From NCBI GenBank assembly GCA_027422505.1, contig JAPQWV010001095.1, positions 61,054 to 125,053 of the forward strand: a DNA stretch of 64,000 bases. The letters run 5' to 3'. How positions within the stretch are numbered: position 1 is the first letter of the stretch; every line of letters starts with the position of its first letter. The notes beneath the pieces were generated by a model. The model did no database searches. It was given only the letters and a program-made list of their open reading frames with translations, and was not told the DNA's origin. The DNA is from Craterostigma plantagineum. Lineage: Eukaryota > Streptophyta > Magnoliopsida > Lamiales > Linderniaceae. Shown one piece after another: positions 1 to 64,000 of this stretch. The position numbers and the translations under genes are program-made.

Positions 1-640
1 CGTAAACCTCAATTCGCAAAGTAGTTTTGCGGCTTCTTCACTTCGCGGCTTCGTGGATTCGCCAAATTTTGAATTCGCAATACTCGCTCAATTCGCGAAG
101 AGATGGTTCGCGAGTTACATGTGGGTTCGCCAAATAAGCTCGATTCGAAGTTGATTTTTCATACGTTCCCGAACTCGATTCGCCAACTTGTTGAGTTCGC
201 CAATTGCGGGTTCGCCAAGTTCGTCCAACCCGCAAAGTTCCACGAGTTCGCGAACTTCACGAAGTTCGCAAAGTTGACTCGTCCTCTCTTGGTTCGCGAA
301 TTTAATACTTTGCGAAGCTATATGATTCGCAAATCATGCATGGCCCGATAATTAGCTTAGTTTGCGAAGTCTCTCATCCCTACCGAGTTCGCGAATCTCA
401 ATGATTCGCAAAGCTCATGATTCGAAATCCGTAGCTTGGCCTAGCTCGCGAAACTTATATCGTCTAGGTTTCGCGAATTCACGCATATAGACCCTTACGG
501 TTCGCAAACCTCCTTCACCAAGGATTCGCGAACCATGGTTCGTGAATTAGGATTCGTAAACCTCACACTTTACGAATTTCTACTAAATCCGCTAAATGCT
601 CTACCGATTCGCAAAGTTCACCCTTTACGACCTCTAACTT
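1..640. repeat. TTCGCRAA short-motif array
   Basis: The octamer-like words TTCGCGAA, TTCGCAAA and ATTCGC recur roughly every 15-30 bp on both strands without a fixed period. Small ORFs over this stretch are by-products of the repeat. The array lies inside the Tekay-like LTR. Confidence 0.7.
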
Positions 641-1800
641 ACAAAAACATCTTTTTGACCTGCAAACCCTTAACTTTCGATCTAAACTCTATTTTCTCAA
701 GAACAATTTGACTACCCTCTGGACCTTAAATATTTTTCCCCAACTCTCGTGAGCTACTCGTACGAACCCTAATCCTCTATCACTTTCGTGCCTATAAGTT
801 CCTTAACCATGGTCTAGAGCTAAAACACCAAGTCGAACAAGGAGGTATTCATTTCGAGGATTAGGATTTGCACAGAACCTAGTAATTAACATCTCGTGCT
901 TATAATCCTTAAAACACCCTATTACCTAATTAGGAAGACCAGAAATCATAGGGAGAATTCATACCTTTCCAAGCTTTTCGTTCGATTTCTTCATTCTTCT
1001 CTCCTAGAGGTCTCGTTAGTTTCTTGGTTATGGAGTTTATGGTATTGAAACGTTGGAGATGAATATTGAAGTGTGGTGATGGGACATGGTCATCGAAAAT
1101 ATCCCCTAATTTGGGGACTTGTTTCTAGAAGCTATTTCCAACAATTTTGGGCCAAAGAAATCAATTTACTAGGGCCTTGTTATTAGCTATTAAACCCTCA
1201 TAGGTTTGAGCCACTTTGTTTCAAGGAGATATATTATTTGGTCCAAACTTATTAAATTGACTTGGGCTTCGGTTTTAGGTTTCAACCTGGTCCAATTGCA
1301 ATTATAGCCCAAATTTTGTCTCACTAATATTATTTTTCCAACTTCTTCCTTCTTTATATGTTTTCGAAAATTCCTATTAATTCAAATATTATTTAGGCAC
1401 GTATTTGGTTACACAAAATGAGTAAAATCACGTAAGCACGTAATTAACGCACAATATTCACAAAATCACATGGGCACGTAATTAATTCCCGAAATTCATG
1501 TAGCACATAGGCATATAATTAATACATGAAATCTTCACATTCTCATTTCACTACTATTAATTTGGGCCAAGTTGTAATTTATTTGGGCTTTAATAAATTT
1601 TATTTGGGCTAATCTATTTAATTTAATATAGATTATTTATTGATATTTTCCACTTAATTGGGCCAAGATTATTTGGGTCAAATATTAACTAGGCCGAGTT
1701 CCTCGTTCGGCATTTAATCCGTTTGAATACCAACTTCATCTATCCAATTTGTACAAAATAATTTACGCCTTAATCCCGTATTTTAATTACGGGTATTACA
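1..1800 (-). mobile_element. Tekay/Del-like gypsy LTR, partial (continues left of window)
   Basis: The right edge, ending at 1800, reads ACGGGTATTACA, which on the minus strand is TGTAATACCCGT. This is the usual start of a plant chromovirus (Tekay/Del) LTR, and the same edge is seen on the left LTR of element T at 11507-11518. To its right the sequence passes directly into Athila gag, so this is the upstream edge of a minus-strand insertion whose remainder lies outside the window. The body is non-coding: a TTCGCGAA-rich block (1-640), then AT-rich DNA with repeated cacgtaattaa/cacataggca words also found in other Tekay-like pieces here. The lineage is inferred from the terminus only; no coding domain is present. 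Confidence 0.6.
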
Positions 1801-2700
1801 ATTGGTGCGCCTTCTCATTCGTATCCGACGTATACTCCACCATGCACTATATGCGGAGGAAGCCATGATGCAGCTCACTGTCCAGTTGCTATTACGACTG
1901 AGCAAGTCGATTACATGGGAAATTACCAAGGTCAGCGAAACTTCGTTCCAAATCGTGTTCATCCGAACCTGGCCTATGGGAATCAACAACAAGCTCCACC
2001 GGAATTTCAAAATCAAAGGTCGCATGGATACCACGGTTGAAATTCCGAAGTTGCCCCTAATGTTGCAGTGATAAGCTGGAGGGAATGCTCGAGAAGCTAA
2101 TGGGAAATCTCAACTCTCGCTTGGACAATCAAGAGGCACGGTTGCAAAACACCGAATCTTCCCTACGGGCCTTGGAGAAACAAGTTGGGCAGATTGCCGA
2201 ATCGATCCAACAACGTCCTTCCGGTTCATTGCCAAGCTACACCGAGACCAACCCAAAAGACCACTATGTAAAGGCTGTCACGCTTCGTAACGGGAGAGAG
2301 CTCGAGGAGGTGCAGAAATTGAAGAAGAAGAAGAATGTTGACCCCAGAAAGTAAATAGCGAGAGTGACAAAGAGGAGGGGACCACATCTAAGCCACATGT
2401 CAAGGCGTATCAACCCAAAATTGCATACCCAGCGAGACTCAAAAAGGACATTGTTGACGACCAGTTTGGTAAATTGCTTGCAATTTTTAAACAATTACAT
2501 ATTAATTTACCACTTGTTGAAGCTCTTGCATAGATGCCCCGATGGGCAAAGTTTTTAAAGGATCTTATCACAAACAAACGCAAGCTCGAAGATGTTTCCA
2601 CAGTCGAACTACGTGGGGAGTGCTCCACCATCCTACAAAGCAAAATCCTGAAAAAAACTAAAAGACCCTGGGAGTTTCACTATACCTTATTTAATAGGCG
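1801..2700 (+). pseudogene. Athila gag C-terminal part with zinc knuckle (broken)
   Basis: A CX2CX3HX4C-type knuckle is encoded at 1843-1881 (C-T-I-C-G-G-S-H-D-A-A-H-C), the nucleic-acid-binding motif of Athila Gag. A stop follows the word HGYHG near 2038; the same stop is present in Athila-2. Reading resumes in another frame at 2085-2354 with a Lys-rich coiled segment, then again to about 2700, where the stretch with IVDDQFGKLLAIFKQ marks the Gag-protease linker of this lineage. The N-terminal Gag domain is missing because the Tekay-like LTR abuts at 1800. At least two frame changes make it non-functional. Confidence 0.8.
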
Positions 2701-3170
2701 ATCTTGTAGTACATAAGGCATTGGCCGATCTAGGTGCAAGTATAAATTTAATGCCTTATTCGATGTTTAAGAAACTTGGCTTAGGGGAACCCAAACCTAC
2801 TAGGATGAGTATACAATTAGCGGATAGATCTGTTAAATATCCTAGGGGTATTATCGATGATGTTCTTGTTAAAGTCGATAAATTTATCATTCCTGCAGAT
2901 TTTGTAATTCTCGACATGAAGGAAGATGAAAACATTCCTCTAATCTTAGGAAGGCTATTCCTCGCTACCGGAGGAACCATGGTCGATGTTCGTAACGGAA
3001 CATTGACATTAACCATAGATAATGAGAAATTGACATTTGATATGGCCGAGTCCATGAACAATGCCGGGAAGTTAGACGATAAGTCTTTTATATCGATGCA
3101 TGGAATGAATTTTTATCGTTGTAGGGACTTTCGCAGCCCGATTCCTTCATCTCAAAGCAAGAAATAGAGG
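2650..3170 (+). pseudogene. Athila aspartic protease region
   Basis: The frame encodes LADLGASINLMPYS; DLGAS is the Athila form of the retroviral D-S/T-G active site. It is followed by a beta-rich body and ILGRLFLATGG, matching the family's flap and C-terminal ILGRPFLATGG motif with P changed to L. The domain would cut the Gag-Pol polyprotein. The open stretch has no ATG of its own (the readable frame begins at codon TTG 2721), as expected for part of a polyprotein. The end is followed by a degenerate linker. Compared with Athila-2, the region after DDKSF is retained here. Confidence 0.85.
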
Positions 3171-3262
3171 AAAACAAGGATCTCCATGAGGAAGAGCCGA
3201 ACGATGACCTACCCCTCATCGTTGCACAAGCAGATGTAGGTAAGAATGTCAATGAGGAACCA

Positions 3263-4430
3263 ATGATCGTGGTGCAAAATAGCAGCGAAGAAAATCGTGA
3301 GAAGAGCTCGATCGAGGAACCACCAACGCTCGAGCTTAAGAAATTGCCCGATCACTTGGAATACGCTTTCCTCGAGGGAAATGCAAAGCTTCCCGTAATC
3401 ATTGCGTCAAATCTGGAGAAAGAGCAGAAAATAATGCTCTTAGACACACTGCGGGAGCACAAGAAGGCGCTCGCATGGAAAATAGCTGATATTCGAGGAA
3501 TAAGCCCGGTGTTTTGCATGCATAAAATTCTAATGGAGGACGACTTCAAACCGGTGATACAACACCAAAGGCGTCTGAACCCAATATGAAGGAGGTAGTT
3601 AAGGCTGAGGAATTAAACTGCTCGACGCGGGAGTGATTTACCCAATCTCGGACGGTGCATGGGTGAGCCCAGTTCAGGTAGTGCCGAAAAAAGGAGGAAT
3701 GACAATCGTACCCAACGAGAAGAACGGACTCATTCCGACGAGGACTGTCACGGGATGGAGCGTTTACATTGACTATCGCAAATTAAATGACGCGACGCAA
3801 AAAGACCACTTTCCTCTTCCTTTTATTGGTCAAATGCTTGAACGTTTATTGAATAAATAAAACTTTCACAAATAACTAATTGATTTCTTTTCTTTCAGTT
3901 ATTCTTTTACCCGCCTTGGTCCGGTCATGAATTTTATTGTTTCCTCGATGGACTTTCAGGTTATTTGCAGATTCCCATTGCACCCGAGGATCAAGAGAAG
4001 ACGACAGTCACTTGCCCGTTTGAGACATTCGCCTACCGACGGATGCCTTTGGACTTTGCAATGCTCCGGCCACCTTCCAACGTTGCATGATGGCTATCTT
4101 CGACAAACTAATTGGTGACGGAATGGAGGTATTCATGGATGATTTCTCGATTTTTGGTGACTCGTTCGAGGTATGCTTATTTAATTTCAAGAAAGTGCTT
4201 CAGCGATGCGGGAAACAAACCTTGTGCTAAATTGGGAGAAATGCCATTTTATGGTAAGAGAGGGTATCGTCTAGGTCATAAAATATCGTCGAGAGGTATC
4301 GAGGTAGATAGAGCTAAAATAGAAACCATAAAACGATTACCTCCACCTTCGTCGGTAAAGGCAATTAGAAGTTTCCTAAGACATGCGGGTTTTTATCGCA
4401 GATTTATCAAGGATTTTTTCTAAAATTGCT
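3263..4430 (+). pseudogene. Athila reverse transcriptase (broken, short insertion)
   Basis: The frame opens with the conserved pre-RT linker (LPDHLEYAFLEGNAKLPVII, CMHKILMEDDFKP), then YPISDGAWVSPVQVVPKKGG and IDYRKLNDATQKDHFPLPF. After LERLL a ~60-bp insertion (about 3856-3914) interrupts the finger/palm region. Reading resumes with YCFLDGLSGYLQIPIAPED (3' of 3926, other frame) and VFMDDFSIFGDSF, containing the DD pair of the polymerase active site. A one-base loss after the QRCG codons near 4210 shifts the frame; the same loss is in Athila-2. It therefore cannot make active RT. Confidence 0.9.
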
Positions 4431-4945
4431 AGGCCTTTAACTCGTTTGCTTGAGAAAGACGTGCCTTACGAATTTACACCCGAGTGCATGAATGCTTTTA
4501 CCACACTTAAGGATAAGCTAATTAATGCCCCTGTTATGGTAGCCCCCGATTGGAGCCTACCATTCGAACTAATGTGCGATGCAAGTGATTTTGCAGTAGG
4601 TGCAGTTTTAGGGCAGCGACGGGAAAAGCATTTTCAGCCGATACACTATGCAAGCAAAACTCTAAACGAGGCCTAGGCGAATTACACTACCACAGAGAAG
4701 GAGTTGCTCGCAGTCGTGTTTGCTGTCGACAAATTCCGCCCATATCTCGTTCTCTCAAAAGTCATCATCTACACGGATCATTCAGACCTCAAACACCTCT
4801 TCGCGAAGCCGGATGCAAAACCGAGGCTTATCCAATGGATTCTGTTACTCCAAGAGTTCAACGTGGAATTTCGTGACCAAAAAGATACCGAGAATTGCGC
4901 AGCCGATCACTTGTCAAGACTCGAAGATGCAGCCCACGAGGCTAC
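4431..4945 (+). pseudogene. Athila RNase H domain (interrupted by element B)
   Basis: Encodes [19 protein letters not shown], the first RNase H block with catalytic Asp, then a stop in place of a sense codon after LNEA near 4674, then [20 protein letters not shown] and [12 protein letters not shown]. The chain reaches [10 protein letters not shown] and is cut at 4945 by element B. The continuation is the integrase zinc region at 17216. The domain would degrade the RNA template during reverse transcription. Confidence 0.88.
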
Positions 4946-5279
4946 TGTTGGTCCCTATTTGATCCAACAATACTAATCTAGAACGAATTTACCACGATTA
5001 AGATGGAAGAATTGCTTCAACGTGGGGTGCGTGTGTGTGTTTGAAGGTTGGTGGCTTCACAAAATTCTCTCTCTATAATTTTAACACACAAGACACACCT
5101 AACTATGTGTTAGGGTTTTAGTATTTATACCACATGTTGGTATATAATACTTGGGCCCTTGTAAGCCCATTACAAGAATAAAATCACTGGGCTCTAAAAC
5201 ATTAAAGCCCAGTTCACTTAATCTAATTACAAGATTAAGATGACCTAATTTAATTGAACACAATAAAATAATCCTAACA
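4946..5279 (-). repeat. Element B 3' LTR
   Basis: 334 bp with TG...CA ends. It matches 16877-17210 throughout except a missing T near 4998 and an extra T near 5081. Its start, TGTTGGTCCC, is shared with the LTRs of elements C and D, indicating related families. Confidence 0.95.
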
Positions 5280-5292
5280 ATCTCCCCCTTTG
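5280..5292 (-). other. Element B polypurine tract
   Basis: Read on the minus strand this is CAAAGGGGGAGAT immediately before the 3' LTR, the plus-strand primer position. The 3' LTR of element D is preceded by nearly the same tract. Confidence 0.85.
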
Positions 5293-6480
5293 TGTTCAAT
5301 TTGCAATTTAGCGCTTGTCATCTTGGTCTTGTAATAATCCTGAGTCCTCAAAGAACACGTATCAAAGGATATGTGGCGAAAGCGTGTGTGTGCGTGTTCT
5401 TCTTCAATCTACTCCTCCTTTATCTTGTCTTGTGACCTCTTCTTTAGGAGATCCAAGCTCACCATGTTCTGAACATCTCTTCTCGAAGCTGCTTGTCGGA
5501 TGGTCTCTTTGTATTCGATCTCTCCCTTCAATAGTTACAACTCTCCCTACATTAGTTCAACCTTGTGTTGGGATTGGGGACTTCTCTTTAAATATGGAGA
5601 GGCTAAATGGAGGCGGATCTTCACTTCTTGTGTTCTGGCTCTCCCTTCGATAGTCGCGACTCCCCTACATTTGTTCAACCTTGTGTTGGGATTGGGGAGT
5701 TCTTCTTTAAATGGGGAGAGCTGTACACGAGGCGGCAACTTTGATCTTTGAAGTCTGTGGTGTTTGCTTGATTATCTGACAGCGCTTGAAATTCACCATT
5801 TTCTGATCTATCTTGCACTTTGTCGTAGTATTGCTCCCATTTTGCTTTAGTGCTACTCCCCCTCATGAGGATCGAGTGGGGAGATAGTCATGCGATCGAT
5901 CAAAATGGGGCATTGTCTTTGGCAAGAAGATTGCGTCGTCAGGACAAGAAGTCAAGTAGATTGGTACTCATGGGAACTCTTCTTCTCGGCGCCAGATTGG
6001 TCTTTTTCGAAGGAAGTTGTCTGGTTCGGCCTCGAGGAAGCTTCTCTAGCTCCAGAAGAAGGTATGCGTGTGGTGTCTTTCAACATGGGCCAAAGCTCCT
6101 TTGGAATGGGACATTGGTGGTTCCAGTGGAGTTCAGCTTCATCGTAGTAAGCGCGGTGGAATATTGATGGTGAGCGTGGGATGTGTTATAAAATGTGCCA
6201 AGGCTCCTTCTGAATTGGCGTTTGAGTGCAGGAGAGCCGGGCTTCATAGTGGTACGCACGGCGGAAGTTGGTGGGTGGTCCGACCTGTTTGTTTATACGT
6301 ATCCCCTTTTCCCCCTCATGGCGATTCGTGTTAGCGAGATCGGAATGCTTGTATATGAGTCGAAGAAATACACAAACGATAGGTCGGTGTGGGTAATAAC
6401 TAGACGGAGCCACTAAGGCAATCCATCAACACGAGTTCAGAGTTAAACTCTGAGACGCGGCCTGTGAGGACAGGGCTTAG
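5293..6480 (-). other. Element B 3' interior, non-coding, with tandem duplications
   Basis: No conserved domain is recognised. Two internal tandem duplications are visible: about 5521-5640 against 5640-5750 (shared CAACCTTGTGTTGGGATTGG) and about 6080-6190 against 6190-6300 (shared CAAAGCTCCTT/CAAGGCTCCTT, ttcatcgtagta/ttcatagtggta). The CTCCCCCTCATGAGGATCG stretch near 5855 resembles part of ORF3 in D and G. The region is therefore probably decayed ORF3 C-terminal sequence expanded by duplication. Confidence 0.5.
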
Positions 6481-7006
6481 AACCGGAGCCACATAGGCGT
6501 TCCGTTAACATCAATCCAGGAGCGTAGCTCGCAGATGATGGCCTGAAACCGCTGTTGTTTTGATATTGCAACGGTAGGACTTCCTTCCAATCTTGGAATC
6601 ACATCTACTACAGACGTGTCTATGGAAGTTCTGATCTGGTCACGAAGTCCAGATAAGAGGAAGTGTATGTGTCCTAAAAATTTTAAAACATTTAGGTAGT
6701 GAGGACACCTAGACTCGATGTGTTCAAGAAAGTTCAGTGGTGTGGGGCTAACTACCACTTAATTCAATATCTCCAGCTTCCAAGTGAAGCAGTGATAGCA
6801 TACGTGGCTCCCCGTGATTTGATGAAACATCGATCTTTTGAGAGATCGATGAGTGGGTAAGGCTCGGTTGTGCATGCGCCATTGGACCAAATGAGGCGAC
6901 TTCTACCTGGGAGCTGATAGAAATCAACTCCTGCACCTATATGGGATGGTCCGAGTAATTTGTGAGCTAAGGGAATTTTGTATCTTCCGCTCTTTGGTCT
7001 TGTCAA
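6481..7006 (-). pseudogene. Decayed ORF3 remnant in element B
   Basis: Nucleotide words such as AAGTGTATGTGTCCTA, ATACGTGGCTCC and TTCTACCTGGGAG align in order with the Ser/Thr-rich middle of ORF3 in element D (51370-51660) and element C (18914-19150). No long frame survives. It shows that the ancestor of element B also carried ORF3 between pol and the 3' LTR. Similarity was judged by eye. Confidence 0.6.
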
Positions 7007-7959
7007 GAATTGCCAAATGGGAATGTGGCTAATGGACTTGAAATCTTCACTAACACTGGGCTACGTTCCGGGGCTAGGTTCAGTTTTGGTCTGACTGAAC
7101 CATGGGAACTTATAATCCGTGCGTCCGTCAAGTTTGGTGAGTGCTGCTTCATCAGCAAGTCGGAGCAGGGCGGTTGAGATCATCTTCGTGTTTGTGTATG
7201 GATGTCACCCTTTTGTAATTCTCGAACTCTTGAGGGTCGAGTTTTCAAGTGAAGTCCATCATGAGAGGTGGAAGCGTCTGAGAGGGTTTTTCTTTCTTTT
7301 TTCTCTTTTCCTTTTTTTTGCTTTTCTTTCCCCTTTTTTTTTTGCTTTTCTTCCCCCCCCCCTTTTTTTATGTATACATATATATATTATCGTAATAGTA
7401 GTAGATAAGTAGTATCGTAATAGTAATAGATATAGGTATATATATATAGGTATATGTATATGGGTTATAGTAAGTTTCTCCCCCTCAAATCGTGCACCTA
7501 AGATGTACTCCCCCTAAAAATGTACTCTTCACTCATAAATATGGAGTGATACTCCCCCTCAATGCATGCACATTTAAACATGTATGTTCTCTCCCAATTA
7601 GATAAGCGTGAACGTATTTATCTATTTTCAGATCAGATGCAAACTAAAGAATTATTGTTCTTTAAAAATGCATTAGAATGTACGTTTTTCGCTATTAACA
7701 CTTAAAATAGGTATTTTAAGGATTCAGCTTATATGCATACGTGAATGTTTAAGCTTGTAGCTCTTTAAGATATATGCATAGTTAAAATGTACCTATCATG
7801 GGGTATTAGACATTTCAGCTCATATGCATGCGAAAATTTAACATTTAAAGTACATTTAAGGCATGCATGTTTATAATGTACCCTATTATTTTCAAAGTAG
7901 GTTTATTGTCTTTTGAGCTCAAGATGCATGCCAAGTTTCTTATGGGATGCATATAGAAT
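7007..7959 (-). other. Element B non-coding region with internal PPT-like tracts
   Basis: It contains a pyrimidine-rich tract (about 7288-7370), a TA-rich microsatellite (7376-7460), and three CTCCCCCT words at about 7480, 7507 and 7550. On the element strand these read AGGGGGAG, like the true PPT at 5280-5292. AT-rich sequence with repeated ATGCATGC/ACATTTAA words follows. No ORF is supported. Confidence 0.6.
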
Positions 7960-8465
7960 TTACCTACGTAGTTGCTCGCATCGCTTACCAGTCGTGTATG
8001 TGGAGCAACCCAAGATACCATACACGCTGGGATGTTTGGCTGCTCTCATCGCATACCAGTCATGGGTGTGGAGCAGCTCTCTTGTACCTACCATGCTGGG
8101 ATTCTGCAAAAACTTTATCGGGACTTTGGTACCCATTTTTGGATGGGTCCTCCCTTGTTAGCAGAAAACAAGTTAAGCACATTTGGTTCAGATATTGATC
8201 CTAAATCATCCTTTAAAGTCTTATCCAATTTGATTTGTGATTTAGGAATCCATGTTTGGTGAACCTTAGAGGGAAATGACAATTCAGCGGCGGTGAATGT
8301 GTGCCTAGGTGTAGAAGACCTAAAGATTTTGTCCCTAGCCAATCGCATAAGATGCTTTCTAGAATGAATCTGGACTGGATATTTCAAGTAGGAATATGAG
8401 CTTATGGCGCTATATGCGTTATTGGATGATGAGTCGTATTGCCTACTAGAGTTCACATCATTCAC
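7960..8465 (-). pseudogene. Element B post-Gag linker and protease active-site remnant
   Basis: An open stretch at 8465-8115 ends in GGPIQKWVPKSR, the WVPK-type motif that precedes the protease in SIRE-like copia elements; element C has QIWVRKT at the same point. Beyond it the minus strand encodes GCSTYTTGK, matching the GCSTHMTGN block of copia protease at 25750 in C, but the preceding DSG is gone. This stretch is tandemly duplicated (about 7976-8042 and 8043-8105). Everything downstream in pol is deleted. Confidence 0.65.
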
Positions 8466-8620
8466 CTTATAATGATGAATGTGCAGGATTTGAGAAGTTC
8501 GTTTGCTTAAGCTTGGAACTTCTTCTTTGCACGCTTCCCTTTTGATAGGAATGGGAGAGGAAAGATCTTGAACATTTTCGACTTTAATTTTCGAAGATAA
8601 TATTGACTTTCCTTGCTCCT

Positions 8621-11518
8621 TTTAACGACCCTCACTTTCTAATACTAATTATGGCGGATTTTCGCAACGTAAGTCGCGGAAGACCCGTCTAATATATTAC
8701 ATCAACGCACACATCTCGCAGAGTTATATTTTACAATATATACACCACTCGCACACATCTTATCCATTATTTATATTTTCAAAGACCACGACATGACACA
8801 CAACATAACTCTAAAGTCGCTCCACAGGTCGCATCCATGTACAGCCTCGCCCTCAAAAGTCCGTGGAACACCGCCGTCAGCCTGCCTAGTTGCGACGTAC
8901 ATCAGCGTCGGGCTCGGTACCTACAACACGTAAACTGAGCTCCTTGCCCAGTAGGTGAAACATGCATGTATGCAACGTGCGCTCGATCCCAACCCATACA
9001 TCTCACGACATGCACACTCGACCCTCATCTCAATCCATCGCATCTCACGACATGCACACTCGACCCTCATCTCAACCCATCACATCTCACAACTACCCGC
9101 AACTCAACACCATACACCCTCGGGTATCCCATTCAGGTCACTTTAGAATAGGAAGGCTTCTCAGGTCTCTTTAGAGTCGCCCGTTTTCCCCGAGTTGAGG
9201 TTCACGTTCGGTCTGCCCACTCAGCTCTCTTTAGAGTGGTACATACTGGAACCTTTCCCTCTATACCTACCGCTCGCTCGGCCCACTCAGGTCTCTTTAG
9301 AGTGGTACGTACTAGAGCACGGGCAGCCCACTCAAGTCTCTTTAGAGCGGCATACACCCAACTACTAACGTCCAACACTCGGGCGGCCAACTCAAGTCAC
9401 TTTAGAGTGCACGCACCCAAGCACCATCCTATCGCTCGGTCAGCCCACTCAGGTCACTTTAGAGTGGTACCTACTGGAGCACGGGCAGCCTACTCAGGTC
9501 GCTTTAGAGCGGCATCACCCATCCTCTATTCGACAAACGGACCAACACCACTCATCGACTTTCCCAAATGTTCCCGTTCCGCACGGTACTCCATTCCCTC
9601 GCACTGACATGAAATGCAAGTGTAGTGCATATAACATAACACATGACATGCAACATGTGTACATATGACATACGAAAATACTTAAAACATATAAAACATG
9701 TAATCCATGAAATTCACATAGGCACATAATCATGTAAGCACATAAATACCACATAATAATACCACATAATAATACACATAACCGTTTACGTGTCGTAGGT
9801 GTATTTCACCTACCTGTCCTCCTAATATCGCCAGTCGTGGTATCCCATGAAATGCCTAAACCTCGGAGCTCTGAACATATAAAATTATTAGTATCCATAC
9901 TAATTTTGAATTGTACTACTATAAAATAATTATATTCTAATACTAGTCTAAAAGTCGATGGTCAACTTATTAAACTAATTCGTCCGATTACACCATGCTT
10001 GAGAGTGAGTTTCGCTCAATACCTTTCAGCTCCCAAATCACCCTATTATCATGTCCAAAACTAGTTTCGCCGAGTCTCTAATCAATCGATATCTTAGTCC
10101 CTATATTGCCCGAAACCCCATACAATTATACACTTTCGATCGAAGGTTCATCAAATCGCCCGATTGCTCACCTTAATCTCTAGCTTCGTTCGAAGGTGCC
10201 ATCATTATGGTAACTAAAATCGATCGATCCCAGTAAAAAAATCTACGCGAACATGATATCGTTCAATACTTAAATTCACAATTCCAGAGTTGGTCGATTT
10301 GTCCTCTTAAATATTTAGTTTCACCAAAATGTAAAATTAAGTTATTTTCTAGAAAACCCTCGTTTCGGCCCATGCTTACACTACGCCCGATTTCTCTAAA
10401 TCCAGAAATTCATAGACTAAGAGCATCAAACCCTCAAATTTTCATAATTATATTATTAGATTTCAAGCAGCAAAACCTTCGAAGCTCCTTATATATCCAT
10501 TCCCTAATCTCGGAAATCTTAAAACCCTTAGAGAACAATCACTAATAAAGGCTTGAGAACCCAAGACCTTACTTATATATAGCATTTTAAGAACTGCCCC
10601 TAATTAACATCTAATCCTTCGAGCTAAGGAAACAAAAATAAAATACATATATTAAGTATTAAGTATACTAAAATTACAATAACAAGGGTCTTTACCTTCT
10701 TCACTTCAATTCTTTGAATTGTTTAAAGGTCTTTATGTGTTGGAATTCTTTTCACCTTCTCTTAATTCTCATCTTCGTTCTCCTCTCCTTTCTCTCTTGT
10801 TCGAGTACTTTTAACACTAATAAGTTATGATATATGAGCTTTAAACTTACTTGACGTATCTTATTTACTAAATGACGTTACTATTTATTCTTTATTCATT
10901 CTTATGAAAACTTTTAAGTATTACCCTTATAATATTAATTTATTCACTTCCCTCCTAGTTAGGTATAATCGAATATATGATAATTCTAAAAGCTAGTTTC
11001 CAAATAGAAAATATTATTATATGTGAATTATTACATACCTCTTTCCAACGATATATTATTTGGACTTAATAATGCTTCCACAAGTTCTAACTTTACATTT
11101 ACTCTCTTGTTCTCTTCTTGCTTTTTGGTTCTTAATTCATAAGATGTGGGTTTCGTTACTTTTGATATGATGAGTTGTTCATATCTATATGGAAGCATTC
11201 AATAATTGTGATAATTAAACAACTAAGTGACGTTAAATTACCTTGGCCTCACGTGATGTAATAATCTTTATAACTTTGTTTATAACTTATGTATTAAATA
11301 CAATCAATTTATTGGGCCTTATTCAAATATAAAATATTAGCCAATATTATTAGTCTTTGATTAAATTCCGGAATATTCGCCATACTATTTTATTATTTAG
11401 TTTCATCCGGATTTTTGTTTAAAAGTATTTATTAGGAGTTTTATTCATAATATTTTCTTCGCTAATTATCTTGAAATCTCCGATCGTAATCACGCTTTTA
11501 ATTTTTACGGGTATTACA
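8621..11518 (-). repeat. Element T full LTR (3' LTR)
   Basis: On the minus strand it starts TGTAATACCCGT (at 11518) and ends GGGTCGTTAAA (at 8621). The expected terminal CA is replaced by AA in every copy here. Its 8621-9561 part equals 13247-14187 except for a few bases (for example TTGCCC near 8950 against TTACCC near 13570, and one C near 9374). The rest is AT-rich and non-coding. Confidence 0.85.
8960..9515. repeat. Hairpin-unit tandem array inside element T LTR
   Basis: Two and a half copies of a 42-bp unit (catctcacgacatgcacac...) lie at 8999-9090. They are followed by eight copies of CTCAGGTCNCTTTAGAGYGG at 9130-9513, spaced about 30-66 bp. Full units read CCACTC(11 nt)GAGTGG, so each can fold as a 6-bp stem. 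The small ORFs here are repeat by-products. The array recurs in both arms of the right-hand palindrome (13586-14140 and 14280-14840). Confidence 0.75.
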
Positions 11519-11537
11519 TTCCTTCCCCCTTAAAAGG
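11519..11537 (-). other. Element T polypurine tract
   Basis: On the minus strand CCTTTTAAGGGGGAAGGAA directly precedes the LTR start TGTAATACCC, the expected position for plus-strand priming. This fixes the inner LTR edge at 11518 and the minus orientation. Confidence 0.85.
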
Positions 11538-11864
11538 AATTTCGCCCCCGAAATTCGCCGACTGGTAAAACTCGGGATAACAATTTCTTCTATTCTCTAA
11601 TCTGTTTGTATCCTATTTAGGTAGAATTTATTCCTACCTTTATAATATCACTCAATCTTGGCGACACATTTAAATGTGTGCCTCATATTCAGTTTCTGAG
11701 GATCAACAATTTATCTACGTCATCAAGACATATATATTCCTATTTCCACCATGCTTCCGCTGCGCAACTCTGATACTAAGCAAATATTATTATTATTTTT
11801 TTTAAAACTACAGTACGTGGTTGTACTTGTACTTAAATAGAGCAGGAATTATTTTTATTTTCCC

Positions 11865-12275
11865 TCACGTCATATATTTATTCGACCCGAATAAATAGGT
11901 GACTTTGGAATCAACTAATATAGGAGCGGGTATGCTTATAAGCAGTGCAACATACCTGTCATCATCAGTGGGTTCGGTTCTTCTTCCTCGTTTGTTAGAG
12001 TATACACCTGGGCTTGTGCCAGCAGAGGTCGTACTGGCGCTTGGATTGGGTTTTTGGGCCGATATTCTTGACAATCTTTGACAACATGCCCAAACTTTCC
12101 ACACTTGAAACATCGCGGTTTGTAATTGGGTCCAGCTCCGAAGCAAACGCCGGTATGGTATCGGCCGCATTGTGGACATTGAGGATTTATATTTGGAGGT
12201 CAAAACGGAAATTTAGTCACCCCTGGAATTTGTTTCGGTCGCCAGTTTTGATGTCCCTGACGATTATTCTGATTA
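11865..12275 (-). pseudogene. Element T Gag zinc knuckles fused to a dead protease start
   Basis: The minus strand encodes CPQCGRYHTGVC followed 13 residues later by CFKCGKFGHVVKDC (CX2CX4HX4C), the Gag nucleocapsid motif pair of Tekay-like chromoviruses. After a short linker comes ISIPAPILVDSKVTYLF, which occupies the place of the protease active-site stretch, but the catalytic D-S-G is D-S-K. The frame stops at 11865 and no further pol follows; about 330 bp of unrecognised AT-rich sequence lead to the PPT. A frameshift near 12275 separates this part from the main gag frame. It shows that gag-only status arose by deletion of pol just inside the protease. Confidence 0.85.
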
Positions 12276-13085
12276 CTATTGGGATACCTCATAATACTGT
12301 CGTTTTCGATTATTTCCGTTTCCTTGATGGTTATCAATCTTTTTCTTTGCCTCCTGAGCTGCCAAGATTTGAGATTCTGCCTGTTCTGCAATCATTGCTC
12401 GTTCTGCCACTTGAGCAAACGTTATTCCTCGCGTTCCAGCCATACTAACATCTCGATAGATCTCGGGTTTGAGACCTACTTGGAATCGCTCGATCTTTAA
12501 GGCATCGTTCGCCACCATATGCGGGGCGAAGCGAGATAGTTCCTCAAACTTGCGGATATATTCCGCGACGGGTTTTTCGCCTTGTTTGAGGTTGATGAAT
12601 TCATTCATCTTTCGGGTTCGATAGTAGGTTGTGAAATACTTGTCGCAAAACAGTTCTTTAAATCTTTCCCACGTCATAGTCATCGGGTCCTCCAAGATTT
12701 TGATGGTGTCCCACCAAAACCTTGCGTTCCCACGCAACATAGAGACAACGCATAACACTTTCTCGTTTTCGGGGATTCGGCTGTAGAGGAACATGTCCTC
12801 GACAGTTCGTAACCAATCCTCAGCCACGGTAGGATCGATAGCTTCCTCGAAAGTAGGAGGATTCAATTTCTGGAACCGTTCCCCTATGATCTCTATACGT
12901 TCAGGCTGAGGAGACGGTTGGTTTGTGGAGGAAACTTGGTGCTGAATAAGATTATTAATCTGATCCGATTGTCGCTGGATCAGTTCAGTTAGTCTCAGAA
13001 TCGTCGAGTCGCGTTCATGCACCGGGGACACATGTTCGTCCCTTCGACTCGAACTGCCTACGTAATCTCTACGTGTTCTCCTCAT
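12276..13085 (-). CDS. Element T Gag (retrotransposon gag domain), open
   Basis: The frame is open from 13130; I prefer the internal Met at 13085 (MRRTRRDYVGSS) because upstream residues are unlike the family. Residues about 50-230 form the retrotrans_gag domain: ERIEIIGERFQKLNPPTFEE, AEDWLRTVEDMF, GNARFWWDTI, WERFKELFCDKYF, MNEFINLKQGEKPVAEY, FEELSRFAPHM and GLKPEIYRDVS. The tail is Gln/Lys-rich. It would form the particle that packages element RNA. About 270 residues are intact before a frameshift joins the zinc-knuckle region to the left. It is the best-preserved gag in the window, in keeping with a recent insertion. Related N-terminal gag appears at 63696-64000. Confidence 0.88.
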   Translation of the reverse strand: MRRTRRDYVGSSSRRDEHVSPVHERDSTILRLTELIQRQSDQINNLIQHQVSSTNQPSPQPERIEIIGERFQKLNPPTFEEAIDPTVAEDWLRTVEDMFLYSRIPENEKVLCVVSMLRGNARFWWDTIKILEDPMTMTWERFKELFCDKYFTTYYRTRKMNEFINLKQGEKPVAEYIRKFEELSRFAPHMVANDALKIERFQVGLKPEIYRDVSMAGTRGITFAQVAERAMIAEQAESQILAAQEAKKKIDNHQGNGNNRKRQYYEVSQ

Positions 13086-13232
13086 TTTATCACTATCATA
13101 TAAAAATAGCCACATACGCAAATATATCATTTAAGCAAATAATCACATCGTACCGTAAAGCTTATAGGCAAGGCTGATCCTCCACGCTTTTGAGCGGCTG
13201 TACATGGACAGTCTACAGAACCTCTAACCTAA

Positions 13233-13244
13233 GCTCTGATACCA
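13233..13244 (-). other. Element T primer-binding site (initiator-Met tRNA)
   Basis: gctctgatacca is the complement of TGGTATCAGAGC, pairing with the 3' end of plant initiator-Met tRNA. It lies 2 nt inside the LTR edge at 13247, the same spacing as in elements B and C. Confidence 0.9.
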
Positions 13245-13246
13245 CC

Positions 13247-14187
13247 TTTAACGACCCTCACTTTCTAATACTAATTATGGCGGATTTTCGCAACGTAAGT
13301 CGCGGAAGACCCGTCTAATATATTACATCAACGCACACATCTCGCAGAGTTATATTTTACAATATATACACCACTCGCACACATCTTATCCATTATTTAT
13401 ATTTTCAAAGACCACGACATGACACACAACATAACTCTAAAGTCGCTCCACAGGTCGCATCCATGTACAGCCTCGCCCTCAAAAGTCCGTGGAACACCGC
13501 CGTCAGCCTGCCTAGTTGCGACGTACATCAGCGTCGGGCTCGGTACCTACAACACGTAAACTGAGCTCCTTACCCAGTAGGTGAAACATGCATGTATGCA
13601 ACGTGCGCTCGATCCCAACCCATACATCTCACGACATGCACACTCGACCCTCATCTCAATCCATCGCATCTCACGACATGCACACTCGACCCTCATCTCA
13701 ACCCATCACATCTCACAACTACCCGCAACTCAACACCATACACCCTCGGGTATCCCATTCAGGTCACTTTAGAATAGGAAGGCTTCTCAGGTCTCTTTAG
13801 AGTCGCCCGTTTTCCCCGAGTTGAGGTTCACGTTCGGTCTGCCCACTCAGCTCTCTTTAGAGTGGTACATACTGGAACCTTTCCCTCTATACCTACCGCT
13901 CGCTCGGCCCACTCAGGTCTCTTTAGAGTGGTACGTACTAGAGCACGGGCAGCCCACTCAAGTCTCTTTAGAGCGGCATACACCCAACTACTAACGTCCC
14001 AACACTCGGGCGGCCAACTCAAGTCACTTTAGAGTGCACGCACCCAAGCACCATCCTATCGCTCGGTCAGCCCACTCAGGTCACTTTAGAGTGGTACCTA
14101 CTGGAGCACGGGCAGCCTACTCAGGTCGCTTTAGAGCGGCATCACCCATCCTCTATTCGACAAACGGACCAACACCACTCATCGACC
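13247..14187 (-). repeat. Element T truncated 5' LTR, forward arm of palindrome
   Basis: The first 941 bp counted from the TTTAACGACC end of the LTR, nearly identical to 8621-9561. The remaining ~1.95 kb of LTR, including the TGTAATACCC terminus, is missing. A 43-bp joint (14188-14230) follows, holding two forward copies of the word CGCACGGTACTCC. Confidence 0.9.
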
Positions 14188-14230
14188 AACACCGCACGGT
14201 ACTCCATTCCCGCACGGTACTCCGTTCCGC

Positions 14231-15187
14231 ACGGGAACATTTGGAAAGTCGATGAGTGGTGTTGGTCCGTTTGTCGAATAGAGGATGGGTGATGCCGCTC
14301 TAAAGCGACCTGAGTAGGCTGCCCGTGCTCCAGTAGGTACCACTCTAAAGTGACCTGAGTGGGCTGACCGAGCGATAGGATGGTGCTTGGGTGCGTGCAC
14401 TCTAAAGTGACTTGAGTTGGCCGCCCGAGTGTTGGGACGTTAGTAGTTGGGTGTATGCCGCTCTAAAGAGACTTGAGTGGGCTGCCCGTGCTCTAGTACG
14501 TACCACTCTAAAGAGACCTGAGTGGGCCGAGCGAGCGGTAGGTATAGAGGGAAAGGTTCCAGTATGTACCACTCTAAAGAGAGCTGAGTGGGCAGACCGA
14601 ACGTGAACCTCAACTCGGGGAAAACGGGCGACTCTAAAGAGACCTGAGAAGCCTTCCTATTCTAAAGTGACCTGAATGGGATACCCGAGGGTGTATGGTG
14701 TTGAGTTGCGGGTAGTTGTGAGATGTGATGGGTTGAGATGAGGGTCGAGTGTGCATGTCGTGAGATGCGATGGATTGAGATGAGGGTCGAGTGTGCATGT
14801 CGTGAGATGTATGGGTTGGGATCGAGCGCACGTTGCATACATGCATGTTTCACCTACTGGGTAAGGAGCTCAGTTTACGTGTTGTAGGTACCGAGCCCGA
14901 CGCTGATGTACGTCGCAACTAGGCAGGCTGACGGCGGTGTTCCACGGACTTTTGAGGGCGAGGCTGTACATGGATGCGACCTGTGGAGCGACTTTAGAGT
15001 TATGTTGTGTGTCATGTCGTGGTCTTTGAAAATATAAATAATGGATAAGATGTGTGCGAGTGGTGTATATATTGTAAAATATAACTCTGCGAGATGTGTG
15101 CGTTGATGTAATATATTAGACGGGTCTTCCGCGACTTACGTTGCGAAAATCCGCCATAATTAGTATTAGAAAGTGAGGGTCGTTAAA
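14231..15187 (+). repeat. Element T inverted LTR arm of palindrome
   Basis: Reverse complement of the forward arm, ending GGGTCGTTAAA and abutting the target duplication CTCCT. At two diagnostic positions (TACCC rather than TGCCC before AGTAGG; GTCCCAACAC rather than GTCCAACAC) it agrees with the adjacent forward arm and not with the left LTR. It was thus copied from, or homogenised with, the right-hand LTR. Confidence 0.9.
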
Positions 15188-15500
15188 CTCCTTCCTAATT
15201 TTAATTTGTTCCTTAGCTAATTTTAAAGCTCTACTTTTACTTAACGTTTCAGCTTCAGTCAAAATTGACTTAGAATGATTAGTAAAAGCCTTCTCAGTTT
15301 TAGGAACAAGGATGTTCTTTTAGTTTTTGTTTTCTTTACCTGTTTTGAGCAAGATGTATTATTTGACAAATCATTTGAAACAGATAAAGACGGGGAATTT
15401 TTGAGATATAAAATCTCCTTTAAAAGCCTTCCTTTTCAGCGCCAAAACCTATCCTTTCAGAGTCCAAAGTATCTTCTAAATCTTTCAATTTACGAAGAGT

Positions 15501-15878
15501 CTATGGAGTATCACATAGAGTAGGTTTTTTATCATGTAATATATTTTCCCCATTAGGAATTAAGTTAGAAGGAGAGTTTTGACCTGCTGGACCTATATTC
15601 GAAATAACATTCTCTAATCGTTTAATCTTAGAGTAAAGCATACGCTGTTCCTCTAAGACGGTCTCATATTTTGATGAGATTTCATTTCGCTCAGCTTCGC
15701 AAGAACGTAAATTTCTAGTCATCTCGCAGACCCTAGTTTCTAAGCTAATTATATTTGACTTTGCGTTTGTCAAATCTTCATTAGCATAAGCTAGGTTTTC
15801 TTGTTGCTTAAGTAACACAGAGTAATTATTAGCAAGGCGTGCTTCTAATTCCTCAATCTTTCTAGCTTGAGCATCCAT
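15501..15878 (-). pseudogene. Gag-like coiled-coil remnant of element B
   Basis: The 125-codon frame begins MDAQARKIEELEARLANN and is rich in heptad-spaced Leu, Ile and charged residues through about residue 90, predicting a coiled coil. Element C Gag contains a comparable coiled-coil stretch after its zinc knuckle (about 27320-27000), including a NNYALL-like segment that resembles NNYSVL here. It is most likely part of the SIRE-like Gag C-terminal coil. No zinc knuckle is visible, and the Gag sequence upstream is missing. Confidence 0.5.
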
Positions 15879-16309
15879 TTTAATTTGATTTTATATTTAA
15901 TTAAAAAATAGAAATTGGCTTTTGAAATTTCAGAGACGAAAAGTTTGGTTTACTCGAGAAGTATCGTGAAGTATCGAAGAAAGTCGGCGTCGAAAAATTT
16001 TGGCGTGTACCGAAAAATTTGTGACGATTTCGAAAACTTCGAGAAAAAGACCCAAACTTTTTCTATAATATGCCAATGATGTCCTAAGTTGATTGTTGGA
16101 TATAAATGATCGTTGACACGTTTTGTGGATTTGCTTAAAAAAAAAAAATTACGAAAACGTCGTCTACACCGAAAATTTTGGACCCGAAAATATTAATTTG
16201 AGTTTGTTTTTTTTTTATAATTTATTATTATTATTATTATTTTTACCAATGATAAAACAAAATTCAGAAATTCTGAAAGAAATTCTTTTTTTTTTAAATC
16301 GGGTACTGT

Positions 16310-16432
16310 AGCGTTTCGGGCGTGCTACAGTGAAATTTGCTACAGTGTTTCGATCGAAACTGCTACAGTGAAATGCTACAGTGTTTCGATCGAAACTGCT
16401 ACAGTGTTTCGATCGAAACTGCTACAGTGAAT
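16310..16432. repeat. CTACAGTG / TTTCGATCGAAA tandem array
   Basis: A 23-bp unit of GCTACAGTGTTTCGATCGAA type is repeated about three times with partial copies around it. It combines the palindrome TTTCGATCGAAA with CTACAGTG. Related CTGTAGCAGCGAAA words occur in the spacers of elements C (21110-21330) and D (53390-53690). Confidence 0.75.
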
Positions 16433-16463
16433 TTTTTTTTTTAAATCTGTCCGCTTTCGGGTG

Positions 16464-16551
16464 TTGACCAGTTAAGTTTCGGGTTTGACCAGTCAAAATT
16501 GGATTAACCAGTCAACTTTCGGGTGTTGACCAGTCCAGTTTCGAGTTGACC
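16464..16551. promoter_or_regulatory. W-box-like TTGAC cluster in element B leader
   Basis: TTGACC occurs at 16464, 16485, 16526 and 16546, with complementary GTCAA copies at 16492 and 16511. TTGAC[C/T] is the known WRKY-binding W-box. Similar clusters lie directly downstream of pol in elements C and D. Function is inferred from motif density only. Confidence 0.4.
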
Positions 16552-16861
16552 AGTCCAGTTTTGCCCGAAACTGAATAAATTGGTACTGTAGCTGTTTCAG
16601 GTACTGTAGCAATCGGGCAATTTGTTCATCTACCCGATTCTGGACTGAAAATGACGAAAAACAGACGCGATTTCTACCCTAAACTCACCCAAATCAACTG
16701 AAAAAAGTTGGGTAATCACTTAAAATCACTCGAAAACAACATAATTACCTCTTGAGCTTGCAAAATCAGTAAAATCAGCTCAAAAACTCAAGAAATGGCA
16801 GAAATTCGAACCCAAAAAAATACCCAAAAATTTCGAAAATTATTCAAATCCGAACGTGTTT

Positions 16862-16874
16862 TGCTCTGATACCA
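16862..16874 (-). other. Element B primer-binding site (initiator-Met tRNA)
   Basis: tgctctgatacca, complement of TGGTATCAGAGCA, lies 2 nt inside the 5' LTR edge at 16877. Confidence 0.9.
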
Positions 16875-16876
16875 CT

Positions 16877-17210
16877 TGTTGGTCCCTATTTGATCCAACA
16901 ATACTAATCTAGAACGAATTTACCACGATTTAAGATGGAAGAATTGCTTCAACGTGGGGTGCGTGTGTGTGTTTGAAGGTTGGTGGCTTCACAAAATTCT
17001 CTCTCTATAATTTAACACACAAGACACACCTAACTATGTGTTAGGGTTTTAGTATTTATACCACATGTTGGTATATAATACTTGGGCCCTTGTAAGCCCA
17101 TTACAAGAATAAAATCACTGGGCTCTAAAACATTAAAGCCCAGTTCACTTAATCTAATTACAAGATTAAGATGACCTAATTTAATTGAACACAATAAAAT
17201 AATCCTAACA
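16877..17210 (-). repeat. Element B 5' LTR
   Basis: 334 bp, TGTTGG...CCTAACA, followed by target duplication GCTAC at 17211-17215. It is identical to 4946-5279 except for two single-base indels. Confidence 0.95.
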
Positions 17211-17215
17211 GCTAC

Positions 17216-18480
17216 GAACGAGGAAATAATCCGAGACCATTTTCCGGACGAGCATCTATATACTATATGTGAGGTCGATGAAACCCCATGGTATGCCGAC
17301 TTTGCTAATTATCTTGTCACTAGGATCATGCCAAATGGATACACAAGTCATCAGAGGAAGAAATTCTTCTCGGACTTGAAGTATTATTTTGGGGATGATC
17401 CGTATTTGTTTAGGGTTTGTGCGGATAAGATAATCCGCGGCGATGCGTGTCCTTTCCCGAGACGGTTAAAATCTTGAGTCATTGTCATTCGGGGCCATGT
17501 GGAGGACATTACGAAGGTAATCGAACTGCAGAAAAGGTACTCGAATGTAGTTTTTATTGGCCTACGATTTTCAAAGATGCTAAAAAATACATAGAGGAAT
17601 ATGATAGGTGCCAACAGACAGGTAATATTTCTAAGCGAAGTGAAAAAAGCCTCAAAATTTTATTCTTGTGTGTGAAATATTTGACGTCTGGGGCCTATGG
17701 ATCCGTTTCCTACCTCTTTCAAGAATCGATATATCCTAGTTGCGTTCGATTATAAAGGTAGCATTTTTGTAACACTCAATATACGAGACGCTCAAGAAAT
17801 ACGGCGTGAAACATAGTGTTACAACTGCATACCATCCTCAAGTGAGCGGCCAAGCAGAAATCGTAAATAGGGAGCTGAAGTGCATACTCGAGAAGACCAT
17901 GGAACACCATAGGCGGGATTCGCCGAACAAGCTGAACGATGCTTTATGGGCGTACCGGACAGCATACAAGACGCCTATCGGATCCACGCCCTACAGACTT
18001 GTTTACGGAAAATCTTGTCATTTACCCGTCGAGTTAGAACATAAAACGTATTGGTCTCTAAAAAAGCTAAATTTTGATTTGAATCTTGCAGGGGAAAAGC
18101 AAACTTGCAGATCAACGAGCTCGACGAGTGGAGGCAAATGGCTTACGAGAATACCCACCTCTACAAAGAGCGTACGAAGCAATATCATGATCGAAGGATC
18201 ATGAAGCGGGAATTCCAAGAAGGCGACCAAGTCCTGCTGTACAATTCACGGCTGCGATTAGTCCTAGGAAAACTGAAATCGAGGTGGTCAGGTCCATTCA
18301 CGGTGACTTGAGTATTTCCATACGGAACGGTCGAGATCACACACCCAGAAAAAGGGACCTTCAAGGTGGGCAGCGTCTCAAGCATTACTATGGCGGTGAC
18401 ATCGAAGCACTCGGGACGGAAACAATTCACCTCCTCAACACCACCCAGAGCTAAAAATCACTGAACTATGTCTAGCTAAA
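17216..18480 (+). pseudogene. Athila-1 integrase (internally deleted)
   Basis: It starts with the pre-integrase stretch [11 protein letters not shown] and the zinc-binding HCHSGPCGGHYEGNRTAEKV, where the first Cys of the C-C pair is Tyr (EEYDRCQ). Then DVWG runs straight into the sequence for the MGPF-like region, missing the codons for the GIDF segment; Athila-2 lacks the same bases. A further ~120 bp of the catalytic core are missing near 17757 relative to Athila-2. The [12 protein letters not shown] stretch with the catalytic Glu and the GPF/Y-type end ([11 protein letters not shown]) remain. Integration activity is impossible. Confidence 0.88.
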
Positions 18481-18913
18481 AGACATTAAAGAAAGCGCTA
18501 CTTGGGAGGCACCCCAAGCGTATCTTATGTTTTTCCTTTATTTCTATGCGCATTTTTAGTCTTTATAATTACGTTTTTGGATGATCGCAGGGAATTCAAA
18601 ATCTCAAGTGTGGGGAGGAGCCGTACAAAGCATGCACACCGGACTATTCAAGGAAGTTCGCTATCTATTTATTTCCTCTTCCTTGTGTTACATAATTATT
18701 ACGTTGAGGACAAAGTAAATCTTAAGTGTGGGGAGGGGAATGTCTGCAAAATTGATGCGAACATCTTATATGTGCATGACTTGATATTTGGTATAAATAT
18801 TTTTGAAATTTTTGAAAATTGGCACGAATTTTTTTCAAAAATTGTGTTTCTTATCGATCGAAGGGTGATTTCATGTTAGAAATCTTGTGAGTAATTAGGA
18901 TACATATGCGTGG
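18481..18913 (+). other. Athila-1 3' untranslated region
   Basis: It contains the CTTGGGAGGCACCCCAAG stretch (an imperfect inverted repeat) and two AAGTGTGGGGAGG PPT-like tracts, at about 18604 and 18723, in the same places as in Athila-2. A 125-codon frame (18502-18879) exists in both copies, but the differences mostly change amino acids, so it is not treated as a gene. Confidence 0.65.
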
Positions 18914-20347
18914 CACTAGACTCGATATGATTGAAGAGGATGCAGTCTGAGGCGAAGGACTGCTTGTTTCAACATCGACTATCTCCAAGTGGGATGTCGA
19001 TGGCATACGTAGCTCCTCGTGGAATGAAATATCTTCCTGTAGAGAGGAAGATAAGTGGATTGGTGGGGTCGTTTGCGTGGTTGAGCCAAATGCCACGTCT
19101 TCTACTCGGGAGGTGAACACATCACCTCCTGTACCTATGGGTTGGGCTCGGCTTGTCTGTGACTGAGGAGGTCGATCGTGTTTCTGTTTTGATCGACGCT
19201 CCGTGGGGCGGCTTACGTCATCCTCTCGCGACCGTTTTTTCGGTACGCGGGTGGAAGAGGATGCGGCGCGACTCGATGACTTTTTAGAAGTGGTTGTTGG
19301 GTTTTGGCTAGTCCCGGGGTTAGGAGCAGTGGGGTTGGTCTGCTCCGTAGGGACAATGGATAGGGGACGGGGACTCTCGCGGAATGAAGCGGTGGAGGCG
19401 CGGTATCCTCGAACAAGCGGGTTTGTTGGGTCGGCATAGGCGAGGACTTCGTCTGGGATGATCATGGCGTGTCGATCTTTTGCCGTAGTATTTTTCTTGG
19501 CGAACTTCTCGACAACGGGAATTATGAAGTGCTCACTCGCCGGGCGGATGTGGATGTTGGTGGAGAACAGGCGGAAGTGTTTGATGATCGCTGGGAGCCA
19601 CCGCATGTAAGGGACGAAGCGGTTTTTTGACTCCCTTGGCGACTTCCCGATCGCAGCGTTGGACCATGGAGACGAGATCCATCCAGATGATCTCGGTGTA
19701 GTTGTACTTGCGGTTGTGTGCGATGCCGGTTAGGATGGTGAGAATTTGGTGGTTCCCGCGGTCCTGACCAGCATGCTTCCCTGACATGCATTTGTTCAGC
19801 AGTAGGTACAGCGTTCGCCAGGGTTGAGGTAGATTGCGTGTGGTGACTTCACTGAGGACAAGTGGGCCCTTCTTCTTCTTGTTTTCAGGTTGATAGCCCA
19901 ATCTATTGATGTCTTCAATGAGTTGTTTGTGCGTCGGTAGTGGATCGTAGGGTGAGTAGACAGGGAGTTGGAGTACTTCTTGGACAATCTTGCGGGTGAG
20001 GACTACTGTTTCTTGATCGATTTCGGCGGACATTGCTGAAGCGAGGTGGTGTGGTCCAGCAATCTGCAATGTGTGCCAGAACTGCTGGAGGTAGACTTGC
20101 GCTTCTGGCTCGCCATGAGTGAGGGCATGTCGGAGGGGATGCCCTTTGAGGATCTCTATGATGATGGGAGCATCGCACCGGAAGTTGTCCAAGTCCACCA
20201 TGTGGTTGTTTGGTATCAAGGCAGCCCATCGACTTGTGGGAAGACCTGCTCGATTGGTGGAACAAACGTCAGTGTATTTAGCTCGATGCGAGCGACGTCC
20301 CTTTGAATTGCTGCGGCCTCAAGTGCTTCTCGGTTTGTGTTAGTCAT
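18914..20347 (-). pseudogene. ORF3 of element C, N-terminal 40 percent, frameshifted
   Basis: The likely start is the Met at 20347, two bases after a CAG that forms a splice-acceptor-like site. Conserved blocks are VDLDNFRCDAPIIIEILKGH, VYLQQFWHTLQIAG, YSPYDPLPTHKQLIEDINRL, PWRTLYLLLNKCMSGKHAG and YNYTEIIWMDLVSMVQR. The same blocks occur in D, F and G. A frameshift near 20290 breaks the first residues and another near 19622 splits the domain; reading resumes as MRWLPAIIKHFRLFS and continues into a Ser/Pro/Lys-rich tail with NLS-like PKKRSRED. The sequence ends mid-tail at the 18914 deletion joint. I recall the family as a putative plant transposon protein found beside copia RT; no enzymatic motif is visible. 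Confidence 0.75.
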
Positions 20348-21581
20348 ATCTGTGCTTGACAGAAATTGTAGCATGATTAGTACGGACTAACTTGCGAGAA
20401 TATGGATATAGGAAAGATATGGGTAAAACAATAAAATGAAGTATAGGAGTGCCCAAAATCGTAAAGATAATAGTAAAATTAAATTAAAGCTAACTAAGAG
20501 TCCGTCCCCCCCCCCCCCTTTTTTTTTTTTAAATACTTAGAAAATTTTCAGGATTGAAGGTGTTCGTGTGATATGAGAAAATTTTGGTACATGAGCAAGC
20601 CGAAAAAAAATTTTCGCATGTAGTGGAAATTTCGCTAATTAACACACATAGACAAGTCGAGAGAAATTTTCGCAGATAGAGTAAAATTTCGCATGTATGG
20701 AAATTTTCGCACGTTAAGGAAATTTCGCATTCAGAGTAAATTTTAGCATGTAGTGGGAAATTTCGCAAGTCATCCAAAAAAATTTTTGCGGTTAACATAT
20801 TTTCTCAAAAGGTATTAAATTTTCGCAAGTAGAGAAATTTTCAAGCTATCAAAAATTTTCATAAGTTTTGAATTTTTCTCAAGTGATATGAAAGTTTCGC
20901 GGAGTGATAGAGCTTTGAAGAAAATCTGCTCAAGTGATAAAATTTCTCGGGTTGAAGTTTTTGGGTCACTGTAGTTGCGAAATAGTGAAGATGCGAAAAG
21001 ATGTAGTATGAAGTAAGGTGTATGAAAATTTCGCGGGGCATGGCTCACTGTAACAGCAAAAGTTTTGAACGTAAGAAAAAGGATTTTCTCGAATGAAAAC
21101 TTTCGCGGGACTTCACACACTGTAGCAGCGACATTTTGACGCAAGAAAATTCGCGGATGAAAGTTTTCGCGGGACCTTAGTCAGTGTAACAGCGAATATT
21201 TTAACGCAAGAAATTTCTCGGATAAAAGCTTTCGAAGGACCTTAGTCACTGTAGCAGCGAAAATTTTAACGCAAGAAATTTCTCGGATAAAAATTTTCGC
21301 GGGACCTCACTTACTGTAGCAGCGAACTAACGTTTAAGTGTGTTTTTTTTTTTTGAAAATTTTCTCGGTGAAGAACACCGTGCGAAAACGTACGAATCGA
21401 CGCTATTTTTTTTTTTTTTGCCTTAGACCCACTCAAATCTTAACCAAAATGCAATAAACTGGACTCAATCGACTTGAATTGGACGGGCAATACATATTTG
21501 GGGGTTTTAAACACCAAGATCCTAACATGCGTCTGAATTAAAGCCGAGAAAAATTAATTTTAATTTTACTTTTTTTTTCAG

Positions 21582-21888
21582 CCCGTCTGTTAAAATTTTA
21601 GGTTTAATAAAATTAATTTTTTTTTCGGGAAGTGTTCACTAAACGAAGAAACAGGAGTACATGGACAGGTAATGAAACGCTCGCGACGCAACAAGCGGGT
21701 AAAAATCTACGACCAGACAAAACAACAATGTTGTGGTCTTGTGTGTTGTCTGTCAGGTAGATGGTACCGGTTGCGTCGCGAGCGTTATCATTACGTTTGT
21801 CCATTACTCCTGTTTCTTTCGTTTAGTGAACACTTCCCAAAAAAAAAAAAAAAATTAATTTTAAACTAAAAATTTTAACAGACGGGGC
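21582..21888. mobile_element. Foldback MITE in element C spacer
   Basis: The ends read CCCGTCTGTTAAAATTTTAG and the approximate reverse complement, with imperfect inverted repeats of about 130 bp that include GTGTTCACTAAACGAA and AACGCTCGCGACGCAAC. Both sides are flanked by CAG, a possible 3-bp target duplication. Element D lacks it at the matching place (about 53905-53950). The superfamily is not determined. Confidence 0.6.
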
Positions 21889-22158
21889 AGAAAAACAAAA
21901 AAGAACAGGAATTATTTATTTGTGATGTAATCATACCGAAAAGTCGATTTAGACGACGGAGTACGCAGAAAAACGGATTTTGAGGCAGATTTGAGGAAGA
22001 CGACGACGCGAGAGGTGAGAAATTTTCGAAGAGTGGGTGTGCGAAATTTTTGAATTTCTCGGGAATTTGTAGGATTGTGAAAAACGTTAAGTGTTTTGGG
22101 GTTTTGTGACTATTCATTTGTGAGATTTTGAGTTAATGGGCCCGAAATTCGTGGGCGT

Positions 22159-22296
22159 GGTCAAAATTGGGTCCTGAGCCAATTTTCGCGGGCTTGGTCA
22201 AAATTGGGTCCTATTGATCCAATTTTGACCACGTTTGACCAAAAATTAAACTTTCAACCCAAAAATCAATTGGTCCAATTTTGACTCCGTTTGACC
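22159..22296. promoter_or_regulatory. W-box-like TTGAC cluster downstream of pol in element C
   Basis: Six TTGAC[C/T] cores in 138 bp: reversed at 22159 and 22196, forward at 22225, 22235, 22281 and 22291. Conserved in element D (54237-54324). Possible WRKY-responsive promoter or enhancer for ORF3; inference only. Confidence 0.4.
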
Positions 22297-22345
22297 AAAA
22301 TTTAAAATTTCAACCCAATTTTTTTTTTTTAAATAGGCAAAATCA

Positions 22346-22410
22346 GAAACTCCCCTTAATCTATAACTCCCTTTTTAGATAAAAAAAAACAGAAACTCCC
22401 CCTTAAGAGA
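22346..22410 (-). other. Internal PPT-like tracts after pol (element C)
   Basis: Two pyrimidine tracts, ACTCCCCTTAAT and ACTCCCCCTTAAG, read on the element strand as AAGGGG(G)AGT and closely resemble the 3' LTR PPT of the family (49110-49122). Element D has two at 54352-54391. Confidence 0.6.
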
Positions 22411-22503
22411 CATAATTCAGAAGACACATAGAAAATGGAGTAAAGTGAAAAGACATATGTACACTTTATCAAAGTTCATGTAGGGTCGATTGATCACAAC
22501 TGA

Positions 22504-24200
22504 AGATTCAACATGCCCAACATAGTCACAAGGTGTTGGAATCGTTTGACATCCAACGGTTTTGTGAAAATGTCGGCTAGTTGATCTTCGGTAGTGACGT
22601 AGTGCAATTCAATCGTCCCTTGTTCGACATGTTCTTTGATGAAGTGGTGACGAATATCTATGTGTTTCGTTCTCGAGTGATGTACCGGATTATCTCATCG
22701 AATCGCACTCTTCGAGTCACAATAACGGGATTTTATCAACATGAAAATTAAAATCTCGTAGTTGGGTTCTCATCCACAAAAGCTGTGAGCAACAACTAGC
22801 GGCGACGACATATTCTGCCTCCGTCGACGAAGTTGAGACACAGTTTTGTTTTCGAGAAGACCAACTCACGAGTTTACCGCCCAAGAAGTGTGCAGCTCCA
22901 GAGGTGCTTTTCGATCCATCTTGCATCCTGCGTAATCCGAGTCAGAGAATCCAACCAGTTTGAAGTCCAATCGAGTGGGGTACCACAAACCCAGATTGGG
23001 TGTTCCTTTGAGATAGCGGAGAATCCTTTTGACATCAGTGAGATGGGATTCCTTAGGTGTAGCCTGCGCAGATTCCTGTCGAGAGAACGATATCCGGTCG
23101 GCTAGCAGTGAGGTACAGAAGAGAGCCTATTATCCCACGATAGATGATTTGGTCACGGGAGCACCAGATCGGTCCGCGTCGGGTTGGCCAGAGGGTGACA
23201 TAGGTGTAGCAGCAGTCTTAGCATCCTTCATTCCATATTTCTCGAGGATGTCATGGATGTATTTGGACTGATTGATGAAGATTCCGTTGGGGAGTTGCTT
23301 TACTTGAAGACCAAGAAAGAAATTCAGCTCGCCCATCATACTCATTTCGAATTTCTCTTTCATCAATTTTGCGAACTCTTCACACAGTTGGTTTAGTCGA
23401 TCCAAAAATGATGTCATCGACATAAATTTGTACAATGATGATGTCCGGGCACTCCGCTTGGTGAAGAGAGTTGTATCCAGAGATCCTTTCCAGACTGAAC
23501 AAGGAAGTCTGAAAGGACGTCATACCAAGCTCGGGGAGCCTGTTTCAGTCCGTAGAGAGCCTTGTAGAGTCGATATACGTGATGAGGAAACTCTTCGCTC
23601 AAGAACCCTTCAGGTTGATCAACGTACACTTCTTCTTTGAGAAATCCATTCAGAAATGCAGTCTTTACGTCCATTTGGTAGACTTTGAAGTTCTTGTGAG
23701 CAGCAAAGGCAAGAAAAATTCTTATCGCTTCGATCCTGGCAACGAGGGCGAAGGTATCATCGTAGTCGATGCCTTCTTGTTGATTGTACCCTTTAGCCAC
23801 AAGTCTTGCTTTATTGCGGATGACAACACCGTCTTCATCCTTTTTGTTCTTGAAGATCCACTTCGTGCCGATAATGGATCTGTTGCGAGGGCGTGGTACG
23901 AGTTCCAAACTTGTAGACGTTCGAACTGATTTATTTCCTCCTGCATTGCAATCAGCCAATCAGGATCATTAAGAGCTTCAGCTACTCGAGATGGTTCGGC
24001 TTGACTGAGATAGCAAGCGAACAAACTTTCATTCATCGTTGCCGAACGCGTCGAAACAACGGATGTGGGATCCCCAATAATCTAATCCGTAGGATGAGAG
24101 CGAGCCCACAGTGGTACATTAGTCTGTGAGGAGCTAGCCGTATTTGTGTCGAGTGGAGGCTCATTAGATTGGGGAGATCTCAACCGTAGTAGATTGAGAG
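22504..24200 (-). pseudogene. Element C reverse transcriptase and RNase H (broken)
   Basis: Copia RT begins with [20 protein letters not shown], then [33 protein letters not shown] and [20 protein letters not shown], including the first catalytic Asp. It continues with [18 protein letters not shown] and, after a frameshift, [10 protein letters not shown], the YVDD active site near 23420. RNase H carries GSKSTSGAAHFLGGKLVSWS and SSTEAEYVVAASCC. The frame ends near 22504 with a 3' part matching the end of D pol. At least four frameshifts separate the blocks, and the LTR-to-ORF3 order shows ORF3 is a separate unit downstream of this stop. Confidence 0.9.
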
Positions 24201-24266
24201 GGTTCGGTATCAGGATCAGCAATGTTCCCATGGTTGGGTAAAATGTCGTCTTCGTTGAGATTGAGA

Positions 24267-25775
24267 TCAGTTTGGAGGGACGACATCATTGCCGATATTC
24301 AGTGGTGTAAGTGGGGTGGTTGCAGCGGTAGGTTGAGTGGTGGTGACGGGTGTCTTGGGGACTGGATAGAAGTACTCGAAAAGCAGATCGAGATCCAGTT
24401 TGCCAGTGTTTCCTTCAGATGAGGAAGTTCCCGTCGATGAAAGTTGACCTTTTGTCAACGACTGTAGAAGACCTGGTTCTGGTCGGATATGAGCAGAAGC
24501 CATGAGGTCGCCTTCGCTTTCATCAAAGGTGACGTCTGTACTTTCTATGACTGATCGTTTCTCTTTAAGATAAACTCTGTATGCCTTCGAGTTCAGAGAA
24601 TATCCAACAAAGATGCCTTCAAGTGCTTTAGGATCGAGCTTCCCAAGATGTTGGCGATCATTGGCAACAAAACATCGGCAACCGAAGATCCTTAGATACG
24701 ATATATCCGGGATACGACGGTTATTCAGCATCTCATATGGTGTGCGGTTGAATCTCTTGTGGATAGAGGCCCGGTTCTGCGTGTAGCAAGCCGTTTGAAT
24801 AGATTCGCCCCAAAGAGAATGAGGAGGCCGGATTGGATGAGGAGAGTCCTAGCAGCTTCAACTAGGGTCCTATTCTTGCGTTCGACGACACCATTTTGTT
24901 CCGGTGTCTTCACAGCTGAGAACTGCTGGGTGATGCCCTGAGTGGCATAGAAGTCACTGAGCTTCTTGTTCTTAAACTCAGTTCCGCTGTCAGTTCTGAT
25001 AATCCGAACCTTCTGTTGATGAAGATTTTGGGACGTAACAACAAACTCGACGATTACATCAGGAACTTCATCCTTTCTACGAACGAGTTTCGTCCACGTG
25101 TAGCGCGAGAAGTCGTCGACAATCACAAGAATATACCGTCTTCCTCCGAGTGTAGCCGATCGGGCCACAAAGATCCATGTGCAAGAGCTCGAGAATGAGC
25201 TTAGAGGACGGCGTTTCCTTGGAGATGTGAGACGAGCGCTTCATCTTCCCCAATTCACAGGCAGAGCAGAGATGCTCCTTATGATAGGATAGCTGAGGTA
25301 GACCGTTGACGAGCTTATTCTGGCGCAGTTTGTTGAGAGTCTTGAAATTGAGATGTGAGAGACGTCGGTGCCACAGATCGTTCAACTTGGGTGCAGCACG
25401 AGAGAGAAGGCATATTGGTCGAGAGGTCGTAAGATTGAGTACGTAGAGGTGAGACGTGCGTGTTCCAGAAAGAAGAGGCAGTCCCGAGGCATCGATAATG
25501 CTGCAGATGTCAGATTCGAAGAGAACCTTGTATCCTTTGTCGCAGAAACGACCAATGCTGAAGAGATTGTAGCTCAAACCCTCGACGTAAGAGATGCCCT
25601 TGATCGTCAGTTTGTCATGGACGAGATCGCCAGTTCCGAGAATTGGCGCCTTTTGACTGTTTCCGAAGGAGACCCTTCCGAGATAGCGCTCGGAGAAGTT
25701 GCTCAACAGCTCCTTGTTCCCCGTCATGTGTGTGGAGCAACCCGAGTCTAGATACCACACATGACAGACCTGCAA
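24267..25775 (-). pseudogene. Element C protease and integrase (broken)
   Basis: The protease active site is in WYLDSGCSTHMTGNKELL at about 25757-25710. The integrase zinc domain follows as LWHRRLSHLNFKTLNKL and CSACELGKMKRSSH (H-H-C-C). The catalytic core has LLHMDLCGP (first Asp), then after a frameshift VDDFSRYTW, IIRTDSGTEFKNKKL (second Asp) and PEQNGVVERKNRTL (Glu). The integrase C-terminal part (LRIFGCRCFVANDRQHLGKL, GIFVGYSLNSKAYRVY) runs to about 24450, followed by the Thr/Pro-rich linker before RT. All catalytic residues are present but the reading frame is split at least twice. Order PR-INT-RT confirms Ty1/copia. Confidence 0.9.
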
Positions 25776-25926
25776 TCATCAACAAACGTTGGGTCCCCGT
25801 TTACGGACGGGACCTTCTTGTGATACAAGTAAAATTTTCATGCGCTTAACGGGAAATGTGGGTCTAAATCAGGTTGCGCTAGATCTAATTTAGATTTCCC
25901 GTCGTGATTTGTTTGATGAGTCGGGA

Positions 25927-28710
25927 TTATGTTTTTCTAACCCATATTTGCCTAACTTGTGCTTGCATGTACGGTGCCTTATTCATGAATTGGCGTGGGG
26001 ATTTTGGTTGTTGTTGTCGTCCTTCGGTTTTAGTCGTCTTTTGCTTGCGAACAGTAGGTGACTTTGTATTTAGCATCGGAAGGCGTTTTCGCTTAACCGT
26101 AGGCTTAGATGAGCTGGGAGAATGCAAAGGCGTCGTAGAGGAGGTTTGCTTGTTTGGTCGGAGTGTTGCGTGTTCGTGTGCTTCATATTCATGAAAGCGT
26201 GGAAGAATAAAGTCATTGCAGCAACACATAGACATAAGTTTGGCAAAGGAAATATAAGTTTTGGCAACATAATTGTCTACGTCCTTAAGACATTGGGATT
26301 TAGTACATAAAGAGGAAAGACGAATATAGGATGGTCTTTTCTTCTTGTCATCGAAGAGCGGGTTCTCCTTTATTTCATACGAACTCCCTTCCAGAGACGT
26401 CGAACTCACATTCCCTGTATCCATAAGAATACGAGAGTCAGTGTTAGAACATGTGTCAACTTCAGGAGTCATCTTCGCCGTCCTCTTACATTTACATGTT
26501 TGAGAATCGGGTACTTGACTCGACGTAGAGGGTTTGTTCGTATTGTGAAATTGCTCTAGGGTAAAGATTTTGCTAAGTAGATCTTCTCGCTCTTTTGCAA
26601 AGGCTTTTCGCTCTAATTCTAGGGTTCGTTCTAGTTCTGCTATGACCAGAAGTTTCTCTGGGATATAGATGCGAGAAAGTGCTTCTTGGAAAGCAATTTC
26701 CTGTTCTTTGGTTGGAAGTAGAGTCTCGATGTCCTCAGAGAGTGAAGGTTTCTTAGTCTTATCACTAGCATTCAATTCTGTGTAGTCATACGCGATTTCT
26801 GCCCAATGAATGTTTTGTTCCCTCTTTTCTTCCGAAAGGACAACGGAGGATGATCTCACAAATGGCATAAGCTGTGAGGGAGCACCCTTTCTTGTTTGCA
26901 GGAACGTAGGGTTACACATGTTATACCTTTTAACCATTCTCCGCGTTGGTTCGCAATTGCTAGCCAGGCCGATTCCCTCCCGGGCGTCGTAGAATTCTGT
27001 TTCCGCTGGTTGGTTCAACTGGCATAAGAGACGTGTGTTTTTGTTTCTAAGGTGAAGCTGCTCTTCAAGTTCTTTCACCTTTCGGTACAGCCTAACTCTT
27101 TCCTTAGTAAGCAGTTCATATTGTGCGGCGTCAAGAGACGAGATGTTTCACATGAACTGATGGCCAATGTGGTTTCCTTAACCTTAGTCTCACTTTGTTT
27201 ATTCTTGTTTTGCAGACGTTTGACTAATGCTTCAGAGGCAATTAGTCGTTCGTTTGCGCAAGCGAGTTCTTCTACTTTTAAACTAAGTAAGGCATAGTTG
27301 TTTTCAAATTTCAGTTTAAGTTCATCATAATCCCTAGCGTCTATGGTGGGTTTCTTAATGGTGTGACGGTTATTAAACACATCATCGAGTTGTGAAATTC
27401 GTACCTCAGACTCTGCGTTGGTAGGGGTCTTAGCAGAGTTCTCACCATTGTTAACCAGCTCCTCGTCCTCGTCATGTTCGACTAGCCTTGCCATGCAGCA
27501 ATCCTCATCCTTAGGCTCCTCGTCTTCGGAAGTGTCGTTCACCCACTCAGCTTCTTCGTTGAGAAGAACTTTCGCACTTTCCATTTTGCGGGTCATTTTG
27601 GCCTTACCGTCGTAGTAGCCAGAGTCCTTCATGCGTGAGGCGTGGCATTCCTTGGCAAAGTGGCCTGACTTTCCACACCGAAAGCACTTCACAGACTTTT
27701 GAGGTTTGAATTCCTCCTCTTTCTTTAACGGCTTAGATTCCTCCGTAGGAGTGGTCTTTTTGGTGCCGCTAAAGGTTCTTTGACGATTGGAGGAAGATGA
27801 TGATTTTTTTTTCGCTCTTCTTTGAGACCATCTTTGTGAGCATTGCCAGAAGTTTTGTATGAACGTCTTCATCAGATTCCGTATCAGCTTCGGATCCTGA
27901 AGAGGTGTCAGATACAACAGCTGGTTGCTTCCCTTTGTTCTGTTTGGTCTTAGAGGTGGAAGATCGTTCAGCAGTCTTGTTCGAGAGGAGAGCCAGCGGG
28001 TCAACTCGAATGTTGGTAGACTGCGGTTGCACGTAAGGAGCATAAGCAGACAGGCTGTCGTAGAGAGCGTGGATGGAGGTGTTGGAGAGGTCCTTACTCT
28101 GAATCATCATTACCGTCGCATTGCCCCGATGTGGTTTGAGGCTACCAAGGAAGCGGTTGTTGATATCGAATTTGTCCCTCGAGATCTTGGCTTTCTTGAG
28201 TTCATTGATGACTTTCAAGTATCGGAGGTACGTGTCACGCAGCTCCTCTCCTTCATAGGCCTGGAAGTGTTCATACTGTGAGAGACAGGCTGATTTCCTC
28301 CCCTGAGCACTCTCTGTTGTGCCTGCCATAATTTCCACGAGTTCATCCCTTGTTTCCTTGGCAGTTGTGCAGCACTCGATGTGTGCGTAGACTTCGTTGC
28401 CCATAGCTTGGAAGAGGTATCCTTTGGCAGTCTCATCGGCCTGTAGGCGGGCCTCTTCGTCCTCATTAATGGGGCCTCTTGGAGTGCAGCGTTCATCCAT
28501 AGGAGGATTCACATTTGGTTGAGCAGGGATGATCGTCCAGAACTGTGCTGGTCCGTTGAAGATGGAGTCCAGTAAGTACTGAGAGAGTGGTGCGCCTTTG
28601 TTCCTGATGAACGTGAGGAACCTGTTTGTCCGTATGCTGTAATCCCCTTGTCGCAGCATCGGAGGCCTAGTGTCAGAACCCACTGTTGAGATGCCATTTG
28701 TGGTAGACAT
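25927..28710 (-). pseudogene. Element C Gag (long, SIRE-like, frameshifted)
   Basis: It starts with Met at 28710 (MSTTNGISTVGSDTRPPMLR). The first 300 codons carry the copia Gag core: GYLFQAMGNEVYAHIECC, AKETRDELVEIM, LSQYEHFQAYEGEEL, DTYLRYLKVINELKKA and FLGSLKPHRGNATVMM. After a frameshift comes the knuckle CFRCGKSGHFAKEC (CX2CX4HX4C), an acidic stretch and a coiled coil with ELKLKFENNYALLSLKVEEL. A second shift near 27076 leads to a 380-codon part with another coiled coil (AELERTLELERKAFAKERED), a Cys-rich patch and a basic tail ending QARQIWVRKT-like before the protease. A Gag of roughly 900 codons with coiled coils is unusually long and typical of SIRE-type elements. Confidence 0.85.
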
Positions 28711-30098
28711 GGTTGGTGCAGTCGAATCGTCCGTGGTTTTGATCTTGTATAGATAAGAAGGTTAGTGACGAACGAGATGAGAAATATGAGTTTAACGAGT
28801 AGAGTTTGAGAAAATCGTTTAAAGAATTTCTTAGAACTAAGTGAACTTGTGTGATGGTCGAAAATGTATGAAGGGAAAATATATCTTGAAATTCAGAGTA
28901 GTTCTAGAGATTTAGAAACGAGATTGGAAGAGTAAATTTTTGTCAAAAGTGGTCTAGGGGGATAGGACTAAACTAAAGTGTAAAGGATCAAGACTTGAAT
29001 AGGTTCGAAAAAAAAAGGAAACAATTAACACGAGAAAAATTTGTGGTTTGAAGAGACGTTTCAAGATGGTTCGTGATTACAAGATAAATTACCCGAGAAA
29101 TTATTGGTTGAGAAATTTCAGTGTTTGCGTGAGTTAAAGAGAAATTCTCGGACAGAAAAAAAATAATTCTCAGTTGAAAATTGTTTTCACAGATTTTAAA
29201 ATTTCGCACGTGAGAGAGTTTCTCAGTTTTGAGAATTTCAATGCTAAAAAAAATTCAGTTTGGAAGAAGTATCGCGGGTCGAAGTGTGATTTAAGAAAGT
29301 TTCTCGGATTTGAAAAATCGTGGTTTTTGATAAAATTTTCTCGGAAGAAAGAAACTTTCTCGGCTGAAAATTTCTTGAATTTGACAAACTTTCTCAGTTT
29401 CAAAGAATTTTTCGCGGATTTGAAAACTTACTCGGTTTGTAAGAAATTTCTCGACTTAGAAATATTTCTCAGTTTTCGAAAATTTTCACGGACAAATTTT
29501 CGGAATAAACTTTCTCGGATTTTGAAAAGCTAGGCAGTTGAGAAAAATTGAAGTGAAAGTGAAATTTTCGCAGTTTTAGAAAGATTCTCAGAATGAAATT
29601 TCTCGGATATGAAAATTTCGCGGACTTTAACGGCACAGCAAGAAATTTCGCGGCCAAGAACAACTAAGTTACTGTTCCATTGCTTGTCGCGAGTTTTACC
29701 AGAAAATCGTCCGTTTTCACTCAAATCTCAACCAAAATCACTCAAACTTGATCCAAAACTTCAGACATTCTTCCCTAAACACATATTCGACCGATTTGTG
29801 AGCTAAAAACAACAAAAACGGATCAAATCGACCAAAAACAGAGAGAGGCCGAGATGACTTTTTCTGAAGATTTTTGCTTAGATCTTGCTCAAAACCCGTT
29901 AAAACTGATCCAAAAGTGTTCTAAAAACATTTTAGGCATAGAATCGATCTGGGGAAAGGTTTTAAACACAAAAAACGAAGCATTAAAACCCCAAAACGAG
30001 CTCAAAATGCCCGAAAGTGAATTTTTGCCCAAAACACCTTTGATCTTTCTCGGAATCGAACGAAACTGGATTCTAATCAATACAGATCGATCCACGTT
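28711..30098 (-). other. Element C 5' leader
   Basis: Non-coding, between PBS and gag. It holds an ACTCAAATCT-CAACCAAAAT box (29719-29738) and, nearer gag, a dense array of TTTCTCGG, TTTCGCGG and AAAATTTC words (29050-29660). The layout is repeated in the pol-ORF3 spacer. Confidence 0.7.
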
Positions 30099-30111
30099 TG
30101 CTCTGATACCA
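30099..30111 (-). other. Element C primer-binding site (initiator-Met tRNA)
   Basis: tgctctgatacca, 2 nt inside the LTR edge at 30114. Confidence 0.9.
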
Positions 30112-30113
30112 CT

Positions 30114-30409
30114 TGTTGGTCCCGATTGCACCAAACAAGGAATCAAAGAGGCTTAGATGGGATGAAAATGGAGAGGTTCTCACCTTCAAGTGTGTCTATT
30201 GTGTGAAAAATAGGGTTAGCCTTTTGATCTTTGATTACTTTGAAATAGTGATGGTAACACCTTATATACCACATTAACCCTAGGTATATTAAGGCCCAAA
30301 CACTAAAGATTAACTAATTACAATCTTGTCCAAAGCCCAAGCTAAAAGGATAATTACAAAAGATAACCCAAGACTTAAACTATTGACACAATCTATTAAA
30401 TATCCTAAC

Positions 30410-30410
<1 letters not shown>
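30114..30410 (-). repeat. Element C 5' LTR
   Basis: 297 bp, TGTTGGTCCCGATTG...ATATCCTAACA. It matches the element D 3' LTR (48818-49109) with scattered substitutions and small indels, showing common family. The right flank is a (TA)n run at the edge of element F. Confidence 0.9.
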
Positions 30411-30440
<30 letters not shown>

Positions 30441-31054
30441 ATATTAGGGGTATGACAATATCTTTAGGATGCTCGATCTACGTCACGAATAGAATTCACT
30501 GACATGAGACTGATTGCTTGCTTAAATTATGTCAGTCTAAGTCGCATTCTTGTGTTTCTTAGGTATTGAGTTTGTTCCACTAAGACACAAAACCACTTCA
30601 TATAAGTGAGGATTCTAGCCTTTTTATTACTCTCGTCAGATCTTTTCTTGAGTGAGTCACACATTAATTGATTGTCATAACTTGTGATTCTCGGCCTCAT
30701 ACTTGCCGTGTAAAAGATCGTTCCGAAAATGATAAGGGCTCTTAGGAAATTCCTCACTTGGCCAAATCTAAATGTTCATTCCTTATCATTACCTTTAGTC
30801 ATCCATTTTGAGCTTTCTCCAAATTCCTTTTCTTCAATTGAAAACCCCTTTATGCCTTCAACCGACGATTTAATGATTTGGACGGGATATTCAATCAAGA
30901 AAAGTAGGGGGAGAATAACTAGACAACAAAGAAAAAGATGACAAAAGAAGGAGAAAAACGCACACGAGGAATGCTCAACGCACAACAAACATATCAAAAG
31001 AACCTGCCTTCTCAACTATGACATCTCAAAACATTTAAGACGGAGGCATGGATC

Positions 31055-31290
31055 TTGCTGTGAACTTCTCCATAGATAATCTCGTACACTCGTCAGAACG
31101 GCTGGAAAGAGGAGCGTCTAGAAGTGAACTTCTCCAACGATAATCCGGTCTTATTGGGTTCGAATTCCATAACCATGAACTTCTTCAAATCGATAATCTC
31201 TGAAACCTCTCTAGGGAATAAGAGAAAAGGAGCATGGTATCGGCCCGAGAACGAACAAGAAGAACTTCGCCCTAGATAATCTCTCAGCCT
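31055..31290. repeat. Degenerate ~70-bp tandem repeats (GAACTTCTCC...GATAATC)
   Basis: Four units each contain GAACTTC(T/G)(C/T)C followed within ten bases by GATAATC, at about 31062, 31131, 31176 and 31262. Element G has the matching series on the minus strand (62115-62390), so the array predates the split of the two copies. Confidence 0.65.
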
Positions 31291-34214
31291 CGTAGAGAAG
31301 CGGAGCTTCAGCTTGAGTAAGTGCAGACGAATATAAAAAAATAAAGGATGAGAATGAAAAGACGAAAGAGAAAAATGCCGGAGAAAAGGAAAACGACAAA
31401 GAAACGGAAGATGACATAAAGCCTATCCCAAATATTATCCTTCCCTTCAAAGTCAGAGCCAAAATTAAAATCCCTCAAAGTCCCTTTGATTCCAAATCGA
31501 CGGTCTCTTGCAAAGGCAAAATGATTAAAAGCGCCTCGATCACAGGTATTTTGACTTAATACAACATGTGTTGACTTGAGCGATATAAATATAAAATCCC
31601 TAGCTAAAAGAGTGCTAGAGCGAACCTAGTGAGAGTTGTCGAAATGGATCATTCTTTGAATCTAGGACTTTAGTTTGCTGACATGACTTGACGGCATTTA
31701 ATCTTTCAACTGTCGTATGAATTTTTAGGCGTAACAATGATCGTAGCAAAATAATCTGACCCCATAATATTAATAATATTAATATACATGACAAAATAAT
31801 AAAATAAAATAAATAAAATAAAAATAAAAATATAAAAATAATAATAATAAAGTTTTAATCGCACATTTTGACATGCAATAGATTTTTGCATTCGAATTGA
31901 ATTGATAAAAATGCGAATATTTGTGCTTGCTCATACCCTTGCGCGAAATCACAGTTACATGTATCTAGGCTAATCTTGATAAATCGCGTGTTTTAATAAG
32001 TGTCTCTTTGATTGATTTATATGCTTATTTGATGAATCAATTGAGATGCATTATTCGAGGGGAAGCATTTACAAAATTTATGTCTTGAGCTCCAAATATT
32101 TTTGATGATTCTTCTCTAAGTGTTGCAGAAATCGATCTAAATTTTCCCGTACCACGCACCTCAATGAGAAGGACTTCACGAATTTACAGGATTTGGTGCA
32201 CACGACATTGGTTTAAATTTTGGTTGGTTAAATATTTGGATCGTCAACGTGTTTCATGAATTTGATTTTAACCAATTTATCTCAAAAAGTTTCAAGGGGA
32301 ATCAAAATAAATAAAAATAATTGGTTGCAAAATTAACTCTAATATTTTCGACATCTGTTGCTTTAAGCCTTGCAGGTTTATAAAATGTGAAGACTGAGCC
32401 AGATGTCATCAACCAGAATTACAAGGAGTTAATTGCATTTATTTTCATTCATACGGGGAGCAATTATGTGATTTACTTGAAAACTTTGGATCAATCTGAA
32501 AATACAGAGAACCTTGCTATCGAGAAATTTAGGCAAAACTCGTAGTTTTCTCTTACAGATTCTCGAGCGAAAATTTATTTGGGACCAAGTTGTAATTTTC
32601 GTTTGCATACTAACGAGCGAAAATTAAACAGGAACCAAATGAAATTTCTCGATCGAAATTTGTCGCGAGGAAAATTGAACAGTAGCCATAGGAAATTTCT
32701 CTATCGTAAGTTTCTCGATCGCAAATAGTAATGGGCCTAGAAATTCTTAAGTATCGAAAAAACGTCTAATCAGCCCATTAGTACTTAATACTTGAAGATG
32801 AAAATCCCTAAATACACGCTAAAACCCTCGATCGCAAAATTCAACAGTCAAAATTCTCGTGCGAAAAACTTTTTCAATCAAAAGACGAACGCAAAACTCT
32901 TCAAATCTTTCGATTTTTCCTCTGATTTCGTCTTTAGAAGGTAGAATTGACTTCTTGTAGGGATTATCGTGTGTTTAAACTTCATGTGCATCTGTACTTA
33001 AAACATTTCGCCTGATTCTGCGTTCATTTCTCGACTGTTCATATTCTGAGAACTCGAAAGCTTATATGCAGTATTTTAGACCAATATCCAAGTATAATCT
33101 AGGTTAAAATCTGCATATTAAGATAGTTTCGAAGTCTCTTGATCGTTTTATGGTAGATTGTGTTGAACTCTGCGTTATTTGAGTTCGATTGAAAGAACGA
33201 CTAAAACTGGGAATTTACCATTTGAAGGCGTCGAAGAACTTTTTTGCTCGCAAACAGTGTCAATTGATTTTCAATTGTTCTATTGTTTGCACTGTAAAAA
33301 AGTTTTTCGATCGATTAACTTTTTGACTTAGTTGTTAAGAAAGATAACGTAGATTGAAAAATAATTACAATCGACAATTTGAATTTGGATTTTATGCGAG
33401 CGAAAAAATTACTGAACGAAATAGATCTAATAGGTGCAAATAAGTTTCGAGCACAAAACTTACAATCGCAAATAGTAATTTCGATTTCAATTTCATTTTC
33501 GATCGAAAATTTTAGCGGCGATAAAATTAATTTTTCGACTATAAAATTTCTCGATCGCAAACATGCACAGTAATGATTTTTATCGATCGAAAATTTTCTC
33601 GGCGAGTCACCAAGTTTCCCGCTGTCTATTTTCTCGATCGTAAAATTCCATAGCGAAAAACTATTTAAAATCGAAATACTTTCTCGCTCGATAATTTTCA
33701 CTGCGAAAAATTTTATTCAGGCGCGAAAAATTTCTCGACAGTAAATTTACTCAGAAATTCCATTTTTTTCGATCGTAAATTTACACGGAAATTTTTCTCG
33801 ATCGTAAAATTTCTCGGCTACAGTACCATGCATATAACTTTCAGCACTTAGCAAAATCTTCTAAATCTTTTTCCACTGTAGCTGACCTTAGCGAATAAAA
33901 TTTTTCTCGATCGCATATTAACACGGAGAATTGCATTCAAAATTGTACTTAGACAATTTAATTGAGAATCTCAATTTTCGCGCGACAAAAAGTACGGAGT
34001 GAACAGTGCATCAATACTTAGAAAAATTTTCAACTAAAATTTCATCGAACTTACATGCTTATGTTGAAATTGTATTATTTCTTCAATATTCACTTCGTAT
34101 GATCTATGTGCAAATTTCATGATTTCAATTACGAATTTATTCAAACATGCTATGACATGATCCATTATTGTGGTTTGATAAATTCTAAATTCGACTCAAA
34201 TTAAAATTCTTGAA

Positions 34215-34246
34215 CTAATGATTTACATTTCTTATGTGTATTTCAG
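34215..34246 (+). other. Splice-acceptor-like site at ORF3 start (element F)
   Basis: CTAAT (34215-34219, plant branch-point consensus CURAY) is followed 28 nt later by TTTCAG ending at 34246, with a T-rich tract between. The next base begins the ATG of ORF3. Elements C and G have comparable sites at their ORF3 starts. Confidence 0.55.
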
Positions 34247-37200
34247 ATGGACCATTATCCAACATACAACCACATATATGAGAAGGCCATGTACCTCAAC
34301 GTTCACGACACCAATTACCAACTCGACCTGACCACCTTCAGGTGTCCGGACGAGATTGTGGTGTCAATACTACAAGGCCATCCCCTATGGCATGCTCTAA
34401 CGGTGACGGCCTCTGTGCCAATGGTCTACCTCCAGCAGTTTTGGGGGATGATCAAGAGCCACGTCATTGAAGGGGCATACAGCTTCACAACGGTGATAGG
34501 GACGAGGCACATGAATATGAACAAGAATGACTTCGGTCTTATCCTCGACCTCCCCTACAACCCGAACTACGACCCCCTTCCAACTGACGCGGAGCTCGTG
34601 CGTGACTTCCTTCAGATGGGATACCGTCCGCCGCTCACCAAACTCGCACAAATGCAGAGCAACGGGATTCCTCATCCGTGGAAGACATTGTTTGGGATCA
34701 TCAACAAATGTCTATCCCCGAAGCACGCAGGCTTCGACAAATGCAACGACAACATTCTGAGGATTTTCCGTGGAATCGTCTTCTCGCGAAATTACGATTT
34801 CGCTCAACTGATCTGGAATGATCTAGCCGAGCAGATCAGGCAGAAGAAAAATAAACGCTCAAAGAATGTACCATACGCCCGGTGGTTCTCAGTCATCATT
34901 CGACAATACATGGAGTTGCACGAGCAGAACATTCCTCGTCTACCTCCTGGAGGGAATTCCAACCACCGCGACTGAAATTTTTCCACAATCCAAAACTAAC
35001 GGACTTGGACCAGCCGTCAATGGCCATACCGTTCGAGTTGCTACGTCTCGCCGACCCCAACGGAGACATTTATAGAGCATACTGCCGGGAGAATCATCTG
35101 ACGAAACAGATGATTAGAGGGCCCCCGACAGACTTCGCTGTTAGCCCTCAACAACAACACCACTCTAGCACTGAGGACACTTTGATCGATGTTGTGGCCT
35201 AGGAGCTAGAGCAGGAGCCTCCAACTCGGGACGTGCTAATCCCTGACGACGATGCCACGTTGATTGATGCTGTGGCAGCAAAGTTGGAACAGGTGGCCCC
35301 TACGGAAACACTCCAAGTGGAAGTGCCCGTCCATGTAGGCGTGCTCGAAGAGCCCATTGAAGAAGTTCTTCAACAAGTAGCACAGCCTACGGTGGAAATG
35401 AGGCAAAGCTCACTTCCACTGGTGACGGAACAGGCCCGTGAGGATGTTGAATGAAACCATCCCCTCACACAGCCACCTCATCAGACACCGAGTCAGATGA
35501 GGAGATCCAACTAATAAGACGGACTCCAAGACGATTGAGCATACAACTCGAGTCCCTCTTCACCATCGTCACCACTACATCAGACACGACACCAGTCATC
35601 ACTCCAAGTGTCGTGGCCGAGATTCAGACTTCTACTACTACCGGGTTCGACATTGAAATGTCTGATGTACAGGTTCAATCTGAGCCTGTCGAAACACCCA
35701 TAGAGGAGAATCTTCAAGATTCGACTCAAGGATAGGGCGGAAGTCTTGGACAGTCACAACCTCTAGTGACTACGAGCCAACCTGAGGAGCCGGTGTCTGC
35801 TCAAGGGTTGCTAACAGGCGACATCAGTCGACCTGGCCCATCTTCGACGGAGCCGTCCGTCCAGTTCATCACTGAAGCCCAATTCCAGTCCGCGCTCTCT
35901 GCAGCCATCAAATCTCTAGAGGACAAAATGATGTAGAGAGTGCTAGCTGCCATCGAGACGTCCCAGCGTGACACTGGGAAAGCACCCGTCTCAAAGGGCC
36001 CTTCAGCACGAACCCACTCAACCCCACAACCCACACCCATTGACCCACTAGCCGACTCTTCAATCCTTATCAACCCATGCACTACTCCCATCACCCAGCT
36101 CCACGACATCTTTCTCGCCCTCCTTATCGGCCTTTCCACCGAACGCCTCAGGAAGAATCTCTCTACAGGCGTCTGGTGGACCACCCCGAGCCACCCACTC
36201 AAACATGCCAAGGTTAAAGCTCCCGCACCCGGCGTCGACATGACGATCCAGACGATCAGGATCGTCATGAGGGGGAGAAACATGCCAAGGACAAGGCTCA
36301 GGCACAGTTCAAACAGGCGCTGGAGCAGGCCAAACCCAAACCACCATCCAAACAACCCATACCACGCACCGCACCACCACTCTAACACATATAGACGCAC
36401 CATCCTTCAGCCTAAGGACGCCTCCACCCACACCTACGACACTCACAAGCCCCTTGCTTCCAGAAGAAGAAGCAAGTGCCGCCATGCTCGTAGCACTGGC
36501 GCAAACCCAAGCTACTCCCTCTATAGCTCCAGATCAACCGGGCCCTTCAGGACATGGCGTCAATCCACATGATTTCCTCGACAAATTCATATTCGAAGGA
36601 CAGTGGGCGACCCATTATATGCACGAGGAGCATCAAGTGCAACGGCTCAAGGAAGTTCGACAAATTTTGCAACAAGCTTCGGTGGACTTCGTGTTGATAG
36701 AAGACGACGAACTTCAGGAAGGTGTAGACCATGAACAAGATCCCACAGGGCCTTCAGAACTGATCACGCAACGAGCGGTTTCCCCCACAAGACAAATGCC
36801 AGGGCCCGTTCGGATCGACACGCTGTGGGAGAATATTCGAATAGAGATACCTTTCCTTGAAGAAGTCTGTGAAAATATTTGGAGGTCACCGGACAAAGTC
36901 AAGAAGCCGAACGAGTTTGAGCTGAGAGGGATTTCTCACTGGGATCAGCAAAAGAGAATGACATATCTCTGGATGCTAACCCATCTCGGACCGGATGTGA
37001 GGATGAAGATGACTAAAGCACAAGCAAGGAACCATTATAAAAGTCTATCTCCCATCTGCCAGCTACTAAAAGTCTACTGTGCCAAAGGAGGACTTCCAAC
37101 ACCGTTCTATGTAAGAGAGTAGACAGAACTCGAAACAAACTCAGCAAGAGCGACCTACCCTACCTTCCTTACGAGGAGGTGTACCGTCTCTACCAGTTCT

Positions 37201-37516
37201 ACGTAGAGAAGTACAAGGGTCCTCAAGGCTTCGTAAAGAAAGAAGGACGCGAGGGACTCTACCGCTTCATGATGCGCCAAGTCAAGTACTCGCCGCACAC
37301 GACCTTCAGATGGCTCTGGAGAGCAACATGAAGAAGGTCAACATGACCGCTCCACTCAACAAAGGACCTGAGATCGAAGGGCTTCCCAACAATCACGTGC
37401 ACATCAGCTCAGTCCTAGGCGTCACCTACCACAATCCTATCGCAAAGCAGACTAGGATGATGCTGAAGACTGAGATTCATAAGTTCTGTGTTTCGATAGG
37501 TACACTTGCCTGTTGA
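34247..37516 (+). pseudogene. ORF3 of element F (env-position ORF, several stops)
   Basis: It starts MDHYPTYNHIYEKAMYLN. Residues about 20-243 form the shared domain: TTFRCPDEIVVSILQGHPLW, MVYLQQFWGMI, FGLILDLPYNPNYDPLPTDA, HPWKTLFGIINKCLSPKHAG, YDFAQLIWNDL and RWFSVIIRQYMELHEQN. A frameshift near 34970 leads to a second frame with TDLDQPSMAIPFELLRLADP, then a Thr/Ser/Pro/acidic tail with in-frame stops at 35200-35202, 35733-35735 and 35934-35936. Another frame (36454-37122) holds HDFLDKFIFEGQWATHYM and LWENIRIEIPFLEEVCENIW, matching the D C-terminal region in layout. A further stop at 37120 precedes a last readable stretch to about 37490. No catalytic motif is recognised. Confidence 0.75.
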
Positions 37517-37571
37517 GCGTACGATAGTTCGTCAATATTCATTTTATTTTATTACTCGATCCGCTCGATCA
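37491..37571 (+). repeat. Athila-2 5' LTR remnant
   Basis: TTTCGATAGGTACACTTGCC...GATCCGCTCGATCA matches the last ~80 bp of the 3' LTR (45743-45822). The rest of the LTR is replaced by ORF3 sequence of element F. Confidence 0.85.
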
Positions 37572-37577
37572 AGTTTT

Positions 37578-37595
37578 TGGCGCCGTTGCCGAGGA
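37578..37595 (+). other. Athila-2 primer-binding site (tRNA-Asp type)
   Basis: TGGCGCCGTTGCCGAGGA matches the usual Athila PBS, complementary to the 3' end of tRNA-Asp, with one likely mismatch (GAGG for GGGG). It lies 6 nt after the LTR end. Confidence 0.85.
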
Positions 37596-37804
37596 GCTAT
37601 CGATATTAGAAAAGCCGTAGTTTACTATTCTAGCTTTTTATTATTAAGTATCAAAATCTTCGCGTAATTATATTTCTTTTGGTCTAGGTATGTGTACGTT
37701 GGTGCATGACCCGAAGGAACACTGCACGACCAATAGTGGAAGGAGACCCGGAGATCGAAAGGACTTTTCGACGCAACGTGTGAAAAAACGCAAGGCAAGC
37801 CAAA

Positions 37805-39470
37805 ATGGCGACTCAAAATAACGATGAAATGCCACTAGCAGCGCACGAACCACCAATGGGAGAACTCCGGAGAAACAATGCCGTAGGAACGATTAGCGCG
37901 GCGATAGTACTTCCTCAGGTGCCGAACAATTTCGAGCTCAAACATCATTGGCTCCAAATGCTTCAGACGACAGCTCAATACGATGGACTCACCGAGGAAG
38001 ATGCTTATCGCCACATCCGAGACTTCTTGTCTGTCACGGATGCAATACGGGTACAAGGCGTAAGCTCAGAAGCTATTCGACTCTACTTATTTCCATTCTC
38101 TCTACGAGGCAATGCGAATGAGTGGTTTAACTTACTTCCCGAGAGATCTATCACCACTTGGGACCAGATGCATGCCACCATCATCAATTACTTCTTTCCA
38201 CCTTCCAAGGCTCTCAAGCTAAAGATGGACCTCACCATGTTCAAACAAAAGGAGGGCGAAAATCTATATGACGTATGGACCAGATTCAAGGCGCTCTTGA
38301 ACTGATTCCCTCAACATGGGATGACGAAAAGCGAACAAATTCAGCGGTTCCACGAGTCACTGAACGACAACACCGTACAACTATTAGATGGAGCATCCAA
38401 TGGAGGCCTGTGTAATCTTAGCGCGACGGAAGGTTAGAATCTTATCGAGGACTATAGTGCAAATAGTTTTCGACGAGGGAGTTCAAGTAATCGAGGTAAA
38501 CCTCCGGGGATGTACGACTGTCGACAACACCACTGCGATAAACGCCAAGTCCGACGCCCTACAACAACAAATGTCAGCGACTAATCTTAAAATGCAAACC
38601 TTGATGAATGCGCTCATGCCTAAGCTAGCAACGAAGCCGGCCGTTAACGCTGTCCAATTACAACCTGCCCCGATGACCCCGTAGCTGGTGCGCCTTCTCA
38701 TTCGTATCCGACGTATACTCCACCATGCACTCTATGCGGAGAAAGCCATGTAGCTCACTGTCCAGCTGCTATTACGACTGAGCAAGTTGATTACATGGGG
38801 AATTACCAAGGTCAGTGAAACTTCGTTCCAAATCGAGTTCATCCTAACCTGGCCTATGGGAATCAACAACAAGCTCCACCAAAATTTCAAAATCAAAGGT
38901 CGCATGGATACCACGGTTGAAATTCCGAATTTGCCCCTGAAGGCCGCAGTGATAAGCTGGAGGGAATGCTCGAGAAGCTAATGGGAAAGCTCGACTCTCG
39001 CTTGGAGAGGCACGGTTGCAAAACACCGGATCTTCCATACGGGCCTTGGAGAAACAAGTTGGGCAGATTGCCGAATCGATCCAACAACGTCCTTCCGGTT
39101 CATTGCAAAGCTACACCGAGACCAACCCAAAAGACCACCATGTAAAGGCGGTCACGCTTCGAGGAGGTGCAGAAATTGAAGAAGAAGAAGAATGTTGAGC
39201 CCGAGAAAGTAAATAGCGAGATTGAAAAAGAGGAGGAGACCATATCTAAGCCACATGTCAAGGCGTATCAACCCAAAATTCCATACCCAGCGAGACTCAA
39301 AAAGGACATTGTTGACGACCAGTTTGGTAAATTCCTTGCAATTTTTAAACAATTACATATTAATTTACCACTTGTTGAAGCTCTTGCGCAGATGCCCCGA
39401 TGGGCAAAGTTTTAAAGGATCTTATCACAAACAAACGCAAGCTTGAAGATGTTTCCACAGTCGAACTACG
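37805..39470 (+). pseudogene. Athila-2 gag (broken)
   Basis: It starts MATQNNDEMPLAAHEPPMGE. The retrotrans_gag core at residues about 45-166 includes HHWLQMLQTTAQYDGLTEED, YLFPFSLRGNANEWFNLLPE, WDQMHATIINYFFP and FKQKEGENLYDVWTRFKALL. A TGA stop at 38303 replaces a sense codon, and downstream frames are scattered. The knuckle CTLCGESHVAHC lies near 38730 and is one residue shorter than in Athila-1. The stop after HGYHG (near 38920) is shared with Athila-1. The Lys-rich coil and the IVDDQFGKFLAIFKQL linker lead to the protease. Confidence 0.88.
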
Positions 39471-39476
39471 TGGGGA

Positions 39477-39945
39477 GTGCTCCGCCATCTTACAAAGCAA
39501 AATCCCAAAAAACTAAAAGACCCAGGGAGTTTCACTATACCTTGTTTAATAGGCAATCTTGTAGTACATAAGGCATTGGCCGATCTAGGTACAAGTATAA
39601 ATTTAATGCCTTATTCGATGTTCAAGAAACTTGGCTTAGGGGAACCCAAACCTACTATGATGAGTATACAATTAGCGGATAGATCTGTTAAATATCCTAG
39701 GGGTATTATCGAGGATGTTCTTGTTAAAGTCGATAAATTTATCATTCCTGCAGATTTTGTAATTCTCGACATGGAGGAAGATGAAAACATTCCTCTAATC
39801 TTAGGAAGGCCATTCCTCGCTACTGGAGGAACCATGGTCTATGTTCGTAACAGAACATTGACATTAACCATAGATAGTGAGAAAGTGACATTTGATATGG
39901 CTGAGTCCATGAACAATGCCGGGAAGTTAGACGATAAGTGCTTTT
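39477..39945 (+). pseudogene. Athila-2 aspartic protease region
   Basis: Encodes KALADLGTSINLMPYSMFKK, with DLGTS at the active site, then ADRSVKYPRGIIEDVLVKVD and ILGRPFLATGGTM. The frame is open to about 40025, but at about 39945 it jumps by deletion into RT sequence, losing the PR-RT linker. Protease motifs themselves look intact. It would mature the Gag-Pol polyprotein. Confidence 0.85.
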
Positions 39946-40735
39946 CGTACCCAACGAGAAGAAGGAACTCATTCCGACGAGGACTGTCACGGGATAGCGC
40001 GTTTGCATTGACTATCGCAAATTAAATGACGCGACGCGAAAAGACCTCTTTCCTCTTCCTTTTATTGATCAAATGCTTGAACGTTTGTCCGATCATGAAT
40101 TTTATTGTTTCCTCGATGGACTTTCAGGTTATTTGCAGATTCCCATTGCACCCGAGGATCAAGAGAAGACGACAGTCACTTGCCCGTTTGAGACATTCGC
40201 CTACCGACGGATGCCTTTTGGACTTTGCAATGCTCCGGCCACCTTCCAACGTTGCATGATGGCTATCTTCGACAAACTAATTGGTGACGGAATGGAGGTA
40301 TTCATGGATGATTTCTCGATTTTTGGTGACTCGTTCGAGGTATGCTTATTTAATTTCAAGAAAGTGCTTCAGCGATGCGGGAAACAAACCTTGTGCTAAA
40401 TTGGGAGAAATGCCATTTTATGGTAAGAGAGGGTATCGTCTTAGGTCATAAAATATCGTCGAGAGGTATCGAGGTAGATAGTGCTAAGATAGAAACCATA
40501 AAACGATTACCTCCACCTTCGTCGGTAAAGGCAATTAGAAGTTTGCTAGGACATGCGGGTTTCTATCGTAGATTTATCAAGGATTTTTCTAAAATTGCTA
40601 GGCCTTTAACTCGTTTGCTTGAGAAAGACGCGCCTTACGAATTTACACCCGAGTGCATTAATGCTTTTACCATACTTAAGGATAAGCTAATTAATGCCCC
40701 TGTTATGGTAGCCCCCGATTAGAGCCTACCATTCG
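39946..40735 (+). pseudogene. Athila-2 reverse transcriptase (N-terminus deleted)
   Basis: It begins within the VPNEKKELIPTRTV segment, so the fingers and QVVPKKGG motif are gone. It keeps IDYRKLNDATRKD, YCFLDGLSGYLQIPIAPEDQ, MPFGLCNAPATFQRCMMAI and VFMDDFSIFGDSFE with the active-site DD. The one-base loss after the QRCG codons near 40380 is identical to that in Athila-1. Reading resumes as NLVLNWEKCHFMVREGIVLG and HAGFYRRFIKDFSKIARPL. A stop replaces Trp in APDWSLPF near 40720. Confidence 0.9.
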
Positions 40736-41100
40736 TACTAATGTGTGATGCAAGTGATTTTGCAGTAGGTGCAGTTTTAGGGCAACGACGGGAAAAGCAT
40801 TTTCAGCCGATACACTAAGCAAGCAAAACTCTAAACGAGGCCCAGGCGAATTACACTACCACAGAGAAGGAGTTGCTCCAGTCGTGTTTGCTGTCGACAA
40901 ATTCCGCACATATCTCGTTCTCTCAAAAGTCATCATCTACACGGATCATTCAGTCCTCAAACTCCTCTTCGCGAAGTCGGATGTAAAACTGAGGCTTATC
41001 CGATGGATTGTGTTACTCCAAAAGTTCAACGTGGAATTTCGTGACCAAAAAGATACCGAGAATTGCGCAGCCGGTCACTTGTCAAGACTCGAAGACGAGC
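40736..41100 (+). pseudogene. Athila-2 RNase H
   Basis: [20 protein letters not shown] carries the first catalytic Asp. A stop follows HFQPIH at about 40816, and a 2-base loss after TEKELL shifts the frame. [20 protein letters not shown] and [12 protein letters not shown] complete the domain. Unlike Athila-1 it runs uninterrupted into the integrase region, giving the empty-site version of the element B insertion. Confidence 0.88.
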
Positions 41101-42480
41101 ATGCCGACTACCAACGAGGAAATAATTCGAGACCATTTTCCCGACGAGCATTTATATACTATACGTGAGGTACTTGATGAAACCCCATGGCATGCCGACT
41201 TTGCTAACTATCTTGTCGCTAGGATCATGCCAAAGGGATACACAAGTCATCAGAGGAAGAAATTCTTCTCGGACTTGAAGTATTATTTTTGTGATGATCC
41301 GTATTTGTTTAGGGTTTGTGCGGATAAGATAATCCGGCGATGCGTGTCCTTTCCCGAGACGGTTAAAATCTTGAGTCATTGTCATTCGGGGCCATGTGGA
41401 GGACATTACGGTGGTAATCGAACTGCAGAAAAGGTACTCGAATGTGGTTTTTAGTGGCCTACGATTTTCAAAGATGCTCAAAAATATGTAGAGGAATATG
41501 ATGGTGCCAACGGACATGTAATATTTCCAAGCGAAATGAAATGCCTCAAAATGTTATTCTTGTGTGTGAAATATTTGACGTCTGGGGCATATGGGTCCAT
41601 TTCCTACCTCTTTCAAGAATCGATATATCCTAGTTACGGTTGATTATGTTTCAAAATGGATAGAAGCACAAGCTCTACCTACGAATGATGCTAGGGTAGT
41701 CGTTAAATTTTTGAAATCTTTGTTTTCACGATTTGGTTCACCTCGTTGCATTATTAGCGATAAAGGTACACATTTATGTAACACTCAATTTGCGAGGACG
41801 CTCGAGAAATACGGCGTGAAACATAGTGTTACTACAGCATACCATCCTCAAGCGAGCGGCCAAACAGAAATCGTAGATAGGGATCTGAAGCGCATACTCG
41901 AGAAGACCGTGGAACAACATAGGCGGGATTGGCCGAACAAGCTGAACGATGCTTTATGGGCGTACCGGACAGCATACAAGACGCCTATCGGATCAACGCC
42001 CTACAGACTTGTTTACGGAAAATCTTCTCATTTACCAGTTGAGTTAGAACATAAAGCGTGTTGGGCTCTAAAAAAGCTAAATTTTGATTTGAATCTTGCA
42101 GGTGAAAAGCGAAACTTGCAGATCAACGAGCTCGACGAGTGGAGGCAAATGGCTTACCAGAATACCCGCCTCTACAAAGAGCGTACGAAGCAATATCATG
42201 ATCGAAGGGCCATGAAGCGGGAATTCCAAGAAGGCGACCAAGTCCTGCTATACAATTCGCGGCTGCGATTATTCTCGGGAAAACTGAAATCGAGGTGGTC
42301 AGGTCCATTCACGGTGACTCGAGTATTTCCATACGGAACGGTCGAGATCACACACCCAGAAAAAAGGGACCTTCAAGGTGAACGGGCAGCGTCTCAAGCA
42401 TTACTATGGCGGTGACATCGAAGCACTCGGGACGGAAACAATTCACCTCCTCAACACCACCCAGAGCTAAAAATCACCGA
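41101..42480 (+). pseudogene. Athila-2 integrase, core frame open but first Asp segment deleted
   Basis: The zinc domain reads HCHSGPCGGHYGGNRTAEKV, with a stop in place of Tyr at 41453 and the C-C pair lost by a shift. At about 41585 the codons for the GIDF segment before MGPFPTS are absent (about 7 bases, same as Athila-1), removing the first catalytic Asp. A 274-codon open frame then runs 41591-42415 with [20 protein letters not shown] (second Asp) and [14 protein letters not shown] (Glu, 35 residues after that Asp), as in D,D35E integrases. [20 protein letters not shown] and the chromodomain-free GPF/Y-type end [20 protein letters not shown] follow. Confidence 0.9.
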
Positions 42481-43984
42481 ACTATGTCTAGCTAAAAGAC
42501 ATTAAAGAAAGCGCTACTTGGGAGGCACCCCAAGCCTATCTTATGTTTTTCCTTTATTTCTATGCGCATTTTTAGTCTTTATAATTCTGTTTTTGGATGA
42601 TCGCAGGGAATTCAAAATCTCAAGTGTGGGGAGGAGCCGTACAAAGCATGCACACCGGACTATTCAGGGAAGTTCGCTATCTATTTATTTCCTCTTCCTT
42701 GTGTTACATAATTATTACGTTGAGGACAACGTAAATCTTAAGTGTGGAGAGGGGAATTTCTGCGAAATTGATGCGAACATCTTATATGTGCATGACTTGA
42801 TTTTTGGTATAAAAAATTTTGAAATTTTTGAAAATTGGCACGAATTTTTTTCAAAAATTGTGTTTCGTATCGATCGAAGGGTGATTTCATGTTAGAAATC
42901 TGGTGAGTAATTAGGATACATATGCGTGTTGACCTCTTTCTTACATGATGAACTTAGCGATACTTGATAGATTCGTACACATAACCCGATTTTTGTGAGA
43001 TTTTTGAGCCTACGAGCTTTTTTGCTCATTTCTTTGGTTGTGTGAATCGTGCTTAATTTATTTCTCTTCAGAACTTGCTTGTGTATTACGTTTTGAAACT
43101 AGTTTAAATGTGATTGCGTGAAAATGAGGAAGGCATTAGGAATTAAGTCCATAGCCAAAGTATCCAACCACGACTGGCCCTCGTAGTTAGCCATTTTGAG
43201 CCTGGGCATTTTATTTGTGAAAACCGGATTATAAATTGACGATCCTGATTAAGCCTTCAGACATAAACCCATTGGAGCGACAGTAGAAGTGGAGGTTGAA
43301 TGTCGGACTCAAGAAGCCCAACCCGTACTAAATTTTCGAGCTGATGTAAAAAAAAAACTGATTGAGAAGAAAGAGAAAAAAAAAGCATATATATTGACTA
43401 AGAACCCTTCCTCCGATAATCTTTCACTCTCGAAAGCGATTATTCATTTCCTAGATCAAGAAGTTGAAAGAAGAAGGGCTTGGTGAAAAACGACGAATGC
43501 AAAACGACGGAAGTGATGAACAAAAACGGCGGATTTGGCACATTCAAAATGATGGCATGATTCTGACACGACTACAGCTCATATCATTTTTACGGTTATT
43601 CCTTGCATATCTTGATATCTTAGCCATATTATAACCCGGTAAAGACATTCTGATTCATGCTTGAACATTGAAAGTTGTAGATTTACGAATCATTTGCAAG
43701 TTTATGGTAGGGATTAGATTAGTGCATGACCCGAGAGATATCACCGACATCTTAACCCATACACTTGGTGATTTGAGTGAATCTTTGTGAGGTGCGGATC
43801 TTGATAGGTATTTCTAAGGAAGTCACGTGGTTAGTCGTTGATTTCGAATATGCCTTCCGACTTTACTTCCATTATCTCCTACGTAATTTCGTTCTTGTTT
43901 GATACGTTGCATGATTTTACCTCTTTATATGTCAGTTGCATTTATTTGCTTGAGGACAAGCGAACGCTTAAGTGTGGGGAAATT
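42481..43984 (+). other. Athila-2 3' untranslated region with repeated PPT-like tracts
   Basis: It contains CTTGGGAGGCACCCCAAG (42517-42534, imperfect palindrome) and three AAGTGTGG(G/A)GA tracts at about 42622, 42740 and 43970. The last abuts the LTR and is the functional PPT. The second and third share a longer context: TTGAGGACAA, about 10 bp, then CTTAAGTGTGG. The 125-codon frame at 42518-42895 is present in Athila-1 too but shows no sign of amino-acid conservation. The rest (42900-43960) is non-coding. Confidence 0.7.
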
Positions 43985-44284
43985 TGATAAACGTAATTTC
44001 TCACGTTTATAGTTGTTAAATTACGTTACATGATAAGTAAAGTCGTTCTGATAATTTTGGGGCTATATTTTGGTTTAAAAGCAAAATCACACGTTTTTAC
44101 GACAGTTTTGTGATAGTTTAGTATTTCTCAATGATCACGAGGTAAAAGATGTCAGATGGACCTGAACATTTAACCATAAATAGAAGACTTGTTAATCTTG
44201 ATTATGTCTAAAGGGATTTTCAATACGAGGTCTAGATTGGGAGATATGAATTTTTTAACGTGCTGCTATTTTGCAGGAAAATCG

Positions 44285-44568
44285 TCACGGCCGTGAAAGC
44301 TTTGCACAAGGCCGTGAAGCTCACCAGAAAGCCATTTTCTTGCCCGATTGTGTCACGGCCGTGAACATTAACAAACCAGGCCGTGAAGGGTGCTTCATGG
44401 CCGTGAAAGGGCGTGCAAGAGGCCGTGAATGCGGGCAGAAAGTCGATTTTAAGCCGAAACTCTTCACGGCCGTGAACCTGAAGACCCCAAGCCGTGAACA
44501 CGGGTAGAGACGTTTTTTTCGGGTTTTATGTTGTCACGGCCGTGAAGATGCATAGACGAGGCTGTGAA
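44285..44568. repeat. TTCACGGCCGTGAA palindrome / half-site array
   Basis: Full palindromes TCACGGCCGTGAA start at 44285, 44353, 44464 and 44534, and a one-base variant (TCATGGCCGTGAA) at 44395. Each is followed 26-27 bp later by a lone half-site (GCCGTGAA or GCTGTGAA). The array lies about 230 bp upstream of the TATA-like box in U3. Confidence 0.85.
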
Positions 44569-44791
44569 CATCCCGTGGACATGTTAAAAGTCAAGCAAAT
44601 AAAAGAAAGCAACTTCAACTTATCTTATCGTCTTGGAAACGAAACTAGGGACAAGAAATCCGACTTTGGAGGCTAGAAATCTGATTTTTGGGCTGCAAAT
44701 ACGGCTTTGGAGGTTAGACTCTTTCAAGCATGGGATTTTGGCAACTCCTTGGAACTCACGTTGAAGAAAATGCACACGTTAAGGAAAGAGA

Positions 44792-44808
44792 AACTCTATA
44801 TAAAGAGC
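44792..44808 (+). promoter_or_regulatory. Possible TATA box in Athila-2 LTR
   Basis: CTCTATATAAAGAGC lies in the middle of the LTR, downstream of the palindrome array, as expected for a U3 promoter. No transcript data; motif only. Confidence 0.45.
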
Positions 44809-45822
44809 AACGCGAAAGGATTAACTAGGAGGTGAAAAGAGGTACATGATAGATACACCATTTAAGCTCATATCCACACATACATGTTGCCTTTCAAAAC
44901 CCAAGAACACCTACTCAGTCGCTCACCACATGTTCGATGAAAGTCGTCAGCGAAGAACGGGATTAACTTCGAAGTCGAATTCAGGGAAGTATTTATGATG
45001 TATTCGATGTTAATTACGTATTTTTTTGTGAGGATAATGAGTAGCTAAATCTATTGTATTTGAGATGAGATGAACCCTAGCGCGATCAATCGTATGTTTA
45101 CGTGTAATTGATGTTTTGATATTGTTACGACTCGTTTATGACGCATATGATTTTGATTATGTCTAAGTGATTGAAATTATCTGGTTAGCTTGGTCATGTC
45201 TACGTGTTTAAGTTAACATAGTCCGGAAAATCGTACGCTACGCACGAGAGAGGGGCGAGCGATTAGACCACTCGTAAACGAGCGGAATAAACTCATCGCT
45301 AGAGATAGGTTGAACTACCCCGCCGATTAGAGTCAAATCTAATAGCGGGATTCACCGTGTTTTTAATGCAATCTTCGGTTAAGTAGTTATGGAAGCTTGC
45401 CCGGCTATTTAATTCGTTGATTAGTTGTTTACGATCATTATATGGTAAGGCGCAGTTTCGTCATCTATATAACTCGTATGAATGTAGTAGGAATCTCCAC
45501 GGTCTAATGATAGCTTTATTTACGTACACTTGATATTTGTTTTGGTGGAGCTAGGGGGATTCGAAGTCTCAAATACATTTGTTTCCATAAGGGTTTCCTC
45601 TCCGTACTATTTTATTAAGTTGTATTTCTAAGCATTGTTATTTAGCATTTCAAAAATCGAATATTCATCAAGCGAGAGTTTTTCTAAGGTACATAGTTCT
45701 CTTGGGATTCGATACTCGAATACTTGCTAATTCTATGCTATTTCGATAGGTAACACTTGCCTAGTGAGCGTAGGATAGTTCGTCGATATTCGTTTTATTT
45801 AAGTACTCGATCCGCTCGATCA

Positions 45823-46475
45823 CGAGCACTATTACGTTTGAATCTCCTTATATTGTTCGATCCTTGTTGGAAGGTCACCTTACTGTTCCACGGTTTTATC
45901 TCTTCTTCTCTTACGGTTTTGATAATTCTTTGCTTATACGTTATAACATGCTAGTTCTCTTCTTATCTCTAACTTAACTTTGCGTGTAATGATATATAAA
46001 TGACATCGACATTATTCAATCGTTATCTTAACTTAGGGTAAAGGTATTATATTATTATTATTTTCATTCCCTCCTAATTAAGTTTTCGAGTTCTATGGAA
46101 ATATCCTAGCTTCATATATTATTTTATAAGTTGCCCTCGATCCTAAGTAATTAACTTTTACTTGGGCTTAAGAAATTTTAGCCCACTTGTGATAATAGTC
46201 CAACCTCCTTATTTTACTAGTTAAAATTGCATATTTCTAATTCCTTAATTTATATCCAAACTTTATCAAAATTTCTCCTACCGAAATTTATCTACCTCTC
46301 GTGAAATTATTTCTAAGTCTCAACTTGATTCCCTACCCAGTCAATTATCCTAGTATCACATAATTAAATAAGCACATAACATAGAATCACATAAACACGT
46401 CATAAGCAGTCATATAGTCATATAATATGCATGTATATTTATTGGCCGACTTACTTTACGGGACTCAGGTAATAC
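45823..46475. other. Tekay-like LTR scrap between Athila-2 and element E
   Basis: AT-rich, no ORF. Words such as cacataattaaataagcac, cacataaacacg and GGGACTCAGG resemble the 1300-1600 and 9700-9790 LTR regions. Probably a truncated chromovirus LTR; boundaries were set by the end of the Athila LTR and the start of recognisable RNase H. Confidence 0.4.
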
Positions 46476-48817
46476 AAATGCCTTGGTGAAAATGTCGGCT
46501 AGTTGATACTCCGTGTTCACGAAATCCATATCAATCGTGCCTTTTTCTACGTGATCTTTTATAAAGTGATATTGTGCGTCTATGTGTTTTGTGCGTGAGT
46601 AGAGCTGTCAAACGGGCCGGCCCGTTACCCGCCAAAGCCCGCCAACTGGCGGGGCGGGCGCGGGTAAGCCCGCCTTCTGGCGGGCCTGAGAAAGGGAGGC
46701 CCGCCCCGCCCCATGGGCGGGCCGCGGGCCTGGCGGGCTTAGCCCGCCAAAAATTAAAAAAAAGTAAAAAGAGAAAAAAATTAAAAAAAGGGGAAAACAA
46801 TTTTAAAAAAAGATTTTTATTTGGAAAGTATTTGTAATTTAATCATAACTATATAATAATAATTTACTTATTTTATTAAACTAAATTAAACTCAATTCCA
46901 ATTAAAATTATAATTACAAAATATAAAAAATCTTTATAAGTTATTTATAGATATATTAAATAATATAAAAAATTAAATTTTTTTATTTGGGCGGGCCTGC
47001 CCGCGGCCCGCCAGGCCCGCCCCGCCAAAGCCCGCGGCCCGCGCGGGCTTACCCGCCCAGGCCCGCCTTCAGGCGGGCCTAAAATTTCGAAGCCCGCCAC
47101 GCCACTTTGGCGGGGCGGGGCGGGCCGGCCCGCGGGCTTTGGGCTTTTTTGACAGCTCTATGCGTGAGTGGTGAACAGGATTACACGTAATAGCAATGGC
47201 ACTTTGACTGTCACTATATATGGGTATATTATTTAAATTGTACCCATAATCGCGAAGCTGAGTCCGTATCCATAGCATTTGCGAGCAACAGCTGGGGGCC
47301 GCGACGAATTCTGCCTCAACCATCGATGTTGAGACGCAGTTCTGCTCTTTGGATGACCAGCAGACAAGCTTTTCGCCTAGAAATTGAGCGTCACCGGATG
47401 AGCTTTCCCCGTCCGTTCGGCAACCTGCATAATCAGCGTCAATGTAGTTGATAAGTTTGAAATTCATACCTTTAAGATACCAAAGTCCTAAGGTAGAGGT
47501 GCCCTTGAGGTAGCGCAGGATCCGCTTGACTGCGAGCATGTGAGATTCGTTGGGTTCGGCTTGGAAACAGCGCAGAGACAAGTGGCATACATAATGTTCG
47601 GCCGACTGGAGGTGAGATATAGAAGAGACCCGATGATGCTGCGATAGATGGTGATGTCGACCGCTTTTCCAGAGGGATCATCATCTAATTTGCAGCTTGT
47701 CGTCATGGGACTGCTAAGAGGCTTGCTCTGTCTTGATGGAATTTCTTTAGGATGTCTCTGATGTACTTGGTCTGATTTATGAAAATACCATCTTCGCGCT
47801 GCCTGACTTGAAGTCCTAAGAAGAACTGAATTTCTCCCATGTGACTCATTTCGAACATGGTCTTCATGAGATCTCCGACTTTCTGGCATAGTCGGGGATT
47901 AGTAGATCCGAAGATGATGTCGTCGATGTATACTTGGATGACCATCAGATTTTTGTCTTGCCATTTGATGAAGAGAGTCGTATCGATGGTTCCTCGTATA
48001 AATCCGACTTTACGAGGGATTCGCTCAGGACGTCATACCAAGCGCGAGGGGCTTGTTTGAGTCCGTAGAGAGCTTTATCCAATCAATAGACGTAATCAGG
48101 ATGTTCTTGATCGACAAATCCTTCTGGATGAGCGACGTAGACTTCTTCTTTTAACACGCCATTGAGAAAGGTGGTTTTGACGTCCATTTGGTAGACTTTG
48201 AAGTCCTTATGAGCCGCGTAGGCCAAGAATAGGCGGATGGCTTCAATTCGGGCAACATGAGGGTATGTTTTGTCGTAGTCGATGCCTTCCTTTTTGTTGT
48301 ATCCCTTTGCAACTGATCTGGCTTTGTTTCTGATCACTTCTCCATCTTCGTTTTTCTTGTTCTAGAATACCCATTTCGTCCTTATGATGGTTTTCCCATG
48401 CGGTCGGGGTATTAATGCCCACACTTGGAGACGTTCGAATTGGTTGATTTCATCTTGCATGGCTATCACCCAATCCGTGTCCTTAAGTGCCTCTGCTACC
48501 TGGGTTGGCTCATTTTGGCTTAAGAAGCAGCTAAAAAGTCCGCTCTGATTTCTTGTCCGTACTCCACATGAAGGATTACCGGTGATTCGACTGGATGTGT
48601 TCGAGTCCATTTGCGCTCATGAGGCAAGGCTGCGCCTGAATCATCAGCCATTTGTGGAGCGAGATCTCCAGTGATCTCAAGTTGTGCATCTAGTTGAGGT
48701 AATTCCATGACTGCACTTGAGTTGAGCGACTCTGATGATGTTACCTCAGCATCCATGTTTGGAGTAGTAGCACTCTGTTGTAATTCAGAATCGGGTGAAG
48801 GTGGGGACATTTGACGT
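46476..48817 (-). mobile_element. Element E: RT-RNase H fragment of a SIRE-like copia element
   Basis: The minus-strand pol piece resembles element G RNase H more than elements C and D (shared HMLAVKRILRYLKGTSTLGL). It is cut at the left by the Tekay-like scrap and at the right (48817) by the 3' LTR of element D. It carries the hAT-type MITE 46600-47160. Confidence 0.85.
46476..48817 (-). pseudogene. Copia RT and RNase H, MITE-disrupted
   Basis: From the right: linker (DAEVTSSESL..., WTRTHPVES), [74 protein letters not shown] (the YVDD site as YIDD), FEMSHMGEIQFFLGLQVRQ and the RNase H blocks DADYAGCRTDGESSSGDAQF and STSMVEAEFVAAPSC. A stop replaces Lys near 48364, and frameshifts lie near 48040 and 47690. 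The RNase H end (YQLADIFTK) is split by the MITE and stops at about 46480. Confidence 0.88.
46600..47160. mobile_element. hAT-type MITE, GC-rich, 561 bp
   Basis: The termini are TAGAGCTGTCAAACGGGCC and its near-complement ending TTTTTTGACAGCTCTA. The 8-bp target duplication TGCGTGAG lies at 46592-46599 and 47161-47168. Element G keeps the empty site (TGCGTGAATGG, about 63307). Both ends are built from GGCGGGCC/GCCCGCC words around an AT-rich centre, so it can fold into a long hairpin. No transposase. Target length and termini match plant hAT non-autonomous families. Confidence 0.9.
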
Positions 48818-49109
48818 TGTTGGTCCGTATTGCACCAAACAAGGAATCAAAGAGGCATGGATGGGATGAAAAGGGAGAGGATCTCACCTTAAAGTGTGTG
48901 TATTGTGTGAAAAGTAGGGTTTGCCTTTTGATCTTTGATTACCTTCAAAGTAGTGCTTGAAAAACCTTATATACCACATTAAACCTAGGTATATTAAGGC
49001 CCAAACACTAAAGATTAAACTAATTACAATCTAGTCCAAAGCCCAAGCTAAAAGAATAATTACAATAGATAACCTAAACTAATGACACAATCTATTAAAT
49101 ATCCTAACA
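48818..49109 (-). repeat. Element D 3' LTR
   Basis: 292 bp, TGTTGGTCCGTATTGC...ATATCCTAACA. Same family as 30114-30410. Confidence 0.92.
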
Positions 49110-49122
49110 ATCTCCCCCTTTG
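49110..49122 (-). other. Element D polypurine tract
   Basis: Minus strand reads AAAGGGGGAGAT directly before the 3' LTR. Confidence 0.85.
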
Positions 49123-49167
49123 TGTCAATTGTTGGGAGTCTTGGATCTTTGGCGTAGTGATGGTGGA

Positions 49168-52100
49168 TCAGCGAGTGTGTGTTTCGCGAAGGCCTAGCTT
49201 GAGCTCGAAGGCACGGAGATTCCTTCGAAGAACGATTCGTTCAGCTATAGTGTCAATGAACTTCGCGAATTTGGATCGGCAGTGTGGGTCTTCTTCCGAA
49301 AGGATGCGGCAAATCCTCATGAGCTTGTCTTGAATGATGGTGAGTGTCCCATCCGAGAACTTTGCCACTTCGGAGCAGCGTAGTAGCCTCATCTTTCCCT
49401 TGTAGTTTGAGTAGGCGACCGCCGGATCATCTCCGTCGATCACATCGCCCTCTCGATAGTCGTCCGCGTTCTTGAAAGATGGGCGAGTCAGGTTCACCTT
49501 CTTTAGGTTGTGCACCACCGCCATCTGCAGATCGTGGGAGGTGAAGAATCTCACCTGTCGGAGCATGTGCCGCTTGAGAGCCACGTAGCCCATAGTGACC
49601 GGTTCAGCCTGTACGAGATGTCCAGAACCTTTGGTGATGAGTCTGAACTGCTTCATGGATTCCAGCATGCTGTACAGATCACCCAGGCGCAGAAACTTGA
49701 AGTCTGCCTCGCTTACTTCACTGCAGCTCTCATCCTGCCTCATTATCGTGAACACTTGATAGTGGACACGTCCTTTCGACTCGCGGCGAATGGTAGTGAC
49801 TTTGCAGATGGGAGCCCGATTCATCTCAAGCACGATGTTCTGCTCATCGGACAGCGTCCGCTTTGTGCACTTGCGGCAAAGGAGACTCCATCGGTAGAGC
49901 TTCTTCTTCTCCTCGCTCTAGTTTTGGATATTCATCAGCTCGTATTCATCGAAGACCGTGATGATCTGCTCCTTGCGCCGCCAGATCCTCTTCCTAATCT
50001 CTTCTTGGAATGGTGCGGTGATCTTCTTGTTTTCCCACGGGGCTTCCGGCTTATCCGCAGTGGGCACATCCGGTTGAGCAGCAGGAGCCTCAGCTTGCTG
50101 CGCTTGAAACGGTAGGATGTTCTCGAGCTCGGCGGGTTCAGCGTCGTACTCCTCCCCGTTCTCGTTGTCTGCAGTGTTGATCAGCGTAAGCGATGCTTCC
50201 TTTAGCAGACGTCGAGCATTCTCCACCAATTTCCAGGCTGCTACTGCGTCGGCGGGTGCGTAAAGCCATTCATCGTTGAAGATGTAGGCCTCGATCTCGT
50301 TCTGCGCGCAGTAGAAGTCCTCGAGAGCCATGTTGGGGTCGGTATTGAGTGGGGTATGGCTGTGAAATGGCGAGGGTGTTGCGCCGGAGGAGGTTGTGGA
50401 TTGTGGGGATGGTTGTGGTGGAGATTCTGGGGGCTCGGTTGAGGTGATGGTTTTGGCGAGGATGATTTGGGTGTCGGGTGGCGTAGATGTGGTGGTGGCC
50501 TCTAATGTCGATGTGACAGTTAGAGGTTCCGAAAAGGTGGGTGGAGAAGGTGCGGTGGTGGTTTCTAACGTCGATGTGACGATTAGAGTTTCGGAGACGG
50601 TTACAGTAGGTGGTGGTGAGGGTGACTTGACTAGTGACTCGGGGTTAATAGGATGGGATTTTTGGCTGGTGGGGTGTGAGGTTTCTGTCGCGGGCGTCGT
50701 TTCAGGTGCAGAGGAGGAAGGCGGCATCGATTGCACAAGTCCTTGCTGCCTATTCTCCCCCTCGCGTCGATCATGATCATCGTCTTGATAGTCGCGTCTG
50801 ATCCCGCTAGACTCGCCTTGAGCGCGGCAAGTCATCGGCTGAGTCATGATATCCTTCATTCGCTGTTCCTCCTCGTCTAGTACCGTCATTGATTCGAGTC
50901 GGGCTCGGAGGATGTAGAAGAGCTCCTTTGCGGAAATGGAGGCAAGAACAGCTTCGACGTCCACATGCGTTGGTGGTGGCGTCTCCGGGGCCACACCTTT
51001 GCCTTTGTCGCGGGTGGACGCATCGAGACCCGCATAGACTTTATCTAGGATGGATGCCTCAAGAGTCTTTGCAAACTCTTGAAGGCGAGCCTGTAGCGCG
51101 GTCTCGGTGACGAAACAGGGTAAGTCTAACAAGTTGGAGTCACGAAGAATTCCAACTGACACCGAATCGGAATAGAGAGCCGATCGGCCGCCCGTTTGCA
51201 CAGGACGGGAAAAGACGGGGTCACTAAGACTTCCCGTTGGCATCATCGATGAGACAGACTCAAACGATTGATGGCCTAGGCTCGCAGTTGTGTTGATGTT
51301 GGCCGTGCTAGGTCTTCCGCTCTCAGTCACAGAGACATCACCGAGCGTTCTGACAGAATCACGAAGACTCGGGTGTGCAGTAAAAAGTGTATGTGTCCTA
51401 GAAACATATGAAATTATGGGGAGTGAGGGCACTATACTCGATGTGATTGAAGAGGATGCAGTCTGAGGCGGAGGACTGCTTGTTTCAACATCGACTATCT
51501 CCAAGTGGGATGTCGATGGCATACGTAGCTCCTCGTGGAATGAAGTATCTTCCTGTAGAGAGGAAGATAAGTGGATTGGTGGGGTTGTTTGCGTGGTTGA
51601 GCCATGTGCCACGTCTTCTACTCGGGAGATGAACACATCACCTCCTGCACCTATGGGTTGGGCTCGGCTTGTTTGTGACTGAGGAGGTCGATCGTTTTTC
51701 CGTTTTGATCGACGCTCCGTGGTGCGGCTTACGTCATCCTCGCGCGACCGTTTTTTCGGTACGCGGGTGGAAGAGGATGCGGCGCGACTCGATGACTTTT
51801 TAGTAGTGGAGGTGGGGTTTTGGCTAGTCCCGGAGTTAGGAGCAGCGGGGTTGGTCTGCTCCGCAGGGACAATGGGTGGGGGATTCTCGCGAAATGAAGC
51901 GGCGGAGGCGAGATATTCTCGAACGTGCGGATTTGTCGGGTCGGCATAGGCAAGTACTTCGTCCGGGATGATCATAGCGTGTCGATCTTTCGCCGTAGTG
52001 TTTTTCTTGGCGAACTTCTCGACAACGGGGATCACGAAATGTTCACTTACCGGGCGGATGCGGATGCGGGTGGAGAATATGCGGAAGTGTTTGATGAGCG

Positions 52101-52863
52101 CTGGGAGCCATCGCATGTAAGGGACGAAGCGGTTCTTGAAGTCCTTGGCGATTTCCCGATCGCGACGTTGAATCATAGAGACAAGATCCATCCAGATGAT
52201 CTCAGTGTAGTTGTACTTGTGGTTGTGTGTGATGCCGGTTAGGATGGTAAGGATTTGGTGGTTCCCGCGGTCCTGACCAGCATGTTTACCTGACATGCAT
52301 TTGTTCAGTAGGAGGTACAGAGTCCGCCAGGGTTGAGGTAGGTTGCGTGTGGTGACTTCACTGAGAACGAGTGGGCCTTTCTTCTTGTTTTCAGGTTGAT
52401 AGCCCAATCTGTCGATGTCGTCGATGAGTTGTTCGTGCGTCGGAAGTGGTTCCTAAGGTGAGTAGACAGGGAGTTGAAGTACTTCTTGGACAATCTTGCG
52501 AGTGAGGACTACGGTTTCTTGATCGATTTCGGCGGACATTGCTGAAGTGAGGTAGTGTGGTCCAGCAATCCGCAATGTGTGCCAGAACTGTTGGAGATAG
52601 ACTTGGGCTTCTGGCTCGCCATGAGTGAGGGCGTGTCGGAGGGGATGCCCTTTGAGGATCTCTATGATGATGGGGGCATCGCACCGAAAGTTGTCCAAGT
52701 CCACCATGTGATTGTTTGGTATCAAGGCAGCCCATCGACTTGTTGGAAAGACCTGCTCGATCGGTGGAACAAATGTCAGTGTATTGAGCTCGATGCGAGC
52801 GACGTCCCTTTGGATTGCTGCAGCCTCAAGTGCTTCAAGTGCTTCTTGATTTGTGTTGGTCAT
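49168..52863 (-). pseudogene. ORF3 of element D: 1232-codon single frame with two stops
   Basis: The most complete ORF3 in the window. One frame runs from Met 52863 (MTNTNQEALEALEAAAIQRD) to the stop at 49168, broken only by in-frame TAG at codon 137 (52455-52453, a Tyr codon TAC in element C) and TAG at codon 982 (49920-49918). Residues about 45-325 form the conserved domain: LDNFRCDAPIIIEILKGHPL, VYLQQFWHTLRIAG, QPWRTLYLLLNKCMSGKHAG, YNYTEIIWMDLVSMIQRR and YMRWLPALIKHFRIF. A Ser/Thr/Pro-rich tail follows with basic NLS-like PKKRSRED and RRSKRKN, then EAYIFNDEWLYAPADAVAAW and a C-terminal globular part with VHYQVFTIMRQDESCSEVSE and FLRLGDLYSMLESMKQF. It occupies the env-like position after pol; no signal peptide, membrane segment or catalytic motif is seen. 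I recall similar proteins beside copia RT in other eudicots. Confidence 0.8.
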
Positions 52864-54236
52864 ATATGTGCTCGACAGTAATTGTAGCATGATTAGTACG
52901 GACTAAATCGCGAGAAGATGGATATAAGTAAGTTGTGGGTGAAACAATAAAAGGAAACATAAAAGAGCCCAAAATCGTAAAGATAAAAATAAAATTAAAA
53001 TTAAAGGTAGCTTAGAGAGTCCTTTTGAAATAAAATTGTTAAGATTGAATGACGATCACGTGATGGCGAATTACGACAATTTCCTAAGTTGTCCAAACAT
53101 TTCGCAGTTAAAACATTTTCTCAAATGGTATTAAAGTTTCGCAAGTAGAGAAATTTCCAAGTTGGTAAAAATTTCGCAGGTTTTGAATTTTTTCAAGTGG
53201 TATGAAGGTTTCGCGGGGTGAGAAAACTTTGAAGAAAATTTGCTCAGGTGATAAAATTTCTCGGTTTGAAATTTCTCAGTTTGACAAGTGATAAGATTTC
53301 TCGGATTGACAATTTTCTCAGGTTGAGAAAGTTGCGTGATCCGAAAAAAAAATGATGCATGGGTTGAGAAATTACTGAACCACTGTAGCTGCGAAAGAAT
53401 TTGATCAGCACGGATCCGAGAAAAATTGAAGTTCATGGTTTGAGAAATTATTTAGTCACTGTAGTCGCGAAATAGTGAAGCTGCGAAAAGATGTGATATG
53501 AAGTGATATGAAGTGAAGGGTATGAAATTTCGCGGGGTATGACTCACTGTAGCAGCGAAATTTTAACGGAAGGAAAAAAATTTCGCGGATAAAAAACTTT
53601 CGCGGGACTTTACTTACTGTAGCAGTGAAATTTAACGTGAGAAATTTCTCGGATGAAATTTTCGCGGGACCTCACTCACTGTAGCAGAGAAAATCTATCG
53701 TTAAAATATTTTCTCGGAAGAAAAAAAATTTCTCGGTGAAGAACACAGTGCGAAAGCGTACGAAACGACGCTATGATTTTTGCCTTAGAACCACTCAAAT
53801 CTTAACCAAAATGCGATAAACTGGACTCAATCGACTCGAAATTGGACGGGCAATACATATTTGGGGGTTTTATACACCAAAATCGTATCATGCGGCCGAA
53901 TCGAAGCCGAGAAAATAATCTTAAACCTAAAATTTTTAAGAAAAATAAAAAAAAAACGTGGCAAAATCATGATAAAACGAACGGAGATTGGTTTATTTGG
54001 GGTGTATTCATACCGAAAAGCTGATTTGCAACGACGGAGTGTGCAGGAAAACAGATTATCAAGGCAGAGTGAAGAAGACAACGATGCGAGAGGTTGAGAA
54101 ATTTTCGATGGGGAGGATGCGAAATTTTGAATTTTTTCGGGAACTTGAAAGGGTTTGTGAAAAGAGTTAAGTATTTTGAGGGTTTTGTGACTGTTCATGC
54201 GAGATATTGAGTAAATGGGCCAAATTTCGCGGGCTT

Positions 54237-54324
54237 GGTCAAAATTGGGTCCAGTTGGTCCAATTTTGACTCCGTTTGACCCAAAATTTAAAATTTTGAC
54301 TACCCAGCTTTGACTCCGTTTGAC
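54237..54324. promoter_or_regulatory. W-box-like TTGAC cluster downstream of pol in element D
   Basis: Six TTGAC[C/T] cores: reversed at 54237, forward at 54266, 54276, 54296, 54309 and 54319. Conserved position with element C. Confidence 0.4.
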
Positions 54325-54351
54325 CCAAATTTTTTTTTTAATAGGAAAAAT

Positions 54352-54391
54352 CAGAAACTCCCCCTTAATCGAAATCTCCCCCTCAAGAGAC
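54352..54391 (-). other. Internal PPT-like tracts after pol (element D)
   Basis: ACTCCCCCTTAATC and ATCTCCCCCTCAAG; on the element strand the second reads CTTGAGGGGGAGAT, nearly the 3' PPT of the same element. Confidence 0.65.
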
Positions 54392-54494
54392 ATAATTCAG
54401 GCTACTTCGCGAAATTTACACACGACACATAGAAAATGGAGTAAAATGAAGAAAAATATGTACACTTTATCAAAGTTTATGTAGGGTCGATTGA

Positions 54495-56452
54495 TCACAA
54501 CTGAAGATTCAACATGCCCAACATAGTCACAAGGTGTTGGAATCGTTTGACATCCAACGGCTTTGTGAAAATATCGGCCAGTTGATCTTCGGTAGTGACG
54601 TAGTGCAATTCAATCGTCCCTTGTTCGACATGTTCTTTGATGAAGTGGTCACGAATATCTATGTGTTTCGTTCGCGAGTGATGCACTGGATTACTCGTCA
54701 TCGCAATCGCACTCTTCGAGTCACAATAAATGGAATTTTATCAACATGAAAATTAAAATCTCATAGTTGGATTCTCATCCACAAAAGCTGTGAACAACAA
54801 CTAGCGGCGGCGACATATTCTGCCTCCGTCGACGAAGTTGAGACGCAGTTTTGTTTTCGAGAAGACCAACTCACGAGTTTACCGCCCAAGAAGTGTGCAG
54901 CTCCAGAGGTGCTTTTCCGATCCATCTTGCATCCTGCATAATCCGAGTCAGAGAATCCAACCAGTTTGAAGTCAGATTGAGTGGGGTACCACAAACCCAG
55001 ATTGGGTGTTCCTTTGAGATAGCGGAGAATCCTTTTGACAGCAGTGAAATGGGATTCCTTAGGTGTAGCCTGAAAACGAGCGCAGATTCCTGTCGAGAGA
55101 AGGATATCCGGTCGACTAGCAGTGAGGTACAGAAGAGAGCCTATTATCCCACGATAGACGGTTTGGTCGACGGGAGCACCAGATGGGTCCGCGTCGGGTC
55201 GACCAGAGGGAGACATAGGTGTAGCGGCAGTCTTAGCATCTTTCATTCCATATTCTCGAGGATGTCATGGATGTATTTGGACTGGTTGATGAAGATTCCG
55301 TCGGGGAGTTGCTTTACTTGAAGACCAAGAAAGAAGCTCAGCTCGCCCATCATACTCATTTCGAATTTCTCCTTCATCAATTCTGCGAATTCTTCACATA
55401 GTTGTGGTTCAGTCGATCCAAAAATGATGTCATCGACATAAATCTGTACAAGCATGATGTCCGGGCCATTCCGCTTGGTGAAGAGAGTTGTATCCAGAGA
55501 TCCTTTCTTGAATCCAGACTGAACGAGGAAGTCTGAAAGGACGTCATACCAAGCTCGGGAGCCTGTTTCAGTCCGTAGAGGGCCTTGTAGAGTCGATATA
55601 CGTGATGAGGAAACTCTTCGCTCAAGAACCCTTCAGGTTGATCAACGTACACTTCTTCTTTGAGAAATCCATTCAGAAATGCAGTCTTCACGTCCATTTG
55701 ATAGACTTTGAAGTTCTTGTGAGCAGCAAAGGCAAGAAAGATCCGTATAGCTTCGATCCTGGCAACGGGGGCGAAGGTTTCATCGTAGTCGATGCCTTCT
55801 TGTTGATTGTACCCTTTAGCCACAAGTCTTGCTTTATTGCGGATGACAACACCGTCTTCATCCTTTTTGTTCTTGAAGATCCACTTCGTGCCGATAATGG
55901 ATCTGTTGCGAGGGCATGGCACGAGTTCCCAAACTTGTAGACGTTCGAACTGATTTATTTCCTCCTGCATTGCAATCAGCCAATCAGGATCATTGAGAGC
56001 TTCAGCTACTCGTGATGGTTCGGCTTGACTGAGATAGCAAGCGAACAAACTTTCAATCATTGTAGCCGAACGCGTCGAAACACCGAATGTGGGATCCCCA
56101 ATAATCTGATCCGCAGGATGAGAGCGAGCCCAAAGTGGTACATTAGTCTGTGAAGAGCTAGCCGCATTTGTGTCGAGTAGAGGCTCATTAAATTGGGGTC
56201 CGATGTCCGAAGAAGAGATCTCAACCGTAGTAGATTGAGAGGGTTCGACATCAGGATCAGCAATGTTCCCATGGTTGGGTAAAATGTCGTCTTCGTTGAG
56301 ATTGAGATTATCCAAGTTTGGAGGGACGACATCATTGCCGATAGTCTGTGGTGTAGTTGGGGTGGGTGTAGCGGTAGGTTGAGTGGTGGTGAGGGGAGTC
56401 TTGGGGACTGGATAGAAGTACTCGAAAAGCAGATCGAGATCCAGTTCTCCAA
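54495..56452 (-). pseudogene. Element D reverse transcriptase and RNase H
   Basis: A long open stretch (56315-55377) carries [60 protein letters not shown] and [21 protein letters not shown] one-base loss after LKQAP near 55555 shifts the frame; [20 protein letters not shown] (55455-55243) contains the YVDD site. RNase H has VGFSDSDYAGCKMDRKSTSG and SSTEAEYVAAASCCSQLLW, then [20 protein letters not shown] and [20 protein letters not shown] to the stop at 54495. It is better preserved than in C. It begins in the INT-RT linker ([15 protein letters not shown]) at the 56452 joint. Confidence 0.9.
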
Positions 56453-56877
56453 TAGGAATGTGGGAAAAGAAGAGTGTGCATTATATCATGCTATGAGATA
56501 TTGGGATTGGGCTTGAGTGCACACTTGCATACATGCATTTTATTCACCTACTGGCAAAGTGCTCAGTGTTTACGTGTTGTAGGTACTGAGTCTGACGCTA
56601 ATACGCGTAGAGACTGAGGCGGCTGGTGGCGGTGCTCCACGGACTTTTGAGGGCGGGGCGGTACATGGATGAAGACCTGTGGAGCGGCTTTAGGACTTTT
56701 GGTTCTTTTGATATTTTTGGGGCTTCGGCCCGTGTACAGTGATAACGATGTAGATGGATTTTTATATTAGTGTATATTATTTTAGAAAAAAGTTTTAATT
56801 AGACGGGCCTTCCGCGGCTTACATTGCGGAAATCCGCCACTAATCGTACTTAGAAAAGTAGGGTCGCCACAGCCATC
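56453..56877 (+). mobile_element. Chromovirus LTR fragment (U5 side) inserted in ORF3 of element G
   Basis: It resembles the element T LTR (14830-15187 in the inverted arm): CACCTACTGG, TTTACGTGTTGTAGGTAC, CCACGGACTTTTGAGGGC, and the terminus AGTAGGGTCGCCACA at 56877 with the canonical CA end. It is joined on the left to element D pol and on the right exactly to ORF3 of element G, so it is the downstream edge of an LTR whose other end was lost. Confidence 0.75.
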
Positions 56878-59334
56878 CACTGTCCATCGAAGATGTAATT
56901 ATCAAGGAATTCGTGCGGATCGTCTCCACGTCTTGATGTTCCGACTGGTCTGGAGCGGTCGAGCTGGGAGTTGCTTGACTTGCTGCCAAAGCCACGAGCA
57001 TTGCGGCACTTGCTTCTTCTTCCGGAGCAAGGGGCTTGTGTAAGTTGTTGGCGGTGTGGACGTAGGCGTCCGTAGGTTGAAGGTTGGTGGTTCGATTGGT
57101 TTGAGAGTATGGGTGTGGTGCGGGTGCATGGTGGTGGTAGTGGGGCGTGAGGTTTCAGCTGCTTTTGTGTTTGTCCGTGCGCGCCCGAGCTTTGTCCTTG
57201 ACCGCTCGTAGAAGACCTGGGCCTCTTCTCCCCCTCATGACTACCTTGATCATCAGGGTCGTCAAGTCGGTGTTTTGAGCGGGAGTTTTGACCGCGGCAT
57301 GAGTCGGTAGGTGAGTCAGGACGATCCACGAGACGTCGGAAGAGATCTTCTTCTTCAGGCGTCCGGTTGGTCAGCTCAACTAAACGGGCGACTAGAATGG
57401 AGTGTAGGCTGCTGATAGGTACAGTGGCTGGGTTGATGAGGTTAGATGATAGGATGGGTGATGGGATGATTGGGGCGGTGAGTAGAGGTTGTGAGGTGTG
57501 GGGTCGGTTGTGAGGGTTGTCCGGACGGCTCTGCCTCAGAGATTGGTGCCTTCCCGTATCTCGTCGGGAAATCTCTATAGCAGCATGAACTCTCTCCATA
57601 AAAACGTTTCTCAAATGATGATAGCGCAAGGGAGAGAGCAGCCTGTAAGCGTGCTTCCATCACGAACGGGATAGGAGCCTCCGACGATGAACCAAGATGA
57701 CTGATGTCACCTGTTAAACACCTTGAGTGATCACCATCTCAACGGACTAGCTCGTTGTCGCTTGAGGTTGCCACGTTTCGAGACTTCCACCCAATCCTCG
57801 ATTTAAATCTAAAAGATTCGCATCTATGGATGTTGCTGCAAGTTCTGAATGAACTTGCGTATCATACACCTCTTGTACTGGGCCGGTATAAGTAGAGTCT
57901 GGTTCTCGGCCTCAGTTGATGCTATTTGTTCGTGCTGCGGCTCAAGAGTGAGCGAAGATGGGTCCTCAGCACGTGGAATGTCGAGTGGCGTCGTGTCTGA
58001 TGTAGAGGTGACAGCTGTGATGACGAGCTCATGAGATACGAGTTGAATTAGCAGAACTCATCTCACCAATTGAATTTCCTCGTCAGATGCCGTGGCTTCT
58101 GAGGAGGTAACCATGTGAGGAGTCAGTTCTCGTTCAACGTCCTCATGGGCTTGTGCTGTCACTAGACGCTCGTTGGGTTAAATTATCGAGAACAGAGCCT
58201 CGGTCTCAGGCGTAGTAGCGAGGTGAAGTGGATTATGCCCCAATTCTGCTCCGAGCTGTGCTTCCTAAGTTAAACTCCTCAATAGGCTCTTGAAGCACGC
58301 TGACATGTACGGGCACTTCAGCTCCTAGTTCAGTAACTGGAGCTTCGACTTCTAACTCTTGAGCCACTTCATCAATCAGTGTGGCGTCAAGATCTTGAGT
58401 AGAAGTCTCCACTTCAAGCTCCTGTGCCACTTGATTAATCAGCTCGGCGTCAGGGCTTTAATGTTGTTGCGGAGGGCTCACGTTGAAGTCTGTCAGGGGC
58501 CCTCTAATCATCGCTTTCGTAAGATGATTCTCCCGACAGCAAAGCCTGTAGACGTCTCCCGTGGGGTCGGGGAGACGCAGCATCTCAAACAAAATCGACA
58601 TAGATGGGGTCCAAATCCGTGAGTTTGGGGCTGTGGAAGAGAGCCGAGGTGGTTGAAGTTTCCTCCTGGAGATAGGCGAGGTATGTTCTCGTGGAGCTCC
58701 ATGAGGTGGGCAATGATCACGTTGAACCACCGTGCATACGGGACATTCTTTGACTGCTTATTCTCCTTTTGTCTTATCTGTTCTACAAGATCGTACCAGA
58801 TCAGCTGAGCGAAATCGTAATTTCGTCGGGAGAATGCAATTCCGTGGAAGATGCGGAGAATGTTGTCGTTGCCTTTGTCGAACCCGGCATACTTCGGCGA
58901 GAGGCATTTGTTGACGATCCCAAATAACGTCTTCCATGGGTGCGGGACGTTGTTGCTCTGAATGTGTGCGAGTTTAGTGAGCGGCGGCCGGTATCCATTT
59001 GGATAAAGTCTTGTACCATCTCAGCATCGGTAGGCAGAGGGTCGTAGTTGTGACTGAATGGCAGGTCCAAGACGAGGCAAAAATCATTTTCGCTAAAGCT
59101 AACATGTCTTGTCCAGAGTACCGTCGTGAATTGGTAGGCGCCTTCAACTACGAGACTCTTTATACGTCCCCAAAACTGTTGGGGATAGACCATTGGCGCC
59201 GAGGCCGTCACTCTAAGTGCGTGCCAGAGGGATGACCTTGTAGGATGGACACTATGATCTCGTTATGACATCGGAACGTAGTCAGATCTAGCTGAAAGTT
59301 CTTGTCCTAAACTTTGAGGTACAAAACGATCCAT
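56878..59334 (-). pseudogene. ORF3 of element G (truncated, many frameshifts)
   Basis: It starts with Met 59334 (MDRFVPQSLGQELSAR), immediately after a CAG acceptor-like site. The domain blocks parallel element F: TASAPMVYPQQFWGRIKSLV, FTTVLWTRHVSFSENDFCLV and LDLPFSHNYDPLPTDAEMVQ. A stop lies about 20 codons in, and a shift after DFIQMD near 59010 breaks the chain. The acidic/Ser/Pro tail has repeated ATLIDEVAQELEVEAP units (58233-58430). The later frame 57629-56880 holds AAIEISRRDTGRHQ, EEEDLFRRLVDRPDSP and DPHEFLDNYIFDGQWMA, where the insert begins. Non-functional. Confidence 0.75.
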
Positions 59335-59360
59335 CTGAAACATAAGATATCAGAAAATTC
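59335..59360 (-). other. Splice-acceptor-like site at ORF3 start (element G)
   Basis: On the minus strand TTTTCTGATATC-TTATGTTTCAG ends at 59335 and is followed by ATGGA, the same TTATGT-TTCAG-ATGGA pattern as element F (34230-34251). The nearest CURAY-type branch point (CTGAT) is close, about 15 nt upstream. Confidence 0.45.
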
Positions 59361-62300
59361 ATGAGTTCAATTTTAAAATTGAGTCAAAAATTATTATATC
59401 AAACTATAGTATTTGAACAATTTATAGCATGTAAGACATAATATTTATTGCACATAGATCATGCGGGTATGAACAAACTTGATGGTATTTGATGAAATTT
59501 TCGAAAGTCATGTATAAAGCATATAAGATGTTTTATCAAAAATTTTCTAAGTGTTGAACGCTCGCATACCACTGTTCATTCCGTTATATTTTACGCTCCA
59601 AAATTGAACTCTCAATTTTAATTTCCTACGTGTTAATTTCTAATTAAAGCCTCCGTGTAATTTTGCGATCGAAAATTCTAATTGCTAAATTTGCTACAGT
59701 GTAAAGGACTTGGAGAAATTTTCTAAGTGTTTTGATCAACAGACGTAGTATTGTAGCCGAGAAATTTTACGATCGAGAAAAATTAATGTGTAAGTTAACG
59801 ATCGAGAATTAATTTCCGTGTAAACTTACGATCGAAAAATTTTTCGCGCGTGAATAAAATTTTCGTCGTGAAAGTTATCGAGCGAGAAAGTTTTTCGATT
59901 TTAAAATTGGTTTTTGTGCGAATTTTACGATCGAGAAAATTGACAACGAAAATCTAGGTAATCGCCGAGAAAATTTTCGACCGATCAAAATCATCGCTGC
60001 GTAATTTTACGATAGAGAAATTTTATCGTCGAAAAATTAATTTTATCGCCGCTAAAATTTTACGATCGAAATAGAATGAAAATCGAAAGTACTGTTTTCG
60101 ATGGTAAGTTTTGCGCTCGTACTAAATTGCATCGATTCCACCTATTTCACTTTTTAATTTTTTCGCTCGCATAAAATCCTAATTAGATTTCTCGATGGTA
60201 AGTAAATCTTCGATATACGACATCTAACTTAGTGACTAAGTCAATTTTAGCGATCGAAAAACTTTTACGATACAAACAATATCTTAATTGAATCCGAATT
60301 CAATTAAGACTATTTGCGATCGAAAAAGTTCTTCGACTGCTTCAAACTTTCAAAACTCAATTTCGTCGAATCTTAGATTTTATGCCTAATACGCAGATTT
60401 TTCGAAAATCTATACTACCAGATGACGCGAAACCACTAAGACTATCTTAATATGTAAACATTAACCCAGATAAACACTTAAACAAGCCTTAATCATTGCA
60501 AGATAGTATTCGGGTTTCACAGTTTGAAAAACAGACGAAAATCTCATCCTAATCATGCGAAAAACACATAACACAGATGCAAACGGAGTTTAAGTGCACG
60601 CAAAAGCCTAAAGAATGTCGATTCTACCTTAAAAAAGACGAAAATCTGTGTAATATTAAAGATTTTGAAAGATTTGAGTTTCGTCTTTTTGACAAGAGTT
60701 TTTCGCGAGAGAACTTGAAGCGACACTGTTGAATTTTCGATTGAGAGTTTTGCGTGTGATAAAGTATTTCGACTGCAAAAAGTAACTTTTTCTTAATGAG
60801 CTGATTAGACATATCGGGTTCCCGATTATACTGGCCCATTTTAAGTTTTCGCTGTAAAAACTAGGAATCGAGAATTACCTTTTCGATCGTAAGTTCCTAA
60901 TTATTTCAGATTAGACCCTTATTTCAAATAAAACCACAATCATGCTCCCCCAATGTATTAAAATAAATGCAATTAACTCTCTGTAATTTCGAACAGTGAC
61001 ATCTGGCTCCATAGCTGTTTTCGAGAAATCTGTAACTTAGAACAAATGTCGAAAATGTTAGAGTTAATCAACAAGTAAATTTTAATAATAGAGGTCCCTC
61101 TGGTTGTTTAATTTGATAATATGAGCTCCTTGGCCTGATGAAGTGTGATGTCCCTCTCTTTAATAGCATTCGAGAAAAATCTGGAACACTTAGAAAAACA
61201 TCAAAAATGTTTCGAACTCATATCATGAAATTTATCTGTGCTCCCCTCAAATGATGCGCCAAAATTGATTTGTCATGCATGCATATAAAAATCAATTCAA
61301 GTTCTTAGCACATATAACACGCATTTAATCGAGTTTATCCTAGATATATGGTCCCCTAAACATGTATTTAAATAAAAGCGCGTGAGGGTATGAGCAAAAA
61401 AAATATTCGCATTTATACCATTCAAATGAAGCTAATCAAGCATTCAGAATGAGCGAATCATAGAATGCAAAAATATCGCATTTTATCAATTCAGTTCAAA
61501 CGCAAATCACAAGTGCATATCAAAATGTGCGATATCAAATGTGTGATTTCTTATTTTTCAATGAAAAGAAAATAGCAAAAAATATTTTCATATATATATG
61601 TATATTATTATTATATTTTTATGTTCTTATGTATATTAAGATTATTATAGTATGGGGTCAGATTATTTTGCTTCGATCAACGTCACGCCTAAAATTTCAC
61701 AAGACACTTGAAAAGATCATATGCCGTCAAGTCATGTCGACAAACTAAAGTCCTAAGTTCATAGAATAATCTGTTTCAACAACTCTCATTAGTTTCACTC
61801 TAGCAGTCGATTATTTTTAACTTGGAATTTTTATTTTTATATCACTCTAGTCAACACACACAATTTTGAGTCAATTTGGAATCATTTCACCTAAGCGAAA
61901 GAACGTCGATTTGGAATCAAAGGGACTTTGAAGGATTTTATTTTGGCTTAGACTTAGAAATGAAAGAAAAATTTTGGGAATTGTGAGCTTTTTGCCGTCT
62001 TCCATTTCTTCGTCTTTCTCCTTCGTCGGCATATTTTTCTTTATTCTTTTGTCTTTTCTCATCCTTATGTTTTCGTTATTTTTTCTACACTTGCTCAAGC
62101 TGAAGCTCCGCTTCCTACTAGAGCTATGAGATTATCTAAGACGAAGTTCTTCTTGTTGATTCTCGGGCCGATACCGTGCTCCTTTTCTCTTAATCCCTAA
62201 AGAGGTTTCAGAGATTATCGATTTGAAGAAGTTCACAGTTGGAATTCGAACCCAAGGCCGTGCTCCTCTTCTCGTTTCCGATATAAGACCGGATTATCGT

Positions 62301-63130
62301 TGGAGAAGTTCATTTCGTGGTGCTCCTCTTTCCAGCCGTTCTGACGAGCATACAGATTATCGATGGAGAAGTTCACAGAAAGATCCATGCCCCTCTTATT
62401 ATGATTTCTGAAAGATCTCAATAATTGGGAGGGCAGGTTCTTTTGAACTGCTTTTTGTGCGTTGAGCATTTCTCGTGTGCGATTTCCACTTTCTTTTGTC
62501 ATCTTTTTCTTTGTTGTATCGTTTTCTCCCCTTCCTTTTCTCGTTTGAATATCCCGCCGAAGACTTAGATAGTCGATTGAAGGCTCGAAGGGTTTCAAAG
62601 GAAGAAAAGGTATTCGGAGAAGGCTCCAAATGGATGACTAAAGGCTATGTTAAAGGATTCAGATATTCTATTTGGCCAAGTGAGGAATTTCCTAAATGCC
62701 CTAATCATTTTCCTAGCAATCGAACGCAAGGCGAGTATGAGGCCAAGAATCACTATTATGACAAGCAATTGATGCGTGACTAGCTCAAGAAGATGTCCGA
62801 AGAGAGAAAAATAAAAGGCTAGAATCCCTACTTATATGAAGTGGCTTTGTGTCTATTGGAACAAAATAATGAGCCTTAGACACAAGAATGCGACTCTGAC
62901 AAAATTAAGCAATTAATCAGTCGCATGTCAGGGAAATTGATGCGTGACCAGATCGAGCATCCTAAGATGTCGTCATTCCCCTAATATATTATAAGTATAT
63001 GGATAATATTTTGGAGTTTTAGAATTATATATATTTTATTTTGTTTAAAGTATCACGCAAAATATAGCATTTAAGTACAAAAAAACACATAGAATAGAAC
63101 ATAGGAAAGCACATAGGAGCACGTAAAGCG
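59361..63130 (-). other. Element G pol-ORF3 spacer
   Basis: Non-coding. Homologous to 30425-34246 in reverse: CTTTTACGATCGAAAA-type word array (59550-60900), TAT-rich run near 61590, degenerate ~70-bp repeats (62115-62390), and a purine tract (element strand GAAAAGGAAGGGGAGAAAAC, about 62522-62543). Open stretches of up to ~120 codons here are not conserved with element F. Confidence 0.65.
62115..62390. repeat. Degenerate ~70-bp tandem repeats (GATTATCG...GAAGTTC)
   Basis: Units with GATTATCG, five or so bases, then GAAGAAGTTCA/GGAGAAGTTCA at about 62213, 62292 and 62356, with a weaker one near 62131. Counterpart of 31055-31290. Confidence 0.65.
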
Positions 63131-63695
63131 CATATTACGGAAGATTCAACATGCCTAATTTTTCGACAAGGAATTGGAACCGTTTTACATCAATGCCTTT
63201 GTGAAAATATCAGCTAGGTTATATTCCGTGTTCACAAAATAAATATCATTGTGCCTTTTTCTACGTGATCTTTAATAAAGTGATATCGTATGTCTATGTG
63301 TTTAGTGCGTGAATGGTGAACAGGATTACACGTTATGGCAATGCACTTTGACAATCACTATATATGGGTATATTTATAAATTGTACCCATAGTCGCGAAG
63401 CTGAATCCGCATCCAAAGCATTTGCGAGCAACAACTGGCGGCCGCAACGTATTCAGCCTCAGCCGTCGATGTTGAGACACATTTATGCTTTTTTGAAGGA
63501 CCAGCAGACAAGCTTTTCGCCTAAGAATTGAGCGCCACCAGATGTGCTTTTCCTGTCCATTCGGCAACCTGTATAATCAGCATCAGTATAGCCAATTAAT
63601 TTGAAGTTTGTTCCTTTAGGATACCATAGTCCTAAAGTTGAGGTGCCCTTGAGGTAGCGCAAGATTCGTTTCACCGCGAGCATGTGGGATTCCAC
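63131..63695 (-). pseudogene. Element G RNase H fragment
   Basis: Encodes ESHMLAVKRILRYLKGTSTL, IGYTDADYTGCRMDRKSTSG and GAQFLGEKLVCWSFKKA, then after a frameshift the AEAEYVAAASC-like block and, to about 63150, the ADIFTK end block and family C-terminus. RT is missing because Tekay gag abuts at 63696. Confidence 0.82.
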
Positions 63696-64000
63696 TTACC
63701 TGTCACCTCGCGAATGCGACTGTACTGAACATACTCTCCAGAGTTCGGAGCCAGTCCTCGGCAGCAGTAGGGTCAATAGCATCTTCAAATATTGGGGGAT
63801 TGAGTTTACGAAATCTTTCCCCTACTATCTCAACCCTTTCTGCTTGAGAGAGTCCACTGCTAGATTGTCCGCCCGTATTTCGCTGTTGCATCATTTCTTG
63901 AATTTGAGCGACTGCTGGCGAACGAGTTCCGTGAGTTGAAGAATTGCCGTATCTCGATTATCAACTGGAGTTGCGGGTTGCTTGCCTTTGTCCGCACTCC
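63696..64000 (-). pseudogene. Tekay/Del-like gag fragment (continues right of window)
   Basis: Minus-strand frame with MMQQRNTGGQSSSGLSQAER, VEIVGERFRKLNPPIFEDAI and AAEDWLRTLESMF, matching the start of the element T Gag domain (ERIEIIGERFQKLNPPTFEE). It is cut at about 63696, where element G RNase H begins. Confidence 0.82.

Follow-up and report, generated by a model that had tools for sequence, protein, structure and literature searches.

The minus-strand element at 8621–15187 of the window, the whole 64,000-nt stretch of DNA analysed here and the source of all coordinates, is a gag-only retrotransposon of the Ty3/Gypsy type whose two tips are both U5 termini. We propose that this copy is probably the integrated product of minus-strand strong-stop DNA that had primed its own copying.

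Organization of the element

The element is flanked by CTCCT at 8616–8620, as read from the sequence and from empty sites, and again at 15188–15192, where the right flank of the empty site follows. Next to the left duplication stands the complete left LTR (8621–11518, minus strand), which is the 3′ LTR of the minus-strand element. It was delimited by full-length LTR alignment to a relative, C37, and its borders, the U5 end at 8621 and the U3 start TGTAATACCC at 11518, were read from the sequence. The putative RNA 5′ end (R1) is the first G of GGGAATGG at 9598 (minus strand), and a TATATG motif (9628–9633, minus strand) starts 35 nt upstream of it. A polypurine tract, AAGGGGGAAGGAA (11519–11531, minus strand), adjoins U3. 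At the far side of the internal region lies the primer-binding site TGGTATCAGAGC (13233–13244, minus strand), which we take to be of the tRNA-Met type, separated by a GG spacer (13245–13246) from the inner U5 end. The position of the 5′ LTR is occupied by an inner arm of R-U5 without U3, running from R40 to the U5 end (13247–14186, minus strand). A joint (14187–14247) connects it to an outer arm, which is R-U5 in inverted orientation and ends at the exact U5 terminus (14248–15187, plus strand).

The internal region of 1,727 nt contains a single ORF of at least 150 aa, the Gag capsid ORF (12276–13130, minus strand). Its Pfam matches, PF03732 (Retrotrans_gag, E = 1.3e-20) and PF19259 (Ty3_capsid, E = 2.4e-11), identify a Gag of the Ty3/Gypsy type. 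The Gag frame is broken ahead of the zinc knuckle, and the CCHC segment (11939–12199, minus strand) lies in a frame different from that of the capsid ORF. Shorter frames of 60–115 aa are also present; among the ORFs of at least 150 aa, none encodes Pol.

TR-GAG elements are described as non-autonomous plant LTR retrotransposons whose internal region encodes only Gag between the LTRs (PMC9784723). The present copy resembles them in its Gag-only internal region, and its relatives C37 and C16 have the normal LTR-internal-LTR arrangement with 5-bp duplications, C37 having two direct LTRs. Unlike them, it lacks a U3-containing 5′ LTR, has inverted U5 termini, and carries an interrupted Gag frame. 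Where a normal TR-GAG element would have two direct LTRs, this copy has a single complete LTR together with an inverted pair of R-U5 segments, and we therefore class it as a rearranged derivative of a TR-GAG-like family and not as one of its normal members.

The two arms are identical and differ from the left LTR

Each arm is 940 nt long, and the two are 100% complementary and separated by 61 nt; their identity was confirmed on re-testing. The tips of the element mirror each other, reading TTTAACGACC and GGTCGTTAAA, and the outer terminus is the U5 end located 2 nt short of the primer-binding site, the same as in the inner U5. An earlier sequence-only reading had noticed the exact CTCCT flanks, the identical U5 ends and the inverted right arm, all of which were borne out. 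Its lengths of 941 bp for the right LTR and 43 bp for the joint differ from ours only in how the joint is counted, because the outer arm matches R for about 20 nt beyond the inner arm.

The same reading had derived the inverted arm from the right-hand LTR on the basis of diagnostic bases, and we reached the same result. The left LTR has G at 8946, where the inner arm has A (13572), and it lacks a C that the inner arm carries in addition at 13998. In both respects the outer arm follows the inner one. A T shared by both arms occurs neither in the left LTR nor at any of the 18 near-relative sites compared (17 sites were compared for the G-run). Genome-wide, the 26-mer with this T occurs at 9 sites, comprising four arms on two contigs and five other members, against 225 sites for the version with C. 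The five members are only 75–77% identical to the arm and were rejected as its source. As the T is private to the arms relative to the left LTR, both arms appear to come from one molecule that was not the source of the left LTR, although gene conversion between the arms after insertion could also account for it. A separate nested or solo LTR as the supplier of the inverted arm was rejected, since the arms are identical and one duplication encloses both termini.

At each of the three U5 ends the sequence is GTTAAA, in place of the GTTACA found in 18 of 18 near relatives, and so the usual terminal CA is missing at both joined ends. No close source copy with a GTTAAA end was found. Two candidates, C1:9913818 and C1:9917337, belong to a tandem array with LTR identity of only about 75%, and were rejected.

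The palindrome almost certainly preceded integration

The sequence-only reading had named beforehand an empty target site with a single CTCCT as something its account depended on. The empty site reads TTG-CTCCT-TCCTAATTT, with a single CTCCT in all eight paralogous copies fetched (L029–L036) among 41 matches listed. These copies align across all 400 bases of the joined flanks at 97.3–99.3% identity, with one gap that lies away from the site. The 21 bases spanning the site are identical in seven of the eight, and L032 has one substitution 7 bases to the right.

The inverted U5 end is adjoined by the exact duplication, beyond which the sequence continues as on the right of the empty site. A later fold-back of the left LTR would have brought along an inverted left flank, and it is the right flank that is present. 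On this ground we rejected a fold-back or break-induced copy made from the left LTR at a later time, and the evidence comes close to demonstrating that the palindrome predates integration, as the sequence-only reading had argued.

That integrase joined two U5 ends, also suggested there, is supported by the exact 5-bp duplication of CTCCT at an otherwise empty site; normal relatives likewise have duplications of 5 bp (GGCGG, CGTAA and ATACT). Both joined ends read ...GTTAAA and lack terminal CA, so it is the duplication, with the exactness of the U5 ends, that points to integrase. The copy thus shares with ordinary Ty3/Gypsy integration the 5-bp duplication, one concerted insertion and a 2-nt spacer separating U5 from the primer-binding site. 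It differs in that ordinary elements, with TG...CA ends, are joined by U3 and U5, whereas here two U5 ends were joined and end in AA, not CA.

A second contig, C1318, contains the same insertion and the same joint (61–62 nt across the two contigs), and is 99.86% identical to the window over 17.8 kb; across 17,753 bp the two differ by 6 substitutions and 19 indel columns. Both of its flanks match those of the window, and it was rejected as an independent insertion; it is another contig of the same one, either a haplotype or a duplicate assembly. The joint reads TTTGG in the window and TTTGGG in C1318, which indicates that the one-base gap does not belong to the event. When the 1.71-Gb assembly was scanned for the exact pattern, with anchors 31–91 nt apart, no U5/U5 fold-back insertion was found beyond the present one.

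The joint is confined to the beginning of R

Decomposition of the joint into exact matches of at least 7 nt revealed a mosaic of five short template jumps, all within R1–R59. The order runs from antisense up to R22 into sense R13–25, R7–20, R1–20, R50–59, and then R40 onward, with successive overlaps of 4, 2, 2, 2 and 3 nt. No U3 bases occur in the decomposition, and the right arm pair is R-U5. One alternative 7-nt match, at R114–120, lies within longer pieces. Random junctions in R1–60 would reach such overlap lengths with a product of about 4.5e-6, a figure calculated post hoc. One piece starts exactly at R1, the GGG located 35 nt below TATATG. At R1, AGGG is conserved in all 22 aligned rows. 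In the TATA-like motif, 12 of these rows have TATATG, 8 have TGTATG and 2 have neither form. The palindrome thus turns within R1–R59, at what is, judged from sequence, the 5′ end of the RNA.

Origin of the palindrome

The position of the joint at the putative RNA 5′ end, together with an outer terminus at the tRNA-primed start less GG, points to minus-strand strong-stop DNA. The self-primed or template-switched origin offered by the sequence-only reading is supported, and can probably be narrowed to this molecule. In HIV-1, strong-stop DNA made in vitro from the G3 form of the RNA is described as annealing through its 3′-CCC within or between molecules and as being extended to the 5′ end of the primer (PMC4668388), and such self-priming has been termed a suicidal reaction (PMC3141651). 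The likeness would lie in the strong-stop 3′ CCC, opposite the GGG at the RNA 5′ end, pairing with itself or with another molecule, for which short complementarity is enough. In contrast to the HIV-1 product, described in these sources as abortive and from in vitro or virion reactions, the product here would have been rejoined through the primer-binding site and integrated.

We envisage the following route. One particle would make two tRNA-primed strong-stop DNAs (U5′-R′), the first of which would transfer normally and give a minus strand with a complete left LTR. The second, whose 3′ end lies at the RNA 5′ end (GGG), would fold back or anneal there and copy itself by short jumps into R-U5 and the primer-binding site, forming a hairpin. 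At the second transfer, the primer-binding-site end of this hairpin would substitute for plus-strand strong-stop DNA, and the minus strand would copy the hairpin up to the tRNA-defined U5 end, hence the lack of U3. Integrase, acting in trans, would finally remove the GG dinucleotide at each U5 end and join the two ends in one concerted reaction. Against self-priming stand the single case in the genome, the variable TATA-like motif, and the dependence of R1 on sequence features.

The same structure, with the exact U5 end, would arise by an intermolecular switch in which the minus strand, having passed the primer-binding site, U5 and R, jumps to a free strong-stop DNA and copies it to the tRNA-defined end. 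The inner arm would then be the primary strand and the outer arm the copy, and one joint piece, read in this direction, runs from R20 to R1, the RNA end, before jumping. HIV-1 reverse transcriptase is described as switching with 2-nt complementarity (PMC4668388). The inner arm, however, would normally be made from plus-strand strong-stop DNA and should then reach U3 and match the left LTR, whereas it lacks U3 and agrees with the outer arm against the left LTR. We regard this switch as unlikely.

Short templated pieces are also typically left by polymerase-theta end joining, and the joint is therefore no proof of reverse transcriptase. Host end joining before integration, by polymerase theta for example, could have linked an incomplete cDNA with its 5′ end in R to an inverted double-stranded R-U5 end, after which integrase used the two U5 ends. 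The templated pieces with 2–4 nt overlaps, all drawn from sequence no more than about 60 nt away from the joined ends, resemble theta-type filler. This account requires two separate DNA ends that each stop near R1 and each carry the private T, and it still needs a strong-stop-like R-U5 DNA as substrate; we consider it more doubtful again. An assembly artefact or post-insertion rearrangement is very improbable: long reads are known to produce artefactual palindromes and the two contigs may be one locus assembled twice, but the inverted arm halts exactly at the U5 terminus, with the duplication next to it and the right-hand flank of the empty site beyond, and both contigs have the joint.

Implications

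No precedent for such an insertion was found in a search confined to open-licence papers. Self-primed strong-stop DNA may well not always be a dead end: it seems rather likely that an R-U5 hairpin replaced plus-strand strong-stop DNA, completed the element without a second U3, and was integrated in vivo through two U5 ends by a Ty3/Gypsy integrase, leaving heritable terminal inverted repeats of about 940 bp. Such a product is a retrotransposon whose ends resemble those of a DNA transposon, and annotation tools call for caution, as terminal inverted repeats with a target duplication mimic a DNA transposon. If self-priming was the origin, the copy would preserve, as an integrated fossil, a reaction familiar chiefly as a by-product when reverse transcription is carried out in vitro, and one locus would report the RNA start, the behaviour of the strong-stop 3′ end, and the in vivo use of U5/U5 ends by a Ty3/Gypsy integrase. 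Other genomes can be searched for its signature, which combines an R-U5 palindrome located at the 5′ end of the RNA, an exact U5 at each terminus and a single target duplication. Such scans would yield the natural rate of self-priming and of second transfers that use the wrong strong-stop DNA.

Structure and insertion of the element

The source assembly comprises 1.71 Gb in 6,262 contigs, and the window corresponds to positions 61054-125053 of contig C1095. The retrotransposon occupies positions 8621-15187 on the minus strand, with a complete left LTR (8621-11518, minus), a polypurine tract and U3 start (11518-11531, minus), and an internal region of 1,727 nt whose ORF encodes a Gag capsid (E-values 1.3e-20 for Retrotrans_gag and 2.4e-11 for Ty3_capsid). 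The position of the 5' LTR is taken by an R-U5 arm (13247-14186, minus), whose U5 end lies 2 nt away from the primer-binding site TGGTATCAGAGC. A joint of 61 nt connects this inner arm to an inverted outer R-U5 arm (14248-15187); each arm is 940 nt, and the two are identical.

Both element ends read U5 (TTTAACGACC and GGTCGTTAAA) and adjoin CTCCT, exactly as the sequence-only reading had claimed. Since the host site is itself another repeat, empty copies were available. Eight loci, outside the two contigs that carry the insertion, were sampled from 41 right-flank matches; all eight paralogous empty sites contained a single CTCCT and aligned through the joined flanks. On contig C37, a normal relative begins with TG, ends with CA and is flanked by the duplication GGCGG; relatives on contigs C16 and C64 are bounded by CGTAA and ATACT, respectively. 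The single CTCCT and the usual form of the relatives indicate that the two-U5 structure entered its site in one event and that the palindrome predates insertion, as had been proposed. Our verdict is that the observation is real, with integration by two U5 ends after the palindrome had formed.

An assembly artefact would not yield an exact U5 stop, then the duplication and then the right flank. A second contig (C1318:12974-19540) was rejected as a second event, because it carries the same insertion including both flanks, with 6 substitutions and 19 indel columns over 17,753 bp; its support may not be fully independent. At window position 17752 it is longer by about 110 bp, and the two contigs diverge after about 22 kb.

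Against the reading stand the ends themselves. The U5 termini at 8621, 13247 and 15187 are all GTTAAA, so that both joined ends are without the usual CA; near relatives have GTTACA at 18 of 18 U5 ends. The element's source differs from its relatives in this conserved terminal CA. Outside this insertion, a distant tandem array is the sole location of the 27-mer of GTTAAA plus primer site, and this search therefore found no close source in the assembly. In that array (C1:9909500-9919400), two of three U5 ends are GTTAAA and one is GTTACA.

Origin of the arms and their joint

At one position, the left LTR and 18/18 near-relative sites have C, whereas T is found in both arms. The assembly has 9 sites with the T form (four are the arms on the two contigs, and the other five lie in members sharing 75-77% identity with the arm) and 225 with the C form. 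In a G run, one base is lost in the left LTR alone and kept in the arms and 17/17 relatives. Both arms would thus derive from one template, and the left LTR from another, unless gene conversion later equalised the arms.

The putative RNA 5' end (R1) was taken as the leading G of GGGAATGG, at window position 9598; TATATG starts 35 nt upstream of it. Among 22 aligned rows (window and relatives), AGGG is present at R1 in all. The TATA-like motif is TATATG in 12 rows and TGTATG in 8; the remaining 2 rows, both distant, have neither. Decomposition of the joint with matches of at least 7 nt against R1-400 to R1+200 gave, in element orientation, antisense R up to R22, then sense R13-25, R7-20, R1-20, R50-59 and R40 onward. 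One piece begins precisely at the inferred R1, and no U3 sequence was found in the pieces over the searched interval. A single 7-nt chance match (R114-120) falls within longer pieces. Successive pieces overlap by 4, 2, 2, 2 and 3 nt. Simulated random junctions within R1-60 gave overlaps of at least 2 nt in 18% of sense-sense cases, and the product for the five observed overlaps is about 4.5e-6 under random junctions, a post hoc figure. Theta-type end joining before integration could alternatively make such a joint.

A proposed self-primed strong-stop route

Starting at the tRNA primer, minus-strand strong-stop DNA extends across U5 and R as far as the RNA 5' end. Plus-strand strong-stop DNA ordinarily anneals to the primer-binding-site complement that ends the minus strand. 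If minus-strand strong-stop DNA self-primed at its 3' end, U5'-R'-R-U5 plus primer-binding site would result. The 3' end of this product could pair with the primer-binding-site complement of a minus strand, at the usual position of plus-strand strong-stop DNA. Its copying would give a palindrome turning in R, with no U3 and an outer terminus set by the tRNA. Neither terminus retains the GG that separates U5 from the primer-binding site, as a 2-nt trim by integrase would predict. We favour this route as the best explanation, and a fairly probable one, although we infer its steps.

In vitro, strong-stop DNA from HIV-1 RNA with three 5' Gs is described as self- or inter-annealing via 3'-CCC and being extended to the primer end (PMC4668388). 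Another paper terms self-priming suicidal and says that nucleocapsid suppresses it (PMC3141651); a role for the broken Gag of this copy, if the break came first, is a lead only. Our searches of open-licence papers turned up no integrated case of self-primed strong-stop DNA.

An exact genome-wide scan for the fold-back pattern, in answer to the earlier reading's call for other U5/U5 copies, returned 2 forward and 2 reverse matches (controls, 0), all from this insertion. The 18-mer anchor of the pattern occurs 164 times, so the event is rare.

Family and relatives

The C16 array (L017-L019) has four LTRs and three internal regions in tandem, with its one 5-bp duplication outside. The C64 relative (L015:5340 to L016:3734) has normal U3 and U5 outer ends with a 5-bp duplication, and a U5-internal-U3 part inverted between outer LTR parts, possibly another pre-integration rearrangement such as autointegration. 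On contig C8 (L022:7979-9225), a related short element forms a palindrome (94.6%) that turns within U3 and contains a U5 piece, primer-binding site, internal region of about 0.4 kb, polypurine tract and U3 start.

Capsid and CCHC lie in one open frame of the 1.7-kb internal region in C37 and the C16 array; the frame is intact in three of the five internal regions examined, two of the three from that array. This copy (11939-13130, minus) and one on C1 have both domains without a common open frame. With TR-GAG, as outlined in PMC9784723, as the comparison type, the shared frame in C37 and C16 suggests that the family works like a TR-GAG. This copy lacks the two direct LTRs of a TR-GAG, and we class it as a rearranged product of a TR-GAG-like family.
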